Of a DNA stretch of 64,000 nt, positions 1 through 64,000 are shown piece after piece (positions within the stretch are counted from its first letter, which is position 1; each line of letters opens with the position of its first letter). The notes below the pieces were generated by a model that saw only the letters and a list, made by a program, of their open reading frames with translations, did not search any database and was not told where the DNA came from. This stretch comes from Streptomyces sp. CB03234 (GTDB lineage Bacteria; Actinomycetota; Actinomycetes; Streptomycetales; Streptomycetaceae): assembly GCF_001905885.1 (NCBI RefSeq), contig NZ_LIYH01000005.1, positions 434,001 through 498,000 of the forward strand. The letters run 5' to 3'. The position numbers were made by a program, and so were the translations under genes.

Positions 1-1
1 G

Positions 2-193
2 GTGGCGCTGACCGCGACGGTCGACGGGCACGGCACGGAGCTGGGCGCGGCCGAACAGGCGGCGCGGGCGCTGGCGGAGCTGGCGCGGGCGGGCGTCATG
101 GTGGACAACTTCGCGCTGGGCCAGCCGAGCCTGGACGAGGTGTTCCTGGCGCTCACGGACCGTACGGACAAGGCCGGGGAGGCCACGGCATGA
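2..193 (+). CDS. ABC drug exporter ATP-binding protein, C-terminal fragment
   Basis: Only the last 63 residues of this gene lie in the window; it begins upstream. The segment ends in a motif around LGQPSLDEVFLALTD, which is typical of the C-terminus of DrrA-type (daunorubicin resistance) ATPases, where SLDEVFL precedes the end. The Walker motifs are outside the window. The stop codon overlaps the ATG at 190 (ATGA), so it is translationally coupled to a membrane partner. By family, such ATPases power ABC-2 type exporters of hydrophobic drugs; the actual substrate cannot be inferred. Confidence 0.8.
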   Translation: MALTATVDGHGTELGAAEQAARALAELARAGVMVDNFALGQPSLDEVFLALTDRTDKAGEATA

Positions 194-1033
194 GCACCGC
201 CACCGACGACGCCACCTTCACCGGCCCCCGCACCGAGGACCTGGCGGCCCTGCTCGTCGCGGGCGACCGGCCCCCGCGCCCCAGCGCGCTCTCCGCCCTC
301 CCTGACCTTCGGCTGGCGCGCCATGCTGAAGATCAAGCACGTGCCGGAGCAGCTCTTCGACGTGACCGCGTTCCCGATCATGATGGTGCTGATGTACACG
401 TACCTCTTCGGGGGCGCGCTGGCCGGGTCCGTCTCGGCGTACATCCAGTTCCTGCTGCCGGGCATCCTCACCCTCAGCGTCGTGATGATCACCATGTACA
501 CGGGTGTCTCGGTCAACACCGACATCACCAAGGGCGTCTTCGACCGCTTCCGTACCCTGCCGATCTGGCGGCCCGCCCCGATGGTCGGCTACCTCCTCGG
601 CGACGTCCTGCGCTATCTGATCGCGTCGGCCGTGATGCTGACGGTCGGCCTGGTCATCGGCTACCGCCCGCACGGCGGGGTGGTCGGCGTGGCGGCGGGG
701 GTGGCGCTGCTGCTGCTGTTCTCGTTCGCGTTCTCGTGGATCTGGACGATGTTCGGCCTGCTGATGCGCAGCGAGAAGTCCGTGATGGGCGTCAGCATGA
801 TGGTGATCTTCCCGCTGACCTTCCTCAGCAACATCTTCGTCGACCCGAGGACCATGCCGGGCTGGCTCCAGGCGTTCGTCAACAACAGCCCCGTGACCCA
901 CCTGGCGAGCGCGGTACGGGAGTTGATGGCGGGCGAGTGGCCGGCGGCCGACATCGGCTGGTCGCTGGGCTGGTCGGCGCTGTTCGTGACGGTCTTCGGC
1001 GCGGTGACGATGCGGCTGTACAACCGCAAGTAG
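190..1033 (+). pseudogene. ABC-2 type permease (DrrB-like) with an apparent single-base frameshift
   Basis: This is the membrane partner of the preceding ATPase. Translation begins well at ATG 190 (coupled to the ATPase stop), but the frame fails after about residue 36. The expected continuation SLTFGWRAMLK followed by a ~236-residue multi-spanning permease lies in the next frame, from about 299 to 1033. Removing one C from the run around 296-298 would join the two parts exactly (codons for LSA then SLTFGWRAM). The permease part is intact, with about six hydrophobic segments and a PGW near the usual C-terminal loop. It is either a sequencing or assembly error or a real recent inactivation. 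A restart at ATG 323 is possible but has no clear ribosome site and would lose the conserved N-terminal amphipathic part. Confidence 0.75.
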
Positions 1034-1133
1034 GGCCCGCCTCGCCGACGGCGCGAGTGGTGGGCCGCCGGGTGCGGTGTTGGTCGTGCCCCCGGCCCCG
1101 AGGTCCGGCGACCGGCGGGTAGGGTTCCAGCCC

Positions 1134-2384
1134 GTGAGCAGCCCCGGCCCCGTAACCAGCACCTCTCCGCCCGTGACCGTCGTCGGCATCGGCGCGGACG
1201 GCTGGGCCGGGCTCCCCGAGACGTCCCGCGCGGCCCTGCGCGCCGCCGACGTCGTCATCGGCGGCGGACGGCAACTCGCCCTCGTACCGGAGGAATGCGA
1301 GGCCCAGCGGGTCGCCTGGCCCTCCCCGCTGCGGCCCGCCGTTCCCGCCCTGCTGGCCGAGCACACCGGCCGGCGTATCGCCGTGCTCGCCAGCGGCGAC
1401 CCCATGTTCTACGGGATCGGCCGCACCCTCGCCGAGACGGCCGGCCCCGAGCGGCTGCACGTCCTGCCGCACCCGTCCTCCGTCTCGTACGCGTGCGCCC
1501 GCCTCGGCTGGCCGCTGGAGGACACCGAGACCGTCACGCTCGTCGGGCGGCCCCTCGCCTCCCTGGCCGCCGCGCTGCACGACGGGCGCCGGCTGCTGGT
1601 GCTGAGCGCGGGCGCGGCGACCCCGGGCGAGGTCGCGGGCCTGCTGCGCGACCGGGGCTTCGGGCCCAGCCGGCTCACCGTCCTGGAACAGCTCGGCTCC
1701 GGCCGGGAACGGGCCGTGACCGGCACCGCCGACGACTGGCCCCACCCGCCCGGCGACCCGCTGAACGTCATCGCGGTGTCGTGTGCGCGCTCCGGCGACG
1801 CCCTGCGGCTCGGCGCCGTGCCGGGGCTGCCGGACGCGGCGTACGAGAACGACGGCCAGCTCACCAAGCGGCACGTGCGCGCCGCGACGCTCGCCGCGCT
1901 GGCGCCCGCGCCCGGCGAACTGCTGTGGGACATCGGCGGCGGGTCCGGCTCCATCGGCATCGAGTGGATGCGTACGCACCGCGCCTGCCGCGCGATCACC
2001 GTCGAACGCGACCCCGAGCGGGCGGCCCGTATCGCCCGCAACGCCGCCGCCCTCGGCGTACCCGCACTGAAGGTCGTCACCGCCGCCGCCCCGGCCGGGC
2101 TGGCGGAACTGGAGGCGCCGGACGCGGTGTTCATCGGCGGCGGGCTGACCGCGCCCGGCCTGCTGGACGCCTGCTGGGCGGCTCTGCGACCGGGCGGGCG
2201 GCTGGTCGCCAACACCGTGACCCTCGAATCGGAGGCGCTGCTCGCCGACCACTACCGGCGCCACGGCGGCGAACTGGTACGGCTCGCCGTCGCGCACGCC
2301 GTCCCGGTGGGCGGTTTCACCGGCTGGCGCCAGGCCATGCCGGTCACGCAATGGTCCGCAACCAAGCAGGAGACAGAAGGATGA
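1134..2384 (+). CDS. cobL: Precorrin-6Y C5,15-methyltransferase (decarboxylating), CbiE-CbiT fusion
   Basis: CobL methylates precorrin-6Y at C5 and C15 and decarboxylates the acetate side chain, giving precorrin-8X in aerobic cobalamin synthesis. The protein (about 416 aa from the GTG at 1134) has two parts. The N-terminal ~210 residues form a CbiE tetrapyrrole methylase, with VVGIGADG at the start and LASGDPMFYG. The C-terminal ~200 residues are a CbiT-type SAM methyltransferase, with DIGGGSGSIGIEW as the SAM-binding loop and FIGGGL further on. GTG 1134 is chosen because the family begins a few residues before VVGIG; an upstream in-frame start at 1077 would add an unlikely 19-residue extension. 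The stop overlaps the cobM start (ATGA). Confidence 0.93.
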   Translation: MSSPGPVTSTSPPVTVVGIGADGWAGLPETSRAALRAADVVIGGGRQLALVPEECEAQRVAWPSPLRPAVPALLAEHTGRRIAVLASGDPMFYGIGRTLAETAGPERLHVLPHPSSVSYACARLGWPLEDTETVTLVGRPLASLAAALHDGRRLLVLSAGAATPGEVAGLLRDRGFGPSRLTVLEQLGSGRERAVTGTADDWPHPPGDPLNVIAVSCARSGDALRLGAVPGLPDAAYENDGQLTKRHVRAATLAALAPAPGELLWDIGGGSGSIGIEWMRTHRACRAITVERDPERAARIARNAAALGVPALKVVTAAAPAGLAELEAPDAVFIGGGLTAPGLLDACWAALRPGGRLVANTVTLESEALLADHYRRHGGELVRLAVAHAVPVGGFTGWRQAMPVTQWSATKQETEG

Positions 2385-3130
2385 CCGTCTACTTCATCGG
2401 CGCGGGCCCCGGCGCCGCCGACCTGATCACCGTGCGCGGCGCCCGCACCCTCGCCTCCTGCCGGGTGTGCCTGTACGCGGGCTCCCTCGTCCCGCGCGAG
2501 CTGCTCGCCGAGTGCCCGCCGGACGCCCGCCTCGTCGATACCGCCCGCCTCGACCTGGACGCCATCACCGCCGAACTGGTCCGCGCCCACGAGGAGGGCC
2601 ACGACGTGGCCCGCCTCCACTCCGGCGACCCGTCCGTCTTCAGCGCCGTCGCGGAGCAGATGCGGCGGCTGGACGCGGCGGGGATCCCGTACGAGGTCGT
2701 CCCGGGCGTCCCGGCGTTCGCGGCCGCCGCCGCCGCGCTCAAGCGGGAGCTGACCGTCCCGACCGTGGGCCAGACGGTCATCCTGACCCGGATCGCCGAG
2801 CAGGCCACCGCCATGCCGGAGGGCGAGGACCTGGCCACCCTGGGCCGCAGCGGCGCCCTGCTGGTGCTGCACCTGGCGGCCCGGTACGTCGACCGGGTCG
2901 TCGCCGAACTCACCCCGCACTACGGCGCCGACTGCCCGGCGGCCGTCGTCGCGATGGCCAGCCGCCCCGACGAGGTCATCCTGCGCGGCACGCTCGCCGA
3001 CATCGCGGCCGCCACGAAGGACGCCGGCATCACGCGTACGGCCGTCATCCTGGTCGGCCGCACCCTCGCGGCCACGCAGTTCCGCGACAGCCACCTGTAC
3101 TCACCGGAACGCGACCGTCACGTCTGCTGA
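2381..3130 (+). CDS. cobM: Precorrin-4 C11-methyltransferase
   Basis: CobM/CbiF adds a methyl group from SAM to C11 of precorrin-4. The 249-aa protein has the family pattern: FIGAGPGAADLITVRG at the N-terminus, LHSGDPSVF for the second methylase motif, EVVPGVPAF and the VGRTL block near the C-terminus. Its length is normal for the family. The ATG overlaps the cobL stop, so the two are coupled. Its 3' end overlaps the end of the opposing cbiD gene by 13 bp. Confidence 0.95.
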   Translation: MTVYFIGAGPGAADLITVRGARTLASCRVCLYAGSLVPRELLAECPPDARLVDTARLDLDAITAELVRAHEEGHDVARLHSGDPSVFSAVAEQMRRLDAAGIPYEVVPGVPAFAAAAAALKRELTVPTVGQTVILTRIAEQATAMPEGEDLATLGRSGALLVLHLAARYVDRVVAELTPHYGADCPAAVVAMASRPDEVILRGTLADIAAATKDAGITRTAVILVGRTLAATQFRDSHLYSPERDRHVC

Positions 3131-4245
3131 AGGGCCCGGGGCTCGCTGCGTCCCACCACCGTGCCCGCGCGGTCGACGCACACCACGTCGACCGTGACGG
3201 GCGCGCCGCGCAGCACCGCGAGGGCCTGGTCGCGGGCGGCCCCGGCCACCAGGTCGCCCAGCGGGACACCGGCCGCCGCGCACAAGTGGAGCGCGGCCAG
3301 CCCCGTGTTGGCGGCCGCGACCTCCGCCGCCAGCTCCTCGTCGGCGCCGCCCCGGCGGGCCAGCTCCGCCAGGAAGCCCTTGTCGACCTGGGAGCGCGCC
3401 GAGTGCAGGTCCAGGTGCCCCGCCGCGAGCTTGGACAGCTTCGCGAAGCCGCCGCAGATGGTGAGCCGGTCGACCGGGTGCCTGCGTACGTACTTCAGGA
3501 CCGCGCCCGCGAAGTCGCCCATGTCGAGCAGGGCGTCCTCGGGCAGCCCGTACAGGGAGGTGACCGTCCGCTCCGACGTGGAGCCCGTGCACCCGGCCAC
3601 GTGTGTGCGGCCCGCCGCCCTCGCGACGTCCACACCGCGCCGGATGGAGTCGATCCAGGCCGAGCACGAGTACGGCACGACGACACCCGTCGTACCGAGG
3701 ATCGACAGCCCGCCCAGGATGCCCAGGCGCGGGTTCCAGGTGGAGCGGGCGATCTCCTCGCCGTGGTCGACGGACACCGTGATCTCGACGTTCCCGGTGC
3801 CGCCGTACGCGGCCGCGACCCGCGCGACGTGCTCGCGCATCAGCCGCCGGGGCACGGGGTTGATGGCGGGCTCACCCACCTCCAGCGGCAGGCCCGGCCG
3901 GGTGACGGTCCCCACGCCCGTACCCGCCCGGAACACCACACCGGAACCGGCGGGCAGCACCCGCACGGTGGCCCGCACCAGCGCACCGTGCGTGACGTCC
4001 GGGTCGTCGCCGGCGTCCTTGACGATGCCCGCCATCGCGTACGCGCCGGTCAGCTCCTCCGCCGCCAGCGCGAACGACGGCGTCTGGCCCTTCGGCAGGG
4101 TGATCGTCACCGGGTCGGGGAAGTCCCCGGCCAGCAGGGCGGTGTACGCGGCGGTCGTCGCCGCCGTCGCGCACGCCCCGGTCGTCCACCCCGGCCGCAG
4201 ACCGGTGTGCTTGAGTTGGGCCTCGCGACCGCCGCCTGCGCTCAT
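3118..4245 (-). CDS. cbiD: Cobalt-precorrin-5B C1-methyltransferase (CbiD family)
   Basis: CbiD methylates C1 of the corrin precursor during ring contraction in the anaerobic-type pathway. The 375-aa product has family hallmarks: LRPGWTTGACATAA near residues 15-28, ITLPKGQTPSF, KDAGDDPDVTHG, GGTGNVEI, and HVAGCTGSTSE followed by the C-terminal ICGGFAKLSKLAAGHLDLH block. ATG 4245 fits the usual start a few residues before the LRPGWTTG motif. The gene is divergent from cobK with only 12 bp between the start codons, and convergent with cobM. It is of interest because the neighbours cobG and cobN belong to the oxygen-dependent route. Confidence 0.94.
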   Translation of the reverse strand: MSAGGGREAQLKHTGLRPGWTTGACATAATTAAYTALLAGDFPDPVTITLPKGQTPSFALAAEELTGAYAMAGIVKDAGDDPDVTHGALVRATVRVLPAGSGVVFRAGTGVGTVTRPGLPLEVGEPAINPVPRRLMREHVARVAAAYGGTGNVEITVSVDHGEEIARSTWNPRLGILGGLSILGTTGVVVPYSCSAWIDSIRRGVDVARAAGRTHVAGCTGSTSERTVTSLYGLPEDALLDMGDFAGAVLKYVRRHPVDRLTICGGFAKLSKLAAGHLDLHSARSQVDKGFLAELARRGGADEELAAEVAAANTGLAALHLCAAAGVPLGDLVAGAARDQALAVLRGAPVTVDVVCVDRAGTVVGRSEPRALQQT

Positions 4246-4257
4246 GAAGGGACTCCC

Positions 4258-4986
4258 GTGCACGTTCTCATTCTCGGCGGGACCGCCGAGGCCCGCGTCC
4301 TCGCCGGCCTCCTCCGCCCGCACGCCCGGGTGACCAGCTCGCTGGCCGGGCGGGTGGCCGCGCCGCGGCTTCCCGAGGGCGAGGTGCGGATCGGCGGGTT
4401 CGGCGGGGCGGACGGGCTCGCGCGGTGGATCGGCGAGCACGGCGTGGACCGGGTCATCGACGCCACCCATCCCTTCGCCGAGCGGATCAGCTTCCACGCG
4501 GCCCGGGCGGCCGCCACCGCCCATGTTCCCCTGCTCGCCCTGCGCCGCCCCGGCTGGGTCCCCGTCGACGGGGACGACTGGCACGACGTGGGCTCCCTGG
4601 AGGAGGCCGCGGCCGCCCTGCCCGGGCTCGGCGAGAAGGTGTTCCTGACCACCGGCCGGATGGGCCTCGCCGTCTTCGCCGCCTGCCCGCAGTGGTTCCT
4701 CGTCCGGTCCGTGGACGCCCCGGAGCCCCCGATGCCGGCCCGCACCGAAGTCCTCCTGGACCGCGGCCCGTTCACCCTCGAAGGGGAGCGGGAGCTGCTG
4801 GCCCGGCACCGGATCGACGTCCTCGTCACCAAGGACAGCGGGGCCGCCGCCACCGCCCCCAAGCTCACGGCGGCCCGCGAGGCCGGCATCCCGGTGGTCG
4901 TCGTCCGCCGCCCACCGGTCCCGCAGGACGTGGAAACGGCCGCCTCCGTGGAGGAGGCGGCCGCTTGGGTCATGCGCGAGAGGTGA
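4258..4986 (+). CDS. cobK: Precorrin-6A reductase
   Basis: CobK reduces precorrin-6A to precorrin-6Y with NADPH. The 242-aa protein begins with VHVLILGGTAEARVLAG, has the conserved DATHPFAERISFHAARAA block near residues 62-80, TTGRMGL near the middle, and VTKDSGA followed by KLTAAREAGIPVVVVRRP near the C-terminus. The GTG at 4258 is supported by an AAGGGA ribosome site at 4246-4251, six bases upstream, which sits immediately beside the divergent cbiD start. Any promoter must therefore lie inside cbiD or the gene must be read from a longer transcript. Confidence 0.93.
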   Translation: MHVLILGGTAEARVLAGLLRPHARVTSSLAGRVAAPRLPEGEVRIGGFGGADGLARWIGEHGVDRVIDATHPFAERISFHAARAAATAHVPLLALRRPGWVPVDGDDWHDVGSLEEAAAALPGLGEKVFLTTGRMGLAVFAACPQWFLVRSVDAPEPPMPARTEVLLDRGPFTLEGERELLARHRIDVLVTKDSGAAATAPKLTAAREAGIPVVVVRRPPVPQDVETAASVEEAAAWVMRER

Positions 4987-5075
4987 TCGGACGCGGCCCT
5001 GGACGACGGCGTACCAGTCGTAGACGCCCGCCACGCTGCCGTCGGCCGTGGCGGAGGTGCGGGGTGACTCGTGAG

Positions 5076-5102
5076 GCGGGGGCAGGGTTGCCCCGCCCCC
5101 GC
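5076..5102. terminator. GC-rich hairpin after cobK
   Basis: Two 12-base arms (5076-5087 and 5091-5102) pair in 10 of 12 positions around a TTG loop, in the convergent gap between cobK and cobIJ. There is no clean T tract on either strand, which is common for Streptomyces terminators. Confidence 0.5.
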
Positions 5103-5126
5103 ACGCTTCTTCGAGACGGACGACCC

Positions 5127-5220
5127 GACCGCTCGGACGACCCGACCGCTCGGACGTCCGGACCGCTCGGACGTCCGGACCGCTCGGACGTCCGGACCGC
5201 TCGGACGTCCGGACCGCTAG
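5127..5220. repeat. 17-bp tandem repeat, about 5.5 copies
   Basis: The unit is GACCGCTCGGACGTCCG. A first degenerate copy spans 5127-5143, four exact copies run 5144-5211, and a partial copy continues to 5220. Each exact copy contributes a CGGACGTCCG palindrome, so the array is also a row of small inverted repeats. It lies in the convergent gap between cobK and cobIJ and reaches the cobIJ stop codon (5217-5219). Confidence 0.9.
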
Positions 5221-6740
5221 CCGTACCGGCGCGGCGTCCAGGCGATCGTCCGGCCGTCGCCCCGCTCGACCGCTCGCGTCTGCGACGAGCCGATCAGCAG
5301 CAGCGTGCGCATGTCGACCTCCGACGGCTCCAGGGTCTTCAGGGTCACCACGCGAACCGACTCCTCCGGCCCGCCGACGTCCCGCGCCACGACCACCGGC
5401 GTCTCGGGCGAGCGGAGTTCGAGCAGCAGCTCGCGGGCCGCCGCGACCTGGTGCGTACGGGACTTCGAGCCCGGGTTGTACAGGGCCAGCACCAGGTCCG
5501 CGCCCGCCGCCGCGCGCAGCCGCTCGGCGATCACGTCCCACGGCTTGAGCCGGTCGGACAGCGAGATCGTCGCGTAGTCGTGCCCCAGCGGGGCGCCCGC
5601 CTTCGCGGCGGCGGCGTTCGCGGCGGTCACGCCCGGCAGGACGCGGACCGGGACGTCCGCGTACGCGGGCTCCGAGGCCACCTCCAGGACCGCCGTGGCC
5701 ATGGCGAACACGCCCGGGTCGCCGCCCGACACCACCGCCACGCGGCGCCCGCGCCGGGCCAGGTCCAGGGCGAACTCGGCCCGCTCCGACTCGACCTTGT
5801 TGTCCGAGCCGTGCCGGTTCTGGCCGGGGCGTACCGGGACCCGGTCCAGGTAGGTGGTGTAGCCGACCAGGTCGTCGGCGTTCACCAGCGCGCCGCGCGA
5901 CTCGGGCGTCAGCCACGGCGCGCCCGCCGGTCCGGTGCCCACGACCACGACCTCACCGCCGGTCTCCCGGCTCGCGGGCGCTTCGGCGTCGATACGGGAG
6001 GGCAGCACGGCCACCGAGAAGTACGGCACGGACTCCGGGTCCACGTCCGCCAGTGCCCCGGTCCGCTCACCCGCCATGAACGCCCGCTCCACGTACCGGG
6101 CGTCCTCCAGCCGGCCCGCCCGCTCCAGGGCGCTGCGCACGGCCGGGAAGGTCCGCCCGAGCTTCATGACGACGGCCGAGTCCGTGGCCGCCAGCCGCGC
6201 CGTCAGCTCGTCCTCCGGCAGCGTGCCGGGGATGATCGTCAGGACCTCCTCGGCCTCGCACAGCGGCTCGCCGAGCCGGGCGGCCGCCGCGCTCACGGAC
6301 GTGACCCCGGGGATCACCTCCGTCTCGTAGCGGTGCGCCAGCCGCTTGTGCATGTGCTGGTACGAGCCGTAGAAGAGCGGATCGCCCTCGGCGAGGACGG
6401 CGACGGTCCGGCCCGCGTCCAGGTGGGCGGCCAGCCGCGCCGACGCCTCCTCGTAGAAGTCGTTCAGCGCGCCCCGGTAGCCGCCCGGATGGTCGGTCGT
6501 CTCGACGGTGAGCGGGTACATCAGCCGCTCCTCGATGTGGTCCTCGCGGATGTGCTCCGCCGCGATCGACCGCGCTATCGAGCGGCCGTGCCGTGCCGAG
6601 TGGTACGCGATGACGTCGGCGGCCGCGATGGCCCTGACCGCCGCCACCGTCATCAGGTCCGGGTCGCCGGGGCCGAGCCCCACGCCGTACAGCTTGCCGC
6701 TCATGCCGCTCACGCCCGTCATGCCCGTCACGCCCGTCAT
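5217..6740 (-). CDS. cobIJ: Fused precorrin-2 C20-methyltransferase / precorrin-3B C17-methyltransferase
   Basis: The 507-aa protein joins two tetrapyrrole methylases. The first (~residues 15-245) is CobI-like: [30 protein letters not shown] and EVIPGVTS. The second (~265-500) is CobJ-like: [51 protein letters not shown] and [11 protein letters not shown]. It would make precorrin-3A from precorrin-2 and later carry out the C17 methylation that accompanies ring contraction. The start at 6740 overlaps the cobH stop (ATGA). The first 15 residues are a short repeat ([15 protein letters not shown]) from a 15-bp DNA repeat, so a downstream ATG just before GKLYG could also be used. Confidence 0.93.
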
Positions 6741-7384
6741 GCCTGGATCTCCGCCTCGTGCGCGATCGCGTTGATCGCGGCGGCCGCCATCGCGCTGCCG
6801 CCCCGCCGGCCCCGCACCACCAGGTGCTCCAGGCCGGGGAACGCCGCCAGCGCGTCCTTCGACTCGGCCGCCCCGATGAACCCGACCGGGATGCCGATCA
6901 CCGCCGCCGGGCGCGGCGCGCCCGCCCCGATCATCTCCAGGAGCCGGAACAGGGCGGTGGGGGCGTTGCCCACCGCGACGACCGACCCTTCGAGGCGGTC
7001 ACGCCACAGCTCCAGCGCGGCCGCGCTGCGCGTGGTGCCCAGCTCGGCGGCGAGCGCCGGGACGGACGGGTCGGAGAGCGTGCAGATCACGTCGTTGCCG
7101 GCGGGCAGCCGCTTGCGGGTGACGCCGCTCGCGACCATCTGCGCGTCGCACAGGATCGGCGCGCCGGCGCGCAGCGCCTCGCGGGCGCGGGCCACCACGT
7201 CCGGCGTGTACGCCAGGTCGCGGACGAGGTCGACCATGCCGCAGGCGTGGATCATCCGCACGGCGACCTGGCTGACGTCGGCCGGCAGGCCCGCGAGGTC
7301 CGCCTCGGCGCGGATGGTGGCAAAGGACTGGCGGTAGATCTCCGCCCCGTCCTTCTCGTAGTCGAACACTGCGCTCTCGCTCAT
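6737..7384 (-). CDS. cobH: Precorrin-8X methylmutase
   Basis: CobH moves a methyl group from C11 to C12 to give hydrogenobyrinate. The 215-aa protein has the family blocks RMIHACGM (catalytic His region, near residue 45), [29 protein letters not shown] and [15 protein letters not shown]. Starts and stops overlap by 4 bp with cobG upstream and cobIJ downstream, so cobG-cobH-cobIJ form one coupled operon. Confidence 0.95.
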
Positions 7385-8592
7385 TTCGTCGATCCTTGTA
7401 CGGTCACCACGGTCGTTTCGTACGCGCCTTCGGCGGTCGCCACCCTGTCGGTCCACGTGACGCCCTGCGGGTGGCCGCAGCGGCGGGCACACCCCGACCA
7501 GTGGACGGGCAACCCGTCCTCGCGGGGCCGCGCGTCCGCCCGTACGTCGGACAGGGACTTGCCGCAGCCGGGGCGCCCGGTGCACGCGGTGACGCCGATC
7601 CAGGGGGAGTCGGTACGGGTGATGAACCCGGCCTCGTCGAGGGCGCGCAGCCGCTCCTCGGCCGCCGCCCGGCCGGCGAGGCCCGGCAGGACGAAACCGC
7701 GCCACGGGGTGACGCGTACCTCCCGCGCGGGCAGCAGCGCCCGGAACTGGGCCGTCGTCACCCGGCCGAGGCGGGCCAGGACGGAGACGCCGAAGTCCGT
7801 GCCGTCGCCGAGGACGCCCGGCGCGGGCGGCCCCCCGGCCGGCAGGGCGGCGTCCGGTACGGGCTGCGCCGCGATGCCCGCCCGCCGCAGGTGTCCCGTC
7901 ACGTCCACGTCCTGCCCCGCCGGCAGCTCCCGCACCCGCCACGCGCCGGTGCCCGCCTCCCGGGCGGCCGCAAGGAACGCCCCGGCCGCCGCGAGCGCGG
8001 CGCGCGGCGCGTCGGCGGCCGCCACGCGGTACGCCCGGTCGGCGACCCGCAGCAGGGCACCGCCCCCGGAGGCTGCGAGCAACGTCACATCGGGGGCCAG
8101 GCCCGCCACGTCCCCCCGCCCGTCGTCCACGGCGAACAGGAAGCGCCCCGACAGCTCGGGCGTCCAGTCCTCGGCGCACAGAAGCTCGTCCAGGCGCGCG
8201 GCCCATGCCTGCACCTCCGCGCCCGCGAGCGGCGAGACCACCATGTTCCGTACCCGCTCGTGCCGTTCGGAGGGGAGGAGACCCGCCTCCCGCAGCAGGT
8301 CCGCCAGCCCGAGCCCGCAGCCCTCGCCGAGGCCCCGCAGCTCGATGTTGCCGCGCGAGGTGAGGGAGAGGTGCCCGTCGCCCAGGCGGTCGGCCGCGTC
8401 GGCCAGCGACCGGACCTGACGAGGTGTCAGTACGCCGGTGGGCAGGCGGAGGCGGGCCAGGGCGCCGTCATCGGCATGGTGCAGCCGCAGCGCACCCGGG
8501 CAGGCGTCACCACGGTCGCGGACACGGTCCCGTATGTGAGCTTCACCCCGGTCCTGGGGATTTGGTGAGCTGGGCGGCATGGCGGCGAGCAT
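7381..8592 (-). CDS. cobG: Precorrin-3B synthase (ferredoxin-nitrite-reductase-like)
   Basis: CobG is the oxygen-dependent enzyme that hydroxylates precorrin-3A to precorrin-3B. The 403-aa product has two nitrite/sulfite-reductase half-domains ([11 protein letters not shown] and [12 protein letters not shown] in the N-terminal half). Its C-terminal 4Fe-4S ligands are CTGRPGC (C-x5-C) and CARRC (C-x3-C). The start at 8592 has a GAGG ribosome site eight bases upstream. Its 5' end faces the cobalamin riboswitch of cobN across a short divergent region. The presence of cobG marks the pathway as aerobic even though cbiD is also present. Confidence 0.9.
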
Positions 8593-8610
8593 ACGCGCAG
8601 CCTCTACTAT

Positions 8611-8727
8611 GCAGACGGCACAGGGTCCCAGGGCCCTAGGGAGGAAGCCCGGTGAGAATCCGGCGCGGTCCCGCCACTGTGAGTCCGGCCACGGAAACCG
8701 GACGAGTCAGGAACTCCCGCCGTCCTA
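8611..8727 (+). promoter_or_regulatory. Cobalamin (B12) riboswitch controlling cobN
   Basis: The leader carries the diagnostic blocks of the cobalamin aptamer: GGCACAGGGTC, then GGTGAGAATCCGGCGCGG, CCCGCCACTGTGA, and GAGTCAGGAACTCC. A GACGGC segment near the 5' end pairs with GCCGTC at the 3' end (P1). Downstream, a CGGGG / CCCCG hairpin precedes the GAGGAAGG ribosome site of cobN, so B12 probably controls translation by hiding that site. The aptamer is on the plus strand; cobG is transcribed away from it. Confidence 0.93.
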
Positions 8728-8772
8728 CGACCACCCGGGGCGCGGACACCCCGAGGAAGGCCTGCGCACGCC

Positions 8773-12404
<3,632 letters not shown>

Positions 12405-12408
<4 letters not shown>

Positions 12409-13097
12409 CCATCACGGTGGGCGGCGAGGACAAGGAACTGTCCGCGCGCCTCGACAAGGAACTGACCGCCTTCAACAACGCGGCCACCGGCGCCCACGAC
12501 GAGGCCGAACTGTCGGTGCGGGCCACCGACGACGAGTCCGGCGAGATCATCGGCGGGCTCACCGGCTGGACGTGGGGCGGCCTCGGCGGCGTCAGCATGC
12601 TGTGGGTGCGGCAGGACCAGCGCGGCACCGGCCTCGGTACGAAGCTGATGCGCGCGGCGGAGGACGAGGCGCGGCGGCGCGGCTGCGACCGCATGATCGT
12701 GTCGTCGTTCTCGTTCCAGGCGCCGCCCTTCTACCGGCGCCTGGGGTACGTCGAGACGGGCCGCTCCGAGGGCATCCCCGGCGGGAACGTCGACGTCCAC
12801 TTCTACAAGTCCCTGGAGCCGTCCGCCGCACCCCTCTTCCGGCTGGCCGTGCTGCTGGACCACCCGGCGGACGCGGTCGAGGACGCCCTGGCGTACGAGG
12901 ACAAGGCGCTCGCCCTCCTCCCGCGCCACGGCGGCCGGCTGGAGCGGCGGCTGCGCACGGCCGACGGCCTGTCGGAGGTCCACCTGCTGACGTTCCCGTC
13001 GAAGGACGCCTACCGCGCCTACCTGGCCGACCCGGAGCGTACGCCGGACGGCCGCATCACCGCGCGCGTGCTGGAGGTCACGGAGGTCCACGGCTGA
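12405..13097 (+). CDS. GNAT N-acetyltransferase with C-terminal ferredoxin-like domain
   Basis: The 230-aa protein begins at a GTG overlapping the cobN stop (GTGA). Residues ~1-140 form a GNAT fold: WVRQDQRGTGLGTKLM is the acetyl-CoA loop, followed by a beta-bulge region and FYRRLGYVETG. Residues ~150-230 resemble a small dimeric alpha/beta-barrel (DUF1330/YCII-like) domain with the segment VHLLTFPSKDAYRAYLADPER. The substrate is unknown. It is coupled to cobN, but nothing in the sequence ties it to cobalamin; it may simply be a passenger. Confidence 0.8.
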
Positions 13098-13110
13098 CAG
13101 ACTCGGCCGT

Positions 13111-13974
13111 ATGTCCTCCGTGATCGCTGTGACCGGGGCGAGCGGCCGTATCGGCGGCCGCGTCGCCCGCCGCCTCGCCGACCGGGGCGTGAAGACCCGG
13201 CTGCTCGGCCGCGACCCGGCCCGGCTGCCGGAGCTGCCGGGCGCGGTGAAGGCGCCCGCGCCGTACGGGGACGGCGAGGCGATGCGCCGCGCCCTGGACG
13301 GCGCCGGCACGCTGTTCCTGGTGTCGGCGCACGAGAGCCCCGACCGGATCCAGGAACACCGCACGGCGATCGACGCGGCGCTCGCGGCGGGCGTCGGGCG
13401 GATCGTGTACGTGTCGTTCCTGGGCGCCGCGCCGCAGGCCACGTTCACCTTCGCGCGCGACCACTGGCACACCGAGCGGTACATCGAGGGACAGGGCGTC
13501 CCGCACACGTTCCTGCGCGACAGCTGGTACCTGGCCGGGTTCGCCGCGATGACCGGCGAGGACGGTGTCATCCGTGGCCCGGCGGGCTACGGGCGGGTCG
13601 CGGCGGTCGCCCACGAGGACATCGCGGACGTCGCGGCGGCGGTCCTGCTGGGCAACGGGGACCACGACGGCGCCACCTACGACGTCACCGGCGAGGAGGC
13701 CCTCACCCTCGCCGAAGCGGCCGCCGAACTCTCCCGCGCCACCGGCCGCACCATCACCTACGTCCCCGAGACCCGCGCCGAGGCCTACGCCTCCCGCGCC
13801 CGGTACGGCGCCGAGCACTGGGAGGTCACCGGCTGGGTCACCTCCTACGAGGCGATCGCCGCCGGCGAGATGAGCACGGTAGCCGACACGGTCCGCCGCC
13901 TCACCGGCCACGCCCCGATGACGCTCCGCGAATACCTCACGGCCCACCCCCGCTCATACGCCCACCTGGTCTGA
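13111..13974 (+). CDS. NmrA-like NAD(P)-binding SDR family protein
   Basis: The 287-aa protein starts with a classic Rossmann glycine motif (VTGASGRIGG) and has the NmrA/atypical-SDR pattern: FLVSAHES, IVYVSFLGAAP, a substrate region with RDSWYLAGF, and YDVTGEEALTLAEAAAELS. It lacks the classical YxxxK catalytic pair, so it may be a redox sensor or an isomerase/reductase of unknown substrate. It starts 13 bp after the GNAT gene and converges with the following lipoprotein gene with only 2 bp between them. Confidence 0.85.
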   Translation: MSSVIAVTGASGRIGGRVARRLADRGVKTRLLGRDPARLPELPGAVKAPAPYGDGEAMRRALDGAGTLFLVSAHESPDRIQEHRTAIDAALAAGVGRIVYVSFLGAAPQATFTFARDHWHTERYIEGQGVPHTFLRDSWYLAGFAAMTGEDGVIRGPAGYGRVAAVAHEDIADVAAAVLLGNGDHDGATYDVTGEEALTLAEAAAELSRATGRTITYVPETRAEAYASRARYGAEHWEVTGWVTSYEAIAAGEMSTVADTVRRLTGHAPMTLREYLTAHPRSYAHLV

Positions 13975-13976
13975 CG

Positions 13977-15472
13977 TCATGGAGCCCGGGCGTAGAGGAA
14001 ACGCTGCCCTTCGTCCGTCCTGGACGTCACCTGGAAGGTCCCCTTCAGGCGAGGGGACGTGAGCGTCAGCGTCCCGCCCTTCAGGGACACGTCCCTGTCC
14101 CGGGGGTCGAGGGGCGTCCCGTAGTAGAGCTGTCCTTGCATGGGCACCTCGGCGACGGTGACGCCGTCGATGCCGAGGTTTCCACCGCGCAGCCTGAAGT
14201 GCAGACGGGCCTTGGTGACGATGGTGAGGGGCAGTTCGTCCGTGGTGTAGAAACCCGTCCCGCCCAGGGTGCCGGTGGCCGCGCTCAGGGGGGCCAGCAG
14301 AATCCACTTGCTCTTGTCGTTCATGCCGGCGACGAACGGTTCGATGTCCGGCGCCAGCTTCCTGTCCAGGGCGGCCGCGCTGTCCTCGATGCCGCGCTTC
14401 ACGTCCGGTGGCAGGGGCTGTGCGGCGGGGACGACGCCTTTCAGCACGATGTCCTGAGGGGTCACCGGCTCCGGCTCCTCGACGAGGATCCGCCGCGCGT
14501 TCAGCCCCATGGCGTCGGCGGTGAAGAGGGCGTTCGCGCCCACCGCGTACGGCTCGAAGTTCTTGTTCACGGCCCTCAGCGGCTTCAGCGTGCCGGTCAG
14601 CCGGCCCCGCACCTGGGCGGGGTCGTCGGGGCCCTCCACCGACGCCATGGCCACGGCCATCGACTCGAAGTAGCGCGCCGAACCTTCCATCGCGTCCAGC
14701 ATGGGCTGGGTCTTCGCCTCATCCGGGTACGTCGCCGCCCAGCTCCGCTGCCAGTGCGCCGCTGCCGCCAGGTGCTTCCGGCGACGCTCGCCCGGCTCCT
14801 GGTAGGCGGCGAGGAGGCTGTTGTAGACCATCGTGCGGTACGCACGGGGTCGGACCGCGTCGGATAGTGCTGAGCCCGGCTGTCCTCGCTGCCCTCTGCC
14901 CGCTCCTCCAGCGCACGGAGCGACTGCCAGGCCCAGCCGCCGCCCTTGTCCTTCTGTACGTAGGTGTGGAACTGCTCGTGCGTCGCGAGGCCGAAGGTGT
15001 GTACCGCCACGTCGGCCGTGTCGAAGCCGGTCGGGCCCACACCCGCCGTGCGCGGCGGCCTGACGATGATGCCCCGGCGCCCGCCCCAGGTCACGGCCTC
15101 GAAACCGTCCTCGTTCGGCGGGACGGTGATCCCGCCCTTCGCCAGGTCCGCGAGCGGCACCTCCCGCTTCCCGTCCTTGTCGACGGCCCACGCGCCCCGC
15201 CCGTCCGAGACCAGCAGGACATGGCGGGTGAAGTCCGCACCGGGCCAGATGCGCGCCGTGCGGGGCCAGACGGCGGCCACGTACCCCTGGAGCCGGGACG
15301 CCAGCTCCGGCAGGGGCGGGGCGGTCGACTCGGCCGCGCCGGCGCTGCTCCTGGCCGAGGGCGGCGCCTCGGGCTGTGCCTCGGGCTGTGCCGCGTCGGC
15401 CGCACATCCGGTGGCGGCGGCCAGGAGCAACGCCACGAGGCCGGAGACGTACGCGTTGCCTGTCGCTGTCAC
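13977..15472 (-). pseudogene. Putative HExxH-containing lipoprotein, frameshifted
   Basis: The N-terminal part (from GTG 15472) encodes a lipoprotein signal with an AATGC lipobox near residue 23. It continues through a folded-looking domain ending in THEQFHTYVQKDKGGGWAW, an HExxH metal-site-like motif. The C-terminal half, starting around AYRTMVYNSLLAAYQ, is in a different frame and runs to 13977. The frames cross somewhere between 14845 and 14890, on the minus strand around SRAQHYPT. Neither half alone makes a complete protein. The cause may be a sequencing error or a true decay event. The function is unknown: an extracellular, membrane-anchored protein, possibly a metallopeptidase. Confidence 0.7.
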
Positions 15473-15540
15473 TCCCCCACGGTGCGTGCGCCCGGGCCCG
15501 CCCGCACGGCCGGACCCGCCGAACGGGTCACCGGCTCCTG

Positions 15541-15729
15541 TCAGTCCTCGCCCCGGACGATGTTGCCGTCCCGCACGGGAGCTTCGGGCTCCGTACCGAC
15601 AACGGCGGCCTGGTACAGGCGGATACGTCCACGGAGCTCACGCCTCATCGCGATCGGCCGGTCAAGGGACTCCGTGACCTCGGGTATGCCGGGCACGGAC
15701 TCGCTGCTGGGCCCTGCTTGCGTCTTCAT
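15541..15729 (-). CDS. Possible small hypothetical protein
   Basis: A 62-codon reading frame beginning MKTQAG and ending IVRGED has a protein-like composition, unlike the arginine/glycine-rich shadow frames nearby; it includes a charged segment with AMRRELRGRIRLYQAA. An upstream ATG at 15747 would add six residues (MGYPYR). No good ribosome site is visible, but a TTGACC hexamer lies just upstream, near the edge of the long inverted-repeat element. I do not recognise a family. It could be a real small gene truncated or re-promoted by the adjacent element. Confidence 0.4.
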   Translation of the reverse strand: MKTQAGPSSESVPGIPEVTESLDRPIAMRRELRGRIRLYQAAVVGTEPEAPVRDGNIVRGED

Positions 15730-15781
15730 GCGATACGGGTACCCCATAAACGCGGACGAAACGGTCAACAGGCTCCGGGGG

Positions 15782-16310
15782 TGGGCGTGCTGTTCATGGC
15801 GGCCGGTGTGGGCCGCCGCCCTTGGGGTGGGCGGTCCGGTCATGGTGACCGTGCGGGCCACCGCCCTCGGGCTGGGCGCCCAGCCCATGGTGGCCGTGTG
15901 GGCCGCCCTCTCTCCGAGTGTGGCGGGCTCCAGCGCCCCCTCAAGGGCGCTTCGCGTCGGCTTCGCCGATGGGCTTCGCCCACCCTTGACCGGCCGCCTC
16001 CGCCCGCCTTTTCCCACTCGGAGGGCGGCCCGGGGGAACGGGCCCAGGAGGGGCGCGCCTTTCCCCGTGCCGTTCGTGGCCAGGAGGCGGGCGCTGGAGG
16101 GGCGCGGCAGTGGAATGGGGTGCTCGCTGTCGGCTCGGCGGCGGGCCGCCGTCTGTGGGTTGCGGTACAAGACCTCGCTCCGGTGGGTGGGGGTGCGCCC
16201 CAGTGGTGTGGGGCATCTGGGCTGGGTTCGGCGGCTGCGGGTGGGTGAGGGGTCGGAGTTCAGGCAGGTGGCTGGGGTGGGTTCGGGGCTGGGCCGGGGT
16301 GTAGCCCTGT
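15782..16310 (+). repeat. Left arm of the long inverted repeat
   Basis: Pairs with 17019-17547. The outer ~25 bp and the inner ~120 bp show scattered differences, while the ~385-bp core is nearly perfect. Several internal short palindromes such as GGGCGCCC are present, so each arm could fold on its own. Confidence 0.9.
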
Positions 16311-16499
16311 CCGGCCGGGACCCGGCGGGGGCACCGGGTGCCGGGGCGGTGAAGCTCCCGGCGCGGCCTGGTCTCCGGCGGGCCCGGGGCCGGGGCCTCC
16401 GGACGGTCGGGCGCGGCCGGGTCGGCCCGGCCTCCGACACCGGCCGCCGTGGCATGCCTGCTGCTGCCCTGCCCGGGGCGCTCGAAGTCCGGGAAGGGG

Positions 16500-16932
16500 C
16501 GGCCCCTTCGGCCTCTCCGGTCACAGTCGTGTCGGCTCACTGGGGTTGTGTGCGGGATCGGACACGCGTGTCGGGATGCTCGTGGTCGGGAGGTGTCCTG
16601 CTCCGCACACAACTCCCCGGCTGTGGTGCCGGTGTGGTGGCGGGGACCGGTGAGGCGTCCTGTCAGCCGTCGTGCCCCGTGACGGTGCCAGGTCGGCCCC
16701 GGCATCCGGGACCCAGCCCCCTCGCCTCGAGGAGTCGGGCGGGGTCCGGTCACCGGTGCCCCGCAAGGTGCGTCCCCGGGGGGCCCGGACACGTCATCGG
16801 ACCTACCGGGCGGGCCCCTCCGCCCTCTCCAGTCACACCCGTCTCGCCTCACCGGAGTTCTGGGCAGGATCGGACACCCACAGCCCCCGACACCACGGCG
16901 GGGAGGTGTCCCACACCGCACACAACTCCCCC
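16500..16932. repeat. Degenerate direct repeat inside the spacer of the palindromic element
   Basis: A ~120-bp block at 16500-16620 recurs at about 16813-16932. Shared landmarks are CTCTCC-GTCAC, GGATCGGACAC, GGGAGGTGTCC or GGGGAGGTGTCCC, and CGCACACAACTCCCC. Identity is clearly lower than between the inverted arms. No gene is evident. Confidence 0.7.
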
Positions 16933-17018
16933 ATCCCGGCGCTGCTGTGACCGAGGAGACGGGTGGGACCTGCCCTGCGTGGCAGGCGGGGCCGGTGAGC
17001 CTCGGGCGCCGCTCCGCC

Positions 17019-17547
17019 AGGGCAACACCCCGGCCCAGCCCCCGCCCCACCCCAGCCACCCGCCTGAACCCCAACCTCTCACCCACCCGCAGCCGCCGAG
17101 CCGGGCCCGGATGCCCCATGCCACTGGGGCGCACCCACCACTCACCGGAGCGAGGTCTTGTACCGCAACCCACAGACGGCGGCCCGCCGCCGAGCCGACA
17201 GTGAGCACCCCATTCCACTGCCGCGCCCCTCCAGCGCCCGCCTCCTGGCCACGAACGGCACGGGGAAAGGCGCGCCCCTCCTGGGCCCGTTCCCCCGGGC
17301 CGCCCTCCGAGTGGGAAAAGGCGGGCGGAGGCGGCCGGTCAAGGGTGGGCGAAGCCCATCGGCGAAGCCGACGCGAAGCGCCCTTGAGGGGGCGCTGGAG
17401 CCCGCCACACTCGGAGAGAGGGCGGCCCACACGGCCACCATGGGCTGGGCGCCCAGCCCGAGGGCGGTGGCCCGCACGGTCACCATGACCGGACCGCCCA
17501 CCCCAAGGGCGGCGGCCCACACGGCCAGCGATGACCAGCACGCCCGC
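17019..17547 (-). repeat. Right arm of the long inverted repeat
   Basis: Reverse-complement partner of 15782-16310. Near-identity of the core implies recent duplication or continuing gene conversion between arms. Confidence 0.9.
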
Positions 17548-17589
17548 CCCGGGGCGGGGAGGGCGCCGTAGCGTGAGCCGGTCTTCCCT

Positions 17590-17970
17590 CTAGGGCGCGT
17601 CGTCCCGCTCGGCGAGGCCCCGCTCGACGCAGAACTCGTTGCCCTCGGGGTCGGCCAGGGTCACCCAGCCTCGCCCGTCGGGCACGCGGTGGTCGGCGAC
17701 GACCGTGGCGCCCAGCGCGACGAGGCGCTCGACCTCCTCGTCCCGGGACCGGTCCTGGGGCTGGAGGTCCACGTGGACCCGGTTCTTGACGGTCTTGGTG
17801 TCCGGCACGGCCACGAACAGCAGCGCCGAGCCGGGCGCGACGACCAGGGCTTCGGGGTCGCCGGGGGAGTCCTCGTCGGTGACCTTGCCGTCGAGGACGG
17901 CGGCCCAGAACTGCGCCAGGCTGTAGGCGTCGGAACAGTCGAAGGTGAGGTGGCGCACGAGAGAAGCCAT
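17590..17970 (-). CDS. VOC family protein (glyoxalase/bleomycin-resistance-like)
   Basis: The 126-aa protein is a single vicinal-oxygen-chelate module pair: RHLTFDCSDAYSLAQFWAAVLDG at the N-terminus, VHVDLQPQDRSRDEEVERLVALGA in the middle, and TLADPEGNEFCVERG at the C-terminus. This is the common Streptomyces glyoxalase-like arrangement. The substrate is unknown. The start at 17970 begins MASLVRHL, the usual start for this subfamily. Confidence 0.88.
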   Translation of the reverse strand: MASLVRHLTFDCSDAYSLAQFWAAVLDGKVTDEDSPGDPEALVVAPGSALLFVAVPDTKTVKNRVHVDLQPQDRSRDEEVERLVALGATVVADHRVPDGRGWVTLADPEGNEFCVERGLAERDDAP

Positions 17971-18099
17971 GAGGCGCACTATCCGGCGGGGGTGGTCCGC
18001 TTGTCCACCGCGTTTTGCGTGGACGTACATCCTTCGATGTAGCGCGAGTTCGTCTGTGCTCACGACGTTTCGGGCCCCGGCCGCCGGGACGCTGGACGT

Positions 18100-19287
18100 A
18101 TGACCGAGACTCTTCGCGTTCCCGCACCGACGACCGCCGGTTCCCCGAAACGGCTCGCCCTCCTCGACGTACTGCGCGGGGTGGCGATCCTCGGGACGCT
18201 CATGACGAATGTGTGGGTGTTCACGGGGCCGGGGGCGGAGTGGGGCGTCCTGCAAGGTTCCCTGGGGGAGACGTCGTTCGGGTCGTTCCCGGACGCGGCC
18301 GAGAGTGTGTTCCGGCTGCTGGCGGACGGGAAGTTCCTGTCGATGCTGACGATCCTGTTCGGGGTCGGGCTGGCGATCCAGTACGGTTCGGCGGCCAGGC
18401 GCGGGCAGCCGTGGCCGGGGCGGTACAAGTGGCGGGCGCTGTTCCTGTTCGGGGAGGGGGCCGTGCACTTCGTGCTGGTCTTCGCGTGGGACGTGCTGAT
18501 GGGGTACGCGGTGACCGCGCTGCTCGTGGCCTGGCTGCTGACCCGCTCGGAGCGGGCGTGGCGGCGCGTGATGTGGTGGGCGGCCGGGGTGCACCTGACG
18601 GTGATCGGGCTGCTGACGGCGGCGCTGGCGTCGGCCCCGGAGGGCTCCCCGGCGGACGGTGGCGGCGTCTCGCGGGAGGTCGTCGACCTGTACGCGCACG
18701 GCAGCTGGGCGGACCAGATCGCCTTCCGCCTGGAGAACGCGATCGCCCTGCGCATGGAGCCGGTCCTGACGTTCTTCCTGCTCCTGTTCCTCTTCCTCCT
18801 CGGCGTACGGCTCTTCCGGGCGGGCGCCTTCGGGGCGGACGAGGCGGCGCGGCGGATCCGGGCGCGGATGCTGGCGTGGGGGCTGGGGCTGGGTGTTCCG
18901 CTGAACGTGGCGGTCGCGGTGGGCGGTGGGGACTTCTTCCTGCTGGGGCGGTACGGGGCGGCGCCGCTGATGGCGGTCGGGTACATCGGCCTGATCGGGG
19001 CGGTGGTGGACCGTGTGCGGCGTCCGGGGCCGGTGATGAACGGCCTGACGTCCGTGGGCCGGATGGCACTGTCGGGTTACGTCGCGCAGAACGTGATCTG
19101 CATGCTCGTCTCGTACGGCATCGGCCTGGGCCTGGCGGCCGAGCTCGGTGAGCCGTGGCGGCCGTGGTGGGTGATGGGGCTGTGGGCGGCGGTGTCGGTG
19201 GTGCTGCTGGTGGGCTCCAAGCTGTGGCTGCGCCGTTTCCCGACGGGTCCGCTGGAATCCGTACAGAAGTGGGCGCTGCGTCGCTGA
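18100..19287 (+). CDS. DUF418 family membrane protein
   Basis: The 395-aa integral membrane protein starts with the family signature RLALLDVLRGVAILGTLMTN. It has about ten hydrophobic segments and ends with the DUF418 C-terminal block (MNGLTSVGRMALSGYVAQNVI, then a WLRRFPTGPLE motif). The role of the family is unknown; members resemble acyltransferase-3-like or transporter-like membrane proteins. Confidence 0.9.
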   Translation: MTETLRVPAPTTAGSPKRLALLDVLRGVAILGTLMTNVWVFTGPGAEWGVLQGSLGETSFGSFPDAAESVFRLLADGKFLSMLTILFGVGLAIQYGSAARRGQPWPGRYKWRALFLFGEGAVHFVLVFAWDVLMGYAVTALLVAWLLTRSERAWRRVMWWAAGVHLTVIGLLTAALASAPEGSPADGGGVSREVVDLYAHGSWADQIAFRLENAIALRMEPVLTFFLLLFLFLLGVRLFRAGAFGADEAARRIRARMLAWGLGLGVPLNVAVAVGGGDFFLLGRYGAAPLMAVGYIGLIGAVVDRVRRPGPVMNGLTSVGRMALSGYVAQNVICMLVSYGIGLGLAAELGEPWRPWWVMGLWAAVSVVLLVGSKLWLRRFPTGPLESVQKWALRR

Positions 19288-19297
19288 CCGCCGGCCG

Positions 19298-19645
19298 TCA
19301 CATCGACGCGATCCGGAGGATCAGCGCGGTTCCGGCGGCCAGGGTGAGGACGGCCGCCGGGGCGAGCGCGTAGTCCCGGGCGCGTACGTGGGTGATGACG
19401 GCACCGAGGAAGTACAGCACCACGCCGATCGCGGCGGCGGACCCGATGAACGGCACGACGAGCCCGAGGAGCAGCCCCGCGGCGCCGGCCGCCTTCGCGG
19501 TGGCGAGGCCGGGCAGCCATGTGTCCGGGACGCCGAGCTTGGTCATGGAGCCGGTGATCTGCTCGTTGCGGGCGTAGGTGAAGGTGGCGGAGGCGGTGAG
19601 TACGAGGGCGAGGGCCCCGGCGACGACGGCGTACGCGATGAACAT
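19298..19645 (-). CDS. DoxX family membrane protein
   Basis: The 115-aa protein has four hydrophobic helices (MFIAYAVVAGALALVLTAS; AGAAGLLLGLVVPFIGSAAA; a third through GVVLYFLGAV; and AAVLTLAAGTALI) and the DoxX-like motif GVPDTWLPGLATAKAAGAAGLLLG. Starting at ATG 19645 is preferred to an upstream start that would add 16 non-family residues. It is divergent from a MarR gene and shares an operator-like palindrome with it, so it is probably the target of that regulator. Confidence 0.85.
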   Translation of the reverse strand: MFIAYAVVAGALALVLTASATFTYARNEQITGSMTKLGVPDTWLPGLATAKAAGAAGLLLGLVVPFIGSAAAIGVVLYFLGAVITHVRARDYALAPAAVLTLAAGTALILRIASM

Positions 19646-19674
19646 CTGATGCACCCCAATAGTGGATGGCTCGG

Positions 19675-19698
19675 AATGATTGAAGAGTATCAATCATT
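19675..19698. promoter_or_regulatory. Operator palindrome between doxX-like and marR genes
   Basis: A perfect 9-bp inverted repeat, AATGATTGA-N6-TCAATCATT, lies in the AT-rich divergent region. It is a plausible binding site for the adjacent MarR-family regulator, controlling both divergent genes. Confidence 0.65.
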
Positions 19699-19731
19699 TC
19701 TTCAGCTCCACAATGGAGTGACTGTTACGGT

Positions 19732-20196
19732 GTGCGCATGGCAGCAGCAGACGGCAACCCCGCCCCCACGGACCGCCTCGGATTCGTCCTCGCCTGGCGC
19801 GGTGAGCTGGCCGGTGCCCGGATCCGCCGCGCGCTCGGCGTCACCGGACTGCCGCCGCGTCAGGCCATGACGCTCATGCACCTCGCGGCCGGCCCCACGA
19901 GCCAGCGGGCGCTCGCGGACACGATGGAGGTCGACCCGAGCCAACTGGTCGCCATCCTCAACGACTTGGAGGGCGCCGGCCTCGCCGAACGCCGCCGCGA
20001 CCCCGCCGACCGCCGCCGCCACATCGTCGAGATCACCGACAAGGGCGCGGCGACGCTGCGTGAGGTCGACACCGCCCTGAACGCGGCTGAGCGCGAGCTG
20101 TTCGCCGCCCTCTCCGAGCGGGATCGCGCCTCGCTGCGCACCCTCCTGGAACGGCTCAGCGGTTCGCGCGAGGGGCTGGACTGCTCGGAGGAGTAG
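19732..20196 (+). CDS. MarR family transcriptional regulator
   Basis: The ~154-aa protein has the winged-helix pattern of MarR: LPPRQAMTLMHLAAGPTSQRALADTMEVDPSQLVAILNDLEGAGLAERRRDPADRRRHIVEITDKG. This includes the recognition helix and the DPxDRRxH wing. Start choice is between GTG 19732 and ATG 19738. It likely represses itself and the divergent DoxX gene through the 19675-19698 palindrome. Its 3' end overlaps the end of the convergent nucleoside hydrolase gene by 41 bp. Confidence 0.9.
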   Translation: MRMAAADGNPAPTDRLGFVLAWRGELAGARIRRALGVTGLPPRQAMTLMHLAAGPTSQRALADTMEVDPSQLVAILNDLEGAGLAERRRDPADRRRHIVEITDKGAATLREVDTALNAAERELFAALSERDRASLRTLLERLSGSREGLDCSEE

Positions 20197-21142
20197 CGGC
20201 GCGACCGGACAGCGTGCGTACGGCGTCGATGATCAGGTCCCAGAAGGCGGGGGCGTCGACGGCGGTGCCGACGCGGGCGTTGGCGGGGCGGCCGGTGACG
20301 CCGTCGAGGTCGACGACCGTGGCGCCGCGCGTGTGCGTACCGGTCAGCTCGACGGCGACCGGGGCGCGGACCGTGGTGATCAGGTCCGGGTCGATGAGGT
20401 GGGCGACGGTCAGCGGGTCGTGCAGGGGCGGGGCGGCGAAGCCGAAGACCTCGCGGTAGGTGGTGCCGAAGTACGTCAGCAGGTCGACGCACAGCCGTGA
20501 CAGGGGCGTGCCGAGCGCCTCCAGGCGGGCGAGGACGTCGGGGGTGGCCGGGGCCTGGTGGCTGACGTTCAGCCCGATCATGGTGACGTCCAGCCCGCTG
20601 GAGAACACGATGTCGGCGGCCTCCGGGTCGGCGGCGATGTTGAACTCGGCGGCCGGGGTGCGGTTGCCGCGCCCGGTGGAGCCGCCCATCAGCACGATCC
20701 GGTCGACCCGGTCGGCGGCCAGGGCCGGGTGGGCGAGCAGGAACGCGGCGATGTTGGTGAGCGGTCCGGTCGGGACGAGCGTCACGGGGGCGGGGTGGGC
20801 GAGCAGCGTCTCGCGCAGGAGCGTGATCGCGTCGCGAGGGTCGAGCGGGACGGTCGGCTCGCCGAAGCCGGGGCCGTCGAGGCCCGACTCCCCGTGCAGG
20901 TCGCCGGCCACGATCCCGGCCCCGTGCAGCGGCAGCGCCAGCCCGGCGGCGATCGGTACGCCCCCGATACCGGCGACCGTGCACACGCGGCGCGCGTTGA
21001 GGGCGGTCCTCGCGACGCTCGCGTTGCCGGCGACGGTGGTGATCGCGAGCAGCTCGATGGCGGGGTGGGCGGCGGCCAGCAGGATGGCGAAGGCGTCGTC
21101 GTGCCCGGGGTCGCAGTCCAGGATCACGGGGATGGGTGTCAT
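20156..21142 (-). CDS. Inosine/uridine-preferring nucleoside hydrolase
   Basis: The 328-aa enzyme hydrolyses ribonucleosides to base and ribose. The calcium-binding signature VILDCDPGHDDAFAILLA is at residues 6-23, and the other family blocks TTVAGNASVARTALNARRV, GPLTNIAAFLLAHP, IVLMGGSTGRGN and AEFNIAADPEAADIVF are present. The length is normal. It is probably cytosolic and used in nucleoside salvage. Confidence 0.93.
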   Translation of the reverse strand: MTPIPVILDCDPGHDDAFAILLAAAHPAIELLAITTVAGNASVARTALNARRVCTVAGIGGVPIAAGLALPLHGAGIVAGDLHGESGLDGPGFGEPTVPLDPRDAITLLRETLLAHPAPVTLVPTGPLTNIAAFLLAHPALAADRVDRIVLMGGSTGRGNRTPAAEFNIAADPEAADIVFSSGLDVTMIGLNVSHQAPATPDVLARLEALGTPLSRLCVDLLTYFGTTYREVFGFAAPPLHDPLTVAHLIDPDLITTVRAPVAVELTGTHTRGATVVDLDGVTGRPANARVGTAVDAPAFWDLIIDAVRTLSGRAATPPSSPAPRANR

Positions 21143-21265
21143 GGAGGCAGTGTCATGGATGACGGCGGAGGGCGGGCGGGCACGCGCGGCAAGGCGTCAC
21201 ATGGGACGAGCCGCTGTTCTCCCGCACCTTCGAGGGCGCGGGACGCACGCCCACGAAGGACGGCG

Positions 21266-21598
21266 TCGCTGCTCGCGGAGCCGGACCACGTCGCCACGCG
21301 GGAGCTGGGCCGGGAGGCCGCGGTCAGCGCCGTGGACGACATCCGGCTCTGGACGCGCAGAGGGCGCGTCGCCGTTCCGGAGATCACCGACGACCCTCTC
21401 GGCGTGGCGCAGTCGGTGCGCGCCCGCCACCGCGCGCTCGACCTCGGCCTTGCCGACGCGGTGAACGTCGCCCTGGCCGCCGAGTACGACACCGACGTCG
21501 TTCTCACCCTCGACCGCCAGGACTTCCGTGCCGTGCGGCCGCTGGGCCGTCACAAGGCGTTCCGGGTTCTGCCGGAACCGGACGACCTGCCCCTGTGA
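21266..21598 (+). pseudogene. VapC-like PIN-domain toxin remnant
   Basis: About 110 codons match the C-terminal two thirds of a PIN-domain protein. REAAVSAVDDIRLW precedes RARHRALDLGLADAVNVALAAEYDTDVVLTLDRQDFRAVRPL, with the conserved acidic residues of the second and third PIN motifs. The N-terminal MxVxDxS strand with the first catalytic Asp is absent, and the upstream in-frame sequence looks unrelated. No antitoxin gene was found beside it, so this is most likely a decayed toxin gene. Confidence 0.7.
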
Positions 21599-21599
21599 A

Positions 21600-22781
21600 T
21601 CAGCGCGGCGCACGGCGGCGCACCAGCCACAGCGTGGCTGCCGCCAGGCACGCCGACCCGACGAAGGTGAGGGGCAGGAAGAGGTGCGGGCCGTCTCCGT
21701 GGGCCCCGTCCGGCAGGGTGGCGACGGAGACGGCGGCGGTCGGCGGGACCGAGCGCGCGGGCGCCGGGGCCGGCGGGGCCGCCGCGCTGACCGGGAGGGA
21801 AGCGCGCGGCGGGAGGAGGGAGCCCACCGGGCGGGCGTGGGGCGCCGCCGCGAAGCCCCAGTCGAGCAGGTCGCGGGCCTCCTCGTACACGGCGTAGGCG
21901 CCGCCCCGGCGGGGGTTCATCACCGAGACGACCAGGGTGCGCGGGCCCTTGCGGGCGGCGGCGATCAGGGTGTGGCCGGCGTTGGTGGTGTAGCCGTTCT
22001 TGATGCCGAGGATCCCCGGGTAGCGCCGTACGCCGTCGGCGCCGGTGAGCAGCCGGTTGGTGTTGCGGATGCTGTAGGACCAGCGGCCGGCCGGGAACTT
22101 GGCGTAGGCGGTGGCGGCGTAGCGGGCGAAGTCCGGGTTGCGCAGCCCCGCTCGGCCGAAGATCGCCAGGTCGTAGGCGGAGGAGACCTGGCCGGGCGCG
22201 TCGTACCCGTCGGGGGACACCACCCGGGTGTCGAGGGCGCCGAGCGACCGGGCGGTGGCCTGCATCTCGCGGGCGGTCTCCGCCCAGCCGCCGTTGAGGC
22301 CCGCGAGGACGCGGACGGCGTCGTTGCCGGAGCTGAGGAACACCCCGCGCCACAGGTCGGCGACCCGGTAGGTGACCTCTTCGCGTACGCCCACCAGGCT
22401 GCTGCCGTCCCCGATGCCCCGCAGCTCGTGCCTGCTGACCGTGTGCTGCCGCTCGGGTGATACGCCGGGCAGCGCGGCCAGTGCGAACAGGGCCTTGAGC
22501 GTGGAGGCGGGCGGCAGGCGCCGGTGGGCGTTGCGGGCGGCGAGGACCTCACCGGTGGCGGCGTCGGCGACCAGCCACGACCGGGCGGACAGCCGGGGCG
22601 GGGCCTTGACGCCGGGCGGGAGGCGCACCTGAGTGCCGGGGCGGTGCAGGACCGCCGGGTCGACGGGTACGGCGGCCGGTGGCGGCACGGGTTCGACGGG
22701 GCGCGGGCCGGTGGCGGGGTCGGCGGCCGGCATCGACGGGAGCAGCAGCAGGGCGGCGGCCACGAGGGAACTGACGATCAT
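21600..22781 (-). CDS. D-alanyl-D-alanine carboxypeptidase (PBP5/DacC-type)
   Basis: The 393-aa exported serine peptidase trims the terminal D-Ala of peptidoglycan stem peptides. Catalytic motifs are visible: S93-T-L-K96, S151-G-N, and K261-N-G where KTG is usual. An N-terminal hydrophobic signal (residues ~2-18) and a C-terminal transmembrane helix near LTFVGSACLAAATLWLVRRR suggest a membrane-anchored extracytoplasmic enzyme. The proline-rich stretch near residues 20-60 and the linker before the C-terminal helix are typical in Streptomyces. Confidence 0.92.
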   Translation of the reverse strand: MIVSSLVAAALLLLPSMPAADPATGPRPVEPVPPPAAVPVDPAVLHRPGTQVRLPPGVKAPPRLSARSWLVADAATGEVLAARNAHRRLPPASTLKALFALAALPGVSPERQHTVSRHELRGIGDGSSLVGVREEVTYRVADLWRGVFLSSGNDAVRVLAGLNGGWAETAREMQATARSLGALDTRVVSPDGYDAPGQVSSAYDLAIFGRAGLRNPDFARYAATAYAKFPAGRWSYSIRNTNRLLTGADGVRRYPGILGIKNGYTTNAGHTLIAAARKGPRTLVVSVMNPRRGGAYAVYEEARDLLDWGFAAAPHARPVGSLLPPRASLPVSAAAPPAPAPARSVPPTAAVSVATLPDGAHGDGPHLFLPLTFVGSACLAAATLWLVRRRAPR

Positions 22782-22902
22782 TCAGCCACGGTATGGACGG
22801 GCCGGAGCGGCCGCAGGGTGATGTGCGGCCGACCGGAGTATCGCGGGTTTCCCGGGGCACCTGAGAGGGGGTCCTCGTCCCCCATCCCTCTGGAGGAACG
22901 AC

Positions 22903-23304
22903 ATGAACGCGGTCCTGCGCGACAAGGTCTTCATGCGGCTTCTCTCGCCGGACGGCCACGAGCTTCCCGTCCTGGCCCACCTGGTCTACGACGCCCGTGA
23001 CCCGTACGCGGTCACGGTCGGCTTCACCCACGGCGGGTTCGTGTACGCCGAATGGCGCCTGGACCGCGACATGCTGCGGGACGGGATGGCGCAGCCGGTC
23101 GGCGAGGGTGACGTACGGATGTGGCCGGCGCTCAACGGCAGCCGCGAGGAGCTGCGTATCGAGCTGCTGAACACCGCCGTGTTCACGGTGTGGGTGCCGT
23201 CGCTGTGGCGCTTCCTGGCGCGGACCTACGAGGAGGTCCCGGCGGGGCAGGAGCGGCTGGAGGACCTGGACGCGTTCCTGGCGGAGCTGCTGGCCACCGG
23301 GTGA
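22903..23304 (+). CDS. SsgA family sporulation/cell-division regulator (SALP)
   Basis: The 133-aa protein matches SsgA-like proteins, which position cell-division and peptidoglycan events in sporulating aerial hyphae. The core YDARDPYAVTVGFTHGG, WRLDRDMLRDGM, and PVGEGDVRMWPALN are the family signature. The start ATG 22903 has a GGAGGAAC ribosome site. The paralog cannot be assigned from sequence inspection alone. Confidence 0.9.
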   Translation: MNAVLRDKVFMRLLSPDGHELPVLAHLVYDARDPYAVTVGFTHGGFVYAEWRLDRDMLRDGMAQPVGEGDVRMWPALNGSREELRIELLNTAVFTVWVPSLWRFLARTYEEVPAGQERLEDLDAFLAELLATG

Positions 23305-23318
23305 CACCGGGCGGGGGC

Positions 23319-23514
23319 CGGTTCACAGCCGCCGGGCTTGACAGCCGCTGGTTCACAGCCGCCGGGCTTGACAGCCGCCGGCTCACAGCCGCAGGGCTTC
23401 ACAGCCGCTGATTCACGGCCGCCGGTTCACGGCCGCCGGTTCACGGCCGCCGGTTCACGGCCGCCGGTTCACATCAGCCGGGCTTCACATCAGCCGCGCT
23501 TCACATCAGCCAGG
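23319..23514. repeat. 14-16-bp degenerate tandem repeat, about 13 units
   Basis: Units alternate between GGTTCACAGCCGCCG and GGCTTGACAGCCGCT. They then become several exact GTTCACGGCCGCCG copies, and end with TTCACATCAGCC units that overlap the stop codon of the PAP2-like gene. It fills the convergent gap between the SsgA-like gene and that gene. There are no unique spacers, so it is not a CRISPR array. Confidence 0.9.
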
Positions 23515-24091
23515 ACGCCGCCGCCGTCGCCGCGCCCAGCGACGCGCCCGCCACCGTCTGCGCCACCGTGTGGTACCCGAGCGCCACGCGTGACCAGCAC
23601 ACGGCGACGGTCATCGCGTACGCCGCCAGCCACCAGGGCGAGTGGACCACCGAGAGCAGGGCGACGACGGCCGAGGCGACGGCCGAGTCGACCGAGATCT
23701 TCCAGACGGTGTTGACCACCAGCAGCCCGACCGTCATCACCCACAGCGCGAGCATCGCCACGAGGATGCCCGTGGGGGCGTGCCCGAGGACCATGACCAC
23801 CGAGCCCGTACCGATGGAGCCGAGTATCACGAAGAAGATCGGCGCGCGTTTCGTGCGGTCGACGACGTGCCGGTCGCCCCACGTGCCGCGCCCCCGCTCC
23901 CACTCGATGTACCCGGCGGGGATCAGCCCCGCGCACAGCGCGCCGAGGAGGCCCCACGGCAGGCCGCTCCAGTGACCGGCCGCCGCCCACCCGATGGCGA
24001 GCATGCCGACGAGCAGGACGTTGCGGGGCTGGAGGACGTCGGTGACGGTACGGGCGGTGTCGGTACGGGCGGTGGTGTCCGTGCTGGTCAT
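23501..24091 (-). CDS. PAP2-superfamily-like membrane protein with altered active site
   Basis: The 196-aa protein has about five transmembrane segments and the layout of PAP2 lipid phosphatases. Motif 1 appears as DRTKRAP, motif 2 as KISVDSA where PSGH is usual, and motif 3 as SRVALGYHTVAQTVAGA, with Gln where Asp is usual. The second-motif His is thus replaced, although related acidic variants of PAP2 proteins exist. It could be a phosphatase variant or a non-catalytic lipid-binding protein. Its ATG overlaps the stop of the upstream DUF6545 gene (ATGA), so it is the last gene of the XRE/ImmA cassette. Confidence 0.75.
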   Translation of the reverse strand: MTSTDTTARTDTARTVTDVLQPRNVLLVGMLAIGWAAAGHWSGLPWGLLGALCAGLIPAGYIEWERGRGTWGDRHVVDRTKRAPIFFVILGSIGTGSVVMVLGHAPTGILVAMLALWVMTVGLLVVNTVWKISVDSAVASAVVALLSVVHSPWWLAAYAMTVAVCWSRVALGYHTVAQTVAGASLGAATAAASWLM

Positions 24092-25314
24092 GCGCTGTGC
24101 TCCAGGGGCGCGAGAAGGGCACGCGCCCGGTCGTCGTCGGCTCTGCGGTACGCGGCCGCGACCCGCACCAGCCACGCCACCTCGTCGTCCTGGTCGGTGG
24201 CGTGCCTGGCCTCGACGGCGGCGGCCTTCCCGGCGGGCGCGCCGCCCGCCTTGGCGGCGAGGGCGGCCTTGATCCAGTACGCGTCGGCGAGCGGGCCGGG
24301 GCCGCCGGCGGCGTGCGCGGCCGCGCCGACCAGGCCGTCGGGCACGTAGTGCCGCAGCTTCTCGACCGCGTCGGCGATGTCGGCGGCCCACCGGTCGACG
24401 CGCAGGTCGGCGGGGGTGTCGAACCGGGTCAGCTCCCGCACCAGCGGGGCCGGCGGCTCGAAGGGCTGGTCGGGGAAGGCGGTCATCAGCTCCCGCCACA
24501 GCGGGTGCAGCCGCGCCTGCGCCCGCCACAGCTTCACGCGCCGCCAGCCCTTGCTGAACGCGGGGAGGGAAGCGCCCACCGCGAAGAGCGCGAACAGCAG
24601 GATCTGGGCCAGCTCGGTGACCTTGTCGAAGGTCTGCGCGAAGCCGTGGCCGGGCTGGTGGACGACGCTGATCCACATGAACAGCGTGCGGCTGACGGTG
24701 TAGCCCACGCCGATGAACATGGCGGCGGTCATCATGCCGAGCCCGGCCCTGAGGTGCCGCAGCCGCGCGTTGCCCGTCGCGAGCGCCCATTGGTAGGCGC
24801 AGACGGCGGACGCGGCGCCCAAGTACAGGTAGAACACGCTCATGTAGAGCGTGGCGCCCCACTGCCCGGCGTGGTCGGAGACGAACCGGTCGGAGGGGAC
24901 GGACCGGTCGACGACCGTGAAGAACAGCACGGTCAGCAGGATCAGTGTCGCGACGGACGCCTTCGCCGCCACGTGCTGGACGACGCGTGCGAACCGCACG
25001 TGCCGGGGGACGCCGCCGCCCTCCGGGTAGTGGCCGTAGATGGCGACGATGTAGCTGAGGATGGCGAGGATCGCGATGGTCGCCGTGTAGTGCTTGATGA
25101 GGACGGCGAGGTCCACGACGGGGCTGTTGTTGAGCCCGGTGCGTACGGCCTCGGTCTTGGTCCACAGCGCGGCGGCGAACCCCGCGTAACAGCCCCACAG
25201 CGCCCGTCGCCGCCGGTCCTCTTCGTCGCCCCACAGGGCGGCCGGCATGCGCCACAGGGCGACGGCGGTCATCAGGCCGGCTATGAGGTAGCCGGCGAGG
25301 TCGAGGGCGGTCAC
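24088..25314 (-). CDS. MAB_1171c-type seven-helix membrane protein (DUF6545)
   Basis: The 408-aa protein starts at a GTG overlapping the stop of the ImmA-like gene (GTGA). Residues ~1-235 hold about seven transmembrane helices (the first is LDLAGYLIAGLMTAVALWRMP). The cytoplasmic C-terminal ~170 residues contain LHPLWRELMTAFPDQPFEPP, RVDRWAADIADAVEKLRHYVP and an Ala-rich tail, the pattern of the DUF6545 domain of MAB_1171c-like putative transporters. The function is unknown. It always seems to belong with small cytoplasmic partners, here an XRE regulator and a metallopeptidase-like protein. Confidence 0.85.
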   Translation of the reverse strand: MTALDLAGYLIAGLMTAVALWRMPAALWGDEEDRRRRALWGCYAGFAAALWTKTEAVRTGLNNSPVVDLAVLIKHYTATIAILAILSYIVAIYGHYPEGGGVPRHVRFARVVQHVAAKASVATLILLTVLFFTVVDRSVPSDRFVSDHAGQWGATLYMSVFYLYLGAASAVCAYQWALATGNARLRHLRAGLGMMTAAMFIGVGYTVSRTLFMWISVVHQPGHGFAQTFDKVTELAQILLFALFAVGASLPAFSKGWRRVKLWRAQARLHPLWRELMTAFPDQPFEPPAPLVRELTRFDTPADLRVDRWAADIADAVEKLRHYVPDGLVGAAAHAAGGPGPLADAYWIKAALAAKAGGAPAGKAAAVEARHATDQDDEVAWLVRVAAAYRRADDDRARALLAPLEHSA

Positions 25315-25871
25315 GCGGAATCCTTGGGGGTACGTCGGAAGAGGCGGCGCCGCCGGTGGGCGACGGGCCGGGACAGCGAGTTGGCGAGCCGTCCCACCAT
25401 GTCGTCGCTGGTCACGTCGCGCGCCATCCGGGGTATGAGCGAGGCGCCGAACTCGGCGACCCGCTCGTCGTGCGTGTCGTACTGCGCACGGGCCTGGACG
25501 GTGGCGCCCGAGTCCAGGACCCGGGAGATCAGCGAGGTGTCGAACACGGGGAGGAGGCGGCGCAGTTGGCCGGCGTCGAGGGAGGTGCCGTGGTCGAACC
25601 ACTCGTGGCACAGCTCGTGCAGGATGACGTGCTGCGTCTGGTACGCGGTCGGACGCTTGCGGTACAGGACGATGCTGGTCGTGCCGGAGCTGAGGCGCAG
25701 CCCGCAGGCGGCGTTGACGCGCGCCAGGTGGTCGGGCAGTTCGCGCAGGACGATGGTGCGGCCCCGGGCGACCTCCATGTTGGCCACGAGCCCTTCGATG
25801 GTGAAGGGGGCCGGGATGGGAAGGTCGGCGAGTCCGGCTTCGCACTCTTTCCGCAGCTCGCGCATGGACAT
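25311..25871 (-). CDS. ImmA/IrrE-like zinc metallopeptidase family protein
   Basis: The 186-aa protein contains VILHELCHEWFDHG, an HExxH motif near residues 84-88 typical of ImmA/IrrE-type proteases that cleave XRE repressors. Nearby Glu and Asp in the following helix (YDTHDERVAEFGASLIPRM) could give the third metal ligand. It lies 33 bp downstream of an XRE-like gene, the usual protease-repressor pairing, and is translationally coupled to the DUF6545 membrane gene. I infer that it relieves repression by the XRE protein on an unknown signal. Confidence 0.85.
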   Translation of the reverse strand: MSMRELRKECEAGLADLPIPAPFTIEGLVANMEVARGRTIVLRELPDHLARVNAACGLRLSSGTTSIVLYRKRPTAYQTQHVILHELCHEWFDHGTSLDAGQLRRLLPVFDTSLISRVLDSGATVQARAQYDTHDERVAEFGASLIPRMARDVTSDDMVGRLANSLSRPVAHRRRRLFRRTPKDSA

Positions 25872-25904
25872 GAACGCCTCTTGCCCTCGTGATGATCCGC
25901 GAGT

Positions 25905-26378
25905 TTACCGGCCGTCCGGTCGCTGCTCGTCGGAGTCCTTCTGCTTGGTCTCCTCCAGCAGGGAGAGGGCGAACTCCAGCAGCTCCGCCGGGATCCCGTC
26001 CTCGTCGTTGCCGCGTGCGGCGACCGCGCTGATGTCCCCGGTGCGCCGTTTCGCGAGGAATTGCAGGCCGGCGACGACATCGCCGACGACTTCCGATTCG
26101 TCCTTGAAGAAGCGCCAGTCGACGCCGAAGCCGAGGCCCAGCGCCTTGAGGATGTCCTCGGAGGGGTGGGTGACCTTGCCGGCCAGGATGTTGGAGAAAT
26201 AGCTGTGGGAGAGGGAGCCGCCGCGCTGTTTGACCAGGTCGGCGAAGACCCGTCCGGAGATCTTCTGGCCCGGGAAGGTCTTCTCGACCATGTACTCGAC
26301 CTTCTGCCGCAACGTCCGCAGTTCGGGCGGGCGCTGTTCGCCGTTGCGCTGTTCGCCGTTGTCCATCCGGGTCCCCAC
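25905..26378 (-). CDS. XRE-like helix-turn-helix regulator
   Basis: The 157-aa protein has a divergent lambda-repressor-type HTH, with VFADLVKQRGGSLSHSYFSNILAGKVTHPSEDILKALGLGFGVD (~residues 45-90), followed by a C-terminal region rich in Glu, Asp and Leu. Similar proteins are the DNA-binding partners of ImmA/IrrE-like proteases. The N-terminal DNGEQRNGEQR is a short duplication. It heads the four-gene cassette. Its upstream region is AT-rich relative to the window and contains a CTTGCGCAAG palindrome and TGGAG-N7-CTCCA, possible autoregulatory operators. Confidence 0.8.
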   Translation of the reverse strand: MGTRMDNGEQRNGEQRPPELRTLRQKVEYMVEKTFPGQKISGRVFADLVKQRGGSLSHSYFSNILAGKVTHPSEDILKALGLGFGVDWRFFKDESEVVGDVVAGLQFLAKRRTGDISAVAARGNDEDGIPAELLEFALSLLEETKQKDSDEQRPDGR

Positions 26379-26823
26379 GTCGCGCGATGTTCGAGTTCGG
26401 TCAACGGGCTCGTACTGTAATCGACACAGAACGTTGGCGTCTTTGCATCAGCGACAAAGTGGAGCATCCCACTCCAGCATCAGAAGCAGACTTGCGCAAG
26501 CACTCTACGTCACTGTTAACTCGAAAAAACACGGGCAGGGGGCCACGAGGGGAGTCCCTTGCCCGTGTATGCCGGCGTATGCCTGATGCGATGTGCCCGG
26601 ACTGGGGCCGGGGCCGGGGCCCGGACAGGGATGTAGCCCATCGCGACGGGGGATGCACGATGGGCTACGTTCGCATTATGACACCTCGTCAAGGGTGTCG
26701 GGTCGACCTTCGGTCGAGTTTCCGTCCGCGCCTCTCCCGGTTTCGGCGAGCGTACCGGGGTATCGCTCGCTAGCGTGACAAATCGGACCACGTATCGAGT
26801 GTGAGCGGTAAAGGGACGGAACC
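26379..26823. other. AT-rich, hairpin-rich intergenic region
   Basis: This 445-bp gap separates the XRE cassette (minus) from a VOC gene (plus). The part 26400-26530 is far less GC-rich than its surroundings. Palindromes include CTTGCGCAAG and TGGAG-N7-CTCCA, followed by a minus-strand terminator (26524-26568). There are then four successive perfect hairpins: GTAGCCCATC/GATGGGCTAC (26633-26668), GACACC/GGTGTC (26680-26699), TCGACC/GGTCGA (26703-26717), and GCGAGCG/CGCTCGC (26746-26770). Reading frames here look random. It may encode a structured RNA or be a leader/operator region. Confidence 0.7.
26524..26568 (-). terminator. Rho-independent terminator reading on the minus strand
   Basis: The hairpin arms are ACACGGGCA (26529-26537) and TGCCCGTGT (26560-26568), extended by a mismatched GGG/CCT. 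On the minus strand the stem is followed by a run of six T (26524-26529). It lies ~150 bp upstream of the XRE start in the same direction, so it would end a transcript that starts between it and the VOC gene. Confidence 0.75.
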
Positions 26824-27624
26824 ATGGCGGTACAACCCGAAGGCGCGCCGTGCTGGGCGGACGCGATGTTCACGGACGTCGAGGGCGCGAAGAGCTTCTA
26901 CGGCGACGTACTGGGCTGGACGTTCGGCGAGGCGTCGTCGGAGTTCGGCGACTACACGGAGGCGTACGCGGACGGCAAGGCCGTGGCGGCCGTCGTGCCG
27001 CCGATGCCCGGCGCGGAGGAGCAGTCGGCCTGGTGCCTGTACTTCGCCTCGCCGGACGCGGAGGCCACCGCGCGGAAGATCCGCGACAACGGTGGCGAGG
27101 TGATGACGGGCCCCATGCGGGTCGGCGACTTCGGGTCCATGGTGCTGGCCCGCGACCCGGGTGGTGTCGTCTTCGGGGTGTGGCAGGCGGGCACCCATGA
27201 GGGGTTCCAGGCGCGTGGCGCGACCGGCGCGTACTGCTGGTCCGAGGTCTTCACCCGCGATCCGGCGGCGTCCGACGCCTTCTTCCCCGCCGTCTTCCCG
27301 TACCGCGCCAAGACGATGGAGACCCCCGACCACATGGACTTCAGGGTCTTCCACGTGGGCGACGACCCCGTACTGGGCCGGATGGCGATGACGGACGAGT
27401 TCCTGCCGGAGGTCCCGCCGTACATCAACGTGTACTTCGGCGTCGACGACTGCGACGCGGCGGTGGCGAAGACCACCGAGCGCGGCGGGGCCGTGCTGTG
27501 GGGGCCGATGGACACCCCGTTCGGCCGGTTCGCGACGCTGAGGGACCCGCAGGGCGCGTCGTTCTCCGTCATCGACATGAGCACGGCCCAGGGGGACATG
27601 CCCACGATGACCGACGTGCCGTAG
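26824..27624 (+). CDS. Two-domain VOC family protein
   Basis: The 266-aa protein contains two glyoxalase-like modules. The first (~1-125) has PCWADAMFTDVEGAKSFYGDVLGW; the second (~135-260) has YCWSEVFTRDPAASDAFFPAVFPY and INVYFGVDDCDAAVAK. This is the common actinobacterial tandem VOC arrangement, sometimes annotated as hydroxylase-like. The substrate is unknown. The start ATG follows AAGGGAC. Confidence 0.9.
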   Translation: MAVQPEGAPCWADAMFTDVEGAKSFYGDVLGWTFGEASSEFGDYTEAYADGKAVAAVVPPMPGAEEQSAWCLYFASPDAEATARKIRDNGGEVMTGPMRVGDFGSMVLARDPGGVVFGVWQAGTHEGFQARGATGAYCWSEVFTRDPAASDAFFPAVFPYRAKTMETPDHMDFRVFHVGDDPVLGRMAMTDEFLPEVPPYINVYFGVDDCDAAVAKTTERGGAVLWGPMDTPFGRFATLRDPQGASFSVIDMSTAQGDMPTMTDVP

Positions 27625-27650
27625 GGCCGCTCCAGGCCGCGCCGGGCCGC

Positions 27651-28937
27651 TCAGTGCCCGTCGTGCGCGCCCAGGGTGCTCGGCGTCACCGCGATCTCCA
27701 CCTGGGGCGTGTCCGGCGAGGTCGTGTCGGGCGAGAACAGCGCCATGCCGACCAGTACGGCGGCGAAGAAGGCCACGGACCCGGCGATCAGGCTCGCCAC
27801 CCGGGGCCGCCGCCTGACGAATTGCCGGGCGGCGCCCGTGCCGGTCTGCGCGGGCAGGGCGCGGCGGCCCCGGCCGCCCTGGCGGGGGGTGCTGGGCAGC
27901 ATGTACGTGGTCGCGGTGCCGCTCTCCGGCGACCCGTGCGCGGGCGCCGGGGCCGGGGCCGGGGTCGGCAGCGGGCCGCCGGGACGGGCGGGCGGCGCCG
28001 CCATGGGCGCGGCGTGCCCGGGGCCCTGCGCGTGTACGCCCGGCGCGTGCCGGGGTCCCGACGCGGGGGCGGGCCCGGCGGCCGGCGCCGGGTTCGGGTC
28101 CGGGAGTGACTGCGCCCGCCCCTGCCAGGCGCCGGAGGCGAACCAGTCGGCGACCTCCTGGGCGGTGGGCCGCTCCTCCGGCTGCTTGGCGAGCATCCCG
28201 AGCAGGTAGTTCTCGAACGCGGGCGGCACGTCCACCCCGAGCCGCAGCGGCGGCACCGGCGCGGCGTCGATGTGCTGGTACAGGATCGCCGTCGCGGTGT
28301 CGGCGTGGAACGGCGGGCGTCCCGTCAGCAGTTGGTACAGCACGCACCCGAGCGAGTACACGTCGGACGCCGGACCGGCCGGCTGCCCCAGCGCCCGCTC
28401 GGGCGCCAGGTAGAGGCTGGTGCCGACGATCTGCCCGGCCGTGGTGAGCGCGGCGGCCGGATCGTCGACGAACCGGGCGATCCCGAAGTCCCCGAGCTTG
28501 ACCGTCCCGTCCGCGTCCGACATCAGGTTCCCGGGCTTGATGTCCCGGTGCACGATGCCCTGCCGGTGCGCCGACGCCAGCCCCGCCGCCGTCTGCGCGG
28601 CGACCGCCGCCACGCGCGGCGCCCGCAGCGACCCGTCGACCGCCAGCTCCTGCGCCAGGCTTCGGCCCTCCACCAGCTCCATGACCAGGTAGAAACGGCC
28701 CTCCCACGCCCCGAAGTCGAACACCGCCACCACATGCGGGTGGCTCAGCCGGGCCGCCGTCTGCCCCTCCAGCCGGAAACGCGCCGCCGTCTCCGCGTCC
28801 GAATCGTCCCCGAGCAGCAGCTTCATGGCCACCGGCCGGCCCAGCACCTCGTCCGTGGCACGCCACACCTCGCCCATCGCGCCGCGGCCGATGGGCGACT
28901 CCAACCGGTACCGATCCGCCACCAGCACCCTGTGCAC
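27651..28937 (-). CDS. Membrane-anchored serine/threonine protein kinase
   Basis: The ~428-aa protein has an N-terminal Hanks-type kinase (residues ~8-270). The glycine loop is IGRGAMGEVW with the ATP Lys at about residue 39, the catalytic loop is HRDIKPGN, DFG is in KLGDFGIARF, and APER follows. A Pro/Ala-rich linker (~290-380) leads to one transmembrane helix (ASLIAGSVAFFAAVLVGMALF) and a short extracellular tail of about 35 residues. GTG 28937 fits the usual start shortly before VLVADRYRLE; no strong ribosome site is visible. No PASTA domain is present. The target is unknown. Confidence 0.92.
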   Translation of the reverse strand: MHRVLVADRYRLESPIGRGAMGEVWRATDEVLGRPVAMKLLLGDDSDAETAARFRLEGQTAARLSHPHVVAVFDFGAWEGRFYLVMELVEGRSLAQELAVDGSLRAPRVAAVAAQTAAGLASAHRQGIVHRDIKPGNLMSDADGTVKLGDFGIARFVDDPAAALTTAGQIVGTSLYLAPERALGQPAGPASDVYSLGCVLYQLLTGRPPFHADTATAILYQHIDAAPVPPLRLGVDVPPAFENYLLGMLAKQPEERPTAQEVADWFASGAWQGRAQSLPDPNPAPAAGPAPASGPRHAPGVHAQGPGHAAPMAAPPARPGGPLPTPAPAPAPAHGSPESGTATTYMLPSTPRQGGRGRRALPAQTGTGAARQFVRRRPRVASLIAGSVAFFAAVLVGMALFSPDTTSPDTPQVEIAVTPSTLGAHDGH

Positions 28938-29108
28938 CTGCCTGATTCCGATCGATCCGCCACCCCAGCCGACGCCGGCGGAACAACTGCGCCGTACGGG
29001 CGAGGTGATGGGAGAGTCCGCGACGGGCTCAGGGTACCTACCGCGCGCCGTGCGCACTGCGCCACCATCGACGTACGCCACGCCACCCTCACCGAGCGGA
29101 GACCGCAC

Positions 29109-29645
29109 GTGCCCCACCAGCGCCGGCCGAAGTCCTTCCTGTACGTCGTCGTCTGCGCGGCCGGAGTCGCCGGCGACGTCGGCAAGCTCATCACGGCCGC
29201 GCAGGAGCGGCAGTGGGACGTCGGTGTCGTCGCCACCCCCCTCGCCCTCGGCTTCATCGACGCCCCCGCCATCGAGGCGCAGACCGGGTACCCGATCCGG
29301 TCCGCCTGGCGCCGCCCCGGTGATCCGCGCCCGCTGCCCGACCCGGACGCCATCGCGGTCGCGCCCGCCACCTTCAACACCCTCAACAAGTGGGCCGCCG
29401 GGATGTCCGACACCCTCGCGCTGGGCATCCTCTGCGAGGCGTACGGAGCCGGCGTCCCCACCGCCGCCCTCCCGTGCCTCAGCACCGCCCAGGCCGCCCA
29501 CCCCGCCTACCGGCGCAGCCTGGACGCGCTGCGCGAGATGGGCGTCCGTATCGGCACCCAGGACCCCGGCCGCACCACGGCCGACGGCTTCCGCTGGGAG
29601 GAGGCCCTGGAGCTGCTGAACATCGGTGCTGACAACGGCCGTTGA
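29109..29645 (+). CDS. Flavoprotein (phosphopantothenoylcysteine decarboxylase-like)
   Basis: The 178-aa protein has the flavoprotein/HFCD fold: LYVVVCAAGVAGDVGKLITAAQ at the N-terminus, VAPATFNTLNKWAAGMSDTLALGILCEA as the FMN-binding/active region, and a C-terminal EALELLN. The family decarboxylates a cysteinyl or peptidyl-Cys substrate or acts as a flavin sensor. It lies just upstream of the caspase-like gene, but separate ribosome sites leave it open whether the two are functionally linked. Confidence 0.85.
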   Translation: MPHQRRPKSFLYVVVCAAGVAGDVGKLITAAQERQWDVGVVATPLALGFIDAPAIEAQTGYPIRSAWRRPGDPRPLPDPDAIAVAPATFNTLNKWAAGMSDTLALGILCEAYGAGVPTAALPCLSTAQAAHPAYRRSLDALREMGVRIGTQDPGRTTADGFRWEEALELLNIGADNGR

Positions 29646-29673
29646 GGTCTACCCTGGAGCAGGGGAGGTACGG

Positions 29674-30765
29674 ATGCGGGCGCTCGTGGCCGGGGTGGAG
29701 TCCTACGAGGCGGGGTCGGCCTGGGACCTGGACGGACCGGTGCGCGACGCGCTCGGCTACGTACGCTGGCTGCGCGAACTCGGCGTGGCGGAACGGGACA
29801 TGACGCTCCTGCTGTCACCGCTCGCCCGCAACCGGGCGCTCGCCGACACCGCCGGCCTGCCCCACCGGCCGGCCGACCGGGACACCGTCCACCGGGTGCT
29901 GGCCCGGGAACTGGCCGACGAACGCAGCGACTGGCTCCTCGTCGCCTGGTCCGGCCACGGGCTCATCGACGCCGACCGCAACCGCCGGCTGCTGTTCGCC
30001 GACGCCGTCCAGCGCGACCTGCGGTGCCTCGACGTCGAAGCCGCCCTCGCCCTCTACCGCTCCGACGGCGCCCCCGGCCACCCGCGCCAGCTGTGGCTCC
30101 TCGACGCCTGCCAGACGTACGCCGACACGACGGCGACCGCCGGCGCGCTGCGCCCCGATCCCCTGCCCCGCGCCACCCCACGCCAACAGGCCGACCAGTA
30201 CGTCCTGTTCGCCTGCGGCCCCGGCGAAACCACCCGCAACGGCATGCGCTCCGGTGTGTTCAGCACCGAGGCCCTCCGCCTGCTGCGCGACCACCCCGAC
30301 TGGCGCACCTCGCCCCGGCCGCTCGCCGAAGCGCTGCGCGGCACGTTCGGCAACACCACCTCCCTCTGGTTCGAGGGCGACGGCGAAGCGCACCGCACCG
30401 TGGGCCACCGCCCCACGGTCCCGGCCCCCCGGCGGGCGACACCGGGCCGCAGACTGGAACTGGCCGACAAACGCCGCCTGCACGACGCGCTCGCCGCCGT
30501 CGACGTGATGCGCCGCCCCGAGTCGCGCGGCCAGATCATCGGCCTCCTGCCCGACGCCATGGCGGGCAGCGTCCCGAGACAGGCGCAGACACGCCTGGAG
30601 ATCCTGGGGCTCATCGACACGTGCGTGACCTTCAGCGACGGACTGACCCCCCTGTGGGAGGCGGTGTCCCTGGTGGACCCGGGGACACCGGCGGCGGAGG
30701 CCCTCCTGGAGGTTCTGCGGGACTACCCGGAATGGTTCACCGACCCCGGTGCGAACGGCGGTTGA
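29674..30765 (+). CDS. Caspase-like (C14) protease with C-terminal effector-associated domain
   Basis: The 363-aa protein has an N-terminal caspase/metacaspase p20-like domain (residues ~1-215). The catalytic His is H95 in AWSGHGLID and the catalytic Cys is C146 in WLLDACQTYAD. Residues ~265-355 form a small helical domain, with LHDALAAVDVMRRPESRGQIIGLLP and SVPRQAQTRLEILGLIDTC. This resembles the effector-associated (EAD2-type) adaptor domains that couple effectors to NTPase conflict systems. ATG 29674 has an AGGGGAGG ribosome site. It begins the plus arm of the conflict island. By analogy it would be activated by its adaptor and cleave host or self proteins to abort infection. Confidence 0.87.
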   Translation: MRALVAGVESYEAGSAWDLDGPVRDALGYVRWLRELGVAERDMTLLLSPLARNRALADTAGLPHRPADRDTVHRVLARELADERSDWLLVAWSGHGLIDADRNRRLLFADAVQRDLRCLDVEAALALYRSDGAPGHPRQLWLLDACQTYADTTATAGALRPDPLPRATPRQQADQYVLFACGPGETTRNGMRSGVFSTEALRLLRDHPDWRTSPRPLAEALRGTFGNTTSLWFEGDGEAHRTVGHRPTVPAPRRATPGRRLELADKRRLHDALAAVDVMRRPESRGQIIGLLPDAMAGSVPRQAQTRLEILGLIDTCVTFSDGLTPLWEAVSLVDPGTPAAEALLEVLRDYPEWFTDPGANGG

Positions 30766-30903
30766 GCCTCCGCGATTCGGCCACGGCGCCCCGGGCGGGG
30801 TGCAGGCTGTCCGGTAGCGCATGTTTCCAGCGGTGGGTGCTTAGGACATCATGTAAGGGCGGCGGATCGAACACCGCTCGGACACCGGGGGAGGTCTACG
30901 GCA

Positions 30904-31086
30904 GTGGAAAAGCCGGAAACCGCCATCATGTCGGACCTGCCCGATCTCACGGGCACCTCCCTGGAGGACTTGCGTTCCGGTCCCGACGAGAGCAGAGCGG
31001 CGGCCAAGGCCCGGCTGCTGGCGGACGCGGGACGCGCGGCCGGGAACGAATCACCGGGCAGCGAGAACGGCAGCTGGACGGTCTGA
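30904..31086 (+). CDS. Putative RiPP precursor peptide, FxsA-like leader
   Basis: The 60-aa product starts at GTG 30904 with a strong GGGGGAGG ribosome site. It carries LPDLTGTSLEDLRSG near residues 13-27, the leader-type motif known from FxSxx-COOH cyclophane precursors (LPDL-G-SLxxL). A helical Ala/Arg/Leu-rich segment and a C-terminal tail GSENGSWTV follow. The canonical Phe-x-Ser-x-x C-terminus is missing; instead the last three residues are W-T-V. It lies directly before the HExxH enzyme, with only 33 bp between them. I infer that it is the substrate of that enzyme; a plain regulatory peptide is the alternative. Confidence 0.7.
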   Translation: MEKPETAIMSDLPDLTGTSLEDLRSGPDESRAAAKARLLADAGRAAGNESPGSENGSWTV

Positions 31087-31119
31087 TGCGCCGGCACGGC
31101 GGCGACGCAGAGGGACGGT

Positions 31120-32988
31120 ATGCGCCCTGACCCGACGCACGAAGCGGAGTCGCGGCATTCCCTCACCTCACGCCAATTCCACGAACTCGCCCGTGGTGAG
31201 GGCGGCACCGGCGCTCTGACCACGCTGGCCCGGGCCGAGTTCAGCCATCGCCTGTTGCTGTTCGATCTGCTGATGGACACCCTCACCCCGCTGACCGGGG
31301 TGACCGGGCCCCTGCCCGCCCCCCAGCGGGCCTGGGACCTCCTGGCCGCCGCGCAGCGGCACGCCCCGGCTCCTGTGGAGGAACTCCTCCTGCTGCCCGA
31401 GACGGGGCTCTGGCTCAACCGGCTGCTGGCCCGGCTGCGCGCCCCCGGGCGGGACGGCACACCGCTGTGGGCGGACAGCGGCCACCTCCACACGCTGGCC
31501 GCTGTCGCCGCCGCCCGTGCCGGACTCGACTTCTCGCTGCCCGTCCCCGCTCACCGGGGCGCGGTCCGGCTGCCCACGCTGGGCCTGGCCCGGCTCGCCA
31601 CGCCGCATCGCCACCACGCCCCCTGGGACACGGCCGAGATACGGGCCTGCGCCGGGCGGCTGACGATCAGCGGCCGGTACGGCCGGCTGTCCCCGCCGAG
31701 CCGGCCCGAGCGGCACGCACCCGGATGGCTGCCGGTGCGCCGTACGGCCCTCACCCCCGGCGGCCCGCGCCGGATCGTCCTGGACGACCTGGGCACCCAC
31801 CGGATAGCCCCGTTGCCCCACGGGGCGGCCGAGCGGCTGACGCGGGCCGCGTACGGCACCTGGAGCGGCCTGCTGCGCGAGGCGTACGCCCTGCTGGCCG
31901 ACGTCGACCCGCCGACCGCCCGCGCCGCCGCCGTACTGCTGCGCTCCCTCCAGCCCATGCCCGCCCACGAACCCTTCCGGGTCCGCAGTGTCACCAGCGG
32001 GCACGGCGTCGGCGGCATGGCGTCCTCGCTGCCCGAGTCGGTGGCCCTGTGCGCGGCGACGCTGGTCCACGAACTCCAGCACAGCAAGCTCAGCGCGCTG
32101 ATGCACCTGCGTCCGCTGTACGAGGCGCGGGAGACGGGGCGGCTGTACTACGCGCCCTGGCGCGACGATCCCCGCCCGCTCGGCGGAATGCTCCAGGGGG
32201 CGTACGCGTTCGCGGCGGTGGCCCGGTTCTGGCAGGCGTACGCCATCCGGCACCCCGGGGACGCGGGCAGTGGCCTCGCCCGGTTCGACAGCACCCTGTG
32301 GCTGGGACAGCTGCGACGGGTCGTGCCGGAACTGGCCGCCGATCCGGCGCTGACCACCACCGGCCGCAGCGCGTTACAGGACCTGCTCGGTGCCGTGCGC
32401 CGGCTGGGCGACGCGTGCGGCGACGGCCCCGAGGAGCGGCTCGCCCGCCGGATGGCAGCCGACCACCGGGCCTCGTGGCGACTGGCACACGTACGCCCGT
32501 GTCCCGAGGACGTGGTGGCCCTGGCGGCCGCCTGGAGCGCGGGGAGGCGCCCAGGGCTTCCGGTGCGCCAGGCGGCGCCACGGGACCGGGGGACCCGGTA
32601 CCTGGACGCCCGCGCCATGCTCGTACGCATCGGCCTGATGGACCCGGCGGCCCTCGACACGATGCGTGACCGCCCCGGCGAGACCGTGCCGGGCGTCACC
32701 GGGGCGAGCCGGGGCGACCTGCTGTGGGCCTGCGGGGACGCGGCCGGCGCGCGACGCCTTCACCTCCGGGACCTGAGCCGGCGGCCCGGGGCGTGGACGG
32801 GTCTGCGTCTGGTGCTGATGGACACCGGGGAGGCGCCGGAGGCGGTCAGGGCCCTGACGGAGGTGCCGGAGCTGGTCGCGGCCGTCCACCGGGCGGTCAG
32901 CGGCCGCTCGGGCCGCCCGCCGGACCCGGTGGCCCTGGCCCGGTGGCTGGGCCAGGGCGCCCCTGCGGACGTCCGGATCGGCACCTGA
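31120..32988 (+). CDS. Stand-alone HExxH peptide-modifying enzyme (FxSxx-type associated)
   Basis: The 622-aa protein matches the HExxH-motif family linked to RiPP clusters, now thought to be alpha-ketoglutarate-dependent peptide beta-hydroxylases. The motif is HELQH at about residues 317-321 in ATLVHELQHSKLSAL, with conserved segments before it (RVRSVTSGHGVGGMASSLPES) and after it (RLYYAPWRDDPRPLGGMLQGAYAFAAVARFW). In many FxSxx clusters this domain is fused to or paired with a radical SAM enzyme; none is visible here. A GAGGGAC ribosome site precedes ATG 31120. It follows the putative precursor gene and is probably co-transcribed with it and the caspase gene. Confidence 0.85.
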   Translation: MRPDPTHEAESRHSLTSRQFHELARGEGGTGALTTLARAEFSHRLLLFDLLMDTLTPLTGVTGPLPAPQRAWDLLAAAQRHAPAPVEELLLLPETGLWLNRLLARLRAPGRDGTPLWADSGHLHTLAAVAAARAGLDFSLPVPAHRGAVRLPTLGLARLATPHRHHAPWDTAEIRACAGRLTISGRYGRLSPPSRPERHAPGWLPVRRTALTPGGPRRIVLDDLGTHRIAPLPHGAAERLTRAAYGTWSGLLREAYALLADVDPPTARAAAVLLRSLQPMPAHEPFRVRSVTSGHGVGGMASSLPESVALCAATLVHELQHSKLSALMHLRPLYEARETGRLYYAPWRDDPRPLGGMLQGAYAFAAVARFWQAYAIRHPGDAGSGLARFDSTLWLGQLRRVVPELAADPALTTTGRSALQDLLGAVRRLGDACGDGPEERLARRMAADHRASWRLAHVRPCPEDVVALAAAWSAGRRPGLPVRQAAPRDRGTRYLDARAMLVRIGLMDPAALDTMRDRPGETVPGVTGASRGDLLWACGDAAGARRLHLRDLSRRPGAWTGLRLVLMDTGEAPEAVRALTEVPELVAAVHRAVSGRSGRPPDPVALARWLGQGAPADVRIGT

Positions 32989-33058
32989 TCCTGATCGGCA
33001 CCTGATCCGGATCAGCACCGGATCCTGACCGGCGCCGGAGTCAGATCGGCATCGGATC
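32974..33058. repeat. 16-18-bp tandem repeat at a convergent junction, about 5 units
   Basis: Units CGGATCGGCACCTGATC, CTGATCGGCACCTGATC, CGGATCAGCACCGGATC and two more degenerate copies run from the 3' end of the HExxH gene into the 3' end of the opposing TPR gene, covering both stop codons. It may act as a bidirectional terminator or a source of 3'-end variation. Confidence 0.85.
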
Positions 33059-36000
33059 GATGTCGCAGTTGGCCCGGCGCCAGGCGAGCATGTCCGCGCA
33101 CGCCGGGTGATTCTCGCCGAGCTTGGCCCGGACGCCGTCGATGGCGGCCCTGTGCAGCTCCTCCGCCTCGCCTGTGCGGCCCAGCGCCCGCAGGTCGGCG
33201 GCCATGTTGCCGCGCAGCACGAGCACCGTGGGGTGCTCATCGCCGAGGGCCTCGACCAGCAGGGGCAGCGTCCGCTGGTCGAGTGCCAGGGCACCGGCGG
33301 CGTCACCCTGCGCGAACAGGTCGTTGGCGAGGTTGATCGCGCAGATCAGGGTGTGCGGGTGGCTGTCGCCCAGCTTGTCGCGGAAGCGGGCGAGCGCCGA
33401 CTCGTTCAGCTTGCGGGCCTGGTCCACCCGGTCCAGCAGCCGCAGCGTGATCGCGGCGTTGGCGTCCGCCGCGGCGGTGTGCGGGTGTTCCTGGCCGAAG
33501 ATCTCCGCGTACAGGGCCCTCGTCCGCTCGCTCAGCCTCAGGGCCTCCTCCAGCGAGCGGTTCTGGCGCAGGTCGATGGAGAGGTTGAGCGAGGCCTGGA
33601 GGGTGTCGGGGCTGCGCTCGCCGTACCGCTCGGCCAGCGCACTGCGCGCGTTGCGGGTGTTGGCCTCGGCGGCCGCGTGGTGGCCCGCCTTGCGCTGGGC
33701 GACACCCAGGCGGGCGATCGCCTTCAGCGTGTTGGGGTGCATGTCGCCGAACGTGTCGCGGTGGATGTCGATCGCTTCCTCGTACGCCTTCTCCGTCGCC
33801 GCGTACTCCCCGAGTTCCTGCTTGTCCAGGTGGAGGGACGCCTCGGAGCTGAGGGTGGTGGGCGCGTCGGCCCCGAAGAGCTGCACCTTGGTGTGCCAGC
33901 TCGCCCGGTCCAGCTCCAGTGCCCGCGCGTACAGGCCGTTGACGCGCAGCGTGACGCCCAGGTTGTGGGCGTGCAGCAGCGTCTCGGGGTCCTCGTCGCC
34001 GTACGCCCGTACGGCCCGCTCGTAGACCTCCTCGTCGAACTCCAGGGCGCCCCGGAAGTCGCCGCGTGCCCTGCGGTCGCCGGAGACCTGGCCCTTGACG
34101 CGCAGGTATTCCTCCTCCAGGTCGGGTCCGGCGCCCTCCAGCGTGGCGAGCATCCGTTCACCCAGCTCGGCGGCCTCCTTGTAGCGGCCGTCCCGCCACA
34201 GGACGAACCGCAGGTGCCTGCCGAGGGCCAGGGTCTGCTGGTCGTCCTCGCCGAAGAGCCGGCACCAGTCGCGGTAGGTCTCCTGGGCGAACTCCAGGGC
34301 CGCCGCGTGGTCGCCCCAGTAGAAGAGGTACCGGGCGACGTTGTAGACCAGCTGGCGTACGTTGCGGTGCGCCGACAGCGCCGCCTTCGACGCGATGACG
34401 TGCGGATACAGCTCCCCGAACCGCTGCCAGTTCTGCGGTGCCAGCGGGTCGCTGGGGGCGTTCGCCGCGAGCAGCAGGTGCGCGCCGTGGCGGAACATCC
34501 GGCGCTGTTCCTCGGTCATGCGCGCTTCGAGCACCGCCTGGACCAGCCGGTGCATCTGGATCGAGTTGGTGCGGTGGTCGATCTTCGCCAGGGAGTACCG
34601 GCTGATCTCCCGGATCGCGCGGCTGAGCCGGATGGGGTCGGTGAAGATGCGGTCCAGCTCGGGGGCGATGGGTTCGGACACCGAGTTGGAGAAGAACTGC
34701 CGGTTGACCGGTTCGGGCGCGAAGTACGTGCACAGCTTGAGGAGTTGGATGGCGCCGGCGTTCTTGCCCTCCACGTGGTCCAGGGACACGTTCCACGCGG
34801 TGGCGACGGTCTTCTCGTACTGGGTGGGCGGTGACACCGCCATCAGCTCGGCGCTCTTTTCCTCGAACACCCTCCGATATTCGGCCGGGGGCATTCCTGT
34901 TTCGGCGCGCCACGCCGATGCCTGTTCCACGGCGAGCGGCAGGTCGCCGAGGATTTCCGCGAGCATGTCCGCGTCTTCGTCGGACAGGTCGGGATTGCGC
35001 CGCCGAAGCAGCTGGATGCTCTCTTCCCGTTCGAACACATCGACTTCCAGCGGATGGGCCAAGGTGTTCCACTGAGGGTTGCGCGATGTCACGATGACGG
35101 AGCCTACCGGCCCGCCCTCGGGAGTGCTCGGGAAGTATTCCTGTACGGCTGCCGGGCTTTCGGCGTTGTCGAACACCAGTAGCCAGCTGTTGTACGGGTT
35201 ACCGGTGCGCAGTGCTTCCAGTACGGCGGGTACGGCGGTAATGGCCTCGGTGCTGGCCGGGAGGTGGAGACGGCGGGCGAGTTCGACGAACGCCTGCTGA
35301 ATTTGCGTGGTCCGTTCGGCGGGGATCCACCAGACGACCTGGTATTCGGACGCGTGCCGGTAGACGTATTCCAGGGCCAGTTGCGATTTGCCGACGCCGC
35401 CCATTCCGTGCAGGGCGTGCGGGAGGACGGCGGTGGGGCCGTGGCGCAGCCCGTTCTCCAGGGCGACCAGCAGCTCTTCCCGGCCCGTGAACACGACGTT
35501 CCTGGGCGGCATGTTCCCCCAGACGGCGGGCATGGCCGGTCGCGCACCCCCTCCGGCCGGAGGCTGCTGGGCCGGTGTCTGTGCCGGGGCGGGGACCGTG
35601 CTCACGTGGGGGCCTCCAAACGGGGGAACGGGGTAGTCGCTGTCGTCGGGGAGTCTCTCATCGGCGGCGACCGGTGAAACGCCGGTCTGGCCGTTCGGAG
35701 GTGTGGTTCCGATCTGTTCTCCGAGCTTTCGGGCGCGGCGCAGATGGGAACCGGAAATAGCTTGGAGCGCGGCGTGCTCGGCCTGCCGGAAACGGAGGTT
35801 CTCGGCTGTCGCCTCGACGGCCGCCAGGCTTTCCTCGCGGAACGCGGGGGCGGGTGAATGGGCGGCGCTTTCCAGGTAGTCGAGAAGTTCGCGGGCCGCC
35901 TCGTTGTGCGGGGCGAGGAATTCGGCGGCTTTTCTCAGGGCGCTTTCGGTGGCGGTCCTGCTGCCGGCGGCGAGCAGTTCCTCCCGTACGCCGTCGACGA

Positions 36001-37516
36001 AGAGATACGAATGCCCGTCGCAGCCGGGGAGGGGTTCCACCAGGGGGCTGATGACGAGTTCCGCCAGATGGGCGTCCGTGGCGTGCGGCATGGTCTGGCG
36101 CCGCACCTCGCGCATGGTGTCCAGGTCGAGTTGGACGGCGGCCAGCCGGGTGGCCAGGTCGAACGCGGCCAGGGAGGCGCGGTTGCGGAAGCGGGCCACC
36201 AGTTCGGCCGCCGTCGGCCGCCGCGACGGGGGTGGCGGGGCGGGCCGCGGCGGGCGGGTGCCGGTGAGGATCGCCGGGAGGTCCGCCCAGCGCGGGCCGG
36301 TCCCGGAGACGAACCGGGCCCAGGGGCCGAGCCAGTCGGGGCTCAGCTCCAGGACCGGTACGGCCACCACGCGGCCGGGTGCGTCGGGCAGCAGCGACGC
36401 GGCGAGCGGCTCGGCGGGCGTCCACCGCACCTGCCCGCCCGCCGACCCGGGCCCGTGGGCGTGCAGCCGTACCCGGACCGGGAACAGGCCGGTGCCGGCC
36501 CACAGCCGCTGCGGCAGCGTCTGCACCACGGTGACCGGCTGGTACCTGCCCCACAGGGCGGCCAGCCGCTGGGCGGCGCCGGACCGCCAGGCGGGTGCGG
36601 CCCCGTCCGTCAGCAGGAAGACGATGCGCCGCCCGGTCGGGTCGACGAGGCCGCGCGGTGGCTGCGGCCGGCCGGCCGTGCCCGGGGCGTGCAGCACCGC
36701 CCGCTCGGGGTGGGCGGTGTCGAGGGCGAGGACGTCGACGCCGCGCAGCCCGGCGTACCCGTCCAGGGCGGCGCGGAACCGGTCGACGGCGGGCCGCCAC
36801 AGGGCCATGTGCGGGGCGCTGTCCACGACGAGGACGGCGCTCCACTGCCGTTCCGGCTCGGGGGCGAACGCGGGCGGCAGGTGCGGGGCGGTCGCGATCC
36901 GCTCGGCGGTGGCCGCCTCGTCCAGGGCGTGGGTGTGCGCCGAGTCGCGGTGCGTACGCAGCGGGCGCAGTGCCCGGCCCAGCTCGCGTGGCCCGGGCGG
37001 GCGGGGCGGCCGGGTCAGGGCGGCGGGCGCGTGGGCGGGTGCGGGGACGGCGGAGGGGGAGGGGGAGGGAGCCGGGTGCGGGGGCTCGTCGTCCAGGGGT
37101 ACGGGGGCGTCGAGGGTGTCGGGGGTGCCGGGGGCCTCGGGCGGGGCCTGCGGCGGCGGGGTGTCGTCGGTGGGGGCGTCGGGGGTGGCGTCCTGCTGTG
37201 ACGGCCGGCCGGGAGCCGGGGGCCGCGGCTGCCCGGGCGCGTCGGTCTTGACCTCCTCCGCTCCCTCGGCCGCCTCCCCGCCCGCCAGCCACGGGTGGTT
37301 GGCCGCCAGCCACACGGCGTCGGCGACCTCCCACGCGTACAGCCCGGTGACGGGCAGGCGGGTGTCGGGCAGCCCGGTACCGGGCAGGCCGGGGTTGGGC
37401 AGGCCGGGGTTGGGCAGGCCGGGGTTGGGCAGGCGGGGGTCGCCCGGCAGGTCTGCCGGGCCGTCCCGCCGGTGCCGCCCTTCAGCGCCGCGGGCCGCCG
37501 ATGATTCGCCGGTCAC
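33041..37516 (-). CDS. SAV_2336/vWA-like, NB-ARC and TPR fusion protein of FxSxx-type systems
   Basis: The 1491-aa protein has a Pro-rich N-terminus with a PNPGL repeat (~27-55). A vWA-like SAV_2336 domain follows (~190-480; VLVVDSAPHM is a degenerate metal site, and there is a FLLTDGAAP strand). After a helical linker comes an NB-ARC type STAND NTPase: Walker A GMGGVGKSQLALEY near residue 705, Walker B LLVFDNAE, and sensor VIVTSRN. The last ~450 residues are tetratricopeptide repeats of the TPR_10/12 type (GDEDPETLLHAHNLG, GDSHPHTLICAINLA). This matches the FxSxx-COOH system TPR protein. GTG 37516 overlaps the MoxR stop. It likely senses a trigger through the TPRs and switches by NTP hydrolysis. 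Confidence 0.9.
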   Translation of the reverse strand: MTGESSAARGAEGRHRRDGPADLPGDPRLPNPGLPNPGLPNPGLPGTGLPDTRLPVTGLYAWEVADAVWLAANHPWLAGGEAAEGAEEVKTDAPGQPRPPAPGRPSQQDATPDAPTDDTPPPQAPPEAPGTPDTLDAPVPLDDEPPHPAPSPSPSAVPAPAHAPAALTRPPRPPGPRELGRALRPLRTHRDSAHTHALDEAATAERIATAPHLPPAFAPEPERQWSAVLVVDSAPHMALWRPAVDRFRAALDGYAGLRGVDVLALDTAHPERAVLHAPGTAGRPQPPRGLVDPTGRRIVFLLTDGAAPAWRSGAAQRLAALWGRYQPVTVVQTLPQRLWAGTGLFPVRVRLHAHGPGSAGGQVRWTPAEPLAASLLPDAPGRVVAVPVLELSPDWLGPWARFVSGTGPRWADLPAILTGTRPPRPAPPPPSRRPTAAELVARFRNRASLAAFDLATRLAAVQLDLDTMREVRRQTMPHATDAHLAELVISPLVEPLPGCDGHSYLFVDGVREELLAAGSRTATESALRKAAEFLAPHNEAARELLDYLESAAHSPAPAFREESLAAVEATAENLRFRQAEHAALQAISGSHLRRARKLGEQIGTTPPNGQTGVSPVAADERLPDDSDYPVPPFGGPHVSTVPAPAQTPAQQPPAGGGARPAMPAVWGNMPPRNVVFTGREELLVALENGLRHGPTAVLPHALHGMGGVGKSQLALEYVYRHASEYQVVWWIPAERTTQIQQAFVELARRLHLPASTEAITAVPAVLEALRTGNPYNSWLLVFDNAESPAAVQEYFPSTPEGGPVGSVIVTSRNPQWNTLAHPLEVDVFEREESIQLLRRRNPDLSDEDADMLAEILGDLPLAVEQASAWRAETGMPPAEYRRVFEEKSAELMAVSPPTQYEKTVATAWNVSLDHVEGKNAGAIQLLKLCTYFAPEPVNRQFFSNSVSEPIAPELDRIFTDPIRLSRAIREISRYSLAKIDHRTNSIQMHRLVQAVLEARMTEEQRRMFRHGAHLLLAANAPSDPLAPQNWQRFGELYPHVIASKAALSAHRNVRQLVYNVARYLFYWGDHAAALEFAQETYRDWCRLFGEDDQQTLALGRHLRFVLWRDGRYKEAAELGERMLATLEGAGPDLEEEYLRVKGQVSGDRRARGDFRGALEFDEEVYERAVRAYGDEDPETLLHAHNLGVTLRVNGLYARALELDRASWHTKVQLFGADAPTTLSSEASLHLDKQELGEYAATEKAYEEAIDIHRDTFGDMHPNTLKAIARLGVAQRKAGHHAAAEANTRNARSALAERYGERSPDTLQASLNLSIDLRQNRSLEEALRLSERTRALYAEIFGQEHPHTAAADANAAITLRLLDRVDQARKLNESALARFRDKLGDSHPHTLICAINLANDLFAQGDAAGALALDQRTLPLLVEALGDEHPTVLVLRGNMAADLRALGRTGEAEELHRAAIDGVRAKLGENHPACADMLAWRRANCDIDPMPI

Positions 37517-38562
37517 GCCGTATCCGCCCCTTCACCACCCAGAGGGTGCCAAATGGCGGCGAGGACCGATTGCCACTCCCCCGCATCGCTTCCGTCCTGC
37601 CGGTAGAGGCCCGAGGTCGCCAAATGGGCGGCATTCAGCAACTGGTCGGCGGCCAGTCCGCCCACCCGGCCGCTGCGCCGGAGGAAATCCTGGATCAGTG
37701 CTTCCTGCGCCGGTCCGAGGCGGTCGCCGAAATGGCCCGAGACGAGTTCGCCCAATGTCTCGGCGTCCGGGTCGGGAATGTCGAGCCGCAGACAGCGGCG
37801 CATAAAGGCCTCGGGGAACTCCCGTTCGCCGTTGGACGTCATGACGACGACCGGGAACGTATGCGCCCGGACCACCCCGTTCTCGACGACGGCGGTGCCT
37901 CCGGGATCAGCCGTATGGACGGTCGCCGTCGGTTCCGCCTGCTTCACCCGGACGAGTGGCGGCACCTCGAACCAGGCGTCCTCGAAGAGGGTGAGCAGGT
38001 CGTTCGGGAGGTCCGCGTCGCACTTGTCGATCTCGTCGATCAGGACGACCCTCGGCAGCCGGTACGGCAGCAGCCCGGTGCCCAGCGGTCCCAGCTGTAC
38101 GTAGTTCCCGATGCCCGGCCGGGTCGCGGGGGCGTCGTCGTCGCCGCCCTCCCGGGTCGCCTGGGCGCGGCCGATGGCGTCGTACTCGTACAGCCCCGAG
38201 GCGAGCGTGGTGCGGCTGGTCACCGGCCAGTGCAGCACCCGGCCCAGCCGCAGCTCACGCGCGATCCGGTACGCCAGGCCCGACTTGCCCACCCCGGGGC
38301 GGCCCGTCACCAGCAGCGGGCGGCGCAGCAGCAGCGCGGCGTTGACCAGCCGCACCTCCTCCGGGCGCGGCGTGCGGGGCCGGCCGGGCGGGCCGAGGCG
38401 CCGGTCGGCCTCGTCGTCCTCCGGCGGCGGGGGCATGGTCGCCGGGGCGCGGAAGTCGCGCCACGGCGGGCCCTCGGGCCAGCTCCTGTCTTCGTACGGT
38501 GTGTCCGGTAACAGCTCTCCGGTGCCCCGGTAGAGCGGCCCGCCATGGTGCGCCGCGTTCAC
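37513..38562 (-). CDS. MoxR-type AAA+ ATPase
   Basis: The 349-aa ATPase has Walker A GRPGVGKS (K93), Walker B VVLIDEIDKCD (~173-182), sensor-1 VVVMTSNGE and an arginine finger region FMRRCLRLDIPDP. This is the AAA_5/MoxR pattern. In vWA-MoxR-VMAP ternary conflict systems this ATPase remodels its partners. Its GTG overlaps the VMAP stop, and its stop overlaps the start of the vWA-like/NB-ARC gene, so the three are translationally coupled and probably made in fixed ratios. Confidence 0.93.
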   Translation of the reverse strand: MNAAHHGGPLYRGTGELLPDTPYEDRSWPEGPPWRDFRAPATMPPPPEDDEADRRLGPPGRPRTPRPEEVRLVNAALLLRRPLLVTGRPGVGKSGLAYRIARELRLGRVLHWPVTSRTTLASGLYEYDAIGRAQATREGGDDDAPATRPGIGNYVQLGPLGTGLLPYRLPRVVLIDEIDKCDADLPNDLLTLFEDAWFEVPPLVRVKQAEPTATVHTADPGGTAVVENGVVRAHTFPVVVMTSNGEREFPEAFMRRCLRLDIPDPDAETLGELVSGHFGDRLGPAQEALIQDFLRRSGRVGGLAADQLLNAAHLATSGLYRQDGSDAGEWQSVLAAIWHPLGGEGADTA

Positions 38563-40169
38563 TCGGTCCCCCCTACAAAGGTGGCGGGAGCGCTCTGCCC
38601 GCCCTCGAGAAGAAGCTCGGGGTCGTCCCAGATCATGCTCATGGACCGGATCGCTTCGACGTCCCTGTCGGTCACGGCGCTCGCCCCGCCTGCGGCGGTG
38701 GTGGTGGCACGGACGGCGACGTCGGACTTCCACTGTTGCGCACGCTCGGGGAGCCCTGCCAGTCCTTCGTTGGCCAAGGTCTCTCGGATCATGCTGCGGA
38801 ACACCTCCGACGCCGGGTCGTCGCGGTGATACACCACTATGGGTACCCCGAGGTCGAGGGCCAGACTCATCTCCCTCAAGCCCAACTCGCTGTCCCGGTG
38901 GGGCGGTCTGCTGAGCACCATGCCGACCACGTCGTCGTCCCGTCCGATCTTGGCGTCCAGCAGGGCGAGGTGCTCGGTGTCGGACAGCGTCTCCGGGTCG
39001 CACTCGTGCACCAGACCGGGGCCCTCGCCGGTCCGCCAGTGCGCCCAGCGGGCCCGCCAGGCGTTGTGGAAGGCGGGGCGCTGCACCCGCTCCAGGCTGT
39101 GCAGCAGGATCTCCCGGTAGCGGCTCAGCAGGGAGTTGGGGAACCCCAGGGACGGGTCGCGGTCCCACCACTCCACGGGTTCGTTGAGGAGCTCCGCCGG
39201 GAGGAACAGCTCCAGGGCGGCGTTCTCGGCGCGGGAGTGGCGTAGCTGTGTCATATGCGTGAGCAACTCTGCCACAGCGACGGGGAGTTGGGAGCGGGTC
39301 ACGGACTCTCGTGGCTCGGTGTGGGGGTCGCGGTGAAGGGCGCTGGAGTCCGTGTACTTCACGCAGGCGGAGACGTAGTACCGCTGGGTGCGGGCGGCGC
39401 GGCGGCGGCCGACGCCGCCCTGGGGGGTGCGGTCGGGCTCGACCTTGACGTAGATCCTGATCAGCGGTCTGACGGCCGGGGCGGGCCGGCCGGGGTGCGG
39501 GTCGTGGGTGACGCTTTCGGTCAGGGGCGCGCCGCTGAGGCTCGTACGCAGCGCGGTCAGCGGGCCGGTCAGGTGCCACTGCCGGGCGAAGTGATCGTTC
39601 CACGCCCGTAATTCGCCGATCCCGGAGGCGACTTCCGGGCACAGGGCTGCCGTGTACTCCAGGAACGCCAGCGCCGGCATGAGGTCGCCGGGCCGGCTGT
39701 TGCGGTCGGCGAGGTGGACGAACGCCTCCCACGGCGTGGTGCAGTGCTCCGGCAGCGGTACGAGGCCGTCCGTGGCCCGGTCCACCAGGGCGCCCAGCTC
39801 GGACACCGGGACCTCCAGCACGCGGCGCAACGGTGTCCAGTCGGGGCCGGGGAAGGCGAGGCGGGCCTTCCACTCGGCCAGCAGCAGCGCCAGGACCGGC
39901 TCCAGGGCGGGCGCGACCAGGCAGGTGGCGTCGACGAGCCCGTCCATGCCGCCGTCGATCGCCGCGCAGTTGTTGACGACGCTGAGGAACTCCTGGCGCG
40001 GCACGGAGAAGCTGACGGCCGTCAGGCCGGGGATGTGCTGGTGCACCATCTGGCGCCACAGGTCCCTGCCGCTGTCGTTGATCAGCCGGACGGCCGGATC
40101 CTCCAGCGCTTCCACGAACGCGCGCAGGATCCGTAGCTGTACGCCGTCGAAAACTCCCGTGGCGGCCAC
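38559..40169 (-). CDS. VMAP-C protein with N-terminal effector-associated domain
   Basis: The ~536-aa protein starts at GTG 40169, six bases after a GGGGGG ribosome site. Residues ~5-95 form a small helical domain (FDGVQLRILRAFVEAL, SVPRQEFLSVVNNCAAIDGG) resembling the C-terminal domain of the caspase-like protein at 29.7 kb. The C-terminal part (~190-500) has the vWA-MoxR-associated protein pattern, including ELFLPAELLNEPVEWWD, LGREMS-type helix LGLREMSLALDLGVPIVVYHRD and the tail with MIWDDPELLLEGG. It is the predicted bridge between the NTPase switch and the protease. Confidence 0.88.
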   Translation of the reverse strand: MAATGVFDGVQLRILRAFVEALEDPAVRLINDSGRDLWRQMVHQHIPGLTAVSFSVPRQEFLSVVNNCAAIDGGMDGLVDATCLVAPALEPVLALLLAEWKARLAFPGPDWTPLRRVLEVPVSELGALVDRATDGLVPLPEHCTTPWEAFVHLADRNSRPGDLMPALAFLEYTAALCPEVASGIGELRAWNDHFARQWHLTGPLTALRTSLSGAPLTESVTHDPHPGRPAPAVRPLIRIYVKVEPDRTPQGGVGRRRAARTQRYYVSACVKYTDSSALHRDPHTEPRESVTRSQLPVAVAELLTHMTQLRHSRAENAALELFLPAELLNEPVEWWDRDPSLGFPNSLLSRYREILLHSLERVQRPAFHNAWRARWAHWRTGEGPGLVHECDPETLSDTEHLALLDAKIGRDDDVVGMVLSRPPHRDSELGLREMSLALDLGVPIVVYHRDDPASEVFRSMIRETLANEGLAGLPERAQQWKSDVAVRATTTAAGGASAVTDRDVEAIRSMSMIWDDPELLLEGGQSAPATFVGGTE

Positions 40170-40240
40170 GCGCGTCCCCCCTCGCACCGTGCCGTGTGCT
40201 GCCCTGCCGACCGGATGGCCAAGATTAAGGGCTTTTCCGT

Positions 40241-41461
40241 TCAGCCGGGAAGCGCTGTGGACAACACCCGGTAGAACTGATCGTTGGCCCAGTAGGAGCT
40301 GTGGGCGGCCGAGACCGGCTGGCGGTTGTCCACCTCGGCGTCGGTGATCCTCGGGTCGTTCCCGAACGCCCCGGCGGCCAGGTAGGACAGCAGGTCGCGG
40401 CGGTCGTAGACGTTGAGCCAGCGGGGGAACGCGCCGGGCAGCCCGGTCCCGTACGGGCGGGAGGGCAGCGCGTCGAGTTCGTACAGCAGCGGTGCCTGGG
40501 AGCCGACCGTCACCAGCAGGTCGACGGACACGCCGGTGGGCGGATCGGTGAGCAGGTCGACGGCGATGATCCCGCCGAGGCTGTGGCCGAGGACGACGAC
40601 CGGGCCGGCGTCGCCGGGCAGCGCGCGGATCGTGGCGGCGACGTGGTCGCGCACGGCCTGGCCCCGGGTGAGGTAGCTGAGGATGTCGCCGAAGAAGCCC
40701 ACCGAGCGGCCGCTGAGCGCGGCCCGCCGGGACACCAGCAGCCGGGAGCCGAGGGACCGCTCGAAGAGCCGGGCGGAGAAGCCGAGCGCGGAGACCAGCG
40801 CGTCGCTCAGGCCCTTGACGTCACCGCCCAGTTCGGCGGTGACCGTGTCCACCAGGTCGTCGCGCGCCGCGACCGGCACCTGGCCCGCCGCGCCCTCCGC
40901 GCGTACCAGCGCCCAGGCAGTGAGCGCGCGGGCGGTCAGCCGGGGCAGGGCGTCGCCCTCGGGGGCGGCCGTGGCGGCGGCGCGGCGCAGTCGCGGCGCG
41001 GCGAGCAGGGCGGCGACGGCCTCGGGGAGTGGTACGGCGGGGACGGCGGCGTCCCAGGCGGTGCGTACTGCCTGCGAGCCGTCCAGCCGGCCGATCCGGT
41101 CCAGTAGCGCGTCGCCGGGCGCGACCGTGCCGGGGACGAAGGCGGGCGTGTCGCCCGAGGGGTGGTCGGCGAGCGCGTAGGCGCCCAGCTCGGCGAACGG
41201 GTCGGCGTACAGCATCGCCCACCGCAGCCGGTCCTCGTCGTCCTCCCGCACGGGCAGCGGTTCGTCGGCGGAGTCGGTGACGTACCCGGGGATGGAGACG
41301 CCGCCCGCGCGCAGGTACGAGCCGAGAGTGGAGCCCCAGTCGCACGGCTCGACCCGCACATCGGGCCGCACGCGCGCGAGGCCGCCGCGGACGGTCTCCA
41401 GGGCGGCGGCGTAGGACGGCTCGCGAACCCCCGTACCGTGCACGAACAGGACCGTGACCAT
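40241..41461 (-). CDS. Alpha/beta hydrolase (lipase-like), possible second effector
   Basis: The ~406-aa protein has an oxyanion-strand motif VLFVHGTGV at its N-terminus and a nucleophile elbow VVVLGHSLGG (Ser294), followed by a late helix region with NVYDRRDLLSY. The His probably lies in VSAAHSSYW, near the C-terminus. The start at 41461 follows GGGGGGAAC. It is the promoter-proximal gene of the minus arm, 71 bp upstream of the VMAP gene. Hydrolases of this sort are common effectors in conflict systems; a housekeeping lipase role is the alternative. Confidence 0.78.
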   Translation of the reverse strand: MVTVLFVHGTGVREPSYAAALETVRGGLARVRPDVRVEPCDWGSTLGSYLRAGGVSIPGYVTDSADEPLPVREDDEDRLRWAMLYADPFAELGAYALADHPSGDTPAFVPGTVAPGDALLDRIGRLDGSQAVRTAWDAAVPAVPLPEAVAALLAAPRLRRAAATAAPEGDALPRLTARALTAWALVRAEGAAGQVPVAARDDLVDTVTAELGGDVKGLSDALVSALGFSARLFERSLGSRLLVSRRAALSGRSVGFFGDILSYLTRGQAVRDHVAATIRALPGDAGPVVVLGHSLGGIIAVDLLTDPPTGVSVDLLVTVGSQAPLLYELDALPSRPYGTGLPGAFPRWLNVYDRRDLLSYLAAGAFGNDPRITDAEVDNRQPVSAAHSSYWANDQFYRVLSTALPG

Positions 41462-41519
41462 GTTCCCCCCAAGTCGCCCCGGAACAAGCACCGTTCGGTG
41501 AGTCTAGGGCGCCGGGTCG

Positions 41520-42293
41520 TCACGGTGGCGGTGTTCGGGTGACCGTCCGGCCCAGTCCGGCCGCCGCCCGCGCGAACAGGGCGGCGTCCCGGACGGCCGC
41601 GCCGCCCGGGTCGTTGTTGAAGTACACGTACACGTCGGCCTCGTCCGCCCAGGCGGCGGCGACGCGCCCCGCCCAGGACGCCAGCGCCTGCCGCCCGTAG
41701 CGCGGCCACGGCCGGGCGGCGCCGGCGTGGAACCGTACGTACCCCCAGGGCGCCGTGCGCCACAGCGGCGTCACGGGGCGGGAGTCCCGGTCGGCCCAGC
41801 ACAGGGCGGCGCCGTACCGCTCCAGCACCGCCCGCAGGTCCCGTTCCGCCTCCCACCAGGAGGGGTGGCGCAGCTCGACGGCCACCCGGACGGTGCCCGG
41901 GAAGCAGCGCAGGCAGGCGTCGAGCGTGCCGGTGTCCGCGCGGAAGTTCGGCGGCAGTTGCACCAGGACGGGCCCCAGCCGGTCGCCGAGGCCCGCCGTG
42001 CGGCTCATCAGCCGGTGCACCGGCTCCTCGGGGTCGCGCAGCCGCTTGATGTGGGTCAGGTAGCGGCTGGCCTTCACCGCCATGACGAACCCCTCCGGGG
42101 TCCGTTCGCGCCAGGCGGTGAAGACCTCCGTGGACGGCAGCCGGTAGAAGGCGTTGTTGTTCTCCACGGTCGCGAAGTGGCGGACGTACTCCTCCAGCCA
42201 CAGCCGTTGCGGCAGCCCGGCCGGGTAGAGCCCGCCGCGCCAGTCCGCGTACTGCCACCCCGAGGTTCCGACAAGCATGGGCACATCACCCAT
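41520..42293 (-). CDS. DUF72 family protein
   Basis: The 257-aa protein has the DUF72 (YecE-like) TIM-barrel signature: VGTSGWQYADWRGGLYP, YVRHFATVENNNAFYRLPS, GFVMAVKASRYLTHIKRL, VLVQLPPNF, VELRHPSWW, and YVYFNNDPGG. The role of the family is not established. An alternative start at 42278 begins nearer the conserved MLVGTSGW. It ends near the conflict island but is transcribed with the preceding secreted protein gene (12-bp gap). Confidence 0.9.
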   Translation of the reverse strand: MGDVPMLVGTSGWQYADWRGGLYPAGLPQRLWLEEYVRHFATVENNNAFYRLPSTEVFTAWRERTPEGFVMAVKASRYLTHIKRLRDPEEPVHRLMSRTAGLGDRLGPVLVQLPPNFRADTGTLDACLRCFPGTVRVAVELRHPSWWEAERDLRAVLERYGAALCWADRDSRPVTPLWRTAPWGYVRFHAGAARPWPRYGRQALASWAGRVAAAWADEADVYVYFNNDPGGAAVRDAALFARAAAGLGRTVTRTPPP

Positions 42294-42305
42294 GCTCCCC
42301 GCCGG

Positions 42306-44234
42306 CTACCGCTTCCACCACGCGGCGGAGGCGTCCCGCAGCGTGTTCGTCCCGCAGTGCACCTCGCCCATGCCCAGGTGGTAGGTGTCCCAGTCGTCGA
42401 TGTACGAGACCTTCATCCCGGCGCCGGTGTACGCGGCGGTCACGGCGGCGGTGAAGATGTCCTTGCCGCCGATGACCGGCCCCCACTGGCGCGGGGCGAG
42501 GTACCGGTCGTTGCCGAGCAGGATGCCGTTGACCGCGCCGGGGACGTACGCGCTGGTCATGACCGTGCCCGGGCCGGCGGCCCGGCCGTCCCGCTGTTCG
42601 ATGGCCTTCTGCTGGCCGTACTCGCTGACCGCCTCCGGCACCTCACCGGCGCCCAGCCGCGACAGCCGGGGCATCCGGTCGCCGCGCTCGCCCACCTGCT
42701 CCGTACCGCGCGTGTACAGCGCCGGTACGCGTACGACCTCGGCGTCCGTGACGCCCGTCTCCCGCTGGAGGACCGCCAGGTTCGCCTTGATGCGTGCGGC
42801 GGCCATGGTGTTGTCGGTGACGAGCCACTTGGAGGCGAGCGCCTGGTCGATGGTCTCCTTGGGCGCGGGCGTGTCCTTGCTGCCCGGCACCGAGAACATC
42901 TTGGTCTTGCCGTGCCCGGCCTTCTGCGCGTCCCGCAGCAGCTTCAGCCCCGCCTCGGGGTCGGCGATGCCGATCTTCCAGCCGCGCGGGGTGCCCGGCG
43001 CGGGCAGGAACTGCACGAACTCGTCCACATGCCCGACGTGCAGCCAGGAGGTGTCGAGGAGCAGCGGGTCCTGGAAGCCCTGGGACGCCAGCATCGTGCG
43101 CATGACTCGCGCGGGCTTGGAGCCGTCGTCCTTGCGCTCGCCCATGATGATCCGCCCGGCGGGGAAGGACCGGCCGCCGTTCGTGTACGGGGGAATGGTC
43201 TCCAGGTTCCCCATCGAGTTCAGGGTCCACTCCTCCGAGTCGCGGACCCCGGAGACCTGGACGACGCCTATGCCGTTGCCGCGTATCTTCTCGAACAGTT
43301 CGCGGCCCGCCTCACGGTCGGGCTGTGCCGAGCGCAGCATCACGCGGATGACCTGGCGGCGCCCGCCGGGGCCGGTCATGCTCACATAGCCGGGCTCGAC
43401 GAAGTCCTGTGCCCAGATGTCCTGGTACTTGTCGAAGGTGATCAGCGGCTGGCTGATTCCCGCCGACTTCACCTCCTTGGCGAGGCCGTTGACGAACGCC
43501 TGCTGACGGCGCGCGTAGTCGTCCTTGCCGGGCACCTTGGTGACCAGTACCTGCTGGGCCCGCTGGAGGTGGTGGTGGGTCAGCAGCGGCGCGACGCGGA
43601 GGGTGATGTCGTCGGTGGTGGCCGGTCCGTTGGGCGTCGTCACGGTCAGGCGGATCACCGCACGTCCGTCCCAGACCTTGCTGTCGCGGACGATGTCGGT
43701 GCTCTCGACCCCGAACTCGACGCCGGCGCGCAACTCGGCGGCGCTCAGGCGGGTCTTGCCCGTGACGTGGGCCCAGCCGGTGGCTCGCTTGACGAACACC
43801 CGGGTGTGCTTCCCGCCGGCCGGGACGCTCACGGCGCCGGTCGCCGTGGCGGGCAGGTTCGCCATCGGTACGGCGCGGACGCGGGCCAGGTCGGCGAGGT
43901 CGGCGGTGCCGTTGACGACGGCGTCGGCCGCGTCGTTGCAGGCGGCTAGCTTGGCGTCGGACAGCGGCTTGCCGCCGGGCCCGGCGGTCGGGCACCGCTT
44001 GGTGTCGTCGTCGATGTTGGGCAGGAACACCGTGCCGCGGGCGGGGGTCCAGGTGTCCTCACCGGCGGTGTCGGTCGCGCCGGTGACGTCGACGCGTCCG
44101 TCCCGGTCGACGTCCGCCCGGAGGTCGACGCGGGGCGGGGCTGGGGCGGCGTGCACCGGTGAGATGGGCGCCAGTACGGCGCCGATCGCGGTGAGTGCCA
44201 GGGTCGCTCGTCTCGCGTTGCTCGTAACCACCAT
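42306..44234 (-). CDS. Secreted protein-arginine-deiminase-like protein
   Basis: The 642-aa product has a signal peptide (residues ~1-30, ending AHA) and a C-terminal domain of the protein-arginine deiminase fold: [19 protein letters not shown]-type segment [24 protein letters not shown] with the His-x-Asp-Glu active motif, and the catalytic-Cys-like GEVHCGTN near the C-terminus. The N-terminal ~180 residues hold a calcium-binding-looking [15 protein letters not shown] 44234 follows GAAGGGAC. Family members convert arginine side chains to citrulline; this one would act outside the cell. Confidence 0.85.
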
Positions 44235-44538
44235 GCGTCCCTTCGTGGGGGGTCGGGTTGCGGTTGCCGAGCCGGAAGAGGGCGTGGAGGGGCGTTGCGT
44301 TGCCCGGGGGTGTGGGGAATGGCGGGATTGGTGCGGGTGCGGGTGCGGGGGTGGTCGGGTCTGCGGGGTACGCGGGTGGGCTTGGTGGCCTCGGTGGCCT
44401 CGGTGGCCTTGGGGTCTTGGCGAGTGCGTACTGGGCTGGTGCATGCGCCAAGCTGGAGTCGCCCCCTGGCGCCCTTCGCCCCCTCGCCCGCTCGCCCCGC
44501 TCCCCCCGACGCACTCCGCCCGGAAGGACCCTGCCGCC
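44235..44538. other. Intergenic region with short tandem repeats
   Basis: This 304-bp gap upstream of the divergent deiminase and ynfA genes contains a GGTGCG/GGGTGC hexamer run (about 44328-44350) and CCTCGGTGG nonamer repeats (about 44388-44412). No operator or conserved ORF was recognised. Confidence 0.6.
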
Positions 44539-44874
44539 GTGCTCGTCGCCCGTTCCGCCGCCCTGTTCGCCGTCGCCGCGCTCTTCGAGATCGGAGGCGC
44601 CTGGCTCGTGTGGCAGGGCATCCGTGAGCACAGGGGCTGGGTCTGGATCGGCGCGGGAGTGATCGCTCTCGGTCTGTACGGGGTGGTCGCCACGTTCCAG
44701 AGCGACGAGAACTTCGGGCGCATCCTGGCGGCCTACGGCGGGGTGTTCGTCGCCGGGTCGATCGCCTGGGGCATGGTCGCCGACGGCTACCGGCCCGACC
44801 GCTTCGACGTCGTCGGGGCGCTCGTCTGCCTCGTCGGCATGGCGGTCATCATGTACGCGCCGCGCGGCGGCTGA
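44539..44874 (+). CDS. YnfA/UPF0060 family membrane protein
   Basis: The 111-aa protein starts at GTG 44539 and has four transmembrane helices with the family motifs [83 protein letters not shown]. It is related to small multidrug-resistance type proteins. It faces arsR convergently with a 4-bp gap. Confidence 0.93.
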
Positions 44875-44878
44875 CGGG

Positions 44879-45241
44879 TCACCCCGTCGTCAGCATCGCG
44901 GCCATGGCGGCGAGGACGCCGGGGGAGACGCGGTAGTAGACCCAGGTCCCGCGCCGCTCGGACGTCAGCAGTCCGACGTCCTTGAGTTTCTTCAGGTGGT
45001 GGGAGACGGTCGGCTGCGAGACGCCGACGTCGGAGATGTCGCACACGCACGCCTCGCCGCCCGGGTGCGACGCCACCCGCGAGAACAGGCGCAGCCTCAC
45101 CGGATCGCCCAGCGCCTTGAACATGGCCGCCGTCCTGACCGCGTCCTCCTCCGAGAGGGCCTCGGAGGTCAGCGGCGGGCAGCAGGGCACGGCTTCCCCC
45201 GGCTCGATGAGCGGCAGGCCGGCCGGCTTCGTATTCGACAT
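44879..45241 (-). CDS. ArsR family metalloregulator
   Basis: The 120-aa repressor has an HTH of the ArsR/SmtB type (VGVSQPTVSHHLKKLKDVGLL) preceded by the thiol metal site ACVCD, and an N-terminal CC pair in AVPCCPP that may provide a third thiol, as in As(III)-binding variants. It is divergent from an ArsO-like flavoprotein gene. A TTGCCA-N18-AACATA promoter is placed so that transcription would start at or near the ATG, suggesting a leaderless message. Confidence 0.9.
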   Translation of the reverse strand: MSNTKPAGLPLIEPGEAVPCCPPLTSEALSEEDAVRTAAMFKALGDPVRLRLFSRVASHPGGEACVCDISDVGVSQPTVSHHLKKLKDVGLLTSERRGTWVYYRVSPGVLAAMAAMLTTG

Positions 45242-45326
45242 ACGTCTATGTTGACGTCTATCGATACAACTGGCAAGCTCGGAGCCAGGACATCGACATT
45301 TGTCGAATCAGTGAGGGAGACCAGCC
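45242..45326. promoter_or_regulatory. Divergent arsR-arsO control region
   Basis: This short AT-rich region contains the direct repeat ACGTCTAT (45243-45250 and 45255-45262 approximately), the ATCGAT palindrome, and TCGA-N6-TCGA. It holds the minus-strand arsR promoter candidate TTGCCA-N18-AACATA and the plus-strand ribosome site GTGAGGGAG of the flavoprotein gene. It is the likely ArsR operator. Confidence 0.55.
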
Positions 45327-46694
45327 ATGAGCGAGCAGCACCTTCCGGTGGTCGTGATCGGCGGCGGCCCGGTGGGCCTGGCGGCGGCGGCGCACCTGGC
45401 CGAGCGCGGCCTGGAACCGCTCGTACTGGAGGCCGGGCCCTCCGCCGGTACGGCGGTACGGGAGTGGGCGCACGTGCGGCTCTTCTCCACGTGGGCGGAG
45501 CTCGTCGACCCGGCGGCCGAGAAGCTGCTCGCGCCCACCGGCTGGACGGCGCCCGCGGGGAACACGTACCCCACCGGCGGTGACTGGGTGGCCGCCTACC
45601 TCCAGCCGCTCGCCGACGTCCTGGGCGACCGGGTCCGCTTCGGTGCCCGGGTGACCGGGGTGTCCCGGGCCGGACGCGACCGCGTGGTCGACGCCGGCCG
45701 CGAGGACCGGCCCTTCACCGTCCACATCCTGTGGACGGACGGCAGCGGGGGCGGCCGCGAGGAGCGGATCCTCGCCCGTGCCGTGATCGACGCCTCCGGC
45801 ACCTGGTCCACCCCGAACCCGCTCGGCGGCGACGGCCTCCCGGCACTCGGCGAGCGGACGGCCGCCGACCGTATCGCGTACCGCGTGCCCGACCTCGCCG
45901 ACCCGGCGGTCAGGGCCCGTTACGCAGGGAAGCGCACCGCGGTCGTCGGCTCCGGCGCCTCCGCCTTCACCGCCCTCGCCCTCCTCGCCGACCTCGCGAA
46001 GGACGAACCGGACACCCACGCCGTGTGGATCCTGCGCCGCGGCATCACCGGCTCCACGTTCGGCGGCGGCGAGGCCGACCAGCTCCCGGCGCGCGGCGCC
46101 CTCGGCCTGCGCGCCAAGGCGGCCGTCGAGGCCGGCCACGCGAGCGCGGTCAACGGTTTCCGTACGGAGGCGGTGGAGCGCCGCCCCGACGGCGGCCTGG
46201 TGCTCGTCGGCGACGACGGCCGCCGCCTGGACCCGGTGGACGAGGTCGTGGTCCTCACCGGGCTGCGCCCCGACCTGTCGTTCCTCGGCGAGCTGCGCCT
46301 GGGCCTGGACGAGCGCCTGCAGGCGCCCCTCGCGCTGGCCCCGCTCATCGACCCGAACGTCCACTCCTGCGGCACGGTCTACCCGCACGGCGTGAACGAG
46401 CTCACGCACCCCGAGAAGGACGTCTACCTGGTCGGCATGAAGTCCTACGGGCGCGCCCCGACGTTCCTCGCCCTGACGGGCTACGAGCAGGTCCGTTCCG
46501 TCGCGGCCGCCCTCGCCGGCGACCGGGAGGCCGCCGAGCGGGTCGAGCTGACGCTCCCGGAGACCGGGGTGTGCGGCGGCGCGGGCGTCTTCGACGAGCC
46601 GGACGCGTCCGAGGCCCCGCAGAGCGGCGGCGGCTGCTGCGGCACGCCCGCCACCCTCCAGATCGGCGGAACGGTGACGTCCGGCGGGTGCTGA
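45327..46694 (+). CDS. ArsO-like FAD-dependent monooxygenase
   Basis: The 455-aa protein has an N-terminal FAD-binding motif VVVIGGGPVGLAAAAHLAERG, a second nucleotide-binding motif VVGSGASAFTALALLA near residue 208, and an SGTWSTPNPLG loop, the general plan of flavin monooxygenases of ars loci. The C-terminal tail is Cys-rich (GVCGGAG and GGGCCG), consistent with arsenical handling. It is divergent from the arsR gene and probably regulated by it. The exact oxidation reaction is not known from sequence. Confidence 0.85.
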   Translation: MSEQHLPVVVIGGGPVGLAAAAHLAERGLEPLVLEAGPSAGTAVREWAHVRLFSTWAELVDPAAEKLLAPTGWTAPAGNTYPTGGDWVAAYLQPLADVLGDRVRFGARVTGVSRAGRDRVVDAGREDRPFTVHILWTDGSGGGREERILARAVIDASGTWSTPNPLGGDGLPALGERTAADRIAYRVPDLADPAVRARYAGKRTAVVGSGASAFTALALLADLAKDEPDTHAVWILRRGITGSTFGGGEADQLPARGALGLRAKAAVEAGHASAVNGFRTEAVERRPDGGLVLVGDDGRRLDPVDEVVVLTGLRPDLSFLGELRLGLDERLQAPLALAPLIDPNVHSCGTVYPHGVNELTHPEKDVYLVGMKSYGRAPTFLALTGYEQVRSVAAALAGDREAAERVELTLPETGVCGGAGVFDEPDASEAPQSGGGCCGTPATLQIGGTVTSGGC

Positions 46695-46713
46695 CCGCCG
46701 CTCGCACCGCACG

Positions 46714-46754
46714 GCGCGGGGCCGTGACCGGACGTCCCGGTCACGGCCCCGCGC
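46714..46754 (+). terminator. Strong hairpin after the ArsO-like gene
   Basis: Perfect 18-bp arms (46714-46731 and 46737-46754, GCGCGGGGCCGTGACCGG with its complement) around a 5-base loop, 20 bp after the stop codon. It is followed by TCTTGG. It could end transcripts from both sides of this convergent junction. Confidence 0.85.
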
Positions 46755-46780
46755 TCTTGGCGTTGCTCTCGGTGCCGCCG

Positions 46781-47110
46781 TCAGCGCACGGCGGTGAGCG
46801 TGCTCAGCAGGCCCTGCGCGAACTGGGTGGCGCCCGAGAGGCCGAGTGCGCTGGCGCTGTTGAGAGGGGCGGTCACGCTGCCGAGCGGGCCGGAAGCGCT
46901 GTCGAGGAGGCCGCCACCCAGGTTCTCGGTGAGGCCGCCGGGCAGACCGCCGGGCAGACCGCCCGGCAGGCCGCCCGGCAGACCGCCGGTGACGCCGCTC
47001 AGGGGGTCGGCGGCGGCTGCCTGGGCGGTGGCGGCGCCGCCGAGGGCGAGGGTCGCGGTGGCGGCGGTGGTGGCGACGATACGGGCGGTGACGCGGCGGG
47101 TCCTGGTCAT
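46781..47110 (-). CDS. Small secreted Gly/Leu/Pro-repeat protein
   Basis: The 109-aa product has a clear signal peptide (basic MTRTRRVTAR, a hydrophobic Ala/Thr-rich core, cleavage after AQA near residue 31). The mature part contains five tandem PGGL-type repeats (GGLPGGLPGG) followed by a Ser/Leu-rich tail. No domain is recognised. It resembles short exported structural or surface peptides of streptomycetes. Confidence 0.75.
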   Translation of the reverse strand: MTRTRRVTARIVATTAATATLALGGAATAQAAAADPLSGVTGGLPGGLPGGLPGGLPGGLTENLGGGLLDSASGPLGSVTAPLNSASALGLSGATQFAQGLLSTLTAVR

Positions 47111-47286
47111 GAGCTTCTTTCCGGTCGGGCTTCCGGGTCGGTCTGCGGTACTCCGTAAACGTCACCGACCGGCCGGAAGGCACGGTCCGGGCCCGCCATG
47201 GCGCCGAATGGAGGCGTGACGGCGCAACGAACTGCCACGTATGTGCATGACGGCGTGCGCCGGCCCAGCCCGACCGAACGGGGCGG

Positions 47287-48519
47287 TCACCGTCCTGGGG
47301 CGGCACCGTCCGGGCACCCCGCCGGGTCGGCTGGGGGACTGACCGCCACCCGGCCGCCCGACCGGCGGGGCACCAGGGTCAGGCCCACCAGCGGCACGGC
47401 CGCCAGTGCCGCCCACGGCCAGGCGCCGCCCGCCTCCACCAGGGCACCGGCCGGGGCGCCGCCCGCCAGTACCACCGCACCCGACAGGGACGACAACGCG
47501 CCCGTGCAGAACCCGAGCCGGCGCTCGTCCACCAGGTCCGGCAGCCATGCGCGGGTGGCGGGCACCACCAGCATCTGGCCGACCGTCAGCAGCACCACGA
47601 AGACCAGCGACGGCCACAGCCCGCCCACCGGCAGCAGCGCCCCGGCAGCCGCGAACGAGGCGGCGATCAGCAGCAGCCCGGTACGGATCGCGGCGCCCCA
47701 CGACAGCCGGGCCGCCGCCCACCGTTCCAGCGGGAGCTGCCCCGCCACCACGAGCACCGACGACAGCGCGAACAGCCAGCCGAGCGCGGCCTGCGACCCC
47801 GTCGCCCGTTCCAGCTCGGCGGGCAGCGCCAGATACAGCTGGTTGTAGGCCAGCAGATAGGAGGAGTACGCGAAGGTGAGGGCGAGGAAGCGGCGGTGGC
47901 GGAAGAGCTCCCGTACGGGGTGCGGAGGGGCGGGCGGGCCGGCCACTGCCGTCGGCTGCCGGCGGGGCATCAGCCGCCAGTGCCCCGCCAGTACGAGGGT
48001 GAAGACCGCCGCCCCCGCCACGCAGGCCGCGCCGAACCCCCCGTACAGCAGCAGGGCGCCCAGTACCGGGCCGATCAGGGCGCCCGCCTGGCCGCCCGCC
48101 GAGAAGCGGGCGAGCAGGCGGGTGCGCGGGGTGCCGGTGGCCGTCTCGTGGCGTACCGCCTCCCGTGCGATCTCCGACTCGACGGCGGGCGAGAACAACG
48201 CGGCGGCGAAACCGACCAGCAGGACCGCGCCGGTCACCGTCCACACCGTCCCCGCGACCGCCAGCCACAGGAACCCGGCGACGCGGAGGGCACAGCCGGC
48301 CAGCACGACGGGGCGTGGACCGAACCGGTCGGTGAGGGCGCCGCCGACGACGAACAGGCCCTGCTGGCTGAAGGTGCGCAGGCCGAGGACGAGGCCGACC
48401 AGCCAGCCGCCGAGGCCGAGGGAGTCGCTCAAGTGGTCGGCGAGGTGGGGGAGGACGGCGAAGAAGCCGGTGTTGAAGGCGAACTGGCTGCCGATGAGGA
48501 GGCGGGCGAGGGGGCTCAT
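47287..48519 (-). CDS. MFS exporter coupled to a metal-uptake ABC operon
   Basis: The 410-aa protein has twelve predicted transmembrane helices and the MFS loop motif GALTDRFGPRP between helices 2 and 3. Its start overlaps the stop of the upstream ATPase (ATGA). In opine-metallophore systems such as staphylopine, an MFS exporter (CntE) sits with the CntABCDF importer. That arrangement, plus the Zur-like box heading this operon, suggests that it exports a zinc chelator. The substrate is unproven. Confidence 0.85.
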   Translation of the reverse strand: MSPLARLLIGSQFAFNTGFFAVLPHLADHLSDSLGLGGWLVGLVLGLRTFSQQGLFVVGGALTDRFGPRPVVLAGCALRVAGFLWLAVAGTVWTVTGAVLLVGFAAALFSPAVESEIAREAVRHETATGTPRTRLLARFSAGGQAGALIGPVLGALLLYGGFGAACVAGAAVFTLVLAGHWRLMPRRQPTAVAGPPAPPHPVRELFRHRRFLALTFAYSSYLLAYNQLYLALPAELERATGSQAALGWLFALSSVLVVAGQLPLERWAAARLSWGAAIRTGLLLIAASFAAAGALLPVGGLWPSLVFVVLLTVGQMLVVPATRAWLPDLVDERRLGFCTGALSSLSGAVVLAGGAPAGALVEAGGAWPWAALAAVPLVGLTLVPRRSGGRVAVSPPADPAGCPDGAAPGR

Positions 48520-49211
48520 GGGGTGGTGATCCGTTCGATCCGGCCCGCCCGCATCTCGGCGGTCCGGTCGGCGAAGTGCCGTACGAGGGCCATGTCGTGG
48601 CAGATGAAGAGGTAGCCGAGCCGGAAGCGTTCCTGGAGGTCGGAGAGGAGGTTGAGGATGCCGGCGCGGACGGAGGGGTCGAGGGCGGAGACCGGTTCGT
48701 CGAGGACGAGCAGCTTGGGCTCGCTCGCCAGGGCGCGGGCGATCCCGGCGCGCTGGCACTGGCCGCCGGACAGCTCCTGCGGCAGCCGGCCGCCGTGGGC
48801 GGCGTCGTCGAGGCCGACCAGGGCGAGCAGTTCGGCGACCCGGGCCGGGCCGGTGGCGGCGTCCCAGCGGCGCTGGACGCGCAGCGGTTCGGCGACGGCG
48901 TCGCGGATGGTGCGGCGCGGGCTGAGGGAACCGTACGGGTCCTGGAAGACCGGCTGCATGGCGGGGCGCAGCGGCCGCAGTTCGCGCTCGCCCAGCCGGG
49001 TCAGCTCGCGGCCGTCGAACCACACCTCGCCGGCGGCCGGGCGGCGCAGCTGCAGCACGGCGGTGGCCGTGGACGACTTGCCGCAGCCGGACGGGCCGAC
49101 GAGGGCGAGGGTCTCCCCGGCGCGCAGGTCGAAGGAGACGCGGTCGACGGCGACGGTCGGTCCGTACTGGACTACCAGGTCACGGACCTCGAGGAGGCTG
49201 TCGGGCGTCAT
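48516..49211 (-). CDS. Nickel/peptide-type ABC transporter ATP-binding protein (F subunit)
   Basis: The 231-aa ATPase has Walker A GPSGCGKSSTATAV, a Q-loop in PVFQDPYGSLSPRRTI (typical of the OppF/DppF/CntF type), signature ELSGGQCQRAGIARAL and Walker B LLVLDEPVSALD with H-loop ICHDMALVRH. The signature SGGQCQR has Cys where Gln or Lys-type residues are more common. It lacks the C-terminal oligopeptide extension. ATG 49211 overlaps the upstream ATPase stop. Confidence 0.92.
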   Translation of the reverse strand: MTPDSLLEVRDLVVQYGPTVAVDRVSFDLRAGETLALVGPSGCGKSSTATAVLQLRRPAAGEVWFDGRELTRLGERELRPLRPAMQPVFQDPYGSLSPRRTIRDAVAEPLRVQRRWDAATGPARVAELLALVGLDDAAHGGRLPQELSGGQCQRAGIARALASEPKLLVLDEPVSALDPSVRAGILNLLSDLQERFRLGYLFICHDMALVRHFADRTAEMRAGRIERITTP

Positions 49212-50200
49212 ACGTGCTCCAGGAACAGGTCGGCGGCCGACTCGGGCACGGCGTCCCAGCGGTGGCAGGACACCTCGCGGCCGTCCACGGGCCGGGGCAC
49301 CGGGCGTTCGGTACGGCAGCGGTCCTCGGCGAGCGGGCAGCGCGGCGCGAAGGCGCACCCGGGCGGCAGCGCGCCGGGGGCGGGCGGCGCCCCGGCCATC
49401 GCGGGCAGTCGGCGGACCCGTCCCGTAGCGGGGGGCAGGGAGGCGAGGAGCCCGGCGGTGTACGGGGCGCGGGGGCGGGCGAACACCCGGTCCACCGGGC
49501 CGGATTCGACGTGCCCGCCCGCGTACATCACCAGCACCCGGCCGGCGTGCGCGCGGACCGCGTCCAGGTCGTGGGTGACCAGGACGAGCGCCGCACCCGC
49601 CGCCTTCCGCTGCTCGGTGAGGACGTGCAGGACCTGGTCGCGCAGGTCGGGGTCGAGGGCGGTGGTCGGCTCGTCGGCGACGATCAGTTCGGGTTCGTTG
49701 ACCGTCGCCATGGCGATCACGGCACGCTGCCGCATCCCGCCGGACAGCTCGTGCGGGTACGCGCGGGACCTGGCCGCCGGGACGCCGACGCGTTCCAGGG
49801 CGAGGGCGGCCCTGGCGCGGGCGTCGCGGCGGGACAGGCGCTGTACGGAGCGGACGGCGGCGGCGAGTTGGTCGCCGACCGGGTGCACGGGCGACAGCGC
49901 CGACAGCGCGTCCTGCGGTACGAGGGCCACGCGCCGTCCCCACAGGCCGTCCGCGCGGGCGCCGACCAGCTCGTCGGCCCCGCCGGAGGTCGTCCGCGAC
50001 CGGACGCTGCCGCTCACCGTCGCCCCGCGTGGCGCCATGCCGAGCAGGGCGCGGGCGGTCAGGGACTTCCCGGCGCCCGACTCGCCGACGAGGGCGAGGA
50101 CGTCACCGTCGTACACGTCGAAGGACAGCCCGCGTACGGCGTCCACGGCCCCGAAGGAGACCGAGAGGTCCCGTACGGAGAGGAGTGGTTCAGCGGCCAT
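49208..50200 (-). CDS. Nickel/peptide-type ABC transporter ATP-binding protein (D subunit)
   Basis: The 330-aa ATPase has Walker A GESGAGKSLTARAL, Q-loop LVPQDALSALSPVHPVG, signature ELSGGMRQRAVIAMA, and Walker B LIVADEPTTALDPD. The C-terminal oligopeptide/nickel-type extension is present (PPGCAFAPRCPLAEDRC with conserved cysteines). It overlaps the permease gene by 11 bp and is coupled to the next ATPase. It pairs with the F subunit to power the fused permease. Confidence 0.93.
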   Translation of the reverse strand: MAAEPLLSVRDLSVSFGAVDAVRGLSFDVYDGDVLALVGESGAGKSLTARALLGMAPRGATVSGSVRSRTTSGGADELVGARADGLWGRRVALVPQDALSALSPVHPVGDQLAAAVRSVQRLSRRDARARAALALERVGVPAARSRAYPHELSGGMRQRAVIAMATVNEPELIVADEPTTALDPDLRDQVLHVLTEQRKAAGAALVLVTHDLDAVRAHAGRVLVMYAGGHVESGPVDRVFARPRAPYTAGLLASLPPATGRVRRLPAMAGAPPAPGALPPGCAFAPRCPLAEDRCRTERPVPRPVDGREVSCHRWDAVPESAADLFLEHV

Positions 50201-51908
50201 GGGCGGTCCCCTTCCCGGGGCGGGTCGTGTACGCGGACAGCGACACCGCCAGCCCGGCGAGCAGCGCCAGCGCCATGGCGGGGGCCAGCGCGGCCCACGG
50301 CGCACGCTCCACGTAGGCGCGGGACTCGTCCAGCAGCAGGCCCCACTCCGGGGCGGGCGGCTGGGCGCCCAGGCCGAGGAAGCCGAGCGAGGCCAGGGCG
50401 AGGGCCATGCCGGGCAGGCGCAGGACGGCGTGGCGGGCGACCGGGGCGGTGACGGACGGCAGGACGTGCCGCCACAGGATCCAGCGGGGCGTCGCCCCGA
50501 TGGCCTTCTGGGCGAGCAGGAAGCCCGACGCCCGTACCTCCTGGACCAGGGCCGCCGCGTGGGCGGCGAGCGGGGGCCAGGAGATCAGGGCCACGGCGAG
50601 CGCGGCGCCGCCCGTGCCGGGGCCGAGGACGGCGGCGACGAGGATGCCGACGATGACCGGGGGCAGGGCGTTGGCGATGTCGGAGAGGCCGGACGTGACG
50701 TTCGGTACGAAGCCGAGGGCGACCGCCAGCAGCCAGCTGAGCGCGCACACGGCGGCCGCCGTGCCGACCGTGGTCGCCGCCCCGTGCCCGAGCCGGGCGA
50801 GCACGTCACGCCCGAGGCCGTCCGCGCCCAGCGGGTGGACCAGGGACGGCGGGGCGAGCCGGGCGGCCGTGTCGACGGTGTACGGGTCGCGCAGCAGGCC
50901 CCATCCGATGACGGCCGCCAGCACCACCGCGAGGCCGGCCGGTACGGCGGGGGCCACCCGTACCGGCCGGGCGGCGGGCAGCGTCAGGCCCGCGTCCCGC
51001 AGGCCCGGCCCGAGCAGCCGCCGCCGTACCAGGGCGGTGAGCGCGCCGACGGTCAGCCCGAGGGCGAGCAGTGCCAGTACGGAGCCCTGGAGCAGCGGCA
51101 GGTCCTGGGACTTGGCCGCGCCCAGCGACGTACGCCCGATGCCGGGTACCGCGAACACCGTCTCGACGGCGACCGCCCCGCCGGTGAGCCCCACCGCCAC
51201 CATGCCGAACTGCGGGACCAGCGGCGGCAGTACCCGCCGGAGCGCGGCCAGGGCGACCCGTACGCGCGAGACGCCCGCCCCGCGCCACAGCTCCACCCAC
51301 CGCTCGTCGTACACGGCGGGCAGCGCGTCGGCGACCAGCCGCCCCAGCAGCCCGCCCGCCGGAACGCCCAGCGCGACGGCGGGCAGCACCAGATGCGCGG
51401 GCCCCTGCCAGCCGGACGTCGGCAGCCAGCCGAGCCACACCCCGGCGACGATCAACACCACGGTGGCCAGCAGGAATTCGGGCACGGCCGCGAGCATCGC
51501 CGCGAACGCCCCGGACGTGCCCCGGCCGCTGATGAGCACCGGCGCGGCGAGGGCGACGGCCACCAGCAGCGCGACGGCGAGCGCGGCGCCCATCAGGGCC
51601 AGCGACACCTGGAGCCCGGTTGTAACGGAGGGCAGGACGTCGGTGCCCGACACCCACGAGGTGCCCAGGTCGCCCCGGACGAGGCCGGCGGCCCAGCCGC
51701 CCAGCAGCGACAGCGGTCCGGCGTCCAGCCCGAGGTCGGCGCGGATGGCGTCCAGCGCCTCGGGCGTGGCCTCCTGCTCGGCGGATCGGGCGCGCAGCAC
51801 GGTCAGCGCCGGGTCGCGGCCGGACAGCCAGGGCAGCAGCCCGACGACCGCGAGGACGGCGGCGAGCGCCCCGGCCAGCCCGGCGCCGCGCGTGACGCCG
51901 GTTTTCAC
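50190..51908 (-). CDS. Fused NikB-NikC type ABC permease
   Basis: The 572-aa protein contains two permease modules that are usually separate. The N-terminal half (~1-300) is DppB/NikB-like, with LGTSWVSGTDV and the binding-protein-dependent EAA loop [24 protein letters not shown]. The C-terminal half (~315-560) is DppC/NikC-like, with HPLGADGLGRDVLARL and its own EAA loop QKAIGATPRWILWRHVLPSV. About twelve membrane segments are present. A GTG start overlaps the stop of the binding-protein gene (GTGA). The fusion fixes a 1:1 ratio of the two halves. Confidence 0.92.
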   Translation of the reverse strand: MKTGVTRGAGLAGALAAVLAVVGLLPWLSGRDPALTVLRARSAEQEATPEALDAIRADLGLDAGPLSLLGGWAAGLVRGDLGTSWVSGTDVLPSVTTGLQVSLALMGAALAVALLVAVALAAPVLISGRGTSGAFAAMLAAVPEFLLATVVLIVAGVWLGWLPTSGWQGPAHLVLPAVALGVPAGGLLGRLVADALPAVYDERWVELWRGAGVSRVRVALAALRRVLPPLVPQFGMVAVGLTGGAVAVETVFAVPGIGRTSLGAAKSQDLPLLQGSVLALLALGLTVGALTALVRRRLLGPGLRDAGLTLPAARPVRVAPAVPAGLAVVLAAVIGWGLLRDPYTVDTAARLAPPSLVHPLGADGLGRDVLARLGHGAATTVGTAAAVCALSWLLAVALGFVPNVTSGLSDIANALPPVIVGILVAAVLGPGTGGAALAVALISWPPLAAHAAALVQEVRASGFLLAQKAIGATPRWILWRHVLPSVTAPVARHAVLRLPGMALALASLGFLGLGAQPPAPEWGLLLDESRAYVERAPWAALAPAMALALLAGLAVSLSAYTTRPGKGTAHGR

Positions 51909-53395
51909 TTGACGTACGTGGCGGGTGTGACGAGCAGCCGCTCGCGCGGGTCGTGTTCGGCGCCCACGACACCCGCCGCGTCGCCCTGGACGACCCGCTC
52001 GTGCAGCATCGGGATCGCGGCGTCGGTGGCGAGTACGGAGGCCTCGGCGGCCATCACGGCCCTTCGGCGCGCGTCACCGGCTGCCGTCGCGGCGGCCTTG
52101 TCCAGGGCCTTGTCCACGGTGGGATCGGCGAGCTGGGAGATGTTGAAGGAGCCCCGGGAGGCGAAGTCGCTGTAGAGGTACGCGGCGGGGTCGCCGGAGT
52201 CGAGGACGGTCGCCCGGGACAGGATGAACGCGTCGAACGCGCCCGCCAGCGCGTCGGATTCGATGTTCGCGTACTCGCGCACCTCCAGCTTCACCGTGAA
52301 CCCGGCCTTCTGGAGCTGCTGCTGGAGGGTCTGGGCGACTTCGGGCAGCTCGGCGCGGTCGGTGAAGGTGCCGATGGTGATGGCGGCGCCGGACGGGTTG
52401 GCGGCCTTGGCGCGCTTGGGCTCGGAGCGAAGGGACGACGCCCACGGGAGGGCCGGTCCGAGCAGGCCGCGGGCGACGTCGGCCCGTCCCTCGTACACGC
52501 CGTCGACGATCGCCTTCGGGTCGATGGCCTCGCGGGCGGCGGCCCGGAGTCCGGGGTCCTTGAAGGGGCCCTTGGCGGTGTTGAGGTAGAGGGTGTTGGT
52601 GCGCGGCATCGGCACCTCGGTGATCAGCTCCTGGTCGAGCAGCGCGGCCTGCGAGACCGGGACGGCCTCCACGATGTCGGCCTCCCCGCTGCGCAGCGCG
52701 GCGGCGCGGGCGGTGCCGTCGGGGACGAAGGTGACGTCGATGCCGGGCGTCTTGGCCTTCGTACCCCAGTAGCCGTCGTACCGGTCGAGGGCGGCGGACG
52801 AGGTGCCGTTGACCTTGGTGAGCCGGAAGGCGCCGGTGCCGGTGCCGACGGGGCTGACGGTCTTCCCGCGGTAGGCCTTGGCCGACAGGATCGACAGCTG
52901 GGGCGAGCTGAGCCGCTGCGGGAGGAGCGGGTCGGGGGTGGCGGTGGTGACGGTGACGGTGTTGCCGGAGCCCGAGGGCGTCACGGAGAGGTCGACGCCG
53001 TCGAGGATGCGGGGCTTGGGCGAGGCGGTGGCGGCCTTGGTGAGGGAGTGCGCGACGGCCCGGGCGGTGAGCGGGCTGCCGTCGTGGAAGGTGACGCCGT
53101 CGCGGACGGTGAAGGTCCAGGTCCGGCCGGTCTGCCGCCAGGCGGTGGCCAGGGCGGGGCGCGGGTCGCCGTTGGCGTCGAGGGTGACGAGGGTCTCGGC
53201 GGTGGACCAGCGGGACAGTTTGAAGGCGTCGTCGGAGAGTGGGGACAGCCCGGAGCGCGGCGGGTTCATCATCGCCACGCGGATGCGCTTGCCGTCACCG
53301 CCCGAGGCGCTGTCCGGCGCGCTGAAGCAGCCGGTGAGCAGGACGGACACGGAGGCCAGGGCGGCGGCGTGGAGGAGACGGGTGGGCAGGCGCAC
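51905..53395 (-). CDS. ABC transporter substrate-binding lipoprotein (SBP_bac_5, nickel/opine-metallophore type)
   Basis: The 496-aa lipoprotein starts at GTG 53395 behind a GGAAGGG ribosome site. Its signal ends in the lipobox LLTGC near residue 23. The SBP_bac_5 pattern is present: WRQTGRTWTFTVRDGVTFHDGSPLTARAV, DRYDGYWG and a C-terminal ALDKAAATA segment. It begins the operon SBP-permease-ATPase-ATPase-MFS. A Zur-box-like palindrome lies ~56 bp upstream of the start codon, so the genes are likely switched on when zinc is scarce. Confidence 0.9.
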   Translation of the reverse strand: MRLPTRLLHAAALASVSVLLTGCFSAPDSASGGDGKRIRVAMMNPPRSGLSPLSDDAFKLSRWSTAETLVTLDANGDPRPALATAWRQTGRTWTFTVRDGVTFHDGSPLTARAVAHSLTKAATASPKPRILDGVDLSVTPSGSGNTVTVTTATPDPLLPQRLSSPQLSILSAKAYRGKTVSPVGTGTGAFRLTKVNGTSSAALDRYDGYWGTKAKTPGIDVTFVPDGTARAAALRSGEADIVEAVPVSQAALLDQELITEVPMPRTNTLYLNTAKGPFKDPGLRAAAREAIDPKAIVDGVYEGRADVARGLLGPALPWASSLRSEPKRAKAANPSGAAITIGTFTDRAELPEVAQTLQQQLQKAGFTVKLEVREYANIESDALAGAFDAFILSRATVLDSGDPAAYLYSDFASRGSFNISQLADPTVDKALDKAAATAAGDARRRAVMAAEASVLATDAAIPMLHERVVQGDAAGVVGAEHDPRERLLVTPATYVK

Positions 53396-53450
53396 GGGAA
53401 CCCTTCCGGGCGGGGACGAGCGGCGGGGGGCGGACGGGACCGTAACACAA

Positions 53451-53465
53451 TGACAATCGTTTTCA
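53451..53465. promoter_or_regulatory. Zur-box-like palindrome upstream of the metal ABC operon
   Basis: TGACAATCGTTTTCA has the 7-1-7 inverted repeat of actinobacterial Zur boxes (consensus close to TGAAAATGATTTTCA), with only a few differences. It lies between the binding-protein gene (minus) and an EF-hand gene (plus), 56 bp from the former. It is not the TTGCAA-type Nur box. Zinc-bound Zur would repress the operon. Confidence 0.75.
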
Positions 53466-53752
53466 ACAATTGAATGTTGATCCACTTCGGGGGCGCGGCG
53501 ATCCGGTCCCGGTCCTCCACCCGCCTGGCGGCGGAGCCCCGGCCGGCGACGCGCACGGCGGAGCCTCCACCGTTCAGCCCGCTCCTCAAGGTGACCGGAC
53601 ACGGTGGCGTGACCTGCCGTTTTGCTGCAATCGGCGGCACGTTTCGCGCGCCGCGCCAGGTGGTCGCTCCGGACGCCCGTCGCTACAGCTTGTCTCGGCC
53701 GGTCCGGCCGGTCCGGCCGCGGAAGCGGTTCGCAACAGAAGGAGACATCTCC

Positions 53753-54292
53753 GTGAGCCTGAGTGACTACCGCCAGAAGATCGCCTCGCGCTTCGACACA
53801 TTCGACCGTGACGGAGACGGCGTCGTGACCGAGGCGGACTTCCAGCAGCTGGCCCGGTCGATCCTGGCCGAGTTCGACGAATCCCCCAGTGCGCCCAAGG
53901 GCAACGCCCTGCTCCGGGGCGCGCAGCACTTCTGGCAGTCCTTCGCCGACATCGCGGACAGGGACGGCGACGGCCGGATCACCGAGGACGAGTTCGTGCA
54001 GGCCGCCTGCGACCACCTCCTCGACAACCCCGCCGGATTCGTGGACATGGTGCGGCCCTGGGCCGTCGCCGTGGTCGATGTCGCGGACGCCGATGACAGC
54101 GGCGAGGTGACCGTCGAGGAGTGGGAGCGCATGCTCCGGGCGATGCGGGCCACCCCGGAGCGGGCGCGGGTCAAGGCGGCGCAGCTCGACACCGACGGCG
54201 ACGGGCTGGTCTCGGTGGACGAGGTGCTGAACACCGCCGTGCGGTTCTACACCACGGAGGAGCCGATCGCCGACTTCGCGGTGGCGCGCTGA
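53753..54292 (+). CDS. Four-EF-hand calcium-binding protein
   Basis: The 179-aa calmodulin-like protein starts at GTG 53753 behind AGAAGGAGA. Four EF-hand loops are visible: DRDGDGVVTEAD, DRDGDGRITEDE, DADDSGEVTVEE and DTDGDGLVSVDE. All have Asp/Asn/Ser at positions 1, 3 and 5 and Glu or Asp at 12. The long helical spacing between the pairs resembles sarcoplasmic calcium-binding proteins or calerythrin. It is probably a cytosolic Ca2+ buffer or sensor. Three bases separate it from the next gene. Confidence 0.93.
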   Translation: MSLSDYRQKIASRFDTFDRDGDGVVTEADFQQLARSILAEFDESPSAPKGNALLRGAQHFWQSFADIADRDGDGRITEDEFVQAACDHLLDNPAGFVDMVRPWAVAVVDVADADDSGEVTVEEWERMLRAMRATPERARVKAAQLDTDGDGLVSVDEVLNTAVRFYTTEEPIADFAVAR

Positions 54293-54294
54293 AC

Positions 54295-54969
54295 ATGCTC
54301 ACCGGACCGGCGACGACGCGGGAGCGGACAGCCCGGCGGTGCGCGGACGACGGCCATGGGGCGGCAGTGCTGCCTGCCCCGTGGCCGCTCGACGCGGTAC
54401 CGCCCGATGTGGCGCACCCGGGCGCCTGCCGCACGGTCGTGGAGTGGGTACGGGAGTACCTGGCCCGCCCGCACGGCGACCTCGGGCGGCCGGGCCCCGT
54501 CTGCCCGTACGTCCCCGGCGCGCTCGCCCACCGGGGTCTGCGGGCGGTGGTGTGGCCGGACCGGCCCTCGGGGGTGGGGCAGGTGGTCGCGGTGATGCGC
54601 GCGTACCGGGACTGGTTCATGGGCAGCGGCGGCGCCGTGCCTGGGGTGGGCGACCGGCGGTGGGCCGCGCTGCTGGTCCTCTTCCCGGCGCTGACCCGGG
54701 ACGACGTGGTCTGGGCCATCGACGGCGCCCAGCGTGCGCTGAAGACCGAGTTCGTCGAACGGGGGCTGATGGTCGGGGAGTTCCACGACGGTCCGCCCGC
54801 CGTTCCCGGCCTGTGGAACAGGGACTTCCGCCCGCTGCGCAGCCCGGTGCCGCTGCTGGCCATGCGGGCGATGGTCCGCACCGACCTGCCGTTCCTGCGG
54901 GACGACCCGCGCCAACTCGCCGCGCACCGGGACCGGTTCGGCGGGGCGTCGCACGGGGAGGTGGGGTGA
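54295..54969 (+). CDS. DUF6875-like hypothetical protein
   Basis: The 224-aa soluble protein has CPYVPGALAHRGLR in the middle and the strongly conserved C-terminal block ALKTEFVERGLMVGEFHDGPP followed by GLWNRDFRPLRSPVPLLAMRAMVRTDLPFL. I recognise this from memory as the family called DUF6875, which has no known function. It is tightly packed between the EF-hand gene (2-bp gap) and an FAD/NAD(P)-binding gene, so the three probably form an operon. Confidence 0.75.
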   Translation: MLTGPATTRERTARRCADDGHGAAVLPAPWPLDAVPPDVAHPGACRTVVEWVREYLARPHGDLGRPGPVCPYVPGALAHRGLRAVVWPDRPSGVGQVVAVMRAYRDWFMGSGGAVPGVGDRRWAALLVLFPALTRDDVVWAIDGAQRALKTEFVERGLMVGEFHDGPPAVPGLWNRDFRPLRSPVPLLAMRAMVRTDLPFLRDDPRQLAAHRDRFGGASHGEVG

Positions 54970-54972
54970 CCG

Positions 54973-56526
54973 GTGCGGCGGCGCGTGGTCATCGTCGGCG
55001 GGGGCGCCACTGGTGTCGCGGCGTTCGCCGCGCTGGTCCGGCATCGGGTCGCGGCACGCGTCGACATCGTCGATCCGCTGCCCGTGGGTTCGGGCAGGGC
55101 GTTCGCGACGACCCGGCCGGCGCTGCTGTGCAACACCTCGGTGGGCATCATGTCCCTGGTGGCGGGCGCCCCCGACGACTTCCTCGACCACCTGCTGGCG
55201 CGCGGGGTCCCCGCCGACCGGGACGCCTTCGTCCCCCGCTTCCACTTCTCCCGGTACGTCAGGGACCGCTACCTGGCGTACCGGGTGCTGCACAGGCGGG
55301 GCGGCGGGGCCGGCGGGCACGTGCGCGGGCGGGCGAGCTTCGTACGCCGTGTCCCCGGTGGCGGGTACGAGGTCGTGCTGGACGACGGCCGCCGCCTCGA
55401 CGCCACCGACGTCCTGCTCTGCCAGGGCTACGGCGACCCTGTCGTACCCGGGACACTGCGCCCCCATCTCGGCGCCGACCGGCTCTTCATCGGGCCCTGT
55501 CCGGAGGGCGCCCTGCTCACGGCGATGCCGGGGCCCGCCTCCCGCGTCCTGGTCCTGGGAACCAGGCTGTCCGCCATCGACGCGGGCCTGCTCCTGTGCG
55601 GGGCCGGCCACCGCGTCGTCATGGCGTCCCCCTCGGGCGAGCTGCCCGCCGTACGCACACGCACCGGCTCACGCCCGGGCCCGCCGCTCACCCCGGACCT
55701 CGCCGCCCTGGACTTCTCCGGCCCCCGGTTCGAGCGGCAGCTCGTCGCGCTCGTCGCCAGGGCGGCGTCCACCGTCAGTGGCCGGCGGCTCCGTGACCAG
55801 GTGGCCACGCCGGTGCGTGTGCCCGTGCCCGTGCCGGACGACCCGGTGGAGCGGCTGCGCCGGGAGATCCGGCTCGCGGAGGAGGGCCGTACCGACTGGC
55901 AGGACATCCTGTGCGCGACGGTCGACGCGGCCAACCAGGTGCTGCCCGCCCTGGACGCCCCGACGCGGGCGGCCGCGCTGCGGCGGTGCGCGCCTCTGCT
56001 CCGCTACCTCGGCGCCATCCCGCTCGGTACCGCCCGGACCCTGCTGCGGCACGTGGAGGCCGGGCGGCTGACGATCCGCCGGGGCGTGCCGGTGGAGATC
56101 GCACCCGGCCCGCGCCGCTGGCGGGCGGTGTGGAGCGGAGAGGCGGCCGAGCGGTACGACGCCGTGGTCACCGCCGCCGGGTACGGCGATCCGCCGCTCC
56201 ACGTGTCCGGCGACCACCTCCACCTGACCGGTGCCGGGTGCCGTCACCCCGGAGCGGCACCCGGCATCGGCGAGGACGTGCGCGTCCGCTTCCCCGGCAG
56301 CCCGGTGCCGGAGCGCATCTGGGCCGTGGGCGTCACCTCGTCGTCACGCGTGCCGAGCATCAACGCGGTCTACCCGATGGTCCAGCAGGCCGACGCCGTC
56401 GCCCGCGCGTGCCGCGATCACCCCGCGCCGGAAGCCGCTCCCACCCGCCGGGCCGCCTCCTGCGCGGCCCGCGCGAAGGCGCCGACCGCGCCGGTGTCGT
56501 CGCCCGTACGCCCCACCGGTCCGTAA
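54973..56526 (+). CDS. FAD/NAD(P)-binding protein (pfam13454-like)
   Basis: The 517-aa protein starts with a dinucleotide-binding motif VVIVGGGATGVAAFAALVRH and contains LLCNTSVGIMSL, LCQGYGDP, and a second GxGxxA-like site LVLGTRLSAIDAGLLLCGAGH around residue 195. Residues 420-480 include a third region, WAVGVTSSSRVPSINAVYPMVQQADAVA, near the C-terminus. It resembles FAD-dependent oxidoreductases of secondary metabolism. It is the last gene of the EF-hand/DUF6875 operon, next to the Zur-controlled transporter, but a direct link is only a suggestion. Confidence 0.85.
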   Translation: MRRRVVIVGGGATGVAAFAALVRHRVAARVDIVDPLPVGSGRAFATTRPALLCNTSVGIMSLVAGAPDDFLDHLLARGVPADRDAFVPRFHFSRYVRDRYLAYRVLHRRGGGAGGHVRGRASFVRRVPGGGYEVVLDDGRRLDATDVLLCQGYGDPVVPGTLRPHLGADRLFIGPCPEGALLTAMPGPASRVLVLGTRLSAIDAGLLLCGAGHRVVMASPSGELPAVRTRTGSRPGPPLTPDLAALDFSGPRFERQLVALVARAASTVSGRRLRDQVATPVRVPVPVPDDPVERLRREIRLAEEGRTDWQDILCATVDAANQVLPALDAPTRAAALRRCAPLLRYLGAIPLGTARTLLRHVEAGRLTIRRGVPVEIAPGPRRWRAVWSGEAAERYDAVVTAAGYGDPPLHVSGDHLHLTGAGCRHPGAAPGIGEDVRVRFPGSPVPERIWAVGVTSSSRVPSINAVYPMVQQADAVARACRDHPAPEAAPTRRAASCAARAKAPTAPVSSPVRPTGP

Positions 56527-56615
56527 CCGACCGGCGCCGGGCCGGAGAAGGGGACGTAGGGGACACCGGGACGTAGGCGGCGGGTCGTACGCGACACCGG
56601 CCGGAATGCGTCGCG

Positions 56616-56697
56616 GGGCCGTACGCGGCGGCGGGCCGTACGCGGCGCCGGTGCCGCGTCAGCCGGTGCCGGTGCCGCGTCAGCCGGTGCCGAGGAT
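56616..56697. repeat. Short tandem repeats at a convergent junction
   Basis: Two 17-bp copies of GGGCCGTACGCGGCGGC-like sequence are followed by two or three CCGGTGCCGCGTCAG units. These run into the MerR stop codon (56680-56682). Irregular, but the same class as the repeats at 5.1, 23.3 and 33.0 kb. Confidence 0.7.
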
Positions 56698-57078
56698 CCG
56701 GCAGATGGGGCCCTCCGGGCAGGTGGCCGGGTCGGTGGCGTCGGCCTTGTCCTTCAGGTCGAGGAGCGCGGTGCGGGCCCTGGTCAGCTCGGCGATCCGC
56801 TCCTCGACCTGCTGGAGGTGCCGGGCGACCAGCGTGCCGACGTGGCGGCACGGGGCCTCGCCGCTGTCGCGGACGGTGAGGACCTCGCGGATCTCGGCGA
56901 GGGTGAGCCCGGCGGCCTGGGCGTTGCGGATGAAGGCCAGCCGGTCGGCCGCCCGGGGCGGGTAGTCGCGGTAGCCGGAGGGGGTGCGGGGCGGCTCGGG
57001 CAGCAGCCCGGCCTGCTCGTAGAACCGGACCGCCTTGGTGCTGATCCCGGCCGTGGTGGCGAGGGCTCCGATACGCAT
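56680..57078 (-). CDS. MerR family metal-responsive regulator
   Basis: The 132-aa regulator has an N-terminal winged HTH (MRIGALATTAGISTKAVRFYEQAGLLPEPPRT), a coiled coil, and metal-ligand-type cysteines in EAPCRHV and CPEGPIC near the C-terminus (Cys-x5-Cys, where classical MerR has Cys-x8-Cys). It is divergent from a MerB-like gene and shares a MerR-type promoter with it, so organomercury or Hg(II) is the likely inducer. Confidence 0.9.
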   Translation of the reverse strand: MRIGALATTAGISTKAVRFYEQAGLLPEPPRTPSGYRDYPPRAADRLAFIRNAQAAGLTLAEIREVLTVRDSGEAPCRHVGTLVARHLQQVEERIAELTRARTALLDLKDKADATDPATCPEGPICRILGTG

Positions 57079-57094
57079 GTCTCCACCGTACGCC

Positions 57095-57126
57095 TTGACC
57101 TTCCACCGCGCTGGAAGGTCTAGCGT
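57095..57126 (+). promoter_or_regulatory. MerR-type promoter and operator of the merB-like gene
   Basis: A -35 TTGACC (57095-57100) and a -10 TAGCGT (57121-57126) are separated by 20 bp, longer than the normal 17-18 bp, as expected for MerR-activated promoters. The spacer carries a perfect dyad, ACCTTCCA-N6-TGGAAGGT (57098-57119). Confidence 0.85.
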
Positions 57127-57133
57127 CGCCGGT

Positions 57134-58084
57134 ATGGACGACATGGACGACATGCGACTGACCGTGCTGATGGTGCCCGAGTGCCCGACGGCCGGCGTGC
57201 TGCGGGAGCGGCTCGCCGAGGCCCTCGCCGGGCGGGACGACGTACGCGTGGAGTGGCGGGAGGTGCGGGACGAGGCCGAGGCGGTACGGCTCGGCATGCA
57301 CGGCTCGCCGACCCTGCTGGTGAACGGTGCCGATCCCTTCGTACGGGACGGGGAGACGGCGAGCCTGTCGTGCCGGGTGGGCGCGGGTGCGCCGTCGGTG
57401 GAGCGGCTGCGTGCCGCCCTCGCGGAGGCGGGGCCGGGGGCGGGGGCCGCCGGGATGGTGGCGCGGGGCGGCCGGGGGCGCCTGGCGCCGGTGGACGGCG
57501 GGCAGCGGGCGGTGCAGCAGGCGGTGCTGCGTGCCTTCGCCACGCACGGCCGGGCGCCCACGGAGGCGGAGCTGACGGCGGCGGCCGAGCCGTACGGGGT
57601 TCCGGTGGACCGGGTGCTCGCCGCCCTGTCGGCCGCCGACCACCTGAGCGTCGACGCCCGGGGCCGCATCCGGGCGGCGTACCCCTTCTCGCCCGTCCCC
57701 ACCGCGCACCGCGTCCGGATCGCGGGCGGCCCCGAGGTGTGGGCCATGTGCGCGGTCGACGCCCTCGGTATCGCGCCGATGCTCGGGCGGGACGTGGAGA
57801 TCCGGTCGGCCGACCCGGTGACGGGGCAGGCCGTCACGGTCGCCTTCCGGGACGGTACGGCGGTGTGGGAGCCGCCCTCGGCGGTGGTCCTCGCCCGGAC
57901 CGGGTCGTGCGCCGGCCCGGCGGTGGACGTCTGCTGCGGCACCCTGAACTTCTTCGCCGGTCCCGCCTCGGCCCGGCGCTGGGCGGACGACCACCCGGAG
58001 GTGCCCGTCGAGATCCTCGGCCACGACCGGGCGGAGGCGCTCGGCCGCGACGTCTTCGGCCCGCTGCTGGGCGGGCCGGCCTGA
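57134..58084 (+). CDS. Thioredoxin-like domain fused to alkylmercury lyase (MerB)
   Basis: MerB cleaves the carbon-mercury bond of organomercurials and yields Hg(II). The ~316-aa protein adds an N-terminal ~95-residue thioredoxin-like module (LTVLMVPECPTAGVLRERL, ending near RAALAEAG) with only one Cys of the CxxC motif. The MerB part (~residues 120-310) has all three catalytic positions: C206 and D209 in AMCAVDAL, and C267 in DVCCGTLNFF. The start at 57134 lies close to the MerR promoter. The fusion may help to deliver or receive the metal. Confidence 0.88.
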   Translation: MDDMDDMRLTVLMVPECPTAGVLRERLAEALAGRDDVRVEWREVRDEAEAVRLGMHGSPTLLVNGADPFVRDGETASLSCRVGAGAPSVERLRAALAEAGPGAGAAGMVARGGRGRLAPVDGGQRAVQQAVLRAFATHGRAPTEAELTAAAEPYGVPVDRVLAALSAADHLSVDARGRIRAAYPFSPVPTAHRVRIAGGPEVWAMCAVDALGIAPMLGRDVEIRSADPVTGQAVTVAFRDGTAVWEPPSAVVLARTGSCAGPAVDVCCGTLNFFAGPASARRWADDHPEVPVEILGHDRAEALGRDVFGPLLGGPA

Positions 58085-58089
58085 CGCGC

Positions 58090-58260
58090 CTACCGGAGCG
58101 GGCGGTTGCGGGAGCGGCGGGACCAGCGGACGGCGAAGAAGATCACGTCGATGACCAGCACGACGATGCCGATGATCAGCAGGTACATCAGGCCCTCGGC
58201 GACGACACCGATGAGCCCGAGGATGATGGCGACGATGATCAGGAACAGGAACAGCGCCAT
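58090..58260 (-). CDS. Small hydrophobic membrane protein
   Basis: The 56-aa protein is almost wholly two hydrophobic helices: LFLFLIIVAIILGLIGVVAEG and LMYLLIIGIVVLVIDVIFF, followed by a basic tail RWSRRSRNRP. It resembles small stress-induced hydrophobic peptides common in streptomycetes. It converges with the merB-like gene across 5 bp and sits 34 bp downstream of the PRC gene. Confidence 0.8.
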   Translation of the reverse strand: MALFLFLIIVAIILGLIGVVAEGLMYLLIIGIVVLVIDVIFFAVRWSRRSRNRPLR

Positions 58261-58294
58261 GGGATGAGCACCTCTTGGAGGACGGGGCGGACGG

Positions 58295-58651
58295 TCAGCG
58301 GCGCGCGAGCTTCCGTTCGCCGTTGGCGCCGGGCTCGTAGGACATGCCGTAGTGCTGGAAGATCGCGACTTCGCTCTCGGCGGGCAGAACGTCGTCCGTG
58401 CCGATGGACGGCGACTTGCGGACCTCACCCTTGGGGTGCGACACCTTCAGGTAGCCCGGTCCGACGATCGCCCCGTCGAGCGGGACGAACACCAGCCGCT
58501 GCCGGGTGGGCAGCCCCGTCTTGACGGTCGCCATGGCCGGTTCGTCGGTGATGGTGTCCACGTAGATGGCTTCCAGCACGCCGATCTTGTGGCCCTTGGG
58601 GTCGACGACGTCGTGATTGCGCCACTCGCGGATATCTGCTGACTGGATCAT
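58295..58651 (-). CDS. PRC-barrel domain protein
   Basis: The 118-aa protein starts MIQSADIREWRNHDVVDPKGHKIG and has the barrel strands VLEAIYVDTITDEPAMATV and RLVFVPLDGAIVG, typical of PRC-barrel proteins in RNA processing or stress responses. It is common in Streptomyces stress regions. The specific role is unknown. Confidence 0.9.
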   Translation of the reverse strand: MIQSADIREWRNHDVVDPKGHKIGVLEAIYVDTITDEPAMATVKTGLPTRQRLVFVPLDGAIVGPGYLKVSHPKGEVRKSPSIGTDDVLPAESEVAIFQHYGMSYEPGANGERKLARR

Positions 58652-58755
58652 GCGTTCTGCCCTCTGAGCGGGTCCGTACGGTCGGTCTCGCGTTCTCGCT
58701 GTCCAGCCTCCGCCCGCGCGCCGACGGGCGCCACCGCACCGGCGGATCCGGTACG

Positions 58756-59019
58756 TCAGGTCTCGTCCTCCCGCGGCGGGGCGTCGTCCGCCGACCTGCT
58801 GGAGGCCAGCCAGGACCGGGCGGGTTCGGCCGCGCGGGTGGTGTCGAGGGTGAGGTGGAGCCTGGTCCCTCCCTCACCCCCGGCGGGGTAGCTGCGCTGC
58901 TCCGTGGCGTCGAAGCAGCGCCGGAGGACCTCCGCGACGCGCCGCGCCGTCTCGGGAGACGCGGCGACGATCCGGACCTCGGCGTGTCCGGCCGCCGGCA
59001 TGGGTTCCGCGGTGCTCAT
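58756..59019 (-). CDS. Conserved hypothetical protein
   Basis: The 87-aa product begins MSTAEPMPAAGHAEVRIVAASPETARRVAEVLRRCFD and is predicted soluble with one alpha/beta unit. An in-frame ATG at 59145 would extend it by 42 low-complexity residues and is less likely. No domain is recognised. It belongs to a stress-type cluster with the PRC and DUF5994 genes. Confidence 0.65.
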   Translation of the reverse strand: MSTAEPMPAAGHAEVRIVAASPETARRVAEVLRRCFDATEQRSYPAGGEGGTRLHLTLDTTRAAEPARSWLASSRSADDAPPREDET

Positions 59020-59221
59020 GGTCAGGTCGTTCCTCACGCGGGGGGAGGGGGCCGTGCGTCGGGTGCGTCGGGCCGAGCGTGCCGCCGCTGCTCCGCCGTC
59101 GGTCACCCCCTGCGTCTTCCCGGCTCGCGGCGTCCGTAACGTCACTGCGGGGAGGGCGGGCGGAGTACGGTGAAATCACCGACCGGCCGAAGCGCCGGAT
59201 CCGTAGACGGGCGGCACCACC

Positions 59222-59737
59222 ATGACGCACTCGGACTCCTCCTCCCCGCCCCCGCCCCCGCGCAAGCTCCTCCCGGACGCCATTCACCACGAGGTGAAGC
59301 CGGGTACGGCGCTGCTGAGGCTCCAGACCACCCGATCCCGTGAGGGAATCCTCGACGGCGCGTGGTGGCCGCGCTCGCGCGACATCGGCACCGAGCTGCC
59401 CAACCTGATCAGCGCGCTGACCGAGCACCTCGGCCCGGTCACGCGCGTCGGCCTGGACGCCGACGCATGGGAAGGGCTCCCGGTACGTCTGGTCATCGAC
59501 GATCGCGTCGTCCACATCGACGCGTTCCCCGTCGGCGACGACACCGTCCTCATCACCCGGGGCGAACGCGACTACTTCACCCTCCTGGTCGTCCCCCCGC
59601 ACGCGACTGCGGACGCGGCGCGCAGCGCGATGGCCCGAGCGGTCCGGGCCGACAACGTCACCGACGCCACCCACATCCTCATCGACACCGGCACGGGCAC
59701 CGGCACCGGCACGGGCACGGGCCCGGCAGCACCGTGA
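59222..59737 (+). CDS. DUF5994 family protein
   Basis: The 171-aa protein contains TRSREGILDGAWWPRSRDIGTELPNLISAL and the segment MARAVRADN, typical of DUF5994. Its C-terminal ten codons are a GGC-ACC type hexamer repeat giving a Gly-Thr run. The function is unknown. Confidence 0.85.
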   Translation: MTHSDSSSPPPPPRKLLPDAIHHEVKPGTALLRLQTTRSREGILDGAWWPRSRDIGTELPNLISALTEHLGPVTRVGLDADAWEGLPVRLVIDDRVVHIDAFPVGDDTVLITRGERDYFTLLVVPPHATADAARSAMARAVRADNVTDATHILIDTGTGTGTGTGTGPAAP

Positions 59738-59763
59738 GCCGGACCCGGCCGCGCCCGAAAGTA

Positions 59764-59799
59764 GTTGCAGAACGGGACTAGATAGTTCTAGTCTGCAAC
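59764..59799. promoter_or_regulatory. Nested 36-bp palindromic operator of the downstream marR gene
   Basis: Outer arms GTTGCAGA / TCTGCAAC (59764-59771, 59792-59799) enclose inner arms GACTAGA / TCTAGTC (59776-59782, 59787-59793). The palindrome ends one base before the ATG of the MarR gene (59801). It includes a TAGTCT -10 candidate seven bases before that ATG, so the message is probably leaderless and the regulator probably blocks its own promoter. Confidence 0.8.
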
Positions 59800-59800
59800 C

Positions 59801-60244
59801 ATGTCCGGTCGCCCCGACGACGCTTCGGCGGAAGCGTTCTCCGATGCCTTCGTACGCTTCGTACGCACCTTCGGCCTGCTCGACGCCGATCGCACCCCCT
59901 GCGGCGCCCCGCTGTCCACGGCGGAGGCCCACGCCGTCACCGTGCTGCGCCCCGGACGTATGTCGCAGCGGGCGCTGGGCGAACGGCTGAACCTCACCAA
60001 ATCCACCACGAGCCGGCTCGTCGACCAGCTGATGACGCGTGGCTGGGCCGACCGGTCCGCCGACCCCACGGACGGCCGCGTCCAACTGGTCGGACTGACC
60101 GAACACGGCCGGCGGGTGGCGGCCGACGTGGCACGCCGCCGCGCCGACCGGCTCTCCACACTCCTCGACAGGGTGCCCAAGGCGCAGCGCCCGGCCGTGA
60201 TCCGAGCACTGCGCCTGCTGGAGGAAGCAAGCCGTGACCTGTAG
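59801..60244 (+). CDS. MarR family transcriptional regulator
   Basis: The 147-aa protein has the MarR winged helix: MSQRALGERLNLTKSTTSRLVDQLMTRGWADRSADPTDGRVQLVGLTEHG. Near the N-terminus it has one Cys in DADRTPCGAP that could be a redox or metal-sensing site. It is downstream of the nested palindrome and overlaps the lipoprotein gene by 11 bp, so both are in one operon. Confidence 0.93.
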   Translation: MSGRPDDASAEAFSDAFVRFVRTFGLLDADRTPCGAPLSTAEAHAVTVLRPGRMSQRALGERLNLTKSTTSRLVDQLMTRGWADRSADPTDGRVQLVGLTEHGRRVAADVARRRADRLSTLLDRVPKAQRPAVIRALRLLEEASRDL

Positions 60245-60719
60245 AGGCGTACGTCTGCTCGTGCCGTTCGTGGCGCTGCTGAGCATCGGATGCGGCGCGT
60301 CCCCGGAGGGGGCACCGTCCCGGCAGGAACAAGTGGCCCGCAACGGCGCCTCCGTCATGCCGTTCGACCTCGAACGCACCACCCATCGGTTCACACCGGA
60401 CGCCGACGGGCTGGTGCAGCAGGTCGTCGCCGACGAGCCCGGGGACGCCGGGCAGATCAGGCTGATCCGGGAGCACCTGGCGGACGAGGCGCGGCGGTTC
60501 CGCCAGGGCGACTACGCCGACCCCGCCCGCATCCACGGCACCGACATGCCCGGGCTCAAGGAACTGGCCGCGGGCGCGGCCGGCATCCGGATCTCGTACG
60601 CCGACCTCCCCGACGGCGCCGTCGTACGGTTCCGCACCACCGACCCCGCCCTGGTGGACGCCCTGCACCGGTGGGGCGCCGCACAGACCTCCGACCACGG
60701 CGAACACGCCGACCACTGA
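60234..60719 (+). CDS. Lipoprotein of a conserved family, often mislabelled aspartate carbamoyltransferase
   Basis: The 161-aa product begins at GTG 60234 inside the MarR gene. A lipobox LLSIGC (Cys near residue 20) predicts a membrane-anchored extracytoplasmic protein. The mature part has the family pattern MPFDLERTTHRFTPDADGLVQQVVADEP, REHLADEARRFRQGD, RIHGTDMPGLKEL, ALHRWGAAQTSDHG. It has no carbamoyltransferase catalytic motifs, so that common label is wrong. The His-rich ends suggest metal binding. Confidence 0.85.
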   Translation: MTCRGVRLLVPFVALLSIGCGASPEGAPSRQEQVARNGASVMPFDLERTTHRFTPDADGLVQQVVADEPGDAGQIRLIREHLADEARRFRQGDYADPARIHGTDMPGLKELAAGAAGIRISYADLPDGAVVRFRTTDPALVDALHRWGAAQTSDHGEHADH

Positions 60720-60833
60720 CCGGGCCACTGACCGGGCCGCCGGTCGGGCCGCCGGGCCCGGCAGCCCTGGGGTGTACTGCCCGTTCGCCGATGCCTTATG
60801 TTGCGGAGGCAAAGCAAGGGGGACGGACGACAC

Positions 60834-61136
60834 ATGGCACGGGACTACGACAGTCAGCTCCTGGAGTCGGTGGCGGTACGCCGGCGCAGAATGCGGGACG
60901 CGTTGCTGTTCGGCGCCCAGCGGGCGCGGCGCACGGCGGACGAGCGGCTCGGGAAGGTCTTCGCGGGCATCGCCATCGCGGCCGTGTTGTGCGCGGGGTG
61001 CGTCGGGTGGTCCTTCCTCCAGCACACGCTGGCCAAGCAGAAGGCCGAGCAGCGGAAGCAGGAACAGCGGTACGAGCAACCGGCGAAGCAGGAGAAGCAG
61101 GAGAAGTCCGCGGAATCCGGGAAGAGTTCGCAGTAA
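60834..61136 (+). CDS. Small membrane protein next to EccD
   Basis: The 100-aa protein has a charged N-terminus (LLESVAVRRRRMRDALL), one transmembrane helix (VFAGIAIAAVLCAGCVGWSFL) and a long Lys/Glu/Gln-rich tail predicted to be disordered or coiled. It precedes eccD in many streptomycete type VII clusters. The start ATG 60834 has an AAGGGGGA ribosome site. Its role in secretion is unknown. Confidence 0.8.
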   Translation: MARDYDSQLLESVAVRRRRMRDALLFGAQRARRTADERLGKVFAGIAIAAVLCAGCVGWSFLQHTLAKQKAEQRKQEQRYEQPAKQEKQEKSAESGKSSQ

Positions 61137-61214
61137 CTCCCGTAAAGGGAATGGGGGAACGCTGGCAATGCAGACGATCGAAACCGGTGGAACCGGCCTG
61201 ATAGGTTCCCGTAA

Positions 61215-62570
61215 GTGGTGACCACAGCAACGACTTCCCGGGCGCAACTGAGCCGGGTGACCCTGGTCGGTGAGCGACGCCGGGCCGACATCGTCCTGCC
61301 CTCCGACACCCCGATCGGTCAGCTGCTCCCGGACATCCTGCAGTTGCTGGACGACCGGGCCGCGTCCCGGCCGATGACACGGCAGTTGATCACCTCCGAC
61401 GGTTCCGCGCTGCCGCACGACGCCACGCTGGCGTCGGCCCAGGTCGCCGACGGCGCCGTCCTCCGGCTCGTCAGGGCGCACTCCGCGCCGCCCGCGCCCG
61501 TGGTGCACGACGTCACCGACCAGGTGGCCGACGACCTCGACCTCCAGGCCTGGCGGTGGCGCCCCGCCGCCCGCCGGGCCGGGGCGGGCGTGGCGACGGT
61601 CGCCTTCGCCGTGATCGCCGCCCTGCTGGCCCGCCGGGAGTTCGCGCCGGGCGCCCTGGCCGGTGCGCTCGCCGCCGTCACGCTGGTCCTCCTGGCCGCC
61701 GGTGCGCTCGTCGCCCGGATCGGGCAGGGCAACCGGGGCCTCGCGACCGCGCTGTTGCTCGCCTCCGGCAGCCTCGGCGTCCTCTCGGCCTGGAACGCCG
61801 CCGACGCGTACGACTGGTCCGGCGCCGTGCGGCTCGCGGCCGTGGCGGGCGCGCTGGTCGTGACGCTGGCGGCGCTCGGGTACTTCTCACCGCTCGGCCG
61901 GGGCGGGCTCGTCGGGGCCGCGGCCACCGCCGGGATCACCCTCGTCTGGGAGGCCGTCGCCGCCGTCCAGGCCGAACCGGCCCGGCTCGGCGCCGTCATG
62001 GCCGTCTTCTCCGTGGTCCTGCTCGGCCTGCTGCCCCGGCTCGCCCTGATGGCGTCCGGCCTCACCGCGCTCGACGACCGCCGCTCGGGCGGTGCCTCCG
62101 TCAGCCGCCACCAGGTGGCCAACGCCCTCGCGGCCACGCACCGGGGCCTCGCCCTCGCGACGATCGTCACCGCGCTGTCGGCGGCCGCGGGCGGCTGGCT
62201 GCTCACCCTGGCGGACCGGCCGACCGTCTGGACGGTCGTCCTGCCGTCGGTCATCGCCGTGGTGCTGCTGTCCAGGGCGCGGGCCTTCCCGCTGGTCGCG
62301 GAGGTGGTGGCGCTGTTCGTGGCGGCGGCCGTCCTGGTCGTACGGCTCGTGACGCTGTGGATGGACCACGCGGGCGGCGCCGGGCCGCTCACCGTGCTGT
62401 GCGCGGCCGCGGTGCTGCCGCTGGCCGCCCTGGCGGTCCAGCCGCCGGAGCACGTGCGGGTGCGGCTGCGGCGCATGGCCGACCTGGTCGAGTCCATCGG
62501 CATGGTGGGGCTGTTCCCGCTGGCGGTCGGTGTGTTCGGCGTGTACGGACAGCTGCTCGACAAGTTCTGA
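61215..62570 (+). CDS. eccD: Type VII secretion integral membrane protein EccD
   Basis: The 451-aa protein has an N-terminal ubiquitin-like (YukD) domain (~residues 1-95; VTLVGERRRADIVLPSDTPIGQLLPDIL) followed by about eleven transmembrane helices (ADDLDLQAWRW precedes the first). This is the EccD layout: a core channel component of the ESX-like type VII system. It sits between a small membrane protein and a ParA/MinD-like ATPase gene, the usual streptomycete T7SS order. Confidence 0.94.
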   Translation: MVTTATTSRAQLSRVTLVGERRRADIVLPSDTPIGQLLPDILQLLDDRAASRPMTRQLITSDGSALPHDATLASAQVADGAVLRLVRAHSAPPAPVVHDVTDQVADDLDLQAWRWRPAARRAGAGVATVAFAVIAALLARREFAPGALAGALAAVTLVLLAAGALVARIGQGNRGLATALLLASGSLGVLSAWNAADAYDWSGAVRLAAVAGALVVTLAALGYFSPLGRGGLVGAAATAGITLVWEAVAAVQAEPARLGAVMAVFSVVLLGLLPRLALMASGLTALDDRRSGGASVSRHQVANALAATHRGLALATIVTALSAAAGGWLLTLADRPTVWTVVLPSVIAVVLLSRARAFPLVAEVVALFVAAAVLVVRLVTLWMDHAGGAGPLTVLCAAAVLPLAALAVQPPEHVRVRLRRMADLVESIGMVGLFPLAVGVFGVYGQLLDKF

Positions 62571-62600
62571 GTTCTGCGGCAGGGCGGGAGAAGGGCAGAC

Positions 62601-64000
62601 ATGCCGAACGGAGACAACTGGCAGGGCGACGTCCTGCGCGACCTGCGCGCCGGCACACCCCGGCAGGCCACACCGGAGGAGGGCGCCCAGACCCCGGCCG
62701 CGGACCCGGAGACCCCGGGCACGTCCACGCCGGGCGGGGCGCGGGCCCCACAGGCCCCCACCGCGACGCCGGGTACGGGCCCGGACACCCCGGGCACGTC
62801 CACGCCGGGCGGGGCGTCGGCCCCGCAGGCCCCCACCGCGGCGCCGGGCACGGGCCCGGACACCCCGGGCACGTCCACGCCGGGCGGGGCGCGGGCCCCA
62901 CAGGCCCCCACCGCGACGCCGGGCGCGGGGAGTGCCCCCGGGCCCGGGGGTGCCTCCGGTACGGGGATCGCCACCGGCGCGCCCGGGCCCGGTACGCGGC
63001 CCCAGGCCTCGCAGGCCGCTGCTCCGGGCGGGGCGCAGACGCCGCACGGCCCCGGCCCGCAGGGCGCGCCCGCCCCGGCGGGGTACCCCCAGGCCCCCGT
63101 GGCCCACACCCAGCCCCCCGGCGCCCCGGTCGCCGCCGGACAGGGCGTGCCCGGACACGGCGCGCCGGGTCAGGGCGCCCCCGGCGCGTCCCGCCGGGCC
63201 GGGGCCGTCCCGGCGGCGCACGCCCACGCCCATCCCGGGCAGGCGCCGCGGCCTCAGGCTCAAGCGCAGGCACCCCAGGTGCCCACGCCCGCCGCGTACG
63301 TCCCGCCCCAGGAGGCCCACGACCCGCACGCCCAGGCGCGGCTGACGCAGGCCGCCCAGGAGCGGCAGGCCCGTGCCCAGCACGGCGGGACTCCGCCCGC
63401 CCCGGCCGGGTACGCGCAACACCCCGCCACCCCCGATTCGCGTCCCGTCGTCGACAAGGGGCTCGCCGCCGCCGGGCGGAAGCCGCGGCACGGGGAGGGG
63501 TTCGCCACCCGGGCCGTGCGGGCCGTCCGCCGTACCGTCTCCTCCTCCGCCGCGCGGGAGGTCGCCGAGACCACCCGTACCGCCGAGACGCTGCAGCAGC
63601 CGGTGACGACCGGGCGGCAGATCGCCGTCACGTCCATCCGGGGCGGCGCCGGCAAGTCGACCGTCGCCGCGCTGCTGGGGCTGACGTACGCGCACTACCG
63701 GCAGGACCCCGTCCTCCTCGTCGAGGCCGACCCGGCGCTCGGGTCGCTGCCGCTGCGGCTCGGCGCCGAGACGCTGCGGTGGACCACCGGGGACGTCGCC
63801 GGGATCGTCGAGCCGCAGATGTCGCTCCTCGACATCACCGGCTACCTCGTCCAGCTCCCCGACAACGCCTGGCTCCTGCCCGGCAGTCAGGGCCAGATCG
63901 GCGCGATGCTGGACACCAAGGCGTACGAGCGCGTCATGGTGGCGCTGCGCCGCTACTTCGGCGTGACCGTCGTCGACTGCGAGACCCTGCCCGCCGAGGT
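62601..64000 (+). CDS. Type VII-associated MinD/ParA-like ATPase, 5' part
   Basis: The reading frame is open to the window edge (about 466 codons, incomplete). Residues ~1-300 are Pro/Gly/Ala-rich, with about three 25-residue tandem repeats near residues 35-110 (PGTSTPGGA, APQAPTA). A P-loop NTPase follows, with SIRGGAGKSTVAALLG near residue 350, a deviant Walker A, and LLVEADPALGSLPLRLG. The start ATG 62601 has GAGAAGGG upstream. By position and type it belongs with EccD. Confidence 0.85.
   Translation, partial: MPNGDNWQGDVLRDLRAGTPRQATPEEGAQTPAADPETPGTSTPGGARAPQAPTATPGTGPDTPGTSTPGGASAPQAPTAAPGTGPDTPGTSTPGGARAPQAPTATPGAGSAPGPGGASGTGIATGAPGPGTRPQASQAAAPGGAQTPHGPGPQGAPAPAGYPQAPVAHTQPPGAPVAAGQGVPGHGAPGQGAPGASRRAGAVPAAHAHAHPGQAPRPQAQAQAPQVPTPAAYVPPQEAHDPHAQARLTQAAQERQARAQHGGTPPAPAGYAQHPATPDSRPVVDKGLAAAGRKPRHGEGFATRAVRAVRRTVSSSAAREVAETTRTAETLQQPVTTGRQIAVTSIRGGAGKSTVAALLGLTYAHYRQDPVLLVEADPALGSLPLRLGAETLRWTTGDVAGIVEPQMSLLDITGYLVQLPDNAWLLPGSQGQIGAMLDTKAYERVMVALRRYFGVTVVDCETLPAE
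62710..62935 (+). repeat. 75-bp tandem repeat, about three copies, within the MinD-like gene
   Basis: The period is 75 bp (25 codons), with near-identical copies starting at about 62710, 62785 and 62860. It keeps the frame, so the number of copies can vary without breaking the gene. The Pro-rich region may be a flexible tether. Confidence 0.9.

Follow-up and report, generated by a model that had tools for sequence, protein, structure and literature searches.

A dispersed chromosomal palindrome of Streptomyces sp. CB03234 and its possible relationship to the single-module sso-like sites of actinobacterial rolling-circle elements

The window analysed in this work, a stretch of 64,000 nucleotides from contig NZ_LIYH01000005.1 of Streptomyces sp. 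CB03234, contains a long palindrome which, judging from sequence comparison, is fairly probably a copy of a dispersed, non-coding and non-autonomous element composed of two sso-like modules in opposite orientation. Each copy of this element would comprise two inverted arms of ~400 nt and a spacer usually of 0.3-0.8 kb. The original prediction, made from the letters of the same stretch, described the inverted arms and missed the cloverleaf module common to these arms and to rolling-circle mobile elements.

Structure of the element in the window

The palindrome is a 1,779-bp inverted repeat, delimited by repeat detection and gapped self-BLAST (Table 1). The long inverted arms first described are real: they measure 535 and 536 nt, align at 856 bits and enclose a spacer of 708 nt. 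At seed level the arms (15775-16193 and 17135-17553) comprise 419 nt that are 98% complementary, and an inward extension (16191-16324 and 17003-17136) adds 134 nt at 85%. The degenerate direct repeat reported in the spacer was found as well, as matching blocks of 70 nt (80%) and 65 nt (72%); the two spacer repeats, of ~150 nt each, are ~312 nt apart.

Table 1. Features of the palindromic element and their positions in the window
Feature	Position	Strand	Remarks
Whole palindromic element	15775..17553		genome copy C9:449775-451553
Left arm, A type	15775..16309	+	gapped self-BLAST, arm tree
Right arm, also A type	17018..17553	-	95.5% identical to the left arm
Outer ~45-bp tandem units, left arm	15778..15899	+	unit count differs among copies
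Left cloverleaf (four-way-junction, sso-like) module	15930..16002	+	covariance-model match C9:449930-450002, 80.4 bits; four-way-junction fold
Right cloverleaf module, inverted	17326..17398	-	covariance-model match C9:451326-451398, 80.4 bits
Spacer between the arms	16325..17002		no Pfam domain
First spacer repeat	16496..16652	+	contains inverted repeat 16542-16565 / 16593-16616
Second spacer repeat	16808..16965	+	72-80% like the first spacer repeat

No Pfam domain was detected in the five overlapping ORFs scanned in the window copy, in agreement with the lack of recognised coding content noted at the outset, and no Rfam match at E ≤ 1 was obtained between window positions 14000 and 19500. The neighbouring genes, according to Pfam, are of the NmrA-like (13111-13974), Glyoxalase_6 (within 17590-18699) and DUF418 (18100-19287) types, and the neighbour called at 14597-15472 has no Pfam match. 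A short ORF (15541-15729, minus strand, ~62 aa from an internal ATG) was seen by eye to the left of the element. Besides, glyoxalase/VOC-type genes seem to be recurrent beside elements or an empty site (window 17590-17970 and the flanks of loci L085, L135 and L190), the assignment being confirmed by Pfam for the window gene alone and judged by eye from the DNA at the other three loci.

Copies in the genome

In the search for further copies that the original prediction had suggested, the window element gave 108 matches across this 7.77-Mb genome of 13 contigs, far more than chance would produce, and these correspond to 20 inverted-pair loci in different flanks. All 20 loci contain paired inverted arms, and a covariance model of the conserved core of the arm recovered 40 matches in this genome, arranged as 20 plus/minus pairs. 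The copies are located on four of the 13 contigs (C1, C6, C9 and C10). The near-identity of the arms that had been emphasised holds for the window copy but is not a trait of the family, since the two arms of a copy are 75-96% identical over the set of 20. Spacers measure 322-821 nt in 15 copies, ~1.0 kb in one and ~1.5 kb in another, and three of the 20 copies are continuous palindromes by alignment. The element has no fixed outer ends, which merge instead into a 45-bp tandem repeat of variable unit number. A long array of this outer unit was observed in copy L026 (6013-6417), where the edge of the element behaves as an expanding tandem repeat. It seems unlikely that the palindrome is an assembly artefact, because the copies differ from each other (arms of the same type from different elements have a mean identity of 89-90%) and their flanks are unique.

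The cloverleaf module

What is conserved in each arm is a four-way-junction module of ~60 nt. It has an outer stem, CAAGGG/CCCTTG, together with three hairpins whose loops are mostly C[TNC]G and thus C[GNA]G on the opposite strand. Triloops of the GNA type are known to form very stable DNA hairpins. The module was studied in an alignment of 40 sequences chosen for diversity from 82 distinct ones (own genome, relatives, Actinokineospora and plasmids). The resulting structure has 25 pairs, with 89.4% of the 970 cells paired and 103 unpaired. Changes on both sides were found in 12 of the 25 pairs compared with 6.6 in shuffled alignments, none of the 500 shuffles being as high. The covariation score was 0.156 versus 0.051 in shuffled and 0.021-0.052 in slid controls, a value that is flattered because the structure was derived from the same 40 sequences, and the count of further pair types was not above the shuffles (240/500). 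Watson-Crick combinations occupy 864 cells and G-U only three, 62 cells are double-changed, and the C[TNC]G motif appears in 88 of the 115 triloop hairpins counted. This pattern of covariation, with three G-U against 62 double-changed cells, together with the type of loop, points to a module acting as DNA and not as RNA, which would fold into a four-way junction either as single-stranded DNA or as an extruded cruciform.

When folded as DNA, the window module forms a four-way junction on both strands (z -2.7 and -2.0). Elsewhere the values were -10.4 (L095) and -4.3 (L156), and for two plasmid copies (L182, z -0.7; L183, z -0.9) the fold was barely stronger than in shuffled sequences. The covariance model distinguishes the strands clearly, for instance with 80 versus 41 bits at L095. 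Rfam gave no match at the module in six other loci, the matches obtained being two tRNAs beside integrases.

The module in plasmids and integrative elements of other genera

The module is present in 58 of 296 genomes of the class, which belong to 21 of 114 genera, the own genus included. Under stricter filters and with at most the best 15 candidates per genome, the set from other genera comprised 48 genomes and 95 matches at E ≤ 1e-6; RepSA, defined as PF20199 at E ≤ 1e-15, was found in 40 of these 48. Among the matches listed, 51 of the 95 are within 15 kb of repSA (1.2 expected), and none of these 51 shares the strand of repSA, all being on the opposite one. The distance between module and repSA varies from 0.9 to 13.6 kb, on either side. 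These 51 matches come from 33 genomes and, owing to the relatedness of AICEs, they are not independent events, so the orientation statistic is inflated. The other 44 of the 95 matches listed have no RepSA within 15 kb; draft assemblies and short contigs may account for some of them, and other replicon types are possible. RepSA was also recognised in six of the 20 other-genus loci fetched (60 of 115 called ORFs scanned), and a tRNA stands beside the integrase in both of the two RepSA loci searched with Rfam.

Several plasmids carry the module too. In a Curtobacterium plasmid of 1,579 bp it is flanked by copG and by a Rep-like ORF that is encoded on the other strand and whose similarity to Rep_trans is weak (E 1.8e-4, under the curated cut-off). 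In two Micromonospora plasmids typed as MOBP it lies ~0.2 kb upstream of the mobC-relaxase region, again on the opposite strand, mobC being named in one record and the relaxase in the other. The Kocuria module is found between a gene for a TraM-recognition domain and ardC, whereas one Glutamicibacter plasmid has a single module and another has two direct copies. The module was also detected in Rhodococcus, on a Mycobacterium linear plasmid and on a linear plasmid of S. mirabilis. In AICEs and plasmids the module is usually single, while in Streptomyces-type chromosomes it mostly forms inverted pairs. Outside the module, the window arm shows no homology to the other-genus loci fetched. A phage search for the element and an exact 32-mer search of IMG/VR gave no match, and a genome scan with an overly strict 37-mer matched one Actinokineospora contig.

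A proposed explanation: paired sso-like modules

Sites of the sso type are orientation-specific (PMC4595007), and AICEs replicate autonomously with initiators of the rolling-circle type (PMC3218068). A fixed orientation combined with a free distance, in elements of this type, fits an orientation-specific sso. Since its strand is always opposite to that of the nearby repSA while the distance varies, the module is predicted to be the sso of AICEs and plasmids, that is, a folded site on the displaced ssDNA at which second-strand synthesis would be primed. The evidence of orientation concerns the single module and not the chromosomal pairs, for which we infer a descent from rolling-circle elements. 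Hypothetically, a ssDNA intermediate would have been primed by fold-back at its own sso and copied into two opposed halves, and the product would have spread later by means of ssDNA intermediates supplied in trans.

The absence of related Rep, integrase or excisionase proteins near the chromosomal pairs argues against two opposed sso-like modules: in tblastn searches with five queries, including RepSA, Int, Xis and the Curtobacterium Rep, no AICE or rolling-circle protein was found at 68 Streptomyces-type element loci, and the same searches detected RepSA, Int and Xis in AICE loci as a positive control. A gene family with an HTH, seen beside two groups of relatives' loci and with no Pfam match at E ≤ 0.01, was dropped, tblastn having given no match at the copies of this genome. 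A wider proposal can be put forward only tentatively: that actinobacterial rolling-circle elements share one cloverleaf sso, and that a new class of mobile DNA, consisting solely of two opposed copies of it, has invaded Streptomyces chromosomes on repeated occasions. Such palindromes would be created by fold-back sso priming, and conversion between arms would maintain them and keep them uniform in the central part of the chromosome.

Distribution in other Streptomyces-type genomes

Relatives of the element exist in other streptomycetes, as was initially supposed: with the best two candidates per genome scored, arm matches at E ≤ 1e-8 were obtained in at least 44 of 295 genomes, the own genome included, and none of the matches listed contains the full 400-nt arm in another genome. 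The loci of the relatives are imperfect palindromes, mostly of 0.65-1.1 kb, and the common part is mostly found at arm positions ~124-262. In four of 20 loci fetched from relatives (L076, L077, L090 and L091, the last one truncated by a contig end) the self-palindrome is absent at the threshold used.

The covariance model gave 83 matches in genome G240, which correspond to 40 plus/minus pairs, whose spacing peaks near 693 and 898 nt, and three others. G004 has eight matches, and 14 of 18 further genomes had matches to the model; 13 of these 14 were chosen for a prior match, and among the five unselected genomes G062 alone matched, G005, G012, G046 and G064 giving no match. Considering the 14 further genomes of the same genus (G004 and 13 others), 108 matches include 37 plus/minus pairs separated by less than 3 kb, and no neighbouring matches in another orientation were found among them. 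Pairing is not universal, as 34 of these 108 matches have no partner at the thresholds used (12 in G062), in addition to the three extra ones of G240. Matches to the module toward one chromosome end were observed in G011 (C1:8.20-8.91 Mb) and in G026 (C1:10.41-10.42 Mb), a genome of another genus that is outside the 14-genome pair count; in both, they are distant from the middle of the chromosome, in contrast to the central clusters of other genomes. Besides, the two G240 copies L160 and L161, of ~9.5 kb, have in common a ~9-kb insert of low GC content (64%), mostly ~90-95% identical where aligned. An rRNA cargo in these two copies was rejected, with no Rfam match.

Empty sites in the nearest relatives

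The nearest relatives among 392 genomes, G225 and G266, are ~90% identical to this genome over the cobN region. G225, examined by BLAST and with the covariance model, gave zero model matches at E ≤ 1e-3 and short, weak BLAST matches (best E 2e-5); in G266, examined by BLAST, no copy was found with the whole element, the matches again being short and weak (best E 4e-5). By their coding flanks, 19 of the 20 loci have at least one flank in G225, and the twentieth (L024) was placed in G266, a partial 81% match in G225 being discounted. Clean empty sites, of the kind the original prediction had proposed to look for, were found at L024, L034, L039 and L040, where the two flanks are 16-46 nt apart in one relative or both; in the case of L040, G225 has ~0.5 kb of different DNA at the site. 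At some other loci, additional genes differ as well between this genome and the relatives. At the window locus, the left flank is conserved in G225 to within 11 nt of the element, and the sequence then passes directly to the DUF418 side, so that neither the element nor the glyoxalase gene is present; G225 also has no counterpart of ~1.6 kb further left, which overlap the gene called at 14597-15472. The flanks of locus L088 (genome G014) match those of two elements of this genome, L022 and L027, one of them inverted, hinting at possible rearrangements near these palindromes.

Resident sites or classical transposition

The elements could also be old resident sites of the chromosome (e.g. nucleoid or replication-restart sites near oriC), retained because of some function for the host and since lost from certain species. 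This is unlikely, in spite of a marked central clustering: the 40 pairs of G240 span 1.55-6.51 of 8.45 Mb (58.7% of the chromosome, dnaA at 3.55 Mb), none of 100,000 uniform draws being as narrow, and the flanks of 19 of the 20 copies of this genome fall at 2.16-5.20 of the 7.08 Mb of G225, with dnaA at 3.63 Mb. Some loci are also orthologous among groups of related species, and several loci of other species are near loci used in this genome. However, G225, G005, G012, G046 and G064 have no match to the model, the four clean empty sites are difficult to reconcile with old residence, the matches of G011 are at 8.2-8.9 Mb of a 9.0-Mb chromosome whose dnaA is at 1.98 Mb, and the copy number ranges from 0 to ~40 pairs.

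The MITE-like nature first suggested is partly retained, as the element is multi-copy and non-coding, with inverted ends and empty sites. Nevertheless, a classical large MITE, in which a DDE transposase acting in trans would cut and paste terminal inverted repeats, is quite unlikely. No target-site duplication and no fixed element end were seen in 15 junction views at 10 loci, where the flanks have diverged to ~81-94% identity; the ends dissolve into the variable 45-bp array, and conservation is centred on a structured module inside the element and not on its tips. A transposase partner was sought in the 13 long-spaced copies of G240 (seven ORFs scanned), some of which contain other genes. Four of them have transposase ORFs, which belong to unrelated IS (IS4-type in L163 and IS5-type in L166; the ORFs of L164 and L167 have the same size and the same first 60 residues as that of L163) and represent nested insertions without a common partner.

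Linear replicon ends, arm types and transcripts

It is very unlikely that the elements are remnants of fused ends of linear replicons. The linear Streptomyces plasmid NZ_CP109028.1 has one module ~0.6 kb from each end, pointing outward (L156 and L157), and an end-to-end fusion would give the chromosomal arrangement. This is, however, one plasmid only; the copies examined in S. mirabilis and in plasmids of other genera are not at linear ends, and no telomere-like array was recognised by eye at the centres of the elements.

Returning to the paired sso-like modules, the tree of the 40 arms splits into two types, A and B, ~80% identical to each other. Both types are joined in 13 of the 20 elements, and the other seven have homotypic arms. 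The own arms of the 13 A/B copies are 79.6% identical, compared with 79.8% for A and B arms of different elements, hence no selection for arm complementarity is visible in these copies. The window copy, which is A/A with 96.1% identity in the 40-arm alignment, is the extreme of the family, and its right arm is equally close to the right arm of copy L022 (96.3%). As most copies are A/B, the near-identity of the window arms is probably best explained by an A arm that converted a B arm, which supports the gene conversion invoked in the original prediction.

The same figures weigh against a source of long hairpin RNA, another of the initial suggestions, or a bidirectional transcription terminator. 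A transcript would form a hairpin of ~420 bp, the neighbouring gene has its 3' end toward the element at 25 of the 40 edges (by rough gene calls, a near even split), and several edges abut stop codons as seen by eye. But own arms match no better than arms of other elements, the module covaries like DNA with almost no G-U pairs (3/970 cells), and neither the element region nor the module in six other loci matched Rfam, which makes this reading highly improbable.

Repeats of the REP/BIME kind mobilised by a RAYT (Y1 HUH transposase), which the intergenic inverted pairs of hairpin modules bring to mind, are hardly credible, because the units are far larger than REPs and Y1_Tnp (PF01797) had no match at E ≤ 1e-3 in the element carriers G000 (the own genome), G240, G004, G283, G285 and G149, on which ground mobilisation by a PF01797-type RAYT was rejected; among the 11 genomes searched, PF01797 matched in G113 alone.

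Implications

If the module is indeed an sso, it would make the second-strand origin of actinobacterial integrative elements recognisable by sequence, and such an origin could turn into a dispersed chromosomal palindrome. It would also account for long palindromes between genes that carry no annotation, flag possible hot spots of insertion or recombination in antibiotic producers, and predict orientation effects that can be tested. No published account of the element or the module was recognised in a literature search made on partial texts and with subscription journals mostly outside its scope, and the available part of the AICE survey (PMC3218068) does not describe such a second-strand origin.

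Comparison with known systems

Bacterial MITEs are non-coding and dispersed, with inverted repeats and empty sites. The present element differs from them in its much larger arms, in its unfixed ends, in that no transposase partner was found among the ORFs scanned and in that no target duplication was seen at junctions with diverged flanks. REP/BIME elements are intergenic inverted pairs of structured modules; here, on the other hand, the units are mostly of 0.5-1.8 kb, with a few tens of copies and no RAYT. The palindromes of Streptomyces telomeres form hairpins with GNA-type loops on one strand, a feature shared by the module, which moreover occurs close to either end of one linear plasmid, whereas the elements are internal in the chromosome.

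The sso of rolling-circle plasmids and ICEBs1 (PMC4595007) is non-coding, has several stem-loops that are active as ssDNA, is orientation-specific and is carried by rolling-circle and conjugative elements, and in these respects the module, as a putative sso, resembles it. The module is set apart by its fold, a four-way junction, and extends across the Actinomycetes, and in Streptomyces-type chromosomes it mostly occurs as inverted pairs without a Rep gene. Unlike AICEs of the pSAM2 type (PMC3218068), the window element is devoid of rep, int and xis genes, while the module itself lies near repSA, on the opposite strand, in 33 genomes.
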